Shown piece after piece: positions 1 through 52,622 of a stretch of DNA of 52,622 nucleotides (the stretch's first letter is position 1; each line of letters starts with the position of its first letter). The notes under the pieces were generated by a model. It worked only from the letters and a program-made list of their open reading frames with translations, was not told the DNA's origin and searched no databases. Source of the stretch: Candidatus Sulfopaludibacter sp. SbA3. Lineage in GTDB: Bacteria; Acidobacteriota; Terriglobia; 20CM-2-55-15. The stretch spans positions 1 to 52,622 of the forward strand of contig CAMBFR010000015.1 in the NCBI GenBank assembly GCA_945865815.1, given 5' to 3'. Both the position numbers and the translations under genes were made by a program.

Positions 1-60
1 AGCCCCGTGCCAAGTTCCAGAAGATTTCTTGTTTGATTCTGGCACGGGGCTGAAGCCCCG
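1..60. repeat. REP-like palindromic repeat
   Basis: A perfect 12-bp inverted repeat (AGCCCCGTGCCA at 1-12, its complement at 40-51) encloses an AT-richer loop. It is followed at once by a second hairpin, CGGGGC-TGAA-GCCCCG (45-60). Nested GC-rich palindromes of this kind are typical of extragenic repeats (REP/BIME). The element may continue left of the window. A loosely similar GC-rich hairpin lies after gyrA (33221-33242). Confidence 0.5.
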
Positions 61-119
61 CGCCCACAAGGTCGGGCCAGCAAAATTGACAACTTTACAG
101 GGAGAACCGCCTCATCCCC

Positions 120-425
120 ATGATCGCCGACAAATTGTCTATCGGAAACATCCTCGGGATGAAACAGCCTTCGCTGGCGGGAGAGTTGATGCAGATTCTA
201 GTCGACTACCGCTTCGAAGAAGAAAGCAATGCCACAACTTACGCAAAAGCTTTCGAGTTGATGAGGAAGTTCAAAGTTACTTTTTACGACGCTGTATACC
301 ATGCCGTCGCGATAAACCGCTCCGGCACAATGCTCACCGCCGATGACATTTACTTCCGCAAGACGTCACGAACCGGCCACATAGCCCTGATCTCCAACTG
401 GTCATCCGCACCTTTCCGGACTTAG
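120..425 (+). pseudogene. PIN-domain (VapC-like) toxin, 5'-truncated remnant
   Basis: The 101 residues match the C-terminal two thirds of a PIN ribonuclease: helices with AKAFELMRKF, then FYDAVYHAVA (acidic residue near 57) and MLTADD (75-76), ending ISNW. The N-terminal strand with the first catalytic Asp and the conserved Glu is missing. The frame is open only back to a TGA at 87-89, so a full toxin cannot be made. No antitoxin gene precedes it; the REP-like palindrome does. The C-terminal motif differs clearly from the intact VapC at 51721-52128, so the two are not recent duplicates. The remnant call rests on motif reading only. Confidence 0.6.
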
Positions 426-488
426 CTAAGTTAGCCGTCATCGCGCTTCCTTGTCTTTTAAGTTCGCTGCTGGTTTTCGAGAATTGCG

Positions 489-1613
489 TCAGGGCGTTAC
501 AACGGCACAGCCGCTGAAATCCAGGATGCGCGCATATTGCGTCGGTGGAACGCCTTGGGTGCATCCGGTCGTGGTCACTGATTTCCGCGTTCCCTGAGGG
601 ACCTGTCCATTGCTGCACGTCAGCGTCGTCCATTGCGTGTAGCTGAAGCTCTGATCCCCGCAGGAAAAACGGCTGGCCGAGTTTTCGCCCGATCGCCCCG
701 GCCACGAGAAGCACTGGGTATCGCCAAAGTGGACGGGAAAGGCCGTCGTGCCGGTCGGTTCTCCCGAGCACATGGAGTCTTGCCAAAACGCCACGGTAAC
801 GTAACGCTCTGCCGGTGATTGTCCTGAGGCGCCCGGGGCCAGGATTGATGGTGGAAGAGTCGTGTAGAGCTGGTAGGTTGGATCCGTGCGCAATGCAGTG
901 ACGGCCAGCGGTGTATTGCTGATGATCTTCAAGGCGCCGATGAGCGGCGGGGGCGCAGGTATGAACAATCCGGCGCCGATAAACATCGATTCCTGCCGGC
1001 CGGCAGGCAGTTGGCGCGTGCTGGATGCCACGGTCTGTCCATCGCTGTTGATCAACTGCAGGGAAACCGAAGCGTCTGTTGTGCCGGGATTTGCAAGGGC
1101 GATCCCGGTGTCGAAGCGGCCACCTTCAGCCAGATCGGAAATGTCGACGACGACAGCCTGCTCCGGCGCGAGGGTTGAAGCAGGGACTCCCGCTTCACTG
1201 ATGAGTTGGCCGTTAGTACGGACATAGGAAAAGATAGCCGTCCCGCCTAAACTTCCGCTGGCCCGGACCGTCGCAAATCCAGAGGTTAGTGGAGTTTTAT
1301 TTCCAGCGGACACGTACCGCCGTGTCTGGCCTGCAGGAATGCTGAAACTAATCGTGGCGCCGCTTCCGGCCGGCGCCCCGTTCTGGTCGGTAAACGATAA
1401 TTCGAATGGAACTCCAGTTGTTTTTGTGAACGTGATTGTTCCGTCTACGGCCGCGCCGCCGGCCGCGTTGTTGCTGAGGTAGATTGTGGTGCGCCAGAAG
1501 TAGTTTTCGTCGTGTTTGCCGTCCGCGATATGGGGATAGTAAAACGTGTTTTGCGCGATTCCACACACGGCTCCCAAAGCAGTCCACGCAATAACCCAGA
1601 GCGCTCTTTTCAT
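489..1613 (-). CDS. Secreted beta-rich protein with Cys-rich C-terminal domain
   Basis: Function not recognised. An ATG at 1613 (a GTG two codons upstream is also possible) gives 374 residues. The N-terminus MKRALWVIAWTALGAVCGIA is a clear signal peptide with probable cleavage before QN. The next ~230 residues are Gly/Thr/Ser-rich strands in two similar modules (TTIYLSNNA, later TGIALANPG), like paired extracellular beta-sandwiches. The last ~100 residues contain six cysteines (MCSGE, TQCFSW, FSCGD, LTCSN, TGCTQ, SGCAVV), suggesting three disulfides and an exported location. It stands alone on the minus strand, downstream of the kinase gene and the nucleotidyltransferase remnant. Confidence 0.7.
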   Translation of the reverse strand: MKRALWVIAWTALGAVCGIAQNTFYYPHIADGKHDENYFWRTTIYLSNNAAGGAAVDGTITFTKTTGVPFELSFTDQNGAPAGSGATISFSIPAGQTRRYVSAGNKTPLTSGFATVRASGSLGGTAIFSYVRTNGQLISEAGVPASTLAPEQAVVVDISDLAEGGRFDTGIALANPGTTDASVSLQLINSDGQTVASSTRQLPAGRQESMFIGAGLFIPAPPPLIGALKIISNTPLAVTALRTDPTYQLYTTLPPSILAPGASGQSPAERYVTVAFWQDSMCSGEPTGTTAFPVHFGDTQCFSWPGRSGENSASRFSCGDQSFSYTQWTTLTCSNGQVPQGTRKSVTTTGCTQGVPPTQYARILDFSGCAVVTP

Positions 1614-1674
1614 GTCCACAACACCTGGGAGTACTTACCGCACCGGAACGAAGTGGGGCCGCCTGCGTTCAGCG

Positions 1675-1866
1675 TCATCGAATCGTACCACCATGAACGA
1701 GCAGGGCCATGCCCCCCGCAATGCAGTGAGGAATTTTCAGGTCGCCCAAACGTTGAGCGATCGCCCTCAAGCTCTGATGTACGGGATCCTCTTTCATAAA
1801 AAACTGACGGGCAGCCCGGAGGGCGTCTCCACCGCAGCGCCGCATCATGGTATCGAAGGTGTCCAT
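1675..1866 (-). pseudogene. Nucleotidyltransferase-like protein, truncated
   Basis: Sixty-three residues begin MDTFDTMMRR nine bases after the kinase stop codon. They contain LKIPHCIAGGMALLVHGG, the N-terminal strand-turn signature of MNT/AbiEii-type nucleotidyltransferases (family pattern: aIaGGmAl..hG followed by a DvD metal-binding motif). The frame stops directly after GGTIR, before any metal-binding aspartates. The next frame is open for ~30 codons but shows no DxD motif. It is most likely a degraded gene or the N-terminal stub left by a deletion before the secreted-protein gene. A short functional protein is less likely. Confidence 0.5.
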
Positions 1867-1874
1867 TTCAGTGG

Positions 1875-4511
1875 CTAGTCCCGCGGGACCGGCAGCCGGG
1901 CCTTCAGTTCCTCGAACCAGTTCAGGACAATGTTGATCCTGGCGGCGGCTGGAGTTGTTCCATCCGCCACCATCAGGAACCGCTTTCCATCGCCGGTCAC
2001 GTCGTAGTCTGCCTTGAATGGCGCGGCGGTCGGATAACGTTCCTGGAAGACTACCCGGGGCGGACCGACTGTCAGCGCCGGTTGGGTGGTGACAGAAACC
2101 GACATCATCCGGTCTCCGGCAAGGCTCCGGTAAAATAACTCGCCGTTTCGCGACCACATCGGCTTGGATCCTCCACCAACTGAAACGGTCACTTGACCGC
2201 CAGGGCCGGGGTAGGGCCGGATCTGGACTTCGTTCTGTCCCGTCTCAGTGGACACGTATGCGATGTATCGTCCGTCCGGAGAGAAGGTCGAGCCCTCGTC
2301 TACGAAACCTCTCACAAGAAAAGGCTCGGGCTTTCGGTTGGCTTCGGCCAGCGGGACCATGAGAATGTCCTGGGTTCCCTGCCGGGGATGATGATGAACC
2401 GCCAGCACTCGGCCGTCGGGCGACCAGGAGTCGAGGTCGACGTTTCCATCGAGATCCGTCAATTGCTCCGCCTGGCCACTCCCATCGGACGGCTGGATCC
2501 ATACGTTGACGGATTCTTCATCCCTCCGAGAAGAGTACGCAACCCGAGTGCCCGCGGGATCCCACTCGACGTAGATCTCACTCTTCCCGTCAGAGGTAAC
2601 GCGGCTCCGCCGGCCGCTGTCCATGTCGTAAATCCACACGTCCCCATCGGCCATAATGGCGACGCGCTTTCCATCGGGAGAGAGTCGCGGTCCCGAGTAG
2701 TTTCCCGGTGGAATGGTTTCGATCGGTCTGGCGATGCCGTTTCGGTCTACCCAGACCAGTGTGCGTTGGGCCGCCGAGCCTGGAACGTAAACGAGCGCGC
2801 CGGAGTCGGAAACAGCATATTGGTGGGGCCCTCCGTCCGTCCGAACACCTTCGACAAGCGGAACGGGGCCGCCCACGACTTCGAGCTTCGCCGCGTCAAA
2901 CCGGACGGCGAAAAGCACACCTTCCAATCCGTAAATCAGGTGCCCGGTCGGAATATACTGGGCACGCTGGCCCACGAGTAGCACCTTCGGCTCCCCGGAT
3001 TCAAGCGGCTGGACCACAATCTCGTTTCTTGCCCCTTGGAACAAAACGTATTTTCCGCCGGGAAGAATTTGCGGATTCCCCGCGGCCGAGCCCGCAATCA
3101 GCATTTCGGGCGTCCCCCCGTTAGCGGAAACGCGCATGATCCCGTTGGGTTGGCCGAACACGATAGTGTCATCGGCGCCCCAACTCGGAGCGCCGTTGGG
3201 ATTCACGGCATCGCAGAGAGTCACCGCCGCGCCACCGGTCAGGGCAATTTTCTTAAGCTTATTGTCCCGCGAGGAAAAGTAGCCAACCCACTGACCATCC
3301 GGTGAGAAAAACGGGCCCGTCGGACTTTCGTCCGTTCCCGGGATCGGGGTCGATTCCAGAGTGTCCATCGCTCTGAGGAACAGCCGCTGATTGGCCACAT
3401 AAACCATTCTGGAGCCGTCCGGCGAAACGGCTACAACCTGACGCGCGGCGTTTGTGAATTGCTGCCCTTCAGGCAGGACGTAAGAAAAGCGGCTCACGGG
3501 ACGGGGTGCGTCAATCACTTCCAGCCTCAGGTTCCAGGCCGCAAACCCGGCAATCGAGGCGGTCGCGGCAACCAGGGCGGCGACCCACGGCAACCTGGAG
3601 CGCGTTGACACCTGAACAACTCCAGCAACCGGCTGCGTCAGTACGCCATTTGGATCGGCCAGGACTCTCTGAATCTCGACGCGCGCGTCGGCGATTCCCT
3701 GGTACCGGTCTCTGGCTTCCTTCTCCAGACACCGCTCGAGAAGAAAGCGGATTCGAGGATGAAGGGCCGGCGGCAGGGCTTTCCATTCGGGATCCGCGCG
3801 CAGCACGCCGGCCAGAATATCCGACACGGTCTTTCCGCTAAACGCCGCGCGCCCGGTCAACATTTCGAACAGGACGCAGCCAAATGCCCAAATGTCGGCT
3901 CTTTTGTCCACGGTCTCGCCACGCGCCTGTTCGGGCGACATATAAGCCGCGGTGCCGAGGATCACACCCTGCTGTGTCGCCGCCATGCTCAGCGTGGGTG
4001 AATTCGATAAGCTGACGTCCGCCTGTTCGCCTGCAAAGGCCTTGGCCAGACCGAAGTCGAGCACTTTGACGCGGCCCTCGGGCGTAATTTTCGTATTGGC
4101 CGGCTTAAGATCTCGATGGACGATGGGGCGTTCGTGAGCCGCTTCGAGGGCTTCGGTGATTTGAAGCGCGAGTTTCAGACATTCCTCAACAGGAATCGCG
4201 CCCCGGTGTAAGCGCTCGGCGAGCGTGCCGCCTTCCACGAGTTCCATGACGAGGAAGTGCGTTCCCTTGTCCTCTTCAAACCCGTAGATCGCGGCAATGT
4301 TCGGGTGGTTGAGTGAGGCGAGGAGTTTGGCTTCCCGTTCAAACCGGGCAATGCGCTCCGGGTCCCGCGCGAATTCCGCCGGCAGCGTCTTGATCGCTAC
4401 CTCACGGCCGAGCTTCGTGTCCCGCGCACGCCATACCTCTCCCATGCCTCCCTTGCCAAGGACGGCCAGGATCGTATAGTGGTTGAGCATCGTCCCGGGC
4501 GCTAGCGGCAT
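1875..4511 (-). CDS. Membrane Ser/Thr protein kinase fused to TolB/WD40-like propeller
   Basis: This 878-residue protein is a one-component signalling kinase. Its Hanks-type domain (about 12-285) has the Gly loop GKGGMGEV (19-26), catalytic Lys41, Glu60, HRDLKPAN (132-139), DFG (152-154) and SPE (192-194). All catalytic residues are present, so it should be active. A transmembrane helix (about 308-328) follows. The outer ~540 residues carry repeated SPDG.....Y blades typical of PD40/TolB propellers, probably sensing a ligand or cell-wall component. The start has an AAGGA Shine-Dalgarno nine bases upstream. This architecture is expanded in Acidobacteriota. No substrate gene is evident nearby. 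Confidence 0.92.
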
Positions 4512-4594
4512 GGTCTTATCCTTATGACTTCGGAAGATGAAGTACGGAACGCAGCCGGCTCCGGCGTTGCGTCCGCCAACCGTGAAGCGGGATA

Positions 4595-4624
4595 AATCTA
4601 AATACAGTCAGGACTTGCGGTCAA
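4595..4624 (-). promoter_or_regulatory. Candidate promoter for the kinase gene
   Basis: Read on the minus strand, TTGACC (4624-4619) and TAGATT (4600-4595) are separated by 18 bases. They lie about 85 bases before the kinase ATG in the 144-base gap downstream of murA. Match to sigma-70 is reasonable but unproven. Confidence 0.35.
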
Positions 4625-4655
4625 TCAAATAGTCGTTTTTCAGCATATCACTGCA

Positions 4656-5909
4656 TCACTTGAGGCGCTCGATCTCCGCTCCGGCCGACCGAAGTTTTTC
4701 CTCGATTTTTTCGTATCCGCGATCGAGATGGTAGACGCGGTCGATGACCGTAGTACCCTCCGCCACAAGGGCTGCAAGAATCAATGAGGCGCTGGCACGC
4801 AGATCGGACGCTATGACGTTTGCGCCCGACAGCGGGGTTTTTCCGGTGACGATGGCGCGAGACCCGTCGAGCCGGATGTTCGCGCCCATCCGCATGAGTT
4901 CGCTGGCGTGCATGAAACGATTTTCGAAAATGTTCTCAGTGATGACCGAAGTGCCGGCCGCCTGGGTCATCAGCGTCATGTACTGAGCCTGCATGTCCGT
5001 GGCAAATCCCGGATACTCCTTCGTAATCACATCGACAGCCTTCAAATCGCCGTTGCCGCGAACGCGTATTTTGCCGTTGCCGGCCTCAATTGCGACTCCT
5101 GCATCGCGCAACTTGTCGATCACGGCTGAAAGATGCCCCGGGTTTGCGTCGGCCAGGATTAGTTCGCCGCCCGTGATCGCCGCGGCGACGAGGAAGGTTC
5201 CTGTCTCAATCCGGTCGGGAATAATGCGATGCGTGGTTCCGCCGAGTTCCCGCACGCCTTCAATGACGATGGTCTGTGTGCCGGCGCCCTCAATTTTCGC
5301 TCCCATTTTGTTCAGCAGTTCGGCAAGATCGACAACCTCGGGTTCGCGGGCCGCATTCTCGAGAACCGTCCGTCCCTGAGCCAGTACCGCGGCCATCATC
5401 AGGTTTTCGGTTCCGGTAACCGTGATCTTGTCGAACAGGATTTCCGCTCCGGCCAGCGCCGGGGCCGTGGCTTCGACGTATCCATGTTCGGTTTTCACCT
5501 CGGCCCCGAGCTTCTCCAGGGCCTTGATGTGCAGATTGATCGGCCGCGCTCCAATTGCGCATCCACCCGGAAGTGAAACGCGCGCCCGGCCCGTGCGGGC
5601 GAGAAGCGGACCCAGGACCAGGACGGATGCGCGCATCGTCTTGACAAGGTCGTAAGGCGCTTCGTGAGAGTGAATCTTCGGTGCACGCAATCGAGCGGCG
5701 TGGTCCGCTTCGAACTCGACGCTGACACCGAGTTCCCGCAGCAATCGCCGCATGGTAAAGATGTCGTTGACGAACGGAAGGTTTTCCAGGACGACTTCGT
5801 CCGCGGTAAGCAATGACGCGGCCATGGCAGGGAGAGCGGAGTTTTTGGCCCCGCTGATCCGTACGGTGCCAGCCAGAGGCCGGCCGGCCGTTATTTTGAG
5901 TTTGTCCAT
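4656..5909 (-). CDS. murA: UDP-N-acetylglucosamine 1-carboxyvinyltransferase
   Basis: MurA transfers enolpyruvate from PEP to UDP-GlcNAc, the first committed cytoplasmic step of peptidoglycan synthesis. The 417-residue length is normal. Visible landmarks are the N-terminal GAKNSALP with the catalytic-site Lys22-Asn23, TMRAS with Arg93, and the active-site loop [12 protein letters not shown] with Cys117, the residue alkylated by fosfomycin. With Cys rather than Asp, the enzyme should be fosfomycin-sensitive in principle. The start lies 19 bases inside the 3' end of nagA, implying co-transcription and probable translational coupling with murQ-nagA. It is the last gene of that operon. Confidence 0.96.
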
Positions 5910-7066
5910 ACCAACCTGCCACCCACATACGTCCGGATGACCCTGAAGTGTTCGTCGAGGGCGACGACATCCGCGTCGAAGCCCGGTTCCAGCGCGCCTT
6001 TCTTTTCCAGTTTAAGCGCTCTCGCAGGATTGAGCGTAAGCCCAATCAAGGAATCTTCGAACGACAGGTCTGTCCAGGCGACCATGTTCCTAAGAGCGAC
6101 TTCCTGAGTGAGGGTGCTACCCGCAAGCCGGCCTTCCGAGTCGCGGCAAACTCCACCGCTTACATTTATGGTGTCAGAGCCCAGGACATAACGGCCGTCC
6201 GGCATGCCGGCGGCGCTGGTTCGGTCCGTTGCCAACAGGATTCGATTCTTGCCCTTCGCCCGCGCAAATGTCCGGACGACAGCCGGATGAACATGAACGC
6301 CATCGGCAATGATTTCGGCGAATATGCGGTCGTCAGAGAGTACCGTTCCCACAATTCCGGGCTCGCGATGAGTGAATTCACGCATCGCATTGAAGGTGTG
6401 GACGGCGTAGCACACCCCACGGTCTGCCGCCGCGTTCGCCTCCGCGAGTGAAGCGTTTGAATGGCCCATCGCAACCGTAACGCCGGCCTGAGCCGCGACG
6501 TTGAGAATGCTCTCGAATCCATCCAGTTCCGGAGCGATGGTAACAAGCCGGATTTGCCTGTTCGACAGGCGGATCCATTTCTGGAACATTTCCACGTCTG
6601 GAGGAACAATGTTGGACGCCTTGTGAGTGCCACGTTTGCCGGCGCTGATGAACGGGCCTTCCATGTGGATTCCAACAGGCGTAGCGCCCTCGAAAGCTTT
6701 AGGTATGAGGCTGCCAAGCTTTTCGAGCGCGGAGGAGAGTACGTCCTCGCGAGAGGACACGGTGGTCGGAAGAAACGTTGTGGTTCCGTGCCTTGCAAGA
6801 ATCGTGCTGATCACATTCAGCGAGTTGTATGTTCCCTCCATGACATCGACACCGCCACAGCCATGGATGTGAGGATCGATAAACCCCGGCGTTACTGTGA
6901 GGCCGGAAAGATCAACCCTTTCAGCGGACGAAGGCACGGGGATGTTGTCCTGTGTTCCAAGCTCGCGAACAGAGCCGTCCTCGATGATTAATCGCCCTGG
7001 AGCAAAGGTCCTGAGGGGGTCGACTATTCTTGCGGCGTCGATCACCAGCAATGGAGACCTACTCAC
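5891..7066 (-). CDS. nagA: N-acetylglucosamine-6-phosphate deacetylase
   Basis: NagA hydrolyses GlcNAc-6-P to GlcN-6-P and acetate. The sequence shows the amidohydrolase metal motif [10 protein letters not shown], then HMEGPF, GHSNA, HTFNAM, DGVHVHP and the catalytic-Asp segment [11 protein letters not shown] prefer the GTG at 7066 (391 residues, normal length), which overlaps the murQ stop by 8 bases. An ATG at 7153 would add 29 residues and a 95-base overlap with murQ. The gene receives the product of MurQ and ends inside murA, so recycled amino sugar flows toward UDP-GlcNAc and new cell wall. Confidence 0.93.
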
Positions 7067-7955
7067 TGCGGCTTCCAGGATGGCCCAGCACCGAGCGAAG
7101 ATTGCCTCCGGCTTCGGCCAGCCGTGTTGCGGCTTCCTTGCGATTGCAGCCAACTGCGCTCATCGCAACAGCTACTTTCAATTTGCCGCCTGCGGCATTA
7201 AGCAGCCGCGTTGCTTCGTCTTTGTTTATTCCAAGGATTTCCTGGAGGATATGGATGCCGCGGCCGCGTAGTTTGCGATTCGTCATCGCCACATTGATCA
7301 TCCAGTTGCTGTAGGTCATGCCGAGACGGATCATTGTGGCCGTGCTGATCATATTCAGTACCATTTTCTGGGCAGTCCCGGCCTTGAGACGAGTGGACCC
7401 GGTGATCACTTCCGGGCCAACGTCAACGCAAACCGAAATATCAGCCACCTTCGCCATGGGCGCGGCCGGCGCACAGACGATCGCGGCGATTACGGCCCCT
7501 TTGCTCTTTGCAAAATCCAGCGCGGCCTTCGTGTAAGGCGTAGCGCCGCTGGCCGAGACCCCGATGACGATGTCCTTTGGTGTGATTCTTTTGGATTTCA
7601 GGTCGGCTGCTGCCTGCTGCTTGTCGTCTTCCGACCCTTCCTGTGCCTTGTTGAACGCTTTCGCACCGCCTGCGAGCACTGCCTGGACCCATCCGGGCGG
7701 GGCACTGAATGTCGCCGGAATTTCCGCGGCGTCGAGGACAGCCAGGCGCCCGCTGGTACCCGCACCGGCGTAGATGATCCGGCCACCAGACCGGATACTC
7801 TTCACGGCCGCTTCAACCACAGCCGCGATGTCTGAAATCACGGCTGCAACGGCGGCCGCGACCTGCGCGTCCTCGTTGTTGATTGTTCTTAGAATGCGTT
7901 CCGTGGCAAAGAGGTCAATGTCGATACTGCGCGGGTTCCGTCTTTCAGTGCTCAT
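7059..7955 (-). CDS. murQ: N-acetylmuramic acid 6-phosphate etherase
   Basis: MurQ removes D-lactate from MurNAc-6-P to give GlcNAc-6-P during cell-wall recycling. The 298 residues carry an SIS fold with GAGTSGRLAVLDAAEIPATF (general-acid Glu within AAEIP) and the second acidic site KAQEGSEDD. The C-terminal helical part (EILGINKDEATRLL) is also as in the family. First gene of a murQ-nagA-murA operon. No MurNAc kinase (amgK/anmK/murK) or PTS transporter lies in this window, so the source of MurNAc-6-P must be encoded elsewhere. No strong Shine-Dalgarno is visible. Confidence 0.95.
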   Translation of the reverse strand: MSTERRNPRSIDIDLFATERILRTINNEDAQVAAAVAAVISDIAAVVEAAVKSIRSGGRIIYAGAGTSGRLAVLDAAEIPATFSAPPGWVQAVLAGGAKAFNKAQEGSEDDKQQAAADLKSKRITPKDIVIGVSASGATPYTKAALDFAKSKGAVIAAIVCAPAAPMAKVADISVCVDVGPEVITGSTRLKAGTAQKMVLNMISTATMIRLGMTYSNWMINVAMTNRKLRGRGIHILQEILGINKDEATRLLNAAGGKLKVAVAMSAVGCNRKEAATRLAEAGGNLRSVLGHPGSRSE

Positions 7956-8020
7956 GACAATCGAGGCGCAGATGGTGTCCGGCTTGTAAACTCCATGGCT
8001 TTTGTATTCTATTGGTGGTC

Positions 8021-8830
8021 ATGACAGAAGTCGATGTCGCGATCCGGCGCGCATCCGGGATTGAAGACTATTTGGCTGCAGTGGAACTTCAGAGGAAAGT
8101 CTGGGGCGACGACGCTCAGGTTGCAACTTTACCAATGCTGTTGCTGGCAAACAAATTCGGCGGATGTGTGCTTGTGGCGCAATCCCCTGAAGGTTTGATC
8201 GGTTTCTCGTTCGCAATGCTCGCGAAGGAAGCCGGGGAGTCCTTTTGGTGGTCTCATATGACCGCCATCCGGGAAGGCTATCGGAACAGGAATATCGGAT
8301 GGCGGCTGAAGTTGAAGCAGAGGGAAGAGGCGCTCGCCGGCAGCATCGAGAGGATCTGCTGGACCTTCGATCCGCTCCAGGCGGTTAATGGGCACTTCAA
8401 CATCCGCAAGCTGGGAGTGATGGTTCGCAAGTACGAGAGCAATATTTACGGAGTGTCCGGCAGCCCGCTGCACCGTGGCCTGCCCACCGACCGCCTCATT
8501 GCCGAATGGAATTTGAACTCCGAAAGAGTTCGAGAAAGACTTGGAACGGGCGAGCCGCCGCTTATCCTGCGCGACCTGGATCGTATTTCGCGAATCAACA
8601 GCGCCGACCACGAACCGAACCTGAGCCTGACCGATGATGTCCTGCTGCTCGAGGCGCCGAGTGATGTGACCGTTTTAAAGCAGGCGGATTTGGAACGCGC
8701 CCGGAGATGGCAGCAGACCATTCGGACTGCGGCTCAACATTATTTCGCTGCCGGCTATTCCATTACCGACTTCGTTCTCCTGGACCGTCTGCCGCCGCAG
8801 GCTTTTTATGTGTTCGAGAGGAACGGGTGA
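8021..8830 (+). CDS. GNAT-like acetyltransferase family protein (COG3375 type)
   Basis: About 269 residues, from the ATG at 8021 (a TTG at 8012 is an alternative). The N-terminal half is GNAT-like: VELQRKVWGDD, SPEGLIGFSFAML, then the acetyl-CoA loop region MTAIREGYRNRNIGWRLKLKQRE. It continues with ICWTFDPLQAVNGHFNIRKLGV, characteristic of the predicted-acetyltransferase family COG3375. The substrate is unknown. It is divergent from murQ across 65 bases, so the two may share a regulatory region. The C-terminal half resembles no fold I recognise. Confidence 0.75.
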   Translation: MTEVDVAIRRASGIEDYLAAVELQRKVWGDDAQVATLPMLLLANKFGGCVLVAQSPEGLIGFSFAMLAKEAGESFWWSHMTAIREGYRNRNIGWRLKLKQREEALAGSIERICWTFDPLQAVNGHFNIRKLGVMVRKYESNIYGVSGSPLHRGLPTDRLIAEWNLNSERVRERLGTGEPPLILRDLDRISRINSADHEPNLSLTDDVLLLEAPSDVTVLKQADLERARRWQQTIRTAAQHYFAAGYSITDFVLLDRLPPQAFYVFERNG

Positions 8831-8838
8831 TCGCGCCT

Positions 8839-10209
8839 TTAATTCGCCGGTTTGTTCAGCCGGACTTCGGTGCCGTAGTAATCCAGGGTTAGCTGGTAGT
8901 CCTGAAGGAAGTCGTACCCCACCACACCGGAAAGCTCCGTACCCAGCATTTTGGAGATCTGCTTGAGGTCGATCGAGACCACCTGGGCGAATTGTTCCGA
9001 ACGATTCGGGGTCTTGAGTGTCACATTCGGCACGCGAAGAACGACGCCCTCGAATCCGCCGACGCCGACGATTCCCAGGTCGACCCTGGCGCCCGGCGTA
9101 TTCTCGTTCACGCCCAACTTCGACGCCATGCTGTGCGAGAGGACGGTCGTAACGGCGCCGGTATCGACGATGAAGTTGCCCCGGTAGCCGTTAACTTCAA
9201 GTGGGATAAGAAGCAGATTGCTGAAGTACCAGGCAGGCAACGTCTCCGACGAAGCGCCGGCCGCCGGCTTCGTGCGGGACAGCTCCAATTGATTTTCCGG
9301 GTAATTGATGGTGATTATGAAATCCGAGAGGATGGCGGTTCCGAGAATTCCATCGGCAAGTTGACTAAGAAGCGGATCGCCAAATGTTCCCGCGGGCACA
9401 TTCTTGATCTTCAGGTCGCCGATCGCGATCTCGTCGAGACGGTACATCTTCGACTCGATTTTTCCGGATCCGCCAATGCCATGCATTATGGTTGTAGTAA
9501 TCGGCTCGAGACCCAGGTCGGTGGCGAGTTTCTGGCTCAATACGGTTTGCGTGGCGCCGGTATCGATGGCGAAATTGTAGGGTCCCCTTCCATTTATCAT
9601 GATGCTCGAAAAGATGAGATTCAGGGTTTTCCTGAAACGCAGGGGTGAAGGGGCTTCCGGGCCTTCCACGCGGGCGATTTCTTCGGCGGCAAAGGCATCA
9701 ATCATCTCGATGCCCGCCTTGGCTTCCGCCAGCCGGTCCGCATCGTACGCCGGGTTCAGCCGGACATACTCTTCGAGGTGTCTGCGCTGCTCCGCGTAGT
9801 TCTTTTGGACCGCGTACGCCTCGCTCGCGTAGAGACGGAACAAGGGAAGCTTTGGATCCAGTTCGATGGCCCGTGTTATCGCCGTAACGGCCTGGTCGCC
9901 TTTGAGTTTCGCAATCGCTAGTTTCGCCAGCCCCAGGTGAGCGCGGGCCGTGTTGGTGTCCGCGCGAAGGGCTTCGTCATACAGGGCCTCCGCTTTATCG
10001 AAATTCCCTTTTCTATACTCTATTTCTCCCCGCAGCGCTGTTGTCAGCGGCGTCCTGGGTTGCCGGTCAAGAAGGAGTTCGGCCTGTTCAACTTCATCGC
10101 GAAGCAAAAGGTCGCTGACGGAATCCGGATTTATGCTCTGAATCGAGCCGCCTGGGAGTATCAAAAAGGAGGTTAATGCCATCAAAACAACGAGCGGGCT
10201 GCTTGACAT
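8839..10209 (-). CDS. TPR protein with two retropepsin-like aspartyl protease domains
   Basis: From the ATG at 10209 (AGGGAG ten bases upstream) the protein has 456 residues. A signal peptide or membrane anchor (SSSPLVVLMALTSFLILPGG) is followed by TPR-like helices (about 35-150). Two retropepsin-like domains come next, with catalytic FAIDTGATQTVLS (Asp216) and FIVDTGAVTTVLS (Asp349). Each is followed by the ILG or GVVG strand of the family. Retropepsins work as dimers of one Asp each, so two domains in one chain may form an internal pseudo-dimer. The location is probably periplasmic. Residues 1-3 overlap the -35 box of the divergent rplM promoter. Substrate unknown. Confidence 0.85.
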   Translation of the reverse strand: MSSSPLVVLMALTSFLILPGGSIQSINPDSVSDLLLRDEVEQAELLLDRQPRTPLTTALRGEIEYRKGNFDKAEALYDEALRADTNTARAHLGLAKLAIAKLKGDQAVTAITRAIELDPKLPLFRLYASEAYAVQKNYAEQRRHLEEYVRLNPAYDADRLAEAKAGIEMIDAFAAEEIARVEGPEAPSPLRFRKTLNLIFSSIMINGRGPYNFAIDTGATQTVLSQKLATDLGLEPITTTIMHGIGGSGKIESKMYRLDEIAIGDLKIKNVPAGTFGDPLLSQLADGILGTAILSDFIITINYPENQLELSRTKPAAGASSETLPAWYFSNLLLIPLEVNGYRGNFIVDTGAVTTVLSHSMASKLGVNENTPGARVDLGIVGVGGFEGVVLRVPNVTLKTPNRSEQFAQVVSIDLKQISKMLGTELSGVVGYDFLQDYQLTLDYYGTEVRLNKPAN

Positions 10210-10230
10210 GTTGTATGGGCTCCCTATACT
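10203..10230 (+). promoter_or_regulatory. Sigma-70 promoter of rplM-rpsI
   Basis: A perfect TTGACA (10203-10208) and TATACT (10225-10230) are separated by 16 bases and sit 40 bases before the rplM ATG. It is the best consensus promoter in the window, fitting a highly expressed ribosomal operon. The -35 box overlaps the start of the divergent protease gene. Confidence 0.75.
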
Positions 10231-10269
10231 ATCAAACTTTTGCACGATCGATTGTGAGAGGAACTGAGC

Positions 10270-10707
10270 ATGCCGTCTACGCGATTTCTTGCCGCCGATG
10301 AGTTGGCGGCCTCAGACAAATGGTTCGTTATCGACGCAAACGACCAGGTACTTGGACGCGTCGCAACGAGAGCGGCTACCATTTTGACAGGGAAGCACAC
10401 TCCTCAGTATGCTCCTTTTCTGATAAGTGGGGACCACGTCATTATCATCAACGCCGGAAAAATCAAACTGACCGGCGAGAAATTAGACAAGAAGGTTTAC
10501 CGCTGGCACACCCTCTATCCTGGTGGGTTGAAAGAGGTATCCGCGCGAAAGCTTTTTGATACCAGGCCTGAGAAGTTGATCCGCGAAGCGATCCTTGGCA
10601 TGCTGCCGAAGAACAAGCTGCGGAAGCGCTTGGTGAAGCGTTTGAAGGTGTACTTTGCGGATCAGCATCCGCACGCGGCTCAGCAGCCGCAGGCACTGGC
10701 GCTGTAA
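10270..10707 (+). CDS. rplM: 50S ribosomal protein L13
   Basis: An early-assembly 50S protein of 145 residues, the usual length. Typical family segments are [54 protein letters not shown] and YPGGLKE. The stretch [22 protein letters not shown] is the conserved basic C-terminal part. GAGAGGAACTGAGC upstream provides the ribosome binding site. It is co-transcribed with rpsI 35 bases downstream, as in most bacteria. The C-terminus is slightly extended ([11 protein letters not shown]). Confidence 0.98.
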
Positions 10708-10742
10708 GTTATAGACAAGGCAGGAAGATTTCCGGAGGTTAC

Positions 10743-11135
10743 TTGAGTTTAGTCCAGCATTACGGTACGGGGCGGCGGAAGACATCGACGGCGAGAGTGT
10801 TTCTTAGGGCGGGAAGCGGAAACTTCACGGTCAATCAGAAGCCTATCGATCAGTATTTTTTTGATGAAACCCACCGCATGATCATCAAGCAACCTTTGCA
10901 GGTCTCGGATGCGCTTACCAAGTTCGATATTCTTGTTAACGTGGAAGGCGGCGGGATGCGGGGGCAAGCTGGGGCAGTCCAGCACGGAATCGCGCGCGCG
11001 TTGGTGGAGTTCAACGCGGAATTGCGTCCTCCCTTGAAGAAGGCCGGTTTCCTGACCCGCGATCCTCGCATGAAGGAACGCAAAAAGTACGGACAGCCGG
11101 GGGCGCGAAAACGCTTCCAGTTCTCAAAGCGATAG
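10743..11135 (+). CDS. rpsI: 30S ribosomal protein S9
   Basis: S9 contacts P-site tRNA through its C-terminal tail. The 130 residues start [16 protein letters not shown] after a short lead and end RKRFQFSKR, the conserved basic tail whose final Arg reaches the P site. The start codon is TTG (10743), chosen because GGAGG (10733-10737) lies five bases before it and no ATG is present near the conserved start. It is followed immediately by a strong terminator at 11144-11181. Confidence 0.97.
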
Positions 11136-11143
11136 ATCTATTG

Positions 11144-11181
11144 TCGCCAGCAGGGATCGCCTCCCTGCTGGCGATGTTTTT
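11144..11181 (+). terminator. Rho-independent terminator after rpsI
   Basis: A 13-bp perfect stem (TCGCCAGCAGGGA at 11144-11156 with its complement at 11162-11174) encloses a 5-base loop. It is followed by TGTTTTTT. It separates rplM-rpsI from rpsB. Confidence 0.9.
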
Positions 11182-11222
11182 TCGGAGATCACGGTGAACC
11201 AAATTTTTCAGAGGAGGTTTTT

Positions 11223-12080
11223 TTGGCGTCTATCACAATGAAGGAGCTCTTGGAGGCTGGAGTCCACTTTGGGCACCAGACGAAGCGGTGGAACCCGAAG
11301 ATGAAGCAATACATCTTCGGTGAGCGCAACGGAATCTACATTATCGACCTCCAGAAAACTCTCCGCCTTTTCAAAGAAGCCACACAATTTGTTGCCGAAC
11401 TGGCATCCCAGGGAAAAACCGTACTCTTCGTTGGAACCAAGCGTCAGGCACAGGACGCAATTGCGGAAGAAGCGAATCGCTGCAACATGTTTTTTGTTAA
11501 CCAGCGGTGGCTCGGCGGGTTGCTGACAAATTTCGCAACGATTCAGAAATCCATCAAACGATTGAGAGAGCTTGACGTCATGGCGGCGGACGGCCGATAC
11601 GAAATCCTGCCAAAGAAGGAAGTCACCCGCCTGGAGCGGGAGCGCAAGGCTCTTGAGAAGAATCTTTCCGGCATCAAAAACATGTCGGGACTGCCGGATG
11701 CGATATTCGTCATCGATTCCAAAAATGAAGAGATCGCTGTGGCCGAGGCCCGGCGTCTGGGAATTCCGGTGATCGCGATTGTCGATACGAACTGCGATCC
11801 CGATTTTGTCGATTACGTCATTCCGGGCAACGATGATGCTTTACGGGCGATTCGTCTTTTTGCTTCGAAGGTGTCCGAGTCCGTGCTCGAAGGACAGGCG
11901 ATGGTGAAAGACGCGGCAGGAGCTTCCGGCAAAGCTGCCAGGGATGAAGCCGACGCAGCCGATGGGGCCGAAGGAGCTGATGCCGCTGCGCCTCGAGAGA
12001 GAACACAGGCAAGGAGAGTCGAAGCCAAAGCGGGCGAAGAGGAATCCATCGAGACCCCGAACGAAGCAGCAATAATGTAG
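11223..12080 (+). CDS. rpsB: 30S ribosomal protein S2 with acidic C-terminal extension
   Basis: S2 binds the 30S head-body junction with S1. Family motifs are [49 protein letters not shown] and [14 protein letters not shown]. The TTG start (11223) is supported by GAGGAGG just upstream. The 285 residues include about 50 after the S2 fold ([12 protein letters not shown]) that are Ala/Glu/Asp-rich and low complexity ([17 protein letters not shown]). That tail is longer than in E. coli and probably disordered. It has its own downstream terminator and is followed by tsf, the usual partner. Confidence 0.97.
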
Positions 12081-12114
12081 AGGACAGTTCGAATTCCAAA
12101 ATTCGAATTCACAT

Positions 12115-12149
12115 TAGGCGGAAATTTTCCAGTTTTCGCCTATTTTTTT
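12115..12149 (+). terminator. Rho-independent terminator between rpsB and tsf
   Basis: Stem TAGGCGGAAA (12115-12124) pairs with TTTTCGCCTA (12133-12142), with one G-T pair and an 8-base loop, followed by seven T. It could attenuate rpsB read-through into tsf. A duplicated TTCGAATTC lies just upstream. Confidence 0.8.
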
Positions 12150-12182
12150 GTCGAAGTCAGGGTGTGAAAGGAACTCATAAAT

Positions 12183-12833
12183 ATGGCGATTACCGCTAAC
12201 CAGGTGAAAGATCTTCGCGAGAAGACCGGCGCGGGAATGATGGACTGTAAGAACGCGCTCACTGAAGCGAATGGTGATATGGACCAGGCCATCGTCATCT
12301 TACGCAAGAAGGGACTGGCTTCCGCGCAAAAGAAAGCCACCCGAATTGCTGCGGAAGGAATGGTCGGACATTACATTCACGCAGGTGGAAAGCTGGGCGT
12401 GCTTGTCGAAGTGAACTGCGAAACGGATTTCGCCGCACGCAGTGCTGATTTTCAGGGTCTCGTTAAGGACGTTGCGATGCATATCGCGGCGCAGAATCCG
12501 TTGTACGTAAGACGCGAGGACGTGCCGGCCGAGGAGCTTGAGAAAGAGAAGGAAATTTACCGAGACCAGGCAAGAGCTTCTGGAAAGCCGGAGCAGATTA
12601 TAGATAAGATCGCGGAGGGGAAGCTGGGTTCCTATTATCAGATGGTCTGTCTTTACGATCAGGCTTTCGTGAAGGAACCCTCGGTAACGGTGGAGCAACT
12701 GATCAACAACCTCATCGGCAAGATCGGAGAGAATCTGCGCGTCCGGCGCTTTGTTCGCTTCAAGACCGGTGAGGGACTGGAGAAACGTTCGACCGATCTG
12801 GCGGCTGAAGTACAGGCCGCGTTAAAAGAATAG
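12183..12833 (+). CDS. tsf: Elongation factor Ts
   Basis: EF-Ts recycles EF-Tu by displacing GDP. The N-terminal UBA-like domain contains [19 protein letters not shown]. The core has [38 protein letters not shown] and [11 protein letters not shown]-like [14 protein letters not shown]. At 216 residues it is a compact form lacking much of the second core subdomain of E. coli EF-Ts (~283), as in several other phyla. AAGGAACTCATAAAT precedes the ATG. The stop is 5 bases before the pyrH GTG. Confidence 0.97.
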
Positions 12834-12838
12834 ACCCA

Positions 12839-13567
12839 GTGCAATCACCTGCGACAACACCGACCAAGTACAAACGCGTTCTGCTGAAGCTCAGTGGCGA
12901 AGCCCTTATGGGCGAAACCACCTTTGGCATCGATCCGCAGGTCGTTGTTCGAATCGCCGAGGAAATCAAGGAAGTGCATCGCCTCGGCGTCGAGATTGCC
13001 ATCGTCATAGGCGGCGGGAACATTTTTCGCGGGCTTGCAGCCAGCGCGCAGGGTTTCGATCGGGTTGCCGCAGATCACATGGGAATGCTCGCAACCGTCA
13101 TCAATGCGCTGGCATTGCAGGACGCGCTCGAGAAGATCGACGTCTATACGCGAGTCCAATCGGCTATCGAAATGAAGGAAGTAGCTGAAATGTTCATCCG
13201 GCGAAGGGCTATTCGACACCTGGAAAAGAAACGCGTTGTCATCTTCGCCGCCGGGACGGGTAACCCGTATTTTTCGACCGATACTACCGCAGCCCTGCGG
13301 GCCATGGAGATCAAGGCGGAAGTCATACTCAAGGCGACCAAGGTTGACGGCATTTATGATGCAGATCCCGTTAAGGTACCGAATGCGAAGTTCTTTCCGG
13401 AGATTTCATATCTGGATGTGCTCACACGGGGCCTCGCTGTGATGGACACGACAGCGATTTCGTTGTGCAAGGACAACGGCGTACCCATTATCATTTTCAG
13501 TATCAAGGGAACCGGGAACATCAAGAGGGTTATTCTGGGGGAGAAGATCGGTTCATTGGTTTACTAG
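12839..13567 (+). CDS. pyrH: Uridylate kinase (UMP kinase)
   Basis: PyrH phosphorylates UMP to UDP with ATP and is a hexameric amino-acid-kinase-fold enzyme. Motifs include [61 protein letters not shown] and [14 protein letters not shown]. The GTG start directly follows the tsf stop. A short unstructured lead [12 protein letters not shown] precedes the first strand. Position between tsf and frr is the classic bacterial order, tying nucleotide supply to translation genes. Confidence 0.97.
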
Positions 13568-13593
13568 CGGGCCAGACGAGCCGGGGGTGAGAT

Positions 13594-14154
13594 ATGAGTG
13601 CGAAAGATGAAATTGCGGGCATGCGAAAACGCATGGATAAGGCAATTGAAGACATTCAGAAAGAGCTCGCAACCCTTCGGACTGGCCGCGCGTCGATTTC
13701 CATTCTCGATAGCGTTCAGGTCGATTACTACGGCGTGCCCACACCCCTCAGTCAGGTCGGACAGCTGGGGACGCCCGACGCGACGCTCATCACCGTCCAG
13801 CCATACGACGTGTCGTTGGTGGGACCCATTGAAAAGGCGATTCGCGCATCGGATCTCGGTCTGAATCCCTCCAATGACGGCCGCCTCATTCGGATTCCAA
13901 TTCCTCCGCTCACCGAAGAGCGCCGCAAACAGCTTGCCAAGCATGTACACAAAGTACTTGAGGAACATCGCACGGCAATTCGCAATATCCGGCGCGACGG
14001 AAACGAACATCTGAAAAAAATGCTCAAGGACAAGACGATTTCCGAGGATGACGAGAAGCGCTCGCTCGACGAAGTCCAAAAGCTCACCGACGACTACATC
14101 CGCAAGGCCGAAGAAATCGCAAAGAAGAAGGAACACGATATTCTGACGGTCTGA
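13594..14154 (+). CDS. frr: Ribosome recycling factor
   Basis: RRF splits post-termination ribosomes together with EF-G. The 186 residues have normal length and show [50 protein letters not shown] and a long helical C-terminus ending EHDILTV. GGGGTGAGAT precedes the ATG. It is 26 bases after pyrH, last of the recognisable translation genes of the cluster. Confidence 0.98.
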
Positions 14155-14173
14155 CGATCTCTAAGGAGCGCAG

Positions 14174-14473
14174 GTGAAATCTAATCGTGTCATCACTGTT
14201 GGGCTGGGACTGGTTACAGGACTTCTGGCTACACTGATTCTCCAGTCTTTCATGAACACGGGTTCAAGCCAGACGATCGTGCTCGGCGTAATAGCCGGCT
14301 TGCTCGTTGTATTGGTTTTGGAGCGGCTCATGCACGCAGCCCGGAAGACGTTCGAATACAAAATTATTGCTGTAAGCGCACTCGACGAACCAACGCTTAA
14401 CGAGTTGGGTAAGGAAGGCTGGGACTTCGTTTGCATCGATTCGGCTGCTGCCAGGGGCGTGTTCAAACGATAA
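14174..14473 (+). CDS. Small membrane protein with DUF4177-like tail
   Basis: Ninety-nine residues from a GTG with AAGGAG eleven bases upstream. Two hydrophobic helices (about 6-24 and 33-51) are followed by a soluble tail, FEYKIIAVSALDEPTLNELGKEGWDFVCID. This tail resembles DUF4177-type domains (YKv....l...LNelGkeGWelv). Membrane location is inferred from the helices. Function unknown. It lies 19 bases after frr and 15 before the SDR gene, so it is probably in the same transcript. Confidence 0.75.
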   Translation: MKSNRVITVGLGLVTGLLATLILQSFMNTGSSQTIVLGVIAGLLVVLVLERLMHAARKTFEYKIIAVSALDEPTLNELGKEGWDFVCIDSAAARGVFKR

Positions 14474-14488
14474 CCGCCAGGTATTGAG

Positions 14489-15247
14489 ATGCGCCTGAAG
14501 GACCGCATAGCTATCGTCACCGGGGCGGCGCGGGGTATCGGTCAAGCGTACGCACTGGCTCTGGCCCGCGAAGGCGCCAAAGTGGTGGTTGCAGACCTTC
14601 TGGCGTGTTCGGAAACCCTCGCACAAATCCGCGGCATCGGTGGTGAATCGATCGGAATCGTAGTGGACGTCGCCGACCCGCAGAGCTCCGAAGCGATGGC
14701 AGCTCAAGTCCTCCTCCACTTCGGACGGATAGACATTCTCGTCAATAATGCAGCGGTCTTCGATGGTCTGGAACTCACTCCTTTCGAGCAAATATCCGAG
14801 ACAGAATGGGATCGTGTGATGGCGGTCAATGTGAAAGGCCTGTGGCTGTGCTGCAAGGCCGTTATCCCGGCAATGAAGAAACAGGGCAAAGGCAGGATCA
14901 TCAATATATCGTCGGATACGATCTGGCTTGGACGGCCGTTCCTGCTCCACTATGTCACGTCCAAGGGCGCGGTCTTCGTGTTCACCCGGGCTTTGGCCCG
15001 CGAACTGGCCGGAACCGGAATCAATGTGAATGCCGTCACTCCGGGTTACACCGTCACGGGGTCCACCGAGGCGCGGATGGATCCGGAAACGGTTGCCCGG
15101 AGAACGGCAGCCGTCGATCGACAGATCATCAAGCGGAATGAAAGGCCCGAAGATTTGACCGGAACCGTGATTTTCCTCGCTTCCGACGAGAGCGAGTTCA
15201 TTACCGGCCAGACAATCAATGTCAATGGTGGTGCGACGCATCACTAG
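14489..15247 (+). CDS. SDR-family NAD(P)-dependent oxidoreductase
   Basis: A classical 252-residue short-chain dehydrogenase/reductase. It has the nucleotide loop TGAARGIG (11-18), the NNA motif (86-88), catalytic Ser at INISS (about 141-142) and Tyr155-x3-Lys159 in HYVTSKGA. The C-terminal FITGQTINVNGG is as in FabG-like members. Asp36 after the second strand (VVVADLL) favours NAD(H). The substrate cannot be told from sequence. It lacks fatty-acid-synthesis neighbours, so fabG is not assigned. It converges on selD across 247 bases. Confidence 0.9.
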   Translation: MRLKDRIAIVTGAARGIGQAYALALAREGAKVVVADLLACSETLAQIRGIGGESIGIVVDVADPQSSEAMAAQVLLHFGRIDILVNNAAVFDGLELTPFEQISETEWDRVMAVNVKGLWLCCKAVIPAMKKQGKGRIINISSDTIWLGRPFLLHYVTSKGAVFVFTRALARELAGTGINVNAVTPGYTVTGSTEARMDPETVARRTAAVDRQIIKRNERPEDLTGTVIFLASDESEFITGQTINVNGGATHH

Positions 15248-15494
15248 GAACGAACCACGAGACGGACTTAGCCTTCCTGCCTATACTACGGCGTTAGTTG
15301 TGAAGACGCCCCACTCCTGACATTCAGGATCCTTATCACGGAACATTCGTTCTGGCGCCCAACGGAGGTACTACACTCGTCGGGAACGATGCCTATGTCG
15401 ATATCTGAATAACGTCGAAATAGCTGCTGACTTGACCGGGGTTAGATGCATTAAGGAGATCAGTGACCAGGGGAGGGTTTACCGCGCGGATGCT

Positions 15495-16523
15495 CTACGA
15501 CACGTTGGCTAGATACGGAAGGGGCGGGTGCGTGGACCCGATTTCAGCAACATTGATGCCTTCGGCCCGGAGGGCTTGCAGAAGGGCATCGGCGGAATCA
15601 GCCCCCGCGAAGATAAGCAACCCCCCCGAAGTCTGGGGATCAAACAGGATGTCTCTAAACTCCAAAGGGACCGACTCACTGATATGAACGCGATCGGAAT
15701 AGAATTCGCGATTGCTCGTCAGTCCACCGGCGCAGAATCCAGCGCGGCTGTATTCGAGCGCCCCTGCGAGCAGCGGCAGCCGCCGATGGTCAATCTCGAC
15801 GGTGATATGGCTGGCCTTTGCCACTTCCAAGGCATGGCCGAGTAATCCGAAACCGGTAATGTCGGTCATCGAATCGACCGGATACCGAAGACAGATTTCG
15901 GAGGACTTCTTGTTGAGTTGCGCCATGACCTGGACAGCCGCAGCGACATGCTCTTGTGAGGCCTTGCCGCGCTTTAGAGCGGTTGTAATAAGGCCGGTGC
16001 CAAGCGGCTTTGTAAGCAACAGTCGATTGCCTGGCTTTGCGTTTTTGTTCTGTTTGATGTCTTTGTTATTGATGGTGCCCGTCACGGCATAGCCAAATTT
16101 GATTTCCTCATCGCGAACCGAGTGGCCTCCAAGCAGGGCGACGCCCGCTTCGTTCAACTTATCAAGGCCGCCTCGCATAATGTCGCCGAGGATCGAGAAA
16201 TCGACTCCCTTGGCTGGAAACCCGACGATGGAAAGTGCCGTTCGAGGTTCCCCTCCCATGGCATAGATGTCGCTTAAGGAATTGGCGGCCGCGATCTGGC
16301 CATATGTATAGGGATCATCGACTACGGGAGTAAAGAAATCGATGGTTTGAACTATCGCGCAGTCCGGGGTGAGTTGATACACTCCAGCATCATCAGAGTC
16401 TTCGTAGCCCACGACGACCCCGCCAATGGTCTGCTTAGGCAGAGTCTTAAGCGCGACGTCCAAGTCCCCTGGACCAAGCTTGCCGGCTCAACCCGCGGAT
16501 TTAGCGAACTCAGTAAGTCTCAT
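15495..16523 (-). CDS. selD: Selenophosphate synthetase, probable selenoprotein (in-frame UGA)
   Basis: SelD makes selenophosphate from selenide and ATP for Sec-tRNA and tRNA 2-selenouridine. Reading from the ATG at 16523 gives MRLTEFAKSAG-UGA-AGKLGPGDL, then VGYEDSDDAGVY, FFTPVVDDPYTYGQIAAANSLSDIYAMGG and GGHSVRDEEIKFGYAVTG. The UGA (16490-16488) falls exactly where E. coli has catalytic Cys17 in RLT...GAGCGCK, and Lys (E. coli Lys20) follows at the right spacing. Sec is therefore inferred (342 residues). A conventional call would start at a TTG at 16463 and lose the active-site segment. The start overlaps the bactofilin 3' end by 14 bases. selA, selB and tRNA-Sec are not in the window. Confidence 0.9.
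16449..16490 (-). promoter_or_regulatory. Candidate bacterial SECIS element in selD
   Basis: Immediately 3' of the UGA (minus strand), GTCCA (16474-16470) pairs with TGGAC (16462-16458) around loop GGGGACT. An outer AAGC/GCTT pair is possible. The loop starts 18 bases after the UGA with two G, within the spacing and loop rule known for bacterial SECIS elements. Not tested by folding. Confidence 0.5.
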
Positions 16524-16920
16524 CTGTGCCCTTCTGGGAAGTGGATCGATTGTCCGTGGATGACTCCTCCTGGTTTTCACCGGCCATTTGGCACCGGCCG
16601 TCAAATACGGATCCGGCAGTGATGATCAAGACAGGAGTGTGAATGTCCCCGCGCACGCGGCCCGTTGGATGGATCTCGATCCGGCGCTTGGCCTCGATAT
16701 TGCCGAAAACACGGCCATGAATCTCCATCGCTCCGACCTTGATATCGGCGGGTACAATGGCGTGTTCACCGATCAAGAGAGTGTCATTGGTGACTATAGA
16801 CCCGTGAAAATTGCCGTCGACTTGCATGGTACCGGAGTACTGCAGTTCGCCGGTCAGATGTGTCCCCTGATCCAAAAAACCCGAAATCTCTTCGGACGAA
16901 TTCTTTCGACGGAAATTCAT
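16510..16920 (-). CDS. Bactofilin cytoskeletal protein
   Basis: Bactofilins polymerise into beta-helical filaments that scaffold cell-shape and chromosome-segregation factors. The 136 residues (ATG at 16920, AAAGGAG eight bases upstream) contain the DUF583 core: THLTGELQYSGTMQVDGNFHGSI, LLIGEHAIVPADIKVGAMEIHGRVFGNIEAKRRIEIHPTGRVRGDI. A disordered acidic/Ser tail ends DETY. It lies 35 bases downstream of parB, a pairing consistent with known bactofilin-ParAB scaffolding. Its last codons contain the selD start codon. Confidence 0.92.
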   Translation of the reverse strand: MNFRRKNSSEEISGFLDQGTHLTGELQYSGTMQVDGNFHGSIVTNDTLLIGEHAIVPADIKVGAMEIHGRVFGNIEAKRRIEIHPTGRVRGDIHTPVLIITAGSVFDGRCQMAGENQEESSTDNRSTSQKGTDETY

Positions 16921-16955
16921 TGAAAAACTCCTTTGGGAGCCGATGCCGGATGATT

Positions 16956-17819
16956 TCAAAACTTCGCCCGGATCAAGCCCTCATACAGCCGGTTTAGTTC
17001 TTCAGCCGAATAGAAGTGAATCTCGATCTTCCCTTTTCCCTGAGCTTCATGAATTGCCACCTTGGTGCCCAGAGCCTGCTCAAGCGCCTGAATTGCCGCT
17101 TTGACGTTGGGATCGACGGAGTCCGGTGAAACCGCCTCGCCTGAACCGGATTGCGCATGACCGTATCGCGAAACCAGATTTTCGGCCTGCCGAACGGAGT
17201 AATTACCTTCAATTATCTTCCGGGCGGAGTCGAGTATCGCACTGAGATCGGTGAGAGACAAGAGAGCCTTGGCGTGACCCGTGGTCAGCTGGTTGTCCCG
17301 CAACCACTGCTGGACCTCGGCGGGAAGTCTCAGCAACCTTAACATGTTGGCGATAGTCGCCCGGTTCTTGCCAACGCGTCTTGCTACGTCTTCTTGAGTG
17401 AGACCGAATTCCACAATCAGGCGGTGGTACGCTTCGGCCTCCTCAATTGGATTCAAGTCCGCACGCTGCAGGTTTTCAACAAGCGCCAGCTCCAGCACGG
17501 AGTGGTCGTCGGCTTCACGAAGCACTGCGGGAATGCGTGTCAAACCAGCCCGTTGAGCGGCACGCCATCTGCGCTCACCGGCGATTAGTTGAAAAAAACC
17601 GTCTTCAAGGGAACGAACGACAACGGGCTGAATTACGCCATGCGCCCGAATCGATTCCGCCAGTTCGGACAGACTGGCGTCGTCGAAGTTCTTCCGGGGC
17701 TGCTGCGCATTCGGCAGGATGCGATCGATATCAATTTCTCTTAACTGGTCGGTGTCAAGATCGGGCGTTCCCAACAGGGCGCTCAATCCTCTGCCCAGCG
17801 CCTTTCTTTGCTGTGCCAT
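16956..17819 (-). CDS. parB: Chromosome-partitioning protein ParB
   Basis: ParB binds parS, spreads as a CTP-dependent clamp and loads SMC. The 287 residues begin MAQQRKALGRGLSALLG, the ParA-interacting N-terminus (start preceded by AAGGAG). Next come the CTPase motifs QPRKNF and AGERRWRAAQRAG (box II) and ALVENLQRADLNPIEEAEAY. A helix-turn-helix follows (LTQEDVARRVGKNRATIANMLRLL), and the C-terminal dimer domain ends YEGLIRAKF. It overlaps the parA 3' end by 65 bases in another frame. Two parS-like sites lie about 0.8 kb upstream. Confidence 0.96.
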   Translation of the reverse strand: MAQQRKALGRGLSALLGTPDLDTDQLREIDIDRILPNAQQPRKNFDDASLSELAESIRAHGVIQPVVVRSLEDGFFQLIAGERRWRAAQRAGLTRIPAVLREADDHSVLELALVENLQRADLNPIEEAEAYHRLIVEFGLTQEDVARRVGKNRATIANMLRLLRLPAEVQQWLRDNQLTTGHAKALLSLTDLSAILDSARKIIEGNYSVRQAENLVSRYGHAQSGSGEAVSPDSVDPNVKAAIQALEQALGTKVAIHEAQGKGKIEIHFYSAEELNRLYEGLIRAKF

Positions 17820-18570
17820 GAATGATCTCCTTCGCAAGTCGAATATAACTTTCGGCCCCCTTGGACTTGATGTCGTACAAGAGAATCGGCTGCCCATGGC
17901 TGGGCGCCTCGCCAAGTCGAATATTTCGCGGAACAATGGTTGAGAACAACTGCGGACCAAAGAATCCCTTCAGGTCCTCGCGAATCTGGTTGGAGAGATT
18001 CGTGCGCTCGTCGAACATTGTGAGAAGTACGCCTTCGATTTCCAGACTTGGATTACGCTGGCGGCGGATCTGCCGGATCGTTTCCATCAGCTCGGATACA
18101 CCTTCCAAAGCAAAGTACTCGCACTGGATCGGAACCAGAATGCTATCGGCCGCGATGAGTGCGTTCACAGTAAGGAGATCCAGGGATGGTGGACAATCCA
18201 CCAGAATGTAGTCGTAAGCGGCAATCAACGGTCTCAGGGCGGCCTTCAGCCGCTGATCCCGGTTGGATTCCTGCGACAGTTCGACGGTTGCGCCAACGAG
18301 TTCGCGGCTGGCGGGGGCTACAAACAGCGCGTCCAATTCCGTCGGCAATATTACGGAAGCGAGCGGTTCATCGTGAACCATCACATGATAGGTCGATCGG
18401 GAATAAGACCCCTTGCGAATACCAAGACCGGAGGTCGCATTCCCCTGAGGGTCTAGATCGAGAAGCAGGGTCCGCATGTCTGCGGCTGCAAGTGACGCGC
18501 CTAGGTTGATGGCAGTTGTCGTCTTTCCGACCCCGCCCTTCTGGTTAGCGATGGCAATGACTTTCCCCAT
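17755..18570 (-). CDS. parA: Chromosome-partitioning ATPase ParA (Soj)
   Basis: ParA is the DNA-bound Walker ATPase that moves ParB-parS complexes. It begins MGKVIAIANQKGGVGKTTTAINLGASLA (deviant Walker A with signature Lys) and has LLLDLDPQGNATSGLGI, YDYILVDCPPSLDLLTVNAL and a C-terminal SYIRLAKEII. I choose the ATG at 18570 (271 residues, GGAG upstream) because the family starts there. An ATG at 18648 is equally open and would place both parS-like sites inside the coding region. The last 22 codons overlap parB. Confidence 0.95.
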   Translation of the reverse strand: MGKVIAIANQKGGVGKTTTAINLGASLAAADMRTLLLDLDPQGNATSGLGIRKGSYSRSTYHVMVHDEPLASVILPTELDALFVAPASRELVGATVELSQESNRDQRLKAALRPLIAAYDYILVDCPPSLDLLTVNALIAADSILVPIQCEYFALEGVSELMETIRQIRRQRNPSLEIEGVLLTMFDERTNLSNQIREDLKGFFGPQLFSTIVPRNIRLGEAPSHGQPILLYDIKSKGAESYIRLAKEIIHGTAKKGAGQRIERPVGNARS

Positions 18571-18601
18571 GGAAGCCGACTCCGCAACGCTCTGGCGGTC
18601 G

Positions 18602-18617
18602 GGTTCCACGTGGAACG
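18602..18617. promoter_or_regulatory. parS-like site 1
   Basis: GGTTCCACGTGGAACG contains a perfect 14-bp palindrome with the CACGTG core. It matches the well-conserved bacterial parS TGTTNCACGTGAAACA except at both outer bases and one G for A. It lies just before the ATG (18570) of parA, so it can also serve ParB autoregulation. Confidence 0.7.
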
Positions 18618-18638
18618 TCACCGTTTCGGCAGTTTGAG

Positions 18639-18654
18639 TGTTCCACATGGAACA
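18639..18654. promoter_or_regulatory. parS-like site 2
   Basis: TGTTCCACATGGAACA has both full outer half-sites and a single break of symmetry in the centre (CACATG for CACGTG). It lies 36 bases from site 1 and overlaps the upstream alternative parA start. Paired parS sites here fit an origin-proximal centromere. Confidence 0.65.
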
Positions 18655-18673
18655 ATCCTGCTGGCGGGGATGG

Positions 18674-19270
18674 TCAGAACTGGTCCAGACGAAAAAGAAA
18701 AGCTTGAGTATCCGTAAATGGCACTCGGAGGGAGGAAAGGGGGCGGACCGGCGGATCCGCTGATGCTGTGATCCAAATAATGGTCAGAGTGTCCGACGAG
18801 ATTAAGCGAAATGCCTTGATAAGGCTGGTTGTTAACGCCACCCCTTGGAGCGTCACCCAATCCGCCCCGGCAAACTCCCGGATGCTATCCTGAAGCCGCG
18901 CGCGATGAACGATAACCCCCGCCAGCTTCAGTTTCGAAGACACGTGGCGGAGGAAGGCCGCCCGCCTGGCCCGGGCCTCTACCAGGTGGACCCGATCCAG
19001 GCCTCGAGTGATGTGAATCGGTAAAGCGGGCGATCCGTTTCCCGATCCGACGTCAACCAAGGTCCCGCTCAATTTGATCTGTTGGGCAATCCAGACCGGC
19101 TCGACAATCAGTCTCCGAACGAGATCCGATCCGGACAAGCTCGTCAGATTAATCCGGCGGCCCCAACGTTCCAGCTCATCGCAATATCGGCCTAGCAGAA
19201 TTCGTTCGGCAAGAGGAATCTCCAGATCGAAAAGTCGAAGCTCCGTTTCTAGAAGCTCCAGATAGTTCAC
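18674..19270 (-). CDS. rsmG: 16S rRNA (guanine-527-N7)-methyltransferase
   Basis: RsmG methylates G527 of 16S rRNA using SAM; its loss gives low-level streptomycin resistance. The 198 residues contain [22 protein letters not shown], the SAM loop [15 protein letters not shown], and the acidic strand end [15 protein letters not shown]. The segment normally reading vtaRAva is [13 protein letters not shown] here, and the C-terminus is short, so this is a divergent member. It starts with GTG overlapping the mnmG stop (GTGA), as in the conserved mnmG-rsmG-parAB order. Confidence 0.88.
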
Positions 19271-21150
19271 TGCACCGCGCTCTCAGAGTGCGAACGGATT
19301 CGGAGCATTTCGACATGAAACAGGACGATCGATAAGGAAGCCGGCGTAATTCCTGGAATTCGGCTTGCCTGGGCAATCGACTGGGGCCGAACCCGCGTAA
19401 GCTTCTCGGCAACCTCGCGCGACAGCCCTGGCATCCTGGAATAATCCAGGTCATCGGGCAGCCGTTTCGCTTCCGCCTTGCGCAATTTCTCCACTTCCTT
19501 GTCCTGCTGTTTCAAATATCCCTCGTATTTGATGTCCGTCTCGGCCGAAACGATATCCTCGCGACGCAATACCTCGGTTGCAAGGACCCCCTCCCGAATC
19601 AGTTCTTCCAGCCGGATCTCCGGACGTCGCAAAAGAGACGCAATGCCAGGCCTGTCCCGAAACTCAAGCGACCGAGATAGAAAGAATGAATGCGCCGTAT
19701 CCACCCGTGTCTCCTGGATTGCCTGCCGAAGCCGCCCTAAGCGGCCCTGACGCTCTACGAAGGCATCCCAATGCCGGTCGGTCACCAGCCCCACCCGACG
19801 ACCGATCGGGGTCAGCCGGGTATCCGCGTTGTCAATTCGCAAATTCAAGCGAAACTCGGCCCTGGAAGTGAACATCCGGTAAGGTTCATTAGTTCCCTTT
19901 GTCACAAGGTCGTCGATCATAATGCCGATGTAGGCATCGCCCCGACCCAGCATAAGTGGTTCACCACCAGTTACTTTCAGGCCGGCATTAATTCCCGCCA
20001 TCAATCCCTGACCAGCCGCTTCCTCGTAACCCGTGGTTCCGTTGATCTGGCCGGCCAGAAACAATCCCCGGATCTTCTTCGTCTCCAAAGAAGGGCTTAA
20101 ATCGGTGGGCTGCACAAAATCGTACTCAATGGCATAGCCCGGACGAATCATTTGGGCCGACTCTAAACCTTTCATTTTACTAAGGATTTCGCGCTGTACG
20201 TCGATTGGCAGACTGGTGGACATCCCGTTCACATAGATTTCGTGCGTGTCAACTCCCTCAGGTTCTAAAACAATCTGGTGCCGGTCCTTATCACGAAATT
20301 TGACGACCTTGTCCTCGATCGAAGGACAGTATCGCGGCCCAATTCCCTGAATCTGGCCACTGTACAGTGGCGATCGGCCCATGTTCCTTCGGATTACGTC
20401 GTGAATTTTCTCATCGGTGTGTGTGACGTAGCAGCAGATCTTGTTCTCCAAAGACGTCGACGTCCGAAACGAAAACGGTGTGGGATTCGAGTCACCGTAT
20501 TGCGGTTCAAAAACCGACAAGTCGACAGTCCTGCGATCCAGGCGTGGTGGCGTACCCGTCTTCAAACGCCCCCAGTTGAAACCCGCGGCCCGAATACAAC
20601 TTGCGAGTGCAATCGACGCCGGCTCGCCGTTTCGGCCCGCCGGAAACTGCTTCTCCCCAATATGGATCAACCCGTTTAGAAATGTTCCAGTAGTCAGTAC
20701 GACGGTCTGCGACTGCACACGGCGGCCGTCAAGCAATTCAATTCCAGTTACACGGCCGTCCGCGAAAACGATCTCTGTTACTTCTGCCTGCTTGATAAAG
20801 AGATTTGGCGTCTGTTCCAAAATCCCGCGCATGACGTGGCGATAACCGGCTTTGTCCTCCTGCGCTCTCGGCGACCAGACGGCAGGGCCGCGGCTGGTGT
20901 TCAATAAACGAAACTGAATTCCGGCTTGATCCGCAACCAGACCCATGATGCCTCCCAAGGCATCGATCTCGCGAACAAGATGTCCCTTTGCAATGCCGCC
21001 CACAGCGGGATTGCACGACATTTGCGCAATGAGATCCGCGTTCATGGTGTAGAGCGCCGTAGCCAAGCCCATGCGCGCGGCGGCGTGCGCCGCCTCGCAG
21101 CCCGCATGTCCTGCGCCAATCACCACAACATCGTATTTCTCATCGTACAT
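19267..21150 (-). CDS. mnmG: tRNA uridine-34 carboxymethylaminomethyl-modifying FAD enzyme MnmG (GidA)
   Basis: With MnmE, MnmG installs cmnm5 on wobble uridine 34. From ATG 21150 it has 627 residues: FAD dinucleotide loop [45 protein letters not shown], a Cys pair in the catalytic region, [12 protein letters not shown], the second FAD segment [28 protein letters not shown] and the C-terminal helical MnmE-binding domain ending [21 protein letters not shown]. An upstream start (21195) would overlap mnmE and adds a non-family lead. It is 29 bases after mnmE and overlaps rsmG by 4. Confidence 0.96.
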
Positions 21151-21179
21151 ATTCCGTATGGCGCTCCAGCGCCGCTCCC

Positions 21180-22559
21180 TTACTTGCCTATACAAAACGT
21201 TGAAAAAATCCGAGCCAGAATGTCTTCCGTCACGACTTCACCCGTAAGTTCGCCTAGCGCGGAAAGCGCATCGTATAAATTCAGCAACACCATTTCATGA
21301 GGAACGTGGTCACGGAGCGCTGACGAACCCTCGCGGAGCGCCCCTATCGCTCTCAGCATCACTTCATTCTGCCGCATATTTGTCAGCACGAAATCATCTG
21401 CCACGTCCGATTGCCGCTCCAAGAGAAATCCGCGGATCGCATCCGACAAGCAGCTGATTCCGGCGCCGGTCTTCGCGCTCACGCGCACACTAACCGAACC
21501 ATTAAGAGAGGAACTTGTCATGGCCTCCGGGAGGTCGCACTTGTTGATGACAATCACATGGGGCATTCCCGCCGCATGCGAAAGCACCTGCCGATCCTCG
21601 TCATCCAGAGCCATGGACCCATCCAGGACGATCACGGCCATGTTCGCCTCGGACAAAGTTTCGAATGCTCTTATAACTCCTATTTTTTCAATAGGATTGA
21701 GTGTTTCTCTTACGCCTGCGGTATCGAAAAACCGGAGCGGAATTCCATCGATTTCCACCGCTTCTGTCAGCACGTCCCGCGTCGTGCCGGGAATCTCGCT
21801 GACTATCGCCCTTTCGGCTCCGACAAGCCGATTGAACAAACTCGACTTTCCCACATTGGGCTTGCCCAGAATGGCCACTCGCAGACCTTCCGCCAGCAGC
21901 CTGCCGTAGCCATATGTCTTCTGCACTTCTTCAAGAGACTCAATGATCGGATCAAATTCTTTCGCTATCGCCCCATCATCGGGTACTTCCACGTCGTCCT
22001 CGGCGAAATCGATTCCGGCTTCCAGACGGGCAATTGAATCGATCAATTTCTCCTTTGCCGGCCGAAGGCGATTTGAAAGCGACCCCGCCATTTGCCGGCG
22101 CGCAACCTCTGCCTGCCGCTCCGTCTGGGCATCAATAAACTCCCGGACGGCCTCGGCCTGAATGAGGTCCATCTTGCCGTTCGCGACAGCGCGAAGACTG
22201 AATTCTCCGGGAGCCGCAGGCCGGGCTCCGCCGCCGCAAACAGTCGCGACAATTCGACCAAGGATCATCGGATTGCCGTGAGCGCTGATTTCCAATACGT
22301 CTTCTCCGGTGTACGAGTGCGGCGCTTGAAAGAAGGTTCCTATCACATCGTCAATGCTCTGGCCTCTGTCATCGTGCCAGATGCCAACGATGGCTCTTCG
22401 ATGTTCCAACGGTGATTTTGTCTTGAGAAATTTCTTGCCCAGGCAGAGGGCGTCGCGGCCGGATATTCGAACTACACCAATGCCGCTTCTTCCGAGGGGA
22501 GTCGAGATCGCAACGATCGTCTCATCGAGAGAAACGATCTTGTGCAGTCCTTCGCGCAT
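21180..22559 (-). CDS. mnmE: tRNA modification GTPase MnmE (TrmE)
   Basis: MnmE binds formyl-tetrahydrofolate and GTP and works with MnmG on tRNA U34. The 459 residues show the N-terminal folate-binding domain ([20 protein letters not shown]), a helical domain, and an inserted G domain. That domain has [14 protein letters not shown] (G1), TTRD (G2), DTAGVRE (G3) and NKCD (G4). The conserved C-terminal FCIGK carries the catalytic Cys. It starts three bases after the yidC stop. Confidence 0.97.
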
Positions 22560-22562
22560 ACT

Positions 22563-24224
22563 TCACTGGGTGTCTGACCCTCGACGCTGCCCGCGCATCA
22601 GTTTTGCTTCCGTGCGCGGTGTCCAATACTGATTCATGAAGAATTGCTGGCCGATGCCTACAACGTTGCTGGTGAGCCAATATAGCGCCAGTCCACTCTG
22701 GGCCTGCAGAAACATCACCGCAAAAACCAGAGGCATGATCATCATGATCTTGGCCTGGCTTGGATCTACAGTCGTAGGAGTCATCTTTTGCATGATGACC
22801 ATGGATACGGCCATAAGGATGGGAAGGACGTAGTAAGGATCGTATCGCGACAGATCCGTGATCCAAAGCATCCACGGAGCCTGCCGCAACTCAATGGAAA
22901 TAGACAGCATTGTCCAAATAGCCGCGAAAAACGGTATTTGTAGTAACAGCGGCAGACATCCGCCCATCGGATTCACGCCGTGCTCTTTGTACAGGTTCAT
23001 CATCTCTGTTTGAACCTGAGCCCGCCTCGGATCATTCGCCTTAAGTTTCTTATATCTGTCCTGGAGCGTCTTCATTTGCGGCTGGATCTTCTGCATCTTC
23101 TGCATCGAGACCTGCTGCTTCAGCCGGAGCGGAAAAAGAACAAAATTGATAACAATCGTGAGGATGATAATTGCCCAGCCAAAATTCCCTATGTAGCTGT
23201 TGAGCCACAGCAACGCTACGATGAGGGGCTGGGCAAGTACTCCGAAGAACCCGTAATCTATAACGGCAGGCAATTGCGGATCGCTTTGTCTCAACCACCT
23301 CTCATCCTTTGGACCCATGTAAACCAGCGTCGGCACCGATGAATCCACTGGCATCGCCACATATGCTGTACTGATCTGTTCCTCACCCCTGGCGTAATCC
23401 CGCTTCTCTGCTTTTACCGGCCCAGTCGCTTTGGGAAGGAGGAACATCGCGAGAAAATACTGATCCTCTACTCCCACGCGGTCGCCCATGACTTCCAGGG
23501 ATTCTTCTCCGGCTGATACAACAGGCAGGCCGTCAATATTGACTCGCTCGAATTCACCGGCCGTCCGATACACAACGTTCTTCGTCAAGGCATCAGGAGC
23601 CGTAACGGACTGGTCGCCAAATCCACCTTGCCAAACGACAGAATGGGGAATCGCATTACCGTTCTTTGAAACGCTGGTGCTTAGCTGAAAATCGTACTTC
23701 GCCGGATCAAACTGCAGAGATTTTCGTACGTAGATGCCATCGGCGGCGAACTCCATCTCGACCTTTTGGCCGTCACGGCGCCCGACGTAGCTGGCCGTGA
23801 CGAGCGCCTCATCCACGGCCTTATCGCCCGTTACGACGGCAAGTGGCCATCCGACCTTACTCGCACCATCCGCATCAATAAGCTCGATGGGGTCTCCATT
23901 TGCATCCTTGTATGCCTTGAGCCTGAAGCTTTTCAGCCCCCCCCCAACGTTTGAGACCGTGGCCGTGTATAACTCCGTATCAAAAACAAACTCTTCCGGA
24001 TTTTCGGCTCGGATCCCGCCTTCGGGAACAGGCACGGTGGCCTGACTCTGATCGCTATTCGCCGATTCCTGCTGTATAGGCGCAGGCACTGGAACCGATT
24101 CCTCGGATGTGGGCTGGCTGGGTGCAGGCACTGCAGTCTGCGGTTCTGTCGGAGCGTATAGCGCGCGAAAGCCGTAGAGAACGCCGAAAGACAATATAAA
24201 GGCCAGAAGGATTCGTTTTTCCAT
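22563..24224 (-). CDS. yidC: Membrane protein insertase YidC
   Basis: YidC inserts and folds inner-membrane proteins, alone or with SecYEG. The 553 residues contain an N-terminal anchor (ILLAFILSFGVLYGFRALYA), a Pro/Gln-rich linker and a large periplasmic beta-sandwich (about 75-340). The conserved core (about 350-540) has LLWLNSYIGNFGWAIIILTIVINFVLFPLRLKQQVSMQKMQKIQPQ, the cytoplasmic hairpin and YKEHGVNPMGGCLPLLLQIPFF. The form with a periplasmic domain is as in diderm bacteria, consistent with an outer membrane. The usual neighbour jag/khpB is absent. Confidence 0.97.
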   Translation of the reverse strand: MEKRILLAFILSFGVLYGFRALYAPTEPQTAVPAPSQPTSEESVPVPAPIQQESANSDQSQATVPVPEGGIRAENPEEFVFDTELYTATVSNVGGGLKSFRLKAYKDANGDPIELIDADGASKVGWPLAVVTGDKAVDEALVTASYVGRRDGQKVEMEFAADGIYVRKSLQFDPAKYDFQLSTSVSKNGNAIPHSVVWQGGFGDQSVTAPDALTKNVVYRTAGEFERVNIDGLPVVSAGEESLEVMGDRVGVEDQYFLAMFLLPKATGPVKAEKRDYARGEEQISTAYVAMPVDSSVPTLVYMGPKDERWLRQSDPQLPAVIDYGFFGVLAQPLIVALLWLNSYIGNFGWAIIILTIVINFVLFPLRLKQQVSMQKMQKIQPQMKTLQDRYKKLKANDPRRAQVQTEMMNLYKEHGVNPMGGCLPLLLQIPFFAAIWTMLSISIELRQAPWMLWITDLSRYDPYYVLPILMAVSMVIMQKMTPTTVDPSQAKIMMIMPLVFAVMFLQAQSGLALYWLTSNVVGIGQQFFMNQYWTPRTEAKLMRGQRRGSDTQ

Positions 24225-24238
24225 TTAAGAGAGGACTC

Positions 24239-24457
24239 TTATGTCAAGGGATCGAAACCACCTCGGTGGAACGGGTGACAACGAAGCAATCGCTGCGAAG
24301 CGCGGACTATTCCTCGTAACACGCCGAGTTGCTCAACGGCTTCGGCAGCATACTCCGAACACGTGGGAGTGAAGCGGCATGCGGGCCGCAACCAGGGAGA
24401 CACCGCCGATTTATACAGCCAAATCAGACCCAGTGCCACCGGCTGCAAAACCTTCAT
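24239..24457 (-). CDS. yidD: Membrane protein insertion efficiency factor YidD
   Basis: A 72-residue small membrane-associated protein proposed to assist YidC-dependent insertion. Family signature [32 protein letters not shown] and [12 protein letters not shown] are complete, including three conserved cysteines. Its ATG overlaps the rnpA stop by 4 bases (ATGA), so translation is probably coupled. yidC follows after 14 bases. Confidence 0.95.
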
Positions 24458-24798
24458 AGAACCACTCCGAACAACGACAACAATTCTCTGCGCACATCCA
24501 CGAACGGCTTTTCCTGCGCAGAACGCCGAGGATTTACAACAAAATCATATCCTGCCGGGATCAATGCGCGCGAGGTTCGGATGATTTCTCGGACCCTTCT
24601 CTTGATCTGATTTCTATAACAGGAATTCCCCAGTTTGCGGGGAGTCGTAACGCCAAAACGACTGTGCTCACGACCATTTTCTACCGCAAAGACGACAAAG
24701 GAGCGCGAAATCCGCTTTGCGCCCCCCTGGTAAACCGCCCTGAATTCTGCTGCGTTCCTCAACCTGACGGTCCTTGGAAACGCTTTTGCTGTGGTCAA
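24454..24798 (-). CDS. rnpA: Ribonuclease P protein component
   Basis: The protein subunit of RNase P, which trims tRNA 5' ends. The 114 residues contain [43 protein letters not shown] (the RNA-binding RNR motif) and [11 protein letters not shown]. Normal length. Fifteen bases downstream of rpmH, the universal rpmH-rnpA pair. The catalytic RNA gene rnpB was not found in the window. Confidence 0.95.
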
Positions 24799-24813
24799 AA
24801 CACGCTACAGGCA

Positions 24814-24960
24814 CTAATAGTGTTCAACTACGAGCTTCTTGCGACCCTTGTCACGCCTTGCTTTAAGCACAAGCCGACCGCTGCGGGTCTTCATTCGTTG
24901 ACGAAATCCGTGAGTCTTTGCGCGCCTGCGGTTGTTCGGTTGATATGTTCTCTGTGGCAT
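24814..24960 (-). CDS. rpmH: 50S ribosomal protein L34
   Basis: Forty-eight residues, [20 protein letters not shown]... to [13 protein letters not shown], highly basic and typical of L34 ([16 protein letters not shown].RmkTrsGr.vl..RR.KGRkkL). The ATG at 24960 has GGAGGAG upstream; an open frame extends further 5' but without family similarity. It is the first gene of the minus-strand operon running through selD. Confidence 0.97.
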
Positions 24961-25352
24961 TTCCCGGCACTCCTCCAAACCTGAAAATCTAGCATACCAA
25001 CGTCTAAAAAAGCAGTGCTTTCTCGGCAGAGCGGGCTGTCGTCCGGCTATCCGCCTGCCCTTCAAGACGTCGCTTCAAGACGTCTTTCACACGCATCCTC
25101 CTGCACTTTGTACGCTCGCAAGATGTATTTCCGGGATAAAAGTTGTGCATGAACCCTTGTCGTGAACCATCGTCCTCAAAACAAAAATTACATTAAAACG
25201 GTCCATTGAAATGCCGTAATGAAAGTGCTACTCTTTCGCGTTTCTCACGCCACTCGGACCCCTTTATTCGGGAAACCCAGGCAGGCTTTGCCGCTTTTCC
25301 ACAGATGTGGAAATTTCTGTGGAAATCCTGCCCCTTCGTGTGATGGTCATTC
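24961..25352. promoter_or_regulatory. rpmH-dnaA divergent intergenic region with DnaA-box cluster
   Basis: This 392-base gene-free stretch separates the two replichore-oriented operons. It holds a perfect tandem pair CTTCAAGACGTC (25060-25071, 25073-25084), an AAAGCA/TGCTTT hairpin (about 25007-25019), a candidate dnaA promoter (separate entry) and a DnaA-box cluster 27-58 bases before dnaA. The boxes are TTTTCCACA (25295-25303) and two inverted TGTGGAAAT (25306-25314, 25318-25326), near matches to TTWTNCACA. The cluster overlaps the dnaA leader, so autoregulation is possible. Confidence 0.6.
25206..25234 (+). promoter_or_regulatory. Candidate dnaA promoter
   Basis: TTGAAA (25206-25211) and TACTCT (25229-25234) are spaced by 17 bases, 118 bases before the dnaA ATG and upstream of the DnaA-box cluster. 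Confidence 0.45.
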
Positions 25353-26657
25353 ATGGATACCTGGCAGCAAGTTCTAAGCATTGTCGAAAAGAAGATCAAC
25401 CCGCAAAGCTACAACACATGGTTTAAGCCGACCCAGCTTCTGAAGCACGAAGGCCGGGCGCTCTACGTCCGTGTTCCCAACGCATTCTTTCAGGACTGGC
25501 TGAACGATCACATTGATGTTGTCATCGACGCCGCGCGCCTGGCAGGAATTGGGGAAATAGACGTCGTTTACATCACAGAGCACGCCGCTGTGACTACCCC
25601 CGCTGCGGCATCCCAGGGCCAGCTTGATTTCGAGTCGATCGACAATACTCTGAATCCCAAGTACACCTTCGATACGTTTGTCGTCGGATCATCCAACCAG
25701 TTTGCCCACGCCGCCGCGTTGGCGGTGGGAGAACGGCCCTCGAAGGCATACAACCCGCTTTTCATGTATGGCGGCGTCGGCTTGGGAAAAACCCACCTGA
25801 TGCACGCCATCGGGCAGATGATCAAGCTCAATAACAAGCAGCTCCGGCTCGCCTACGTGTCGACGGAGAAGTTCACAAACGAGCTTATTAACGCCATTCG
25901 ATACGACAAGCTCCTGAGCTTCCGTGAGCGATATCGCAATAACGACGTTCTCCTCATCGACGATATTCAATTCATCGCCGGCAAGGAGCGCACTCAGGAA
26001 GAATTCTTCCATACGTTCAATGCCCTCTACGACACTCACAAGCAGATTATTATCTCTGCGGACTGCCCGCCCCGCGAAATCCCGACCCTTGAGGAGCGCC
26101 TGCATTCCAGGTTTGAGTGGGGTTTGATCGCCGATATCCAACCTCCGGACCTGGAGACCAAAGTCGCAATCCTCAAGACGAAGGCAGAGCGCCAGAACAT
26201 TGCCTTGCCTGACAATGTTGCTCTGTACATCGCGAGCAAAATCAAGTCGAACATCCGTGAGTTGGAAGGCGCGCTCATACGGCTCATCGCCTACTGCTCC
26301 CTGACAGGATCAGAAATAACCCTGCCGAGGGCCCAGGAGACTCTCAGAGACCTGCTGTCGGCAGGCGAAAAGGCAATTTCCGTGGAAATGATCCAAAAAA
26401 CGATTGCTGACTATTTTGGGATGCGTGTCCACGAGTTGAAATCCAAAAACAACTCGAAGGCCGTCACTTTACCCCGGCAAATAGCCATGTATCTATCTAA
26501 GAAGTTGACCGGCTTATCACTGCCTCATATCGGGCGGGAGTTCGGTAACAAACACCATACGACAGTCATTCACTCGATAAACAAGATCGAACAACTGCGG
26601 CAGGATGACAAAGAGTTGAACCGGCTCCTTCAATCATTTATGGATTCGTTCAAATGA
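25353..26657 (+). CDS. dnaA: Chromosomal replication initiator protein DnaA
   Basis: DnaA oligomerises at oriC and melts the duplex. The 434 residues contain domain I ([26 protein letters not shown]) and a short linker. The AAA+ domain has Walker [10 protein letters not shown] (140-148), Walker [15 protein letters not shown] and the arginine-finger region [17 protein letters not shown]. The DNA-binding domain carries the signature [23 protein letters not shown]. It is flanked on both sides by DnaA boxes. The linker is shorter than in E. coli. Confidence 0.98.
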
Positions 26658-26841
26658 TCTTTATTGTTCCGTGTGGACCTGATGTGGAAACTTGTGGCGT
26701 GATCATTTACCCTCAGGTTATCCGCCGTTCCAACGACTGGTTATCCACAGGGAGGTTCGGTGTTAACCGAAGATGCTGTAACAACTTATGTAACAAGGCG
26801 CAGCGATCCACCTCGTTACGATTACGGTATTTAAATTAACT
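26658..26841. other. Candidate oriC between dnaA and dnaN
   Basis: The 184-base gap has a perfect DnaA box TTATCCACA (26741-26749), TTATCCGCC (26718-26726), inverted TGTGGAAAC (26683-26691) and TGTGGACCT. An AT-rich run TATTTAAATTAA before dnaN could be an unwinding element. Location next to dnaA and the gene-strand switch support an origin. Which of the two flanks is the true oriC is unresolved. Confidence 0.55.
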
Positions 26842-27954
26842 ATGGAATTTACAGTTAGAAAGTTTGATCTCTTACAAGAGTTGACTCTCATTCAAGGAGT
26901 CGTGGAACGAAAGAACACCATACCCATTCTGGCCAATGTTCTGATACGAGCCGAGGCCGATGAATTGCGTATTGCAGCCACCGATCTCGAAATAGGGTTG
27001 AGATCCGTGTGTGCTTCCAAAACCACGGTGCCTGGAACCATAACCATTCCAGCCAAACGTCTGTATGAAATCGTCCGGGCTCTTCCGGATAAGGAGATCC
27101 GGTTCAAGAAAGGCGAGGCCAACTGGATCGCGGTAACTTGTGGGTCGAGTCGTTTTCGCATTGCCGGCCTTCCCCAAGAGGATTTTCCGGCCCTGCCGGA
27201 AGTGAAAGGTTCCGTTATTAAGATTTCAGCGGATGTCATTTCCAAGCTGATTACGCGAACGATCTTCGCAATTAGCACTGAAGATTCCAAGTACACGCTC
27301 AGTGGGGCACTGCTGGTTCTAAAACCAGGATCGATAACCATGGTAGCCACCGATGGCCATCGCCTGGCTCATATCGAAAAAGCCGAAGCGCTCGAAGATG
27401 TCACCGAAGAAATCAAAGTTCTGATTCCGAAAAAAGCAATGGGTGAACTCGTCCGGATGATCTCCGAAAGCGGGGACACCGAGCAGATCAGCTTTGCCCG
27501 CGATGACAATCACCTGTTCTTCGATATGGGAAAGAGACTGTTGATATCGCGAATGCTTACCGGACAATTCCCAAATTATGAAGCTGTCTTGCCTCGAGGA
27601 AATGACCGAACCTTCACGATAAATCGGGATGAAATAACGGGAACTATCAGACGCGTTGCAATCCTGTCGGACGAGCGATCACACACTGTGAAGCTCTCCG
27701 TTAGCCCGGGGTCGCTGGAAATCACGGCTAGCCACTCCGATCTCGGCGAGGCGCACGAGACCCTCGATATTGCCTATACGAAAGAAGATCTGCAGGTTGG
27801 ATTCAACCATCAGTACTTGATCGATTTCCTGACCACATCCGACGACCCGGAGGTCAGTTTTGAGTTCAAAGACAGCGAAAGCGCCGCACAACTGCGCGGG
27901 CAGCCCGCCAGCGACTACAACTATCGTTACGTGGTCATGCCAATGCGAATTTGA
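26842..27954 (+). CDS. dnaN: DNA polymerase III beta subunit (sliding clamp)
   Basis: DnaN is the dimeric ring that tethers Pol III and other partners to DNA. The 370 residues show three repeated clamp domains: FTVRKFDLLQELTLIQGVVERKNTIPILANVLI, the central VATDGHRLAHIEKA, and the C-terminal HQYLIDFLTTSDDPEVSFEF ending YRYVVMPMRI, the hydrophobic-pocket end. It follows the oriC candidate and is followed by a possible terminator. Confidence 0.98.
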   Translation: MEFTVRKFDLLQELTLIQGVVERKNTIPILANVLIRAEADELRIAATDLEIGLRSVCASKTTVPGTITIPAKRLYEIVRALPDKEIRFKKGEANWIAVTCGSSRFRIAGLPQEDFPALPEVKGSVIKISADVISKLITRTIFAISTEDSKYTLSGALLVLKPGSITMVATDGHRLAHIEKAEALEDVTEEIKVLIPKKAMGELVRMISESGDTEQISFARDDNHLFFDMGKRLLISRMLTGQFPNYEAVLPRGNDRTFTINRDEITGTIRRVAILSDERSHTVKLSVSPGSLEITASHSDLGEAHETLDIAYTKEDLQVGFNHQYLIDFLTTSDDPEVSFEFKDSESAAQLRGQPASDYNYRYVVMPMRI

Positions 27955-28020
27955 CCGGCTCTTCGCGTGTCAGAAGATCCCCAAGATATAGTTGCTGGCC
28001 ATTAACCCACCCCAAAATAA

Positions 28021-30672
<2,652 letters not shown>

Positions 30673-30680
30673 GAAATTTA

Positions 30681-33188
30681 ATGGCAGACCAAGTCACACC
30701 ACCGGCACCACCGACACCGCCTACGCCTCCGCATTCGAACATCGTTCCGATCAATATCGAAGACGAGATGCGGCGCTCGTACGTCGATTACGCAATGAGC
30801 GTGATCATTGGCCGCGCCCTGCCCGATGTCCGCGACGGGTTGAAGCCGGTTCACCGCCGGATTCTTTATGGCATGCGCGACATGGGATTGGCTTCGAACC
30901 GGCCGTACCGCAAGTGCGCCAAGATCGTCGGCGACGTGATGGGCAATTACCATCCCCATGGCGACAGCGCGATTTACGACACGCTGGTGAGGATGGCGCA
31001 GCAATTCTCGTATCGCTACACGCTTGTGGACGGGCAGGGCAATTTCGGCTCTATAGACGGCGATCCCCCGGCGGCAATGCGTTACACCGAGGCCCGGCTC
31101 GACCCTTTTGCTGAGGCGCTTCTGGAGGACATCGACAAGGAGACCGTCGATTTCGTTCCGAATTACGACGAGGAACGCGAAGAGCCTTCGTATTTGCCGA
31201 GCAAGGTTCCCAATATTCTCGTGAATGGATCCGGCGGTATAGCCGTGGGCATGGCCACGAACATGCCGCCCCACAACCTCACGGAGGTTTGTGAAGCGGC
31301 TATCCATCTGATCAATCATCCTGCCGCGAAATTCCAGGAAATTCTGGAACGCGTCCCCGGGCCCGATTTTCCAACCGCAGGATTCATTTATGGCCGCGGT
31401 GGAATCCGGCAGGCCTACGAGACGGGCCGCGGCCAGATCATCATGCGTGCGCGGGCGATCATCGAACGGCAGGGCAAAGACAGGGACGTGATCGTCATTA
31501 CGGAAATTCCGTATCAGGTCAACAAAGCCCGTCTGATCGAGAAGATCGCAGAACTCGTAACCGACAAGCGGATCGAAGGCATTTCCGATATTCGCGACGA
31601 AAGCGATCGCGATGGAATGCGCGTCGTCGTCGAGCTGAAGAGAGGCGAGCAGTCGGCTGTCGTCCTGAACAATCTTTACAAGCTGACACAGATGCAGACG
31701 TCTTTTGGCGTGATCAATCTCGCGATTGTGAATGGCCAGCCAAAAGTTCTTTCCCTGATGGAGCTGCTCAAGCTTTTCGTCGAACACCGCGTTGACGTCG
31801 TCCGGCGCCGCACACAATTCGAACTCAGGCAGGCCGAAGCGAGAGCGCACATTCTGGAAGGCCTGAAAAAAGCTCTCGACCACATCGACGAAATCATCAA
31901 GCTCATCCGCGCGGCCAAGAATACGGCTGAAGCGCGGGAAGGTCTTCTGACCAGGTTTGAATTCTCGGAGATCCAGGCCAAGGCGATCCTCGAACTGCAG
32001 TTGCAGCGTCTGACCGGCCTCGAACGCCAGAAAATCGAAGACGAACTGAAAGAACTCGCTGAAAAGATCTCAGAGCTGAGGGAAATTCTCGCCAGCGAAA
32101 GCAAGCTTCGGCAGGTGATCGTCAAAGAGCTCCGCGAAGTACAGAAGAAGTACGGCGACGCGCGGCGCACCGAAATCATCAACGAGGAAGCCGACATCCG
32201 GATCGAAGATCTGATCGCCGAAGAAGACGTGGTGATTACCGTTACGCACACGGGATACCTGAAGCGCACCCCACTGTCGGTGTATCGAAGCCAGGGCCGC
32301 GGCGGCAAGGGCCGCATTGGCATGAAAACCCGCGAGGAAGACGTCGTTACTAACGTCTTTGTCGCCAATACGCACAGTTACATGCTCGTGTTCACGGATC
32401 GTGGCCGGCTCTATTGGCTGAAGGTCTACGAGATCCCTGACGTGGGAGCTGCCGGCAAGGGCAAGGCGATCGTGAATCTTGCAAATCTGTCAGCGACAGA
32501 AAAGGTGAGCGCGTTGCTCTCGGTAAAGGAGTTTGATCCGAAGGTTTCCGTAGTCATGGCCACCCGCAATGGCCAGATCAAGAAAACCTCCCTCGACTCT
32601 TTCGACAATCCGACAGCCCGTGGAATCATTGCGATGGGTGTTCCGGACGACGACGAGTTGATTGCCGCCGAGCTGGTTTCCAGTCAGGAGACCATTTTCA
32701 TGGGAACGCATGACGGCATGGCCATTCGCTTCCCACACGATGACGTTCGCGAAATGGGACGTCAGGCGTACGGCGTGATCGGAATACGGCTCGACGAAGG
32801 CGATTACCTGGTGAGCATGATTGCTTCGACCAGCGAGACCGATCTGGTTCTGTCCGTGACAGAAGGCGGCTACGGCAAACGCACGAACGTGGATGAATAC
32901 CGCACGCAGGGCCGCGGCGGCAAAGGCGTGATCAACCTGAAGACGACAGTCAAGAACGGCAAGGTCGTGGGGATTATGCGAGTCCAGCAAGAGTCTGACG
33001 TGCTCGTCATGACGAGGAATGGCAAACTCATCCGTGTGAGGTCCGTCGATATTCGAGCCGTCGGCCGTGCAACGCAGGGTGTTCGCCTGATCAATCTGGA
33101 CGAGGGCGACCAGGTTACGACCGCAACGCTGATAGAGGCGGAAGTGGCGCCCGACGGTGCTGCCGAAACGGATCCCACGGTTCACTAG
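30681..33188 (+). CDS. gyrA: DNA gyrase subunit A
   Basis: GyrA cuts and reseals DNA and wraps it on its C-terminal propeller. The 835 residues begin with a Pro/Thr-rich lead ([11 protein letters not shown]). Residues [10 protein letters not shown] (Ser96, Asp100) are the quinolone-susceptible wild-type pattern, and catalytic Tyr135 is in [10 protein letters not shown]. The GyrA box reads QGRGGKG instead of QRRGGKG, and the same heptad recurs about 205 residues later in the propeller. Adjacent to gyrB as an operon. Confidence 0.97.
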
Positions 33189-33220
33189 GGGCTCTCATAG
33201 CAGGGCGTTATGTAAACCAG

Positions 33221-33242
33221 CGCCCGGGCCCGGAAGCCCGCG
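33221..33242. terminator. GC-rich hairpin between convergent gyrA and flavoprotein genes
   Basis: CGGGC (33225-33229) pairs with GCCCG (33236-33240) within a GC-only stretch ending 9 bases before the stop of the opposing gene. It could be a bidirectional terminator without a T-run, or a degenerate REP element like that at position 1. Confidence 0.35.
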
Positions 33243-33250
33243 TACTGAAT

Positions 33251-34387
33251 TCACCGACGGCCGCTCAGCAGATCCAGGCTTATTGCCGGGATCGAGAAAA
33301 ACAGCTTCTTCTTCAGTCCCACATACGATTGGTTTCCCGCGATCAGATTTCCGAGGATTCCTTTCAGCGTGCGGCTGCGAATCGAGAGCTGGATCGTCCT
33401 TTTCCTGAAATCCCCACCAAAAAACCGTCCGCGGTAAAACCGCCGGTACATGCGGGAAGCGCGCATAAGCTCGCGCCCGAGGTCCGCCATGACTTTCGAG
33501 GGGTACTGCTCCGGAGATTCGATCGTAGTCGCCAGAATTTCCGCCGACCTCAACGCAGAGTAAATCCCTTCTCCCGTTATCGGATCGGCAAGGCCCGCAG
33601 CGTCACCGACCAGGGCCCATCGTTCGCCGGAAATCTGGTTCTTTTGCCAGGAGCGGGCACTTAAGCAGGGTACGGGAGCGCTGTAGAACTCGCCATTCTC
33701 GATAGCGTCGGGCCCGAGTTCCGCAGTGATGAAGTTCGAAAGAAGCATTTTTGCCCGTGCCGTCCAGCCCGGTTCGGTGCGTGTGATCAGGCCATAGGAG
33801 ATGTGATTCGAGCGTGGAAAGGACCAGATGTATCCCTCGAAGGATGGTATGAAATAGATCTTCATGGTCGGTGGAACATTGCCGGGAATGAAGTACCCGA
33901 GCGTCATGCAGAGGTCCTCGGGAGCGATCGGAGTTCCGAGCGTGCGCCGCACATAGCTGGTGGCTCCATCCGCGCCGATGAGGTACTGTGCGTGGAGTTC
34001 CGAGTTCTGGAGTGGAATCTTCCAGCCGTCAGGGACGGCGTCAATATGGTTAATTCGATGCTTTACGAATGTCACCCCGGCCTTCACCGCTTCATCCAGC
34101 AGATATTTGCTGAAGTCACGCCGCGAAACCACAGCGATCGGTTGCTGGGGCTCAACGCTGACATTGGTCTTATCGCCGAAGTAGATCGTGATCTTGTCGA
34201 TGTGTCTCCTGGGCAGCTCCGATTCAAGAACTGCGCACGCCGCGAGGGCCTTCGAGGTCACACCTCCTCCACAGGGCTTTTCCCATGGAGCCTGCGGATC
34301 GATGAGCGTGACGGAATGACCGCGTTTGGCGAGAAGAATCGACGCCCACGTTCCGGCCGGGCCCGCTCCGACAACGGCAATTCTCAT
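33251..34387 (-). CDS. Geranylgeranyl-reductase-family FAD-dependent oxidoreductase
   Basis: A 378-residue flavoprotein with FAD loop VVGAGPAGTWAS (5-16), the family motif PCGGGVTSKAL (about 38), and GDAAGLADPITGEGIYSALRSAEI for FAD phosphate/ribitol binding. These are typical of enzymes that saturate isoprenoid chains (ChlP, archaeal GGR, MenJ). Next to the menaquinone genes mqnA-mqnC, a role in partial reduction of the menaquinone side chain is inferred. No recognisable Shine-Dalgarno precedes its ATG. Instead the stop of a short upstream ORF (34455-34384) overlaps the start as ATGA, so translation may depend on that ORF. Confidence 0.82.
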   Translation of the reverse strand: MRIAVVGAGPAGTWASILLAKRGHSVTLIDPQAPWEKPCGGGVTSKALAACAVLESELPRRHIDKITIYFGDKTNVSVEPQQPIAVVSRRDFSKYLLDEAVKAGVTFVKHRINHIDAVPDGWKIPLQNSELHAQYLIGADGATSYVRRTLGTPIAPEDLCMTLGYFIPGNVPPTMKIYFIPSFEGYIWSFPRSNHISYGLITRTEPGWTARAKMLLSNFITAELGPDAIENGEFYSAPVPCLSARSWQKNQISGERWALVGDAAGLADPITGEGIYSALRSAEILATTIESPEQYPSKVMADLGRELMRASRMYRRFYRGRFFGGDFRKRTIQLSIRSRTLKGILGNLIAGNQSYVGLKKKLFFSIPAISLDLLSGRR

Positions 34388-34455
34388 AACGAGGAGATAA
34401 ACGTCCCTTTTCTTGCTGGCTGCGCCCTATCGGGCTTGCATTCGCAGCCGCTCAT
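34384..34455 (-). repeat. Dispersed MSGCECKPD element, copy A (putative leader peptide ORF)
   Basis: Twenty-three sense codons from ATG 34455 encode a peptide beginning MSGCECKPDRAQPARK. Its stop TGA overlaps the flavoprotein ATG (shared ATGA, 34387-34384). The repeated DNA begins exactly at the ATG in all three copies. Relative to copy B it has a synonymous GGC/GGA change and one Ala/Ser change. GCCC-GATA-GGGC can form a small hairpin. It may be a translated leader or a mobile palindrome. No strong Shine-Dalgarno is visible upstream. Confidence 0.5.
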
Positions 34456-34494
34456 GGTCCAGAAAAGCGTCTATGCTACCAGAGGCTTGAACAA

Positions 34495-35040
34495 ATGATC
34501 GAAGAAACCCGACGAGCCATTCCAGCCGATCATCCCATTCGCCAACTGTTCCGTGAATTGACTGAGCGCGGGATGAACCAGCTCAACCTTCGCGACGCCG
34601 ATACCATCCAGTATCTTTCGGATTTGTTGACGCAGTTTGTTCAGATCGAAAACATGTATCGAATCGAGGATGAGTCCGGCCGGCGTCTCCAGTACCTCGT
34701 GGACATACTCGAGCAGGCGAGCCGCGAGCCTTCACCGGCGATCCGCCGCGATTACTACAAACATCTCGGCGATCTTACACTGTTCAACCTCGGTCTCTTT
34801 CCCGAAAGCCTCACCTATGGACGGCGTACCGTCAGTCCCGATTTTTACGCGCAACAGGGCCGGCGGTCTTACAACATCGTTGCGGAGATGCAGCCGGCAG
34901 CGGGATCCACGGCTGTTTATCGAAAATTGTCGGAACAGTTCGAGCAGTGTGTTGCCGGCCTGCACTGGGTGAAGCTATACATCAACGACCCTTTCTACCA
35001 ATACATGTTCAGGCAGTTCGAGATCACTCGCACATGCTAG
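34495..35040 (+). CDS. Conserved helical protein of unknown function beside mqnA
   Basis: Not recognised. 181 residues, no signal peptide or membrane helix, predicted mostly alpha-helical: HPIRQLFRELTERGMNQLNLRDADTIQYLSDLLTQFVQIENMY, RRDYYKHLGDLTLFNLGLFPESL, YGRRTVSPDFYAQQGRRSYNIVAE. The middle segment with His, Asp, Tyr and Arg clusters looks like a functional core rather than a structural linker. It is divergent from the flavoprotein and 12 bases before mqnA on the same strand, so a role linked to menaquinone or the flavoprotein is a guess from context. Confidence 0.75.
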   Translation: MIEETRRAIPADHPIRQLFRELTERGMNQLNLRDADTIQYLSDLLTQFVQIENMYRIEDESGRRLQYLVDILEQASREPSPAIRRDYYKHLGDLTLFNLGLFPESLTYGRRTVSPDFYAQQGRRSYNIVAEMQPAAGSTAVYRKLSEQFEQCVAGLHWVKLYINDPFYQYMFRQFEITRTC

Positions 35041-35052
35041 AATTACGCCCCT

Positions 35053-35898
35053 GTGGCGAAAAACAGAATTTCTGTAGTCAAGTACCTCAATGCCGTCCCC
35101 CTGGCTTGGGGAATCCTGGAAGGGTCCCAAAAAGAGAGTTTCGATCCGGTACTCAGCACTCCTGCCGAGTGTGCGGATGAGCTGTCGCGCGGTACCGTCG
35201 ACCTGGGGCTGATTCCTGCGATCGAATACCAGCGGATCAAAGGATCGCGGATTGTACCGGGGCCGGTTGTCGCTTCGTCCCATCGGGTCCGGAGCGTCAT
35301 CCTCATCAGCGTACTGCCACTGTGGCAAGTCAAAACGGTCGCTTTCGACAAGGGATCGAGAACTTCCGTCGCGTTGGCGCGGATCATTTTTAACGATTTT
35401 TACCGAATCCGTCCCGACTTCCGGCCGGCCGAGCCGGATGTCACCAATATGCTGGCAACCAGCGATGCGGCGCTCCTCATCGGGGACCACGCCCTGAAGT
35501 TCACCGAAACCCATCGGCTGCCGAATGCGGAACTGCAGAAGGGACTCCTTCGTCACGGCGCGGAGCCTCTGCAGGTCTTCGATCTGATGGAGCGCTGGAA
35601 ATTCCTCACTGGGCTTCCGTTTGTGTTCGCCTTCTGGGCAGCGCGTGAAGGATTCAAGGACGCCACCGTCATCGACCGGTTGAAACAGTCCCGCGACTTC
35701 GGCGTAGCGAATATTTCTGTGATAGCAGAGAAATATGCGGAGTCCCTGGCCCTTCCGAAGGATTCGCTCGAAAAGTACCTGCGGGAGAACGTGAATTATT
35801 ATATGGACGCCAAATGCGTCGAAGGGGTGAACCTCTTCTTCGAGAAAGCAGCGTCAATCGGCGCGATCAAATCGGCGCGGCCGCTCGAGTTCCTATGA
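35053..35898 (+). CDS. mqnA: Chorismate dehydratase (futalosine menaquinone pathway)
   Basis: MqnA converts chorismate to 3-enolpyruvyl-benzoate, the first step of the futalosine route to menaquinone. The 281 residues have a periplasmic-binding-protein-like fold: ISVVKYLNAVPLAWGI, DLGLIPAIEYQRI, VALARIIFNDFY and DAALLIGDHAL are family segments. It starts with GTG 12 bases after the preceding gene and overlaps mqnC by ATGA. mqnB and mqnD are not in the window. Confidence 0.94.
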   Translation: MAKNRISVVKYLNAVPLAWGILEGSQKESFDPVLSTPAECADELSRGTVDLGLIPAIEYQRIKGSRIVPGPVVASSHRVRSVILISVLPLWQVKTVAFDKGSRTSVALARIIFNDFYRIRPDFRPAEPDVTNMLATSDAALLIGDHALKFTETHRLPNAELQKGLLRHGAEPLQVFDLMERWKFLTGLPFVFAFWAAREGFKDATVIDRLKQSRDFGVANISVIAEKYAESLALPKDSLEKYLRENVNYYMDAKCVEGVNLFFEKAASIGAIKSARPLEFL

Positions 35899-36986
35899 GA
35901 AGCGTTGAAGAAATTCTGGAGTCCAGGGTTGCCAATGTCGCTAATGTTGAAGGCAGCCGGATCGGTTTCGAAGAGGCCATCCGGCTCTTTGAAGAGGCCG
36001 ATCTCCTGGAACTTGCTTCGGCTGCCGATCGCATACGCGAGCAGCTGCATCCCGATAACGTTATCAGCTACATCATCGATCGGAACATCAACTACACGAA
36101 CGTCTGCAGGGAATTCTGTTCGTTCTGCGCGTTCTATCGCGTAAAAGGCGACTCCGAAGCGTACGTCCTGCCCAACGAGCTCATCTACAAGAAAATCGAA
36201 GAGACGCTCGCGCTCGGCGGCACCGGAATTCTGATGCAGGGAGGAGTGCATCCGGACCTGAAGATCGATTACTACGAAGACCTGCTTTCGAATATAAAAC
36301 AGCGGTTCAAAATTCATTGCCATTGCTTTTCCCCTCCGGAGATCCTGAATATCGCGCGCGTATCGAAGCTGACGGTCGCGGAAACATTCGGCCGTTTGCA
36401 TGCGGCGGGTCTCGATTCCATGCCTGGCGGCGGCGGCGAAATTCTCGATGACGAAATCCGCAACGACATCAGTCCGCTCAAATGCAAAACCGAGGAATGG
36501 CTGATGGTCCATCGTGAAGCGCACCGTCTCGGAGTGCGCACAACTGCCACAATGATGACCGGCGTCGGCGAGGCCATTCATCACCGCATTCGCCACCTTC
36601 AGCGGCTCCGCGACCTGCAGGATGAAACGGGCGGCTTCACGGCGTTCATTCCGTGGACATTCCAACCCGAGAACACGCCTCTGGGGGAACGCAACCTGCC
36701 CGAAGTTACGGCCGCCGAGTACCTGCGCATGCTGGCATTGAGCCGCCTCTTTCTGGACAATGTTTCGAATGTCCAGGTGTCGTGGCTGACCGTGGGACTC
36801 AAGATCGGCCAGGTTGGCTTGCGATTCGGAGTCAATGATATGGGCAGCATCATGATCGAGGAAAACGTCATCAGCGCCGCCGGCGCAAAAAATCGCGCCA
36901 ATGACAGCGAACTGCGGAGAGTCATCCAGGACGCCGGCTTTATTCCACGCCAGCGCACCACCCTCTATGAGAGGTACGTCAACTAA
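35895..36986 (+). CDS. mqnC: Dehypoxanthinyl futalosine cyclase (radical SAM)
   Basis: MqnC closes the ring of dehypoxanthine futalosine in menaquinone synthesis. From ATG 35895 (363 residues), the radical-SAM cluster motif CREFCSFC places Cys71, Cys75 and Cys78, followed by AFYR. GGTGILMQGGVHPDLKIDYYEDLL and MPGGGGEILDDEIRNDISPLK are family segments that separate MqnC from MqnE. The overlap ATGA with mqnA implies coupled translation. Its end overlaps the next gene by 20 bases. Confidence 0.95.
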   Translation: MRSVEEILESRVANVANVEGSRIGFEEAIRLFEEADLLELASAADRIREQLHPDNVISYIIDRNINYTNVCREFCSFCAFYRVKGDSEAYVLPNELIYKKIEETLALGGTGILMQGGVHPDLKIDYYEDLLSNIKQRFKIHCHCFSPPEILNIARVSKLTVAETFGRLHAAGLDSMPGGGGEILDDEIRNDISPLKCKTEEWLMVHREAHRLGVRTTATMMTGVGEAIHHRIRHLQRLRDLQDETGGFTAFIPWTFQPENTPLGERNLPEVTAAEYLRMLALSRLFLDNVSNVQVSWLTVGLKIGQVGLRFGVNDMGSIMIEENVISAAGAKNRANDSELRRVIQDAGFIPRQRTTLYERYVN

Positions 36987-37959
36987 ATGGCCCAGATGGA
37001 AGGTGTTGATCGGCGCAGCGGCAGTTCTGCTGCTTTTCGTCTTCGTAAATAACACTTCCAGCTTTGCTCCCGCCATGACAGGCGCCGCAACGGTGCTCGT
37101 TCACCGTGGCATTGCGCAGCAGGTCGATTGGGACACGGTTGACGCAAGCGGCTGCATCGCCGATCAGATATTTCCGCCCACACACGAATATCTCGAAAAC
37201 ACGATCGCGTCGATGCGTGCCGCCTTTGACCGCGGCGCCACTGTCGTCGAGTTCGACATCCATAGCACGCGTGATCGGCAGTTTGCCGTGTTTCACGACC
37301 GCAGGCTCGAGTGCAGAACCGACGGGCAGGGTACGCCGCGCGATCACTCGCTGGAAGAGCTGCAGGCACTCGATATCGGCTATGGCTACACGCCCGATGG
37401 CGGCCGCACGTATCCGTTTCGTGGCAAGGGCGTCGGGCTCATGCCCTCCATCAAGGAGGTCTTTCAGACATTTCCCGGCAAATCTTTTCTAATCGACATA
37501 AAGGGCAATGATCCGACTGACGGGCGCCTGCTTGCCGGCGAGCTTTCCACGCTGGCGCCGGAACAGCGGTCCCGGCTCACGCTCTTCGGCCGTGGAAGTA
37601 CGCTCGAAGCGGTGCGGGAAGAACTTCCCGAAATACGCATGTTCTCGGTGGGGTCGATCGCAAATTGCCTCATTCGTTACATTGGATACGGATGGACAGG
37701 GATGGTGCCGGGCTCCTGCGAGAACGCGGCGCTCTTTGTTCCCGTGAACATTGCCCCCTGGCTCTGGGGTTGGCCCAATCTGTTTATGGATCGAATGAGA
37801 TCCAGCGGCAGTTCGATCGTCATGGTCGGAGCATTCAGGGGAGGCAACTTCTCGCGCGGACTGGATACGCTCGAGGATCTGGCTCGTCTGCCCCTCGACT
37901 TTGACGGCGGCATCTGGACGAACAATGTAGATCTGGCGACCTCCACTCTGAGAAGGTGA
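36967..37959 (+). CDS. Membrane-anchored glycerophosphodiester phosphodiesterase family protein
   Basis: 330 residues from ATG 36967. An uncleaved anchor or signal (about 12-28, VLIGAAAVLLLFVFV) precedes the GDPD TIM-barrel: VLVHRGIA (His46-Arg47), LENTIASM (Glu77-Asn78), VVEFDIHSTRDRQFAVFHDRRL (Glu95, Asp97, His110) and later SFLIDIKGND. All catalytic residues are present. GDPDs hydrolyse glycerophosphodiesters or lysophospholipids; periplasmic action is inferred. An insertion between HRG and EN (about 30 residues) is longer than usual. It overlaps mqnC but is functionally unrelated. Confidence 0.88.
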   Translation: MRGTSTKWPRWKVLIGAAAVLLLFVFVNNTSSFAPAMTGAATVLVHRGIAQQVDWDTVDASGCIADQIFPPTHEYLENTIASMRAAFDRGATVVEFDIHSTRDRQFAVFHDRRLECRTDGQGTPRDHSLEELQALDIGYGYTPDGGRTYPFRGKGVGLMPSIKEVFQTFPGKSFLIDIKGNDPTDGRLLAGELSTLAPEQRSRLTLFGRGSTLEAVREELPEIRMFSVGSIANCLIRYIGYGWTGMVPGSCENAALFVPVNIAPWLWGWPNLFMDRMRSSGSSIVMVGAFRGGNFSRGLDTLEDLARLPLDFDGGIWTNNVDLATSTLRR

Positions 37960-37963
37960 GGGT

Positions 37964-38509
37964 ATGAGAGTTCCTGATCTAAAAACATTTGCTGCGGCAT
38001 TCATCCTACTGGCTGTCCTGCCGGCCCCGCCCGTCTTTGCCCAGGCTCAGCGGCGGCAGCCGCCGCTTCAGGAAATCGATTCGAAGCTTCAGTTCGGAGA
38101 GAGCATTCAGGTTACCCAGTTCAGCGGGGAACGCTTCGACGGCCGGTTCGGCGGTATCTACGGCACATCTCTTATCCTGCTGAGCGACGGGCCCGCGCAG
38201 GAAATTCCCGAGACAGCAATTCGCCAGGTCAAAGCGCGGCGCGCCGATTCGTTATGGAATGGAGCGCTCATCGGTTTGGGCATTGGAGCGGGAATCACAG
38301 CAGGAATGGTCATTGTCCTGTCGGACGAGGAGGTGCAGCGCCGCGACAAGCTGGGTGTTGCCATGACTGCAGCAATCGGCGCGGGAGCGGGAGCCTTCAT
38401 CGACCGTCTGTTCAAGGGTTACAGCTCGGTTTTTGAGATGCCGCGCATTTCGACGCGTTTTACGATTACCAAAGAGCGGAAAGCCTTCGGGCTGTCCGTC
38501 TCGTTCTAA
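37964..38509 (+). CDS. Secreted glycine-zipper protein, unknown function
   Basis: 181 residues, five bases after the GDPD gene. A signal peptide (FAAAFILLAVLPAPPVFA, cleavage before QAQ) is followed by a beta-rich part (LQFGESIQVTQFSGERFDGRFGGIYGTSLILLS). Two Gly/Ala-rich hydrophobic stretches (ALIGLGIGAGITAGMVIVL and VAMTAAIGAGAGAFID) resemble glycine zippers, and the C-terminus is RFTITKERKAFGLSVSF. Envelope association is likely. It probably forms an operon with the GDPD gene. Confidence 0.72.
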   Translation: MRVPDLKTFAAAFILLAVLPAPPVFAQAQRRQPPLQEIDSKLQFGESIQVTQFSGERFDGRFGGIYGTSLILLSDGPAQEIPETAIRQVKARRADSLWNGALIGLGIGAGITAGMVIVLSDEEVQRRDKLGVAMTAAIGAGAGAFIDRLFKGYSSVFEMPRISTRFTITKERKAFGLSVSF

Positions 38510-38580
38510 GCGCGACGACGGATACGGCGCGTTTTATTCATCGCTTCCTAACGTCGTGCAATGATATTTTGGCGGTCTGC

Positions 38581-38685
38581 ATGAGCGGATGCGAATGCAA
38601 GCCCGACGCGAAGCGTGAGCGCGATAGCGCGAAACCTAAGCAAAGGGCGCAGCCATCAAGAAAAGGAACTGAACATGAAGAATGA
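38581..38685 (+). repeat. Dispersed MSGCECKPD element, copy C (long form, putative leader peptide ORF)
   Basis: From ATG 38581, 34 codons begin MSGCECKPDAKRERDSAK and end after the sulfite-oxidase start. The stop TGA (38683-38685) lies 9 bases inside that gene in another frame. Relative to copy B it carries an in-frame 36-base insertion (about 38608-38643) able to form ACGC-GAA-GCGT and GCGC-GATA-GCGC hairpins. The distal half (GCGCAGCCATCAAG, then AAAAGGA) is shared with copy A and supplies the Shine-Dalgarno of the next gene. Confidence 0.5.
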
Positions 38686-39838
38686 GAGCACTCGTCGGAA
38701 TCTTCTCAAGGGCAGTCTCGCATTAGCGGGACTAGGGCTTCTAGGTATACCGGAGTGGGCGCTCCCGGTCCTGGCGCAAGGCGAAACCCTCGTTCCATTT
38801 ACGGATTTGCCTGAGAACATCAACTTTACTCCCGCCGTCGATCGGCGAGTCTTCGATGTGCGCAAAATCGATGGGCCGTTCACGCCCAGCGATCAGTTTT
38901 TCACGACGCAGCATTACGGCCATCCGGTGGTCGACGGAGCAAGCTTTCGGCTTAAAGTTTCGGGACTTGTGGACCAGCCGAAAGCGATCTCCCTGGATGA
39001 GCTCCGAAGGATGGGAAGCACCGAACTCGCCGCCGGTTTTGAATGTTCAGGCAATCGACGGCCCTTGCAGGGCCTTTCGGGAAATGGGCGATGGACCGGA
39101 GTTCCGCTGAAGAAAGTTCTCGACTCCGCCGGCGTTAAGGACGCTGCGCGCGAGTTCGTATTTTTTGGCGCGGATCACGGTGAAGAAGAGATCGAGTGGC
39201 GAGCTCAGAAGTTCACGCTGGACCAACAGTTCGGCCGAAGCCTGACCCGGGAGAAAGCACTGTCGGGGGATCCGTTCCTGGCATATGCGCTGAACGGCGA
39301 GCCGCTGACGCGTCACCAGGGGTTCCCGCTGCGACTCATCGTGCCCGGCTGGTACGGTGTGGCAAACGTGAAATGGCTCTCCCAGATTCACGTTCAGGAA
39401 GATGCATATCTGGGCAAATACCAGGCCCGCTGGTATCGGACGCTGAAAGGCGAAACGATCGACGGCGAGGTGAAGTGGAAAGAGACTGCGATCACCCACA
39501 TGCAGTTAAAGTCCTTCATCGCGCGCGTCACCCGCGATGGCAACGGGCATAAGGTTGTCGGGGTCGTGTTGAATGACGGAACGCCGTTGAGATCGGTCGA
39601 GGTCCGCGTGGACGACGGGCCCTGGCAACGAGCGACGATGGATCCGGCCACCAACAAAAAGTTTTCCTGGAAGTTGTTCAGCTATGCCTGGAACGGCGCC
39701 ACACCCGGAGAGCACACTCTCGTATCGCGCGTGACCGACGCCAACGGAAACGTGCAGCCGACCACCGAGGATCTGGAAAGCAAGAAATCGTTCCTTGAAG
39801 ATAACTCCCAGCACCCGCGGAAGGTGAGGGTCTCTTAG
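38675..39838 (+). CDS. Tat-exported sulfite-oxidase-family molybdopterin enzyme
   Basis: From ATG 38675 (AAAAGGA upstream), 387 residues. The N-terminus STRRNLLKGSLALAGLGLLGI is a twin-arginine signal (Arg7-Arg8). The molybdopterin domain includes GLVDQPKAISLDELRRM and AGFECSGNRRPLQGLSGNGRWTGVPL, with Cys124 as the Mo ligand. The C-terminal Mo-co dimerisation domain has HKVVGVVLNDGTPLRSVEVRVDDGPW. No haem domain is present, so a periplasmic electron acceptor is needed. Oxidation of sulfite is the family activity, but the substrate is unproven. No cytochrome gene is adjacent. Confidence 0.9.
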   Translation: MKNESTRRNLLKGSLALAGLGLLGIPEWALPVLAQGETLVPFTDLPENINFTPAVDRRVFDVRKIDGPFTPSDQFFTTQHYGHPVVDGASFRLKVSGLVDQPKAISLDELRRMGSTELAAGFECSGNRRPLQGLSGNGRWTGVPLKKVLDSAGVKDAAREFVFFGADHGEEEIEWRAQKFTLDQQFGRSLTREKALSGDPFLAYALNGEPLTRHQGFPLRLIVPGWYGVANVKWLSQIHVQEDAYLGKYQARWYRTLKGETIDGEVKWKETAITHMQLKSFIARVTRDGNGHKVVGVVLNDGTPLRSVEVRVDDGPWQRATMDPATNKKFSWKLFSYAWNGATPGEHTLVSRVTDANGNVQPTTEDLESKKSFLEDNSQHPRKVRVS

Positions 39839-39872
39839 GCGAAGCGAGATCGGTGCGGTAACCTGACGCTGA

Positions 39873-40499
39873 ATGACACCGGCTTTTCTAATCGCTTTCA
39901 TTGCGCCGGTTCTGGTCTTTTACGGCCTGGTCGTGCTTTTGCGGAGAGCGCGGCTGAGGAAAGCGGCGGCGGCGCTCGACGCGACTTACAATCCCGGAGG
40001 TTGGGGGCGGCCTGCCAGGATCGTAGGGAGGCATTTCACGATTGAAATTACGCGCGCCCGCAAGACGTTTATCACAAACGTCGAGGTCCAAACGGCGAAA
40101 ACCGCCTGGTCGAGTCTCTTCCACGCGAAGTTCTTCGAACAATACCCCGACTGGGAACACGCTGGAGTGTTGAAGCCACACGAGGAACGGCTTTTCTTCA
40201 CGCATGTGTCCTTTCCGAGGTATGGCCCGCCGACGGAGGAAGAACGCGGCCTGCTTTGGCGTTGGTTGAATCGTGGTTCGATCGATCGCCGTCTGTCGTA
40301 CGACGAGCTTAAAGAGACAAAGGTCAAGCGGATCGAGGTCAAAGACGAACGGGTCGCGACCACGTTCAGAGGAATCGTAACGAATATCACCCGGCTCCGC
40401 CGCACGCTCGCGGCTCTTGAGCGCCTCGCCCTTGAAGAACCCATGGGCTCCCATGGACAGGCGGGCGCGAATCCGCTAACTCCAAGACTCGATCAGTGA
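39873..40499 (+). CDS. Membrane-anchored hypothetical protein
   Basis: 208 residues with an N-terminal helix (LIAFIAPVLVFYGLVVLLRR, about 5-24) and a cytoplasmic-type soluble domain: RPARIVGRHFTIEITRARKTFITNVEVQTAKTAW, LKPHEERLFFTHVSFPRYGPP, RRLSYDELKETKVKRIEVKDERVATTFRGIVTNITRLRRTLAALERL. The strand-rich middle recalls small membrane-anchored sensor or assembly domains, but I do not recognise the family. Its stop overlaps the convergent gene's stop by 7 bases. Confidence 0.65.
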   Translation: MTPAFLIAFIAPVLVFYGLVVLLRRARLRKAAAALDATYNPGGWGRPARIVGRHFTIEITRARKTFITNVEVQTAKTAWSSLFHAKFFEQYPDWEHAGVLKPHEERLFFTHVSFPRYGPPTEEERGLLWRWLNRGSIDRRLSYDELKETKVKRIEVKDERVATTFRGIVTNITRLRRTLAALERLALEEPMGSHGQAGANPLTPRLDQ

Positions 40500-40768
40500 A
40501 AGTTCGTTAACGCGACGACAATCGCTATGCCGCACTCGATCGCCAGCAAGCACCACACGGCGGCTGTCAGTCCAATCCGTCGAGGCAACGACAGTGTGCT
40601 GGTCAGGATGAGCGCGGCGGGAACGGCCGCGGCCAGAAACACGGAACCGTAGAAGACTGCTGGAATCAGCGCTCCATACGCCGGCTCGTATCGGAAGCTC
40701 GATTGGTCCACGCGTATCCCGATCACGGTACTGACGGCCGGCACGGCGAAAGCCGCGGCGCCGGCCAC
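40493..40768 (-). CDS. Small three-helix membrane protein, unknown
   Basis: About 91 residues from a GTG at 40768 (start uncertain; the frame is open further into the CPBP gene). Three hydrophobic stretches: AGAAAFAVPAVSTVIGI, YGALIPAVFYGSVFLAAAVPAALIL and IGLTAAVWCLLAIECGIAIVVAL. It follows the CPBP protease gene closely on the same strand and may be its partner. No homologous family is recognised and coding status rests on hydrophobic pattern and position. Confidence 0.5.
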   Translation of the reverse strand: MAGAAAFAVPAVSTVIGIRVDQSSFRYEPAYGALIPAVFYGSVFLAAAVPAALILTSTLSLPRRIGLTAAVWCLLAIECGIAIVVALTNFH

Positions 40769-40805
40769 CCATCGGATCCATGTTGAAGGACGGCAGACAG
40801 CCGAT

Positions 40806-41597
40806 TCAGCCGCCGTCCTTCTGAACCAGACTGCTGATGGCGAAAAGAGTAAACAGCGTGGCGTTGTACGCGGTGTGCATGATGAAAGACGGGATGAGCG
40901 AATTCGATCGGTCCCGGGCCTGCGATAGAACGTAACCAACACCGAAAATCAGGGCGATTCCGGCCCAGCTTCCCCACAGTTGAGGAATGTGAAGCAGCGC
41001 GAAGAGCGCGGCAGTTCCTTTTACGGCTGCCCCGGGACCGCCAAGGCCGGAGAGCAGTTTGAAAAGGAATCCGCGAAAGATTACTTCCTCAAAGAGCGGT
41101 GCGACCCCGACACCGAACAGAGCAAAAACCCAGAGGGCCCTAGTGTTACTAAGAAGTTTCTCGATGGGCGGCGGTTCCGTCGGCGGAAAGAACGAAGAAA
41201 CCACCAGTACCGCCAGGGCCATGGATGCCCCAAACATGACCAGGTAGCCGGTGCTGAGAGTTTCGTTGCGGAACCAGTGGATGAACTGCAGGAACGGTTG
41301 CCGGTGGACTACCCTTACCAGGAAGTAAATGAAGCCTACCAGCGCGACGTTCAGGATTGCCTGAATCATCACCTGCTCCACGGCGCTCAAATCCGTAAAC
41401 CGCAGCTCCGGATTGAAGACCCGCATCAATCGGAAAATGCCTGCCGGGATGACCAAGATCGATCCGATGAAGAAAACGCCAAATCCCACGAGGCCGAGGA
41501 CTATGCCGGGTGCAGGCGGTTCTTCGGTACGCGTACTCGTTTGTTGGAGCTGTTCTTCCGACGGTTCTTCGGGATGCGGCACGGGCTGAATCGTCAT
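40806..41597 (-). CDS. CPBP-family intramembrane glutamic endopeptidase
   Basis: 263 residues with a Pro/Glu-rich cytoplasmic start and about six to eight membrane helices. Motifs of the Rce1/CPBP (ABI) family are complete: EEVIFRGFLF (Glu170-Glu171, Arg175), FALLHIPQLWGS (His203) and SFIMHTAYN (His-x3-Asn). Such proteases process membrane or prenylated substrates. In bacteria they often serve bacteriocin immunity or envelope stress, but the target is unknown here. It overlaps the upstream gene by ATGA. Confidence 0.88.
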   Translation of the reverse strand: MTIQPVPHPEEPSEEQLQQTSTRTEEPPAPGIVLGLVGFGVFFIGSILVIPAGIFRLMRVFNPELRFTDLSAVEQVMIQAILNVALVGFIYFLVRVVHRQPFLQFIHWFRNETLSTGYLVMFGASMALAVLVVSSFFPPTEPPPIEKLLSNTRALWVFALFGVGVAPLFEEVIFRGFLFKLLSGLGGPGAAVKGTAALFALLHIPQLWGSWAGIALIFGVGYVLSQARDRSNSLIPSFIMHTAYNATLFTLFAISSLVQKDGG

Positions 41598-42568
41598 TTC
41601 TGTAGCGAACCTTTGAGCGCAGCCGCGATAAGAGGAATCATGATTTCATGGTGTCCTGTCAACGCCACCGACTGCCCGGATTTCTGCGTCGGCCGCTTAA
41701 GGACGTTTTGGGTCGGACGGTAGTGCTGTATGAAGTCCAGATTCACTGTCGTGAATTCCTCCAGCTGGTTCCCCAGATTGCGCACAACGGAAATGGCTTT
41801 CAAAAACACTTCGGGCAAAATCACAGCGGAACCCACATTGAGATAGACGCCGCCGCCATCCAGACCCCTGGTCATCGTACAGAAGAGGCGGAAATCCCGA
41901 TACGTGGCCTCTCCGAGCGCCTTGCCCGACGTGGTTGGATGCGCATGAATGATGTCAGTGCCGATAGCGACGTGGACTGTTACCGGAATCTTGCGGCTGT
42001 AGGCTTCCGCCAGGATACTCGCGTCGCGATGAGCAAATGACAGATTCCTCGACTCGCTGTTGACGATGAAATTGCCAAGACCCTCTCCCATGCCAATCGA
42101 TTCTGCGGCGGCAAGATCCACTGCAGCGTTCATATGCTCGCTGGTTTCGCGAGCCATCCCGAACCGGCCATCGCCGATTTGCTCCTCGACTTCTTCCGAC
42201 GTTGCTCCCCGGTACGCCACTTCGAAATCGTGAATCGCAGCAGAACCGTTCATGGCAATGCCGGTGACGAAGCCATCCTTCATCAGGTCGTTGAGAACCG
42301 GACCGAGTCCTACTTTGATCACGTGGCCGCCAAGAGCCCAGATGATGGGTTTTCCTGTCTCGCGTGCGTATAGAACTGCGCGGATCAACGTCCTGAGGCT
42401 TTCTGCCGCTAGAATCCGCGGAAGTTTCGCGATCAAACCAGGAACGTTCTCGGATCCGTCCATTGGCTTGCCGAACATTCCCACATGAACCTTGCTCTTC
42501 CGCCCTTCCAGCGAATATGTGGAAACGGCGTCGAAGTCGAGCGGCTTGATCGGGTATTGCGAGTCCAC
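41594..42568 (-). CDS. Deoxyhypusine-synthase-like conserved protein
   Basis: 324 residues, GTG start directly abutting the gmhA stop. Segments PIIWALGGHVIKVGLGPVLNDLMKDGFVTGIAMNGSAAIHDFE, GMARETSEHMNAAV, VTVHVAIGTDIIHAHP and LDGGGVYLNVGSAVILPEVFLKA resemble the NAD-binding fold of deoxyhypusine synthases (nGa.~~HD motif, GgG strand). Bacteria lack eIF5A, so hypusination is unlikely; a spermidine- or NAD-using or sugar-related role is possible. The lysine that forms the DHS intermediate was not confidently located. Position between gmhA and a CPBP gene suggests a cell-envelope link. Confidence 0.6.
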   Translation of the reverse strand: MDSQYPIKPLDFDAVSTYSLEGRKSKVHVGMFGKPMDGSENVPGLIAKLPRILAAESLRTLIRAVLYARETGKPIIWALGGHVIKVGLGPVLNDLMKDGFVTGIAMNGSAAIHDFEVAYRGATSEEVEEQIGDGRFGMARETSEHMNAAVDLAAAESIGMGEGLGNFIVNSESRNLSFAHRDASILAEAYSRKIPVTVHVAIGTDIIHAHPTTSGKALGEATYRDFRLFCTMTRGLDGGGVYLNVGSAVILPEVFLKAISVVRNLGNQLEEFTTVNLDFIQHYRPTQNVLKRPTQKSGQSVALTGHHEIMIPLIAAALKGSLQK

Positions 42569-43165
42569 TTAGCTTTTACCGTAGATTTCCGGGAAGAGCT
42601 GCCGGTCGACAAGCTCGCAGAGTATGTGTCCCAGTAGAAGATGTGTTTCCTGGATGCGTGGAGTGTTTCGGCTCGGCACGCGGAACAGAACGTCGACGCG
42701 GTCGTTCATCTTTCCGCCGCTTTCGCCGGTGAATCCGACGGTATAGAGGCCTTTCGATCGCGCCATGTCGATGGCTTCAATCACACTGGGAGAATTCCCG
42801 CTCGTGGAAATGGCGATGGCCGTATCCCCCTTATTGCCGAGGGCTTCAACCTGGCGGGAAAACACTTTGTCGTAGCCGTAGTCATTCCCAAGGGCCGTCA
42901 GAACCGATGTATCCGTTGTCAGCGCGAGTCCCGGCAGAGCCGCACGGTTTCCGGCGAACCGGCCGACAAGCTCGGCAGCCAGGTGCTGCGCATCCGCTGC
43001 ACTGCCACCATTCCCGAAGAACAGCACCTTATGGCCTTTCCGCAGACCCCCGGTCATTGCTTCCGCCACACCGGCGATCTGGTCTCTGTTCTCTTCAAAA
43101 AAACGCGACTTCACGCGCAGGCTTTCGGCTACAAATTGGTCGATCAGTTGCAAGGCGTCCTGCAT
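42569..43165 (-). CDS. gmhA: Phosphoheptose isomerase
   Basis: GmhA converts sedoheptulose-7-P to D-glycero-D-manno-heptose-7-P for LPS inner core, supporting a diderm envelope. The 198-residue SIS protein shows VLFFGNGGSAADAQHLAAELVGRF, AISTSGNSPSVIEAIDMARSKG, GFTGESGG and IQETHLLLGHILCELVD, with Glu and His of the zinc/active site (AAE, ETH...GH). Its ATG shares one base with the uvrA stop (TAATG). Other heptose genes (hldE, gmhB) are not in the window. Confidence 0.93.
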   Translation of the reverse strand: MQDALQLIDQFVAESLRVKSRFFEENRDQIAGVAEAMTGGLRKGHKVLFFGNGGSAADAQHLAAELVGRFAGNRAALPGLALTTDTSVLTALGNDYGYDKVFSRQVEALGNKGDTAIAISTSGNSPSVIEAIDMARSKGLYTVGFTGESGGKMNDRVDVLFRVPSRNTPRIQETHLLLGHILCELVDRQLFPEIYGKS

Positions 43166-45972
43166 TAGTTGCGCTCGAGGGTGAGTGCCGACGGCCGCGG
43201 CTTTGAAAGGATCTGGGCCAGGGCCTGGCCAGTGTATGATTTTTTCGAACGCGCAACCTGTTCGGGAGTTCCTGTAGCCAGCACGCGTCCTCCGTGAATT
43301 CCGCCATCCGGTCCCAGATCGATAACCCAGTCGGCGGTCTTAATGACGTCCAGATGGTGTTCGATAATGATCACCGTGTTGCCAAGATCTGTCAATCGGC
43401 TCAGTACGTCGAGCAGCTTTTTCACATCCTCGAAATGCAGTCCGGTGGTGGGTTCATCGAGAATGTAGAGTGTCTTCCCCGTGGCGCGCTTGCTCAGCTC
43501 TTTTGCGAGTTTGATCCGTTGCGCCTCGCCGCCCGAAAGCGTGGTCGCGGCCTGGCCAAGCCCGATGTACCCCAACCCGACATCCACGAGCGTCTGAAGC
43601 CTGATCTGGATTTGAGGAATACTGCTCAGGACGCCGAGCGCGTCGGCCACCGTTGCGTTCAAAAGATCCGCCACCGACATGCCTTTGTAATGGATGGCCA
43701 GCGTCTCGCCGTTGTATCGCTTGCCGCGGCACCCGTCGCACGAGACGTAAACATTGGGCAGAAAACTCATCTCGATCTTGCGCATCCCGTCGCCCTGGCA
43801 GGCTTCGCACCGGCCGCCCTTGACGTTAAAGCTGAATCGGCCCGCCTTGTAGCCGCGAGCGCGCGATTCCGGCAGCATCGCGTACAGATCGCGAATATGC
43901 GTGAAGACGCCGGTATACGTCGCGGGATTCGACCGTGGCGTGCGGCCAATCGGCGACTGATCGATCTCGATGACCTTGTCGATATATCCCAGGCCCTCGA
44001 TCGCCTTGTGAGCGCCGGGCTCATCGAGCGCCCGATAGATGTTTCTCGCAAGCGTCCTGTAGAGGATCTCGTTAACCAGCGTGGATTTTCCCGATCCCGA
44101 CACGCCCGTGACTACAGTCATCAGGCCGACGGGAAACGACACGTCGATGTTCTGCAGGTTGTGTTCGGTCGCGCCGCGAACCACGACCGCCTTATCCGTG
44201 GCCGGCCGGCGTTTCTGAGGCACTGGAATTTCCGACCGGCCCGACAGGTAATGCCCGGTCAGGCTGGCCTCATTCGCAGCAATGACTTCAGGAGTGCCGC
44301 TGGCCACCAGGTGTCCGCCCTCCGTGCCCGCACCCGGTCCCAGGTCGATCACATAGTCCGCGCGACGAATCGTTTCCTCGTCGTGCTCCACGACGACTAC
44401 CGTGTTACCGAGGTTCCGCAGGTCTTCGAGGGTTGCGAGAAGGCGCCCGTTGTCCTTGTGATGCAGCCCTATCGAAGGCTCGTCAAGAACGTAGAGAACG
44501 CCGCGGAGCTTCGATCCAATCTGCGTTGCCAGGCGTATCCGCTGACTTTCACCGCCCGAAAGCGTGTTTGCCGCCCGGTCGAGACTCAGATAATTGAGTC
44601 CAACTGCGTCCAGAAATTGCAGCCGGTCGCGTATTTCATGGATGATCCGGCCCGCGACAAGCTCCTCGCGGGGGCCGAGATTGAGCTCGGCAAAGAACTT
44701 CAGCGCATTCGTGATGGCCCAGGAAACGATTTCGGCGATGGAGCGATCGGCTACTTTTACGGCCAGGCTTTGAGGCTGTAGCCGGGCGCCCTTACAAGCC
44801 GCACACGGCCGGGTGACCATGTATTCGGCCAGCTCGTCAGCGTCTTCAAGGTCTCCGTCATAGTGGGCATTCAGCGCGGCAATGACGCCGCCAATTTTCT
44901 TGCCGCGTTCGCGGTATCCATGAAAAATCGCATGCTGCGCCTTGGGAGGGACCTGCTCGAACGGCAGGGATAAATCCGCTCCGAGTAGTTGTCCGATCTG
45001 AAGAATGTTGTCTTCGAGGTCCTCGTCAAACCAATCGTTCGTCGATGCCATGCCGCCGGCAAGCAGGGGCCGCGAAGGATCCGTGACAATGCGAACCGGA
45101 TCAAAATCGAACTTCATTCCAAGGCCGTTACACGCCTCGCACGCGCCATAAATGCTGTTGAAGGAAAACGTTCGAGGCTCAATCGCCGGAATGCTGATCC
45201 CGCAGTCCACACAGGCCATCTTTTCGGAATAGAGACGCTCCTCGCCTTCGACCACGGCCACCAGAACGATGCCTTTGGCCAGCTTCATCGCCTGCTCGAT
45301 CGAAGCTTCCAGCCGTTTTTCGATGTCTTTCTTGATCAGCAGCCGATCGACAACAATTTCAATGGAGTGGTTCTTCTTCTTGTCGAGATCGAGAGTCTCG
45401 TCAAGATTGTGAAGTACGCCATCGATCCTCGCGCGCACGTAACCGGTTTTCGCCAACGCCGCGAGCTGCTTCTTGAACTCGCCTTTTCGCCCGCGCACGA
45501 TCGGCGCCAGAATCATCACCCGCTCGCCTTCGGGCAGAGCCTTGAGGTGGCGCATGATTTGATCGGGCGTTTGCTTGGAGATCGGCTTGTCACACTGGTA
45601 ACAGTGCGGGATGCCGATCGAGGAAAAGAGAAGACGCAGGTAATCGTAAATTTCCGTGACCGTGCCCACGGTCGATCGCGGACTTCTGGCGGCCGTCTTT
45701 TGCTCGATGGAGATTGCGGGCGAGAGGCCCTCAATGGAGTCGACATCCGGCGGTTCCAGGCGGTCGAGAAACTGCCGCGCGTAAGCCGAGAGCGATTCCA
45801 CATACCGCCGCTGGCCTTCGGCATAGATCGTGTCAAACGCCAGGCTGGATTTTCCCGACCCGCTTAAACCAGTGATTACAGTGAGTTTATTACGAGGTAT
45901 CTCGACATTGATACTCTTCAGGTTGTGCTGTCGGGCGCCGCGAACGGTGATGTTTACGATGGGCCGCTGCAT
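43165..45972 (-). CDS. uvrA: Excinuclease ABC subunit A
   Basis: UvrA detects bulky DNA lesions and loads UvrB. From [19 protein letters not shown] (ATG 45972; an ATG 11 codons upstream is possible) it has 935 residues. It has Walker [10 protein letters not shown] (35-43), zinc module CVDCG...CEACNGLG, first signature [19 protein letters not shown], and second Walker [13 protein letters not shown] second zinc module CEACQGDG...CDGCRGKR and the signature [18 protein letters not shown] follow. Complete and canonical. Grouping with gmhA is by overlap, not pathway. Confidence 0.97.
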
Positions 45973-46015
45973 ATTGTCGAATCCAGGGAAAACTGAACCT
46001 GACATTGTAGCGCAA

Positions 46016-47884
46016 TCAGCCTATCGATTCCCAGCGGCTGGCGAGATCCTCGTAAAGCGCTTCCAGGGTTTTCTTCAAATCCGCGTACTGCCGATGCGAT
46101 GCTTCCCAATCCATGTCAGGCGTGGGAGCCTGAAATGATGTTTCCATGTCGGCTAACTCGCCCTCGATACGTGCAATCCGCGCCTCGATTTCCGTTACTT
46201 CCTTTTGAAGCTGCTCCCGCTTGTTCTTGCTCAGGCCCTCGCGAGCCGGAATCGGGGCCAGGCGCGCTGCGGCGTCCTCATCCTTCTTACTGTCACTCGG
46301 CGCGTTCAGCCATTCCTCGAAGGCGCTTAACCGGTCAAAGACATGCGCTGTACCGTCCTCGATATACAACAGATGGGTTGCGATCTTCTGCACGAGGTAC
46401 CTGTCATGCGTCACGAAGAGAATTGTTCCCGGATATTCCATCAGTGCTCCCTCCAGGGCTTCGCGCGATGCAATATCCAGATGGTTCGTGGGCTCGTCCA
46501 TTGCCAGCAACTGCGGCCGCGCATAGATGATCCGCGACAGCATCAGCCGCGATTTCTCGCCGCCGCTCAGCTGTCCGACGCGCTTGAAGACATCGTCGCC
46601 ACTGAATAGAAACATGGCCAGGTATCCGCGAATTTCGCCGTCCGTCGCTGCAGTGTCCATTTCGCGTATCTGATCTATGACTGTCGACTCAGGCTGGAGA
46701 TCCTGAAGCTGTTGATCGTAGTAACCCACGTCGAGCGCTTCGTTCCAATCCAGCTCTCCTTCGATCGGCGAAAGCGCTCCGACCAGCGTCCGCAACAACG
46801 TGGTCTTGCCCGAACCGTTGGGGCCAAGGATGGCCCACCGTTCGCCACGCTGTACTTCGAAATGGACTCCACGAACCAGCGCCGTCTCTCCATATCCGAC
46901 GTCGAGGCCGCGGGCCGTTACCACATAGCGGCCGCTTCGTTCGACCGGCAGAAACCGGAATCGGGCGCGGCTTGAGGCACTAGCAGGCTTTTGGATGGGC
47001 GTCACGCGCGCCAGAAGTTTCCGCCGGGACTGCGCTTGCTTTGTCTTTTGCCCGGCGATGTTCTTGCGAATGTAGTCTTCCTGCTTTTCGATCCATTCGC
47101 TTTGAAGCCGCCATTCCTTTTCCTGGCGCGCCAGCCGCTCGGCGCGTTCCTTGAGGTAATCCGAGTAGTTGCCCCGGTAGTCGTGAATGCGTCCGCCAGT
47201 CAGGTCGAGGACGCGGTTCACCACGCGATCCAGAAAGAACCGGTCGTGCGAAACGACCACGAGAGTCTTGCTGGTTTCATTCAAGAAACTCTCGAGCCAC
47301 TCAATGGACCGGATATCCAGGTGGTTTGTAGGCTCGTCCAGCAGCAACAGGTCGGCGTTGGAGAGCAACAACTTCGCAAGGGCAAGCCGGTTCTTTTCTC
47401 CTCCGGAAAGGTTGCGGCTCGGCTTAGCCAATGCACTCTTTGTGAATCCGACGCCGAGGAGCGCCGATTCGGTCATGGCGCGAAAACGGTACCCACCCTT
47501 GAGGTCGAATTCGTGCTGGAGTTGTGAATAGCGTTCATGAACCTCATGCTGCGCGCCGGAAGCGATTGCATGTTCGAGGTTCCGCATTTCCTCTTCGGCT
47601 GCAAGAAGGTGTGCGGAGGAACGAAGCCCCTCCTGCAGCACCGACGTGCCTTCATGAAAATCCGGAATCTGGTCCAGCGTGCCTATCTGGAGCTGCGACT
47701 TTCGGGTTACTGCTCCCTCGTCGGGCTCACTGATGCCGGCCAGGAGTTTGAGGATCGTGGTTTTCCCGGCCCCGTTGGCGCCGATCAGCCCGATCTTTTC
47801 GGAAGGATTGATTTGAAAGGATACGTTCCGAAGAACCTCTTGCGAAGCGAAGCTCTTCGAAACGTCATTGAATTGTACGAGCAC
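46016..47884 (-). CDS. ABC-F family ATP-binding protein (Uup/EttA-like)
   Basis: 622 residues with two ABC domains and no membrane helices. The first has [41 protein letters not shown]. The second has [41 protein letters not shown]. The charged P-site-tRNA-interacting linker lies between ([26 protein letters not shown]), and a coiled C-terminus ([27 protein letters not shown]) as in Uup. Acts on ribosomes, possibly relieving stalls. It starts with GTG (47884) and has no Shine-Dalgarno. A short upstream ORF ends TGA immediately before the GTG. Confidence 0.93.
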
Positions 47885-47935
47885 TCAAATGCTTGATGGC
47901 TGCGCCCTATCGGGCTTGCATTCGCATCCGCTCAT
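47885..47935 (-). repeat. Dispersed MSGCECKPD element, copy B (putative leader peptide ORF)
   Basis: Sixteen codons from ATG 47935, reading MSGCECKPDRAQPSSI. The stop TGA (47887-47885) directly abuts the GTG start of the ABC-F gene. The 39-base core (47897-47935) is identical to copy A except for one synonymous base. It sits 10 bases after the stop of the S41 gene. The ABC-F gene has no other visible ribosome binding site, so coupling or leader function is plausible. Confidence 0.5.
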
Positions 47936-47945
47936 TTAATGAAGC

Positions 47946-49181
47946 TTATGCGGCGCGCCTCGGAGCCTGACCTGGATTCTTAAGAACCTCGATCGCTCTC
48001 TTCAGTTGCCGATCTTCATCTGCCGCCGCAGGCGTATTCGGCGCATTCGGCTGAACCTCAGGCTGGTCTGCGGTCGGATCGACCACTTCCTCGTTGGCCT
48101 GCGGAACCTCGACGGTGGGTCTCACGCCGAGGGCCTGGATTTCCTTGCCGGAAGGAGTCTGGTACTGGGCAACGGCCATGAGCAATGCCCAGCCGTCATC
48201 AAGCGGGATAAGCTTTTGCACGGCGCCCGAACCGAACGTCTTCATTCCGACCAACTGTCCCCGGCTGTTGTCGCCAATAGCGGCTGCAACCATCTCCGCG
48301 GGCCCGGATGTTCCCTGATTAATGAGAACAACGAGTGGCGCCATCGTTAGCGCATTCTGCGGGTTTGCCGTGAACGTCTGCCGTTCGACCTTCTGGCCCT
48401 GGAGATGGCCTATTGCCCCACGGTCGAGAAAGAAGTTTGCCAGTTCAATACCCTCTTTTTCCTCGCCGACGCCGACGGAACGCAGATCGAGAATGATCGA
48501 GGTCGCGCCGCGTTTCAAAACATCATCAAGATGTTTCTTTGCTTCCAGAGCTTTACCGGACGCAAGATACGGCACCTTTAGATAACCAATGTTGGTTTCC
48601 AGCATTTTGGATTCGACCGCCGGAACCGGCGTTACCTGCCGATTAACAACGATCATTTCGGGATCCGAGCGCCTTCGCCGGATTACTGTCAGGGAAGCGG
48701 GTTCGCCAACGGGGTTTGCCAGCAAGCCACGCACCTGCACGAGGTTCATTTCGCGCGTGGTGACGCCGCCAATGGACTCGATAACATCACCGGTGGCCAG
48801 CCCGGCCTTTTCGGCGGGTCCGCCGGGAATCGTCGAGACAATCATCGGATAACCGAATTGCTTGGTGATGACCGCGCCTATTCCGGCTGTCTCATAGGGG
48901 TTGTACGCGTTATAAAAGGCGACGTCCTGCGGCGAAAGGTAGCCGCCGTTGGGATCCACGCTCTCAACCAGCCCACGGATTGCTCCGCCAACCGCGTCCT
49001 TCAACGACGTGTCATCAACATAATCACTGCGGATGCGGTTCAATACTTCCGTGAAAATTGAGAGCTGCTGGTACGATCCGTTCTGAGCGCTGACGCGCCC
49101 AAGCATTCCGCCAATTATGGCGTATATAACAAGGACCGAAGAGAGCAACAAGATCGCGTACTTGCTCTTCGAATTAAGCAT
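47946..49181 (-). CDS. S41 (C-terminal processing) peptidase-like protein, catalytic dyad apparently lost
   Basis: 411 residues: N-terminal anchor (YAILLLSSVLVIYAIIGGML), a helical segment, a PDZ domain (about 95-180, PGGPAEKAGLATGDVIESIGG) and an S41 core. In active CtpA/Prc the motif is (S)ASASE...GxxTFGKG. Here it is LINQGTSGPAEMVAAAIGD and KTFGSGAVQ. Aligning on the Glu, the nucleophilic Ser is replaced by Gly and the general-base Lys by Ser. A periplasmic non-catalytic scaffold or regulator is inferred. The C-terminus is Pro/Asp-rich. Assigned as family member; activity doubtful. Confidence 0.85.
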   Translation of the reverse strand: MLNSKSKYAILLLSSVLVIYAIIGGMLGRVSAQNGSYQQLSIFTEVLNRIRSDYVDDTSLKDAVGGAIRGLVESVDPNGGYLSPQDVAFYNAYNPYETAGIGAVITKQFGYPMIVSTIPGGPAEKAGLATGDVIESIGGVTTREMNLVQVRGLLANPVGEPASLTVIRRRRSDPEMIVVNRQVTPVPAVESKMLETNIGYLKVPYLASGKALEAKKHLDDVLKRGATSIILDLRSVGVGEEKEGIELANFFLDRGAIGHLQGQKVERQTFTANPQNALTMAPLVVLINQGTSGPAEMVAAAIGDNSRGQLVGMKTFGSGAVQKLIPLDDGWALLMAVAQYQTPSGKEIQALGVRPTVEVPQANEEVVDPTADQPEVQPNAPNTPAAADEDRQLKRAIEVLKNPGQAPRRAA

Positions 49182-49271
49182 AATCCCCCTATGATTTAAC
49201 CCAAGGTGATTGCATTATATCCCGGTGAAACCGCTCGTTGTATCATCAAAAATCAGAATAAACTCCATTTT

Positions 49272-49706
49272 ATGAGAGTGATGGCGTTGGATGTGGGAGA
49301 CAAAACCATCGGAATCGCCATCAGCGATTCAATGTTACTCACCGCGCAGGGCCAGCCCACCATTCGCCGCACTACCGTTCCTGCCGATATCGAGAAGCTC
49401 CGCCGGCTGGTTGAAGAATACGAAGTCCATGAGATTATTGTCGGCCAGCCGTTGCATATGGACGGCAGGGAAAGCACTCAAAGCCAGAAGATAGCCAGGT
49501 TTGCAGAACAACTTGGCAAGGCACTGAAAATCCCCATTACTTCCCTGGACGAGCGGCTGACCAGCTTTGCAGCCGAACAACACCTTGAGGAAATGGGGCT
49601 GAATTGGCGGCAGCGCAGGGAACATGTCGACAAGATCGCAGCGATGATCATTCTCCAGGGTTACCTCGACAACCTGCCCAGGGCGAAGCCCACGGTCAAC
49701 GAATGA
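49272..49706 (+). CDS. ruvX: Putative Holliday-junction resolvase / pre-16S rRNA nuclease YqgF
   Basis: 144 residues from ATG 49272. RNase-H-like fold: MALDVGDKTIGIAISD, IIVGQPLHMDG, SLDERLTSFAAEQ and DKIAAMIILQGYL contain the conserved acidic residues. The family acts in 16S rRNA 5'-end maturation and was proposed to resolve junctions. It is divergent from the S41 gene and overlaps mltG by ATGA. No clear Shine-Dalgarno is visible. Confidence 0.93.
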   Translation: MRVMALDVGDKTIGIAISDSMLLTAQGQPTIRRTTVPADIEKLRRLVEEYEVHEIIVGQPLHMDGRESTQSQKIARFAEQLGKALKIPITSLDERLTSFAAEQHLEEMGLNWRQRREHVDKIAAMIILQGYLDNLPRAKPTVNE

Positions 49707-50716
49707 AAAGACTGGTCAGTTTCATTGTGCTCGTCGGCATTCTCGGCGGAGGTGGCGCCGCCTTCTATCTGCGCGAGGAACTCCGTACTCCTTATCCCGC
49801 GGCCGGTCCGGGCATCGTCGAAATTCCACGAGGCTTGAGAGCCCGCGACATTGCAGCACTCCTGGAAGACCGCCGGGTCATCCGAAATCGATATGTGGCG
49901 CTGGCCTACCTTTTTTATACCGGCAATCGCAACAAGCTGCAGGCCGGTGAGTTCCTTTTCGATCGCCCGACGACGGCGCCGGAGGTGATTCAGAAGATTG
50001 TCAGTGGCGCCGTGTACTTGCACAAATTTACGGTTCCGGAGGGCTTGACGGTTCGCGAAACCGCCCGGAAATGGGAAGAGCAGAAGTTCGGGACCGCGGA
50101 ACAGTTTCTGGCCGCAGCGAACGAAGCCCTGGATTCCCTTCGCCGCTTCGAGCCAACCGCGACGTCGCTGGAAGGCTATTTGTTCCCCGAAACCTATTCT
50201 TTTCCCGCCCGCACTACAGCCCGCGAGGCCGTTGAGGCGATGATTCTGGGTCTGCAGAGCGCCGTTGAAAAGTTGAAAACAGCGGTTCCGCAAACCGGCT
50301 GGCCGTTGAGTCTTCGCGAAACGGTGATCCTGGCGTCGCTTATCGAAACCGAAGCCGCTCACGACGACGAGCGCGCCCTCGTCGCATCGGTTTATCTGAA
50401 CCGGTTGCGGCGGAATATCCTTCTGCAATGTGATCCGACGGTGATTTACGCGTTGGAACTGGCGAATCGATATCGAGGTACGCTGACTCGTGACGACCTG
50501 CAGTTCAAATCCCCGTACAATACCTATGTGAATTCCGGATTGCCTCCCGGTCCCATCGCCAATCCCGGTTACGAGTCGCTGGTTGCCGCGGTACAGCCCG
50601 AAGCCACAAAGCTTCTGTTTTTTGTCCGGACCGTCGAAGGCCGCCACACCTTCTCAGAGACGCTGGCCGCGCACAATCGCGCCGTGGCGGCTTACCGCAG
50701 ACTGCGTAACCGCTGA
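49703..50716 (+). CDS. mltG: Endolytic transglycosylase MltG
   Basis: MltG cuts nascent glycan strands in the membrane and sets chain length. The 337 residues begin with an anchor (LVSFIVLVGILGGGGAAFYL) and a LysM-like segment (FTVPEGLTVRETARKWEEQ). The YceG catalytic core has ASLIETEA (catalytic Glu), VASVYLNRLRRNILLQCDPTVIYAL and YNTYVNSGLPPGPIANPG. Classic ruvX-mltG pairing with a 4-base overlap. It cooperates with peptidoglycan genes elsewhere in the window only at pathway level. Confidence 0.96.
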   Translation: MKRLVSFIVLVGILGGGGAAFYLREELRTPYPAAGPGIVEIPRGLRARDIAALLEDRRVIRNRYVALAYLFYTGNRNKLQAGEFLFDRPTTAPEVIQKIVSGAVYLHKFTVPEGLTVRETARKWEEQKFGTAEQFLAAANEALDSLRRFEPTATSLEGYLFPETYSFPARTTAREAVEAMILGLQSAVEKLKTAVPQTGWPLSLRETVILASLIETEAAHDDERALVASVYLNRLRRNILLQCDPTVIYALELANRYRGTLTRDDLQFKSPYNTYVNSGLPPGPIANPGYESLVAAVQPEATKLLFFVRTVEGRHTFSETLAAHNRAVAAYRRLRNR

Positions 50717-50733
50717 GCGGCTAAACTCCGTAC

Positions 50734-51387
50734 ATGAAACTGATATCCGTTAATGTGGGTCTCCCGAAGAACATTTCAACAGGCGATAAGTCTGTTACTA
50801 CGGGAATCTTCAAAGAGCCGGTTGCGGGAATGGTTCACGTAAGGACATTGAATCTCGATGGAGACCGGCAGGCAGACCTGAGTGTGCATGGCGGACCAGA
50901 CAAGGCGGTGTACGCGTATCCGTCGGAGCATTACGAGTTCTGGCGCCCGGAACTGAGCCTCGATCTATCCGAGTGGGGAGCGTTCGGTGAGAACCTCACG
51001 ATTGAGGGGCTTTCGGAGGAGAGCGTCAGCATCGGCGATCGTTTTGGGATCGGGACCGCGCTCTTTGAAGTCACGCAGCCGCGCCTGCCTTGTCTAAAAC
51101 TGGCTGCGAAATTCCAACGCGAAGACATCATCCGGCGATTTCTGGCGAGCCGCCGGACCGGCTTCTATCTAAGGGTCCTGGAAGAAGGCTCACTCCAGGC
51201 CGGCGACGCGATAGCACTTCTCAAACAGGATCCCCATCGCGTAACTGTTCGTGAGATTACGGACCTGTACGTCACCAAGAAGCCCGAGCCATCGCGCATC
51301 GACCGTGTTTTGTCGGTGGAGGCGCTTCCGAAGAGTTGGCGCGAGCATTTCGTTGCGGTACGAATGGATGCCCGACCGCGGACATGA
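50734..51387 (+). CDS. MOSC domain protein (YiiM-like)
   Basis: 217 residues resembling YiiM: GDRQADLSVHGGPDKAVYAYPSEHYEFW, FGENLTIEGL and QPRLPCLKLAAKF with the conserved Cys120 that could carry sulfur or bind molybdenum cofactor. The C-terminal three-helix tail (ITDLYVTKKPEPSRIDRVLSVEALPKSWREHF) is typical. MOSC proteins reduce N-hydroxylated substrates or carry sulfur; YiiM acts on 6-N-hydroxylaminopurine. It stands 17 bases after mltG. The other possible molybdoenzyme here is at 38675-39838. Confidence 0.88.
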   Translation: MKLISVNVGLPKNISTGDKSVTTGIFKEPVAGMVHVRTLNLDGDRQADLSVHGGPDKAVYAYPSEHYEFWRPELSLDLSEWGAFGENLTIEGLSEESVSIGDRFGIGTALFEVTQPRLPCLKLAAKFQREDIIRRFLASRRTGFYLRVLEEGSLQAGDAIALLKQDPHRVTVREITDLYVTKKPEPSRIDRVLSVEALPKSWREHFVAVRMDARPRT

Positions 51388-51473
51388 TTCGCAGGCCTTT
51401 TTCCGACCGTACACAGCAGATCCTACCAGATATAAATCACCTTACTTCGATCGCCGTAGTATGATTTATTGTC

Positions 51474-51719
51474 ATGAAGGCAACTGACAAGACCGACACC
51501 ATCTGTTTCACCGTTAAAGGGCAGGTCGTAATCCCACAGTGGCTGCGCAAATTGTTCGACATCGAGAACGGCACACGCGCCCTGGTTTACAAAGAAGATG
51601 ACCACATCGTGCTGAAACCACTCACGGCCCAGCACTACAAACGCCTGCGTGGTTCGTTAAAGGGTACGAAGGCGATGGACGTGTTTATGGCCGAGCGGAA
51701 GCGCGAGCGGGACCTGTGA
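51474..51719 (+). CDS. vapB: VapB-type antitoxin, AbrB/SpoVT fold
   Basis: 81 residues: TICFTVKGQVVIPQWLRKLFDIENGTRALVYKEDDHIVLKP is an AbrB-like swapped-hairpin DNA-binding domain. The basic C-terminal tail (HYKRLRGSLKGTKAMDVFMAERKRERDL) should wrap the toxin. TATGAT (51460-51465) eight bases before the ATG suggests a nearly leaderless transcript; there is no Shine-Dalgarno. It is one base before vapC, so the antitoxin should be made first and repress the pair. Confidence 0.85.
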   Translation: MKATDKTDTICFTVKGQVVIPQWLRKLFDIENGTRALVYKEDDHIVLKPLTAQHYKRLRGSLKGTKAMDVFMAERKRERDL

Positions 51720-51720
51720 C

Positions 51721-52128
51721 GTGGTAACCAAGGTCCTCGACAGCTACGCCTTAATGGCCCTGTTCAACGACGAGCGCGGCGCGGGCGAGGTCGAGAAACT
51801 ATTGCTGAAGGCCGAAGGTGGCAGTCCCAACCTGCTCATGTGCGTGGTCAACTGGGGGGAAATCTACTACTCGATCAGCCGTGGCGCATCACCGGAGATG
51901 GCTGAGGCCAAGGCGAAGGAAATCGCCGGAATGCCGATCGAGCTTGTTGGCGTGGATACTGACCTGAGCCTGGTGCGGCAGGCCGCATTTTTCAAAGCCA
52001 CCAGGAGAATGTCCTACGCGGATTGCTTTGCGGCCGCGCTGGCCAAGATTCGCAATGCCGAACTCGTGACGGGCGATCCTGAATTCAAAGCGGTCGCAGG
52101 GGAAATCAAAATCGCCTGGCTCAGATGA
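51721..52128 (+). CDS. vapC: VapC PIN-domain ribonuclease toxin
   Basis: 135 residues from GTG 51721. The four PIN acidic residues are present: Asp7 (VLDSYALMALF), Glu47 (NWGEIYY), Asp101 (SYADCFAAALA) and Asp119 (LVTGDPEF). The enzyme should therefore be an active endoribonuclease, cleaving tRNA or rRNA in known members. It forms a compact cassette with vapB and converges on the propeller gene after 14 bases. Confidence 0.9.
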   Translation: MVTKVLDSYALMALFNDERGAGEVEKLLLKAEGGSPNLLMCVVNWGEIYYSISRGASPEMAEAKAKEIAGMPIELVGVDTDLSLVRQAAFFKATRRMSYADCFAAALAKIRNAELVTGDPEFKAVAGEIKIAWLR

Positions 52129-52142
52129 AGAGCGTCTGATTC

Positions 52143-52622
52143 CTATTCCGGGCCGAAGGCCAATAAGACGTTGCCGAAGCCGGTGGCGGCAGTGCCATAG
52201 CCCGATCCGATAAACACCATGCCGCCGGCGATTGTAGCTCCGGCCTGTCCCATGTTCCCGCCTTTGGCAGTGATGCCGTTTACGGTCTCATAATCATGTG
52301 CTGTGTTGTACTGCCAGAGGACCCGGCCGTCGGTCATCGAGAGAGCGCGCAACATTCCGTCGGCGGATCCGGTAAAGACGACGCCTGGAATGGCGCTGGT
52401 CGCGGCGGGATTGCCGGCTCCCGCCTCGGCGAGTTTCGCTGTCCACGGCCGCGAGCCATCCGCCAATTTAACAGCCGCGACCGCGCCGCCGGGCTGATTC
52501 AAGCCGTAATAAACATTCTCGCCATCCGATGCGCCGCCAAACACAATCAAGCCGGCCGCCCCAGGCGCCCGCTCGGCGAGGTTGGTTCGCCAAATCACTG
52601 CGCCGGCCTTATCGAGATCGAG
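52143..52622 (-). CDS. PQQ-binding-like beta-propeller protein, C-terminal part (cut by window edge)
   Basis: Open from the window edge (codons for LDLDKAGAVIW) to the stop at 52143, ~159 residues seen. The repeats GENVYYGLNQPGGAVAAVKLADGSRPWTAKL, PGVVFTGSADGMLRALSMTDGRVLWQYNT and GNMGQAGATIAGGMVFIGSGYG are tryptophan-docking propeller blades. These occur in quinoprotein dehydrogenases and PQQ-like outer-membrane propellers. The stretch ends LLAFGPE. Catalytic residues and export signal lie outside the window, so enzyme versus structural protein cannot be decided. Confidence 0.85.
   Translation of the reverse strand, partial: LDLDKAGAVIWRTNLAERAPGAAGLIVFGGASDGENVYYGLNQPGGAVAAVKLADGSRPWTAKLAEAGAGNPAATSAIPGVVFTGSADGMLRALSMTDGRVLWQYNTAHDYETVNGITAKGGNMGQAGATIAGGMVFIGSGYGTAATGFGNVLLAFGPE

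Follow-up and report, generated by a model that had tools for sequence, protein, structure and literature searches.

A gyrA-linked mqnA-mqnC neighbourhood with a small helical protein and a divergent flavoprotein reductase in one acidobacterial family

The gene row downstream of gyrA

Here we describe a cluster of genes in a stretch of 52,622 nucleotides of DNA from a soil acidobacterium (the window), located just downstream of gyrB and gyrA; dnaN- and dnaA-like genes, named by reading, lie upstream of gyrB/gyrA in the window and in two related loci (L003 and L005). The original prediction had placed four open reading frames here, at 33251-34387, 34495-35040, 35053-35898 and 35814-36986, and had taken them for an isoprenoid reductase, an unrecognised protein and two futalosine-pathway genes. 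All four frames are present and the names were well chosen, with MqnC scoring above the cut-off of TIGR03699, MqnA above that of PF02621 and the reductase recognised by its superfamily motifs. The features are as follows.

33251-34387, minus strand: reductase, a geranylgeranyl-reductase-family FAD flavoprotein of 378 aa (TIGR02032, PF01494 and motifs)
34388-34494, no strand: 107-bp spacer separating the divergently read reductase and U181 genes (sequence)
34495-35040, plus strand: U181, an uncharacterised 181-aa ORF (coding signal) that would open a U181-mqnA-mqnC operon
35053-35898, plus strand: mqnA, chorismate dehydratase, 281 aa, GTG start (PF02621, match to 7ahr)
35895-36986, plus strand: mqnC, cyclic dehypoxanthinyl futalosine synthase (TIGR03699); the ORF opens at 35814

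The reductase is divergent from the U181-mqnA-mqnC row and stands outside it, and the 107-bp stretch between them presumably holds the promoters of both the reductase and U181. Only 12 bp separate U181 from mqnA, which suggests a single transcript and is in keeping with a true local tie; U181 is probably co-transcribed with mqnA and would lead the mqnA-mqnC operon. The ATG at 35895, which overlaps the mqnA stop codon as ATGA, is a likelier start of mqnC than 35814, giving a predicted protein of 363 aa instead of 390. The 3' end of mqnC is overlapped by an ORF for a glycerophosphodiester phosphodiesterase (36901-37959, plus strand; PF03009, 71 bits), which may be a further gene of the operon. 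The beginning of this ORF is also seen in L003, from the same genus, and was not found in the other family members examined.

MqnA converts chorismate to 3-enolpyruvylbenzoate, and MqnC carries out the radical-SAM cyclisation of dehypoxanthine futalosine. The window's MqnA scores 164.2 bits against PF02621 (gathering cut-off 26), and its best solved-structure matches are chorismate dehydratases (7ahr, E 1.4e-30); MqnC reaches 487.4 bits against TIGR03699 (equivalog cut-off 428.1). MqnE is encoded on another contig of the same genome (489.5 bits, over its cut-off), and a second PF02621 protein, which from a motif we take to be probably MqnD, is encoded elsewhere; the gene adjoining it specifies a radical-SAM/SPASM-like protein, named by reading (L001:2285-3505, minus strand). 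The genome also encodes CofH and CofG, both over their cut-offs (483.2 and 447.1 bits; L157, G000:C18:15000-32000, at 7734-9011 and 8962-10056, both on the minus strand), so it may make F0/F420, a capacity unrelated to the cluster. A 2014 survey gives MqnC in five of five acidobacterial proteomes (PMC3914697).

U181 and its association with the mqn genes

In the nearest relative the U181 protein is 88% identical, and the nucleotide differences at codon positions 1, 2 and 3 number 14, 11 and 52; their concentration at third positions, with the frame kept, indicates that U181 is a real gene. Identity is 86% in the MAG Candidatus Sulfopaludibacter sp. SbA3, the closest relative with a name in genome_contigs; this genus has been put forward for Acidobacteria of subdivision 3 (PMC6018796). 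Searches of Pfam, NCBIfam, PHROGs and PADLOC returned no model or notable match to U181, and a defence or phage function was set aside on the PADLOC and PHROGs results. PDB matches to eIF3a (0.02) and, with the U181 profile, to designed repeat proteins (0.003) were rejected as helical chance matches. The highest 19-residue hydropathy mean is 0.61, so there is no membrane helix, and an AlphaFold2 model built from eight sequences was helical at low confidence (mean pLDDT 50.3); U181 is probably small, all-helical and cytosolic. The residues invariant in 44 members (F19, D93, L96, G100 and G122) would give little sign of a metal-binding or catalytic site, and relatives in other Acidobacteriota have a common GD-x-x-LF-x-x-G and G-x-x-x-Y core. 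No relatives were found in viral contigs with the A1 profile, nor on plasmids with the window protein as query; a distant member as query gave two weak plasmid matches, from Paracoccus and Legionella. The copy in G376 (L049:1887-2369) is shortened to 161 aa and lacks a segment following roughly residue 55 which is present in the others, and in the relative from G140 (L053:3625-3939) an in-frame TAG interrupts the gene close to the end of a contig.

The distribution of U181 was followed in 396 Acidobacteriota genomes drawn from a larger group. Relatives were found in 38 of them with the A1 profile, and in 51 with the A2 profile, from which L053 was left out for its in-frame stop. PF02621 genes, of the MqnA/D family, occur in 307 of the 396: in 36 of the 38 U181 genomes versus 271 of the 358 others (one-sided Fisher p 0.003, uncorrected for kinship). 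Both U181 genomes without PF02621 (G334 and G368) belong to the most divergent U181 branch. All A1 matches less the window itself amounted to 38 loci in 37 genomes, with G338 contributing two and with L041-L043, which repeat L007-L009, counted once. Only one of these loci, L049, lies by mqn genes, and it comes from the window's own family; among the 37 loci from outside this family, none had a match to MqnA, MqnC or the reductase (E 1e-6, stretches of 3.7-16.5 kb, several of them short). In a tree of 44 U181 proteins the eight mqn-linked rows form one side of a branch with support 98/84, and the linkage requires a single change. Clustering of the neighbours of U181 loci and of reductase loci yielded locally conserved synteny only, and no recurring pathway.

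Within the window's order, represented by 11 genomes, MqnC is over its cut-off in all 11, U181 is present in 10 and the reductase in eight; the reductase is beside U181 in eight genomes and U181 beside mqnA in nine. The clustering that had been noticed from the sequence is therefore real and kept in the order, since nine of the 10 U181 carriers have the gene next to mqnA and the tenth (G396) is split by contig ends, with one end falling between U181 and mqnA. In G398 the contig begins inside U181, so that only the end of the gene is visible beside mqnA, and no reductase match was found. The 99%-complete G403 has gyrA-mqnA-mqnC without U181 and without a reductase match at E 1e-20; the 85%-complete G404 has U181 and no reductase match. 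On these patterns gyrA-mqnA-mqnC is the core, with U181 and the reductase as optional additions. The absence of U181 from G403 could reflect secondary loss with replacement. The reductase match in L004 (the same locus as L152) falls in two pieces in different frames, at about 1523-1528, from either a frameshift or an assembly error.

The proposal that U181 is a new menaquinone factor is not supported by this comparison: the gene is not kept beside mqn across lineages, it is missing from a close relative that retains mqnA-mqnC, and MqnA/D-family genes occur without it in most of the phylum. The original prediction had also described the pattern that would speak against it, a U181 family found mainly away from the cluster and in genomes without futalosine genes. 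Its first half was borne out, at 37 of 38 loci, but the second was not, because 36 of the 38 U181 genomes carry PF02621.

The divergent reductase

The reductase scores 153.9 bits against TIGR02032, just under the cut-off of 158.8, which a relative (L143) passes with 163.5; it also matches PF01494 with 59.8 bits. The protein carries GAGPAG at residue 7, PCGGG at 38, YIWSFP at 186 and GDAAG at 261, and so combines an FAD motif with CGGG and YxWxFP, which we take to be the signature motifs of the geranylgeranyl reductase superfamily. Its structure prediction had a mean pLDDT of 36.2. The assignment as an FAD-dependent isoprenoid reductase is plausible. It is improbable that the protein is instead a monooxygenase or a halogenase. 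That identity is suggested by the top solved match by E-value, which is to a peptidyl tryptophan dihydroxylase (7ctq, 9.2e-12) and comes before that to the archaeal digeranylgeranylglycerophospholipid (DGGGPL) reductase 3oz2 (1.9e-11), and by a score of 104 bits with the QhpG monooxygenase model. The cut-off of that model is 240 bits, however, and CGGG and YxWxFP are found in the window protein and in all 21 relatives checked in other families. Furthermore, the alignment with 3oz2 runs through the CG-G and YIWxFP motifs, pairing YIWSFP with YIWVFP, whereas the alignment with 7ctq does not keep the motif.

Reductase matches at E 1e-20 occur in 75 of the 396 Acidobacteriota genomes. The loci examined for the reductase and for MqnC were high-scoring ones rather than a random draw; within these bounds, none of the 21 reductase loci outside the window's family had MqnA, MqnC, MqnD or U181, and none of the 29 mqnC loci outside it had U181 or the reductase in the 1.5-kb flanks. 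MqnC loci came from 149 genomes; of the best 30, the one in the window was alone in having either gene in its flanks.

A probable lineage-specific neighbourhood

The cluster is restricted to one family among the genomes sampled, and both of the neighbours of mqnA-mqnC are dispensable among relatives. We consider it most likely (probability about 0.82) that this is a gene neighbourhood particular to one lineage and situated behind gyrA, in which U181 and the reductase are not needed for the futalosine pathway generally. Both genes are missing beside the pathway genes of relatives, so that a general role in menaquinone synthesis seems unlikely for either. In this acidobacterial family the ancestral core would have been gyrA-mqnA-mqnC. 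MqnA and MqnC would do their ordinary futalosine-pathway jobs, with MqnE and the probable MqnD supplied from elsewhere in the genome. U181, whose small helical relatives make up a family widespread in Acidobacteriota, would have come to lie before mqnA once, and would there probably be co-transcribed with it. On the opposite strand, the reductase most likely hydrogenates a double bond in an isoprenoid chain with FADH2, as judged at the level of its family.

Judged from the neighbourhood alone, saturation of the menaquinone side chain is possible, and a fair guess given that the superfamily acts on many isoprenoids. The reading in which the enzyme saturates at least one isoprene unit of menaquinone as mycobacterial MenJ does, and works together with the mqn operon that diverges from it, is a tentative alternative that we regard as considerably less likely. 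It would account for the position of the reductase beside the U181-mqnAC row in eight of the 11 genomes and for its intact family motifs, and PMC9686282 describes MenJ as a reductase of the same superfamily that acts on menaquinone and was misnamed geranylgeranyl reductase in databases. Against it, the MenJ model NF045655 gives 58 bits where its equivalog cut-off is 700, relatives in other families are beside mqn genes at none of 21 loci, and strong relatives occur in six genomes that are all without a PF02621 match (G006, G022, G048, G274, G282 and G287). Also, other substrates are known in the superfamily, including the sterol side chain at C-24, on which Bsr acts according to PMC12004948. 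Beyond work on Geodermatophilaceae, we found no literature joining the futalosine pathway, geranylgeranyl reductase and menaquinone.

For U181, we think it unlikely that the protein is a true family-specific futalosine accessory, acting as a partner, stabiliser or regulator of MqnA/MqnC and recruited from a family otherwise employed. Its place at the head of the presumed operon, with 12 bp between it and mqnA, and the adjacency kept in nine of 10 carriers would fit such a role, but the 99%-complete sister genome G403 manages mqnA-mqnC without it, the G376 member has been shortened, and no other family has the mqn linkage. The combination of both ideas, in which a recruited U181 as MqnA/MqnC partner and the reductase together give a partly saturated menaquinone that sisters without both do not make, is likewise improbable. 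We prefer to see in U181 a protein that is not a core futalosine factor, with a dispensable local accessory role as a possibility.

This neighbourhood is a reminder that genes in a close and seemingly conserved row may suggest a false link, since sampling beyond the family breaks the link. It also supplies a natural contrast for comparing quinone chains, as close genomes carry mqnAC alone, mqnAC with U181, or mqnAC with both U181 and the reductase. Additionally, it brings to light in U181 a broad protein family without a curated model in the databases searched (Pfam, NCBIfam, PHROGs and PADLOC).

Set against known systems, the reductase shares the FAD domain, CGGG and YxWxFP with the geranylgeranyl reductase superfamily (TIGR02032; DGGGPL reductase, ChlP/BchP, MenJ and Bsr), but scores far under the cut-offs of the MenJ, ChlP and BchP models. 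U181 relatives elsewhere adjoin, by reading, thioesterase-like and queG-like genes, or rsmD-like and site-2-protease-like genes, and never mqn. The pairing of mqnA with mqnC is itself familiar, as MqnA matches lie no more than 1.5 kb away at 13 of the 29 mqnC loci of other acidobacterial families; what differs here is the placement of the pair after gyrA with U181 in front, an arrangement observed only in the window's own family.
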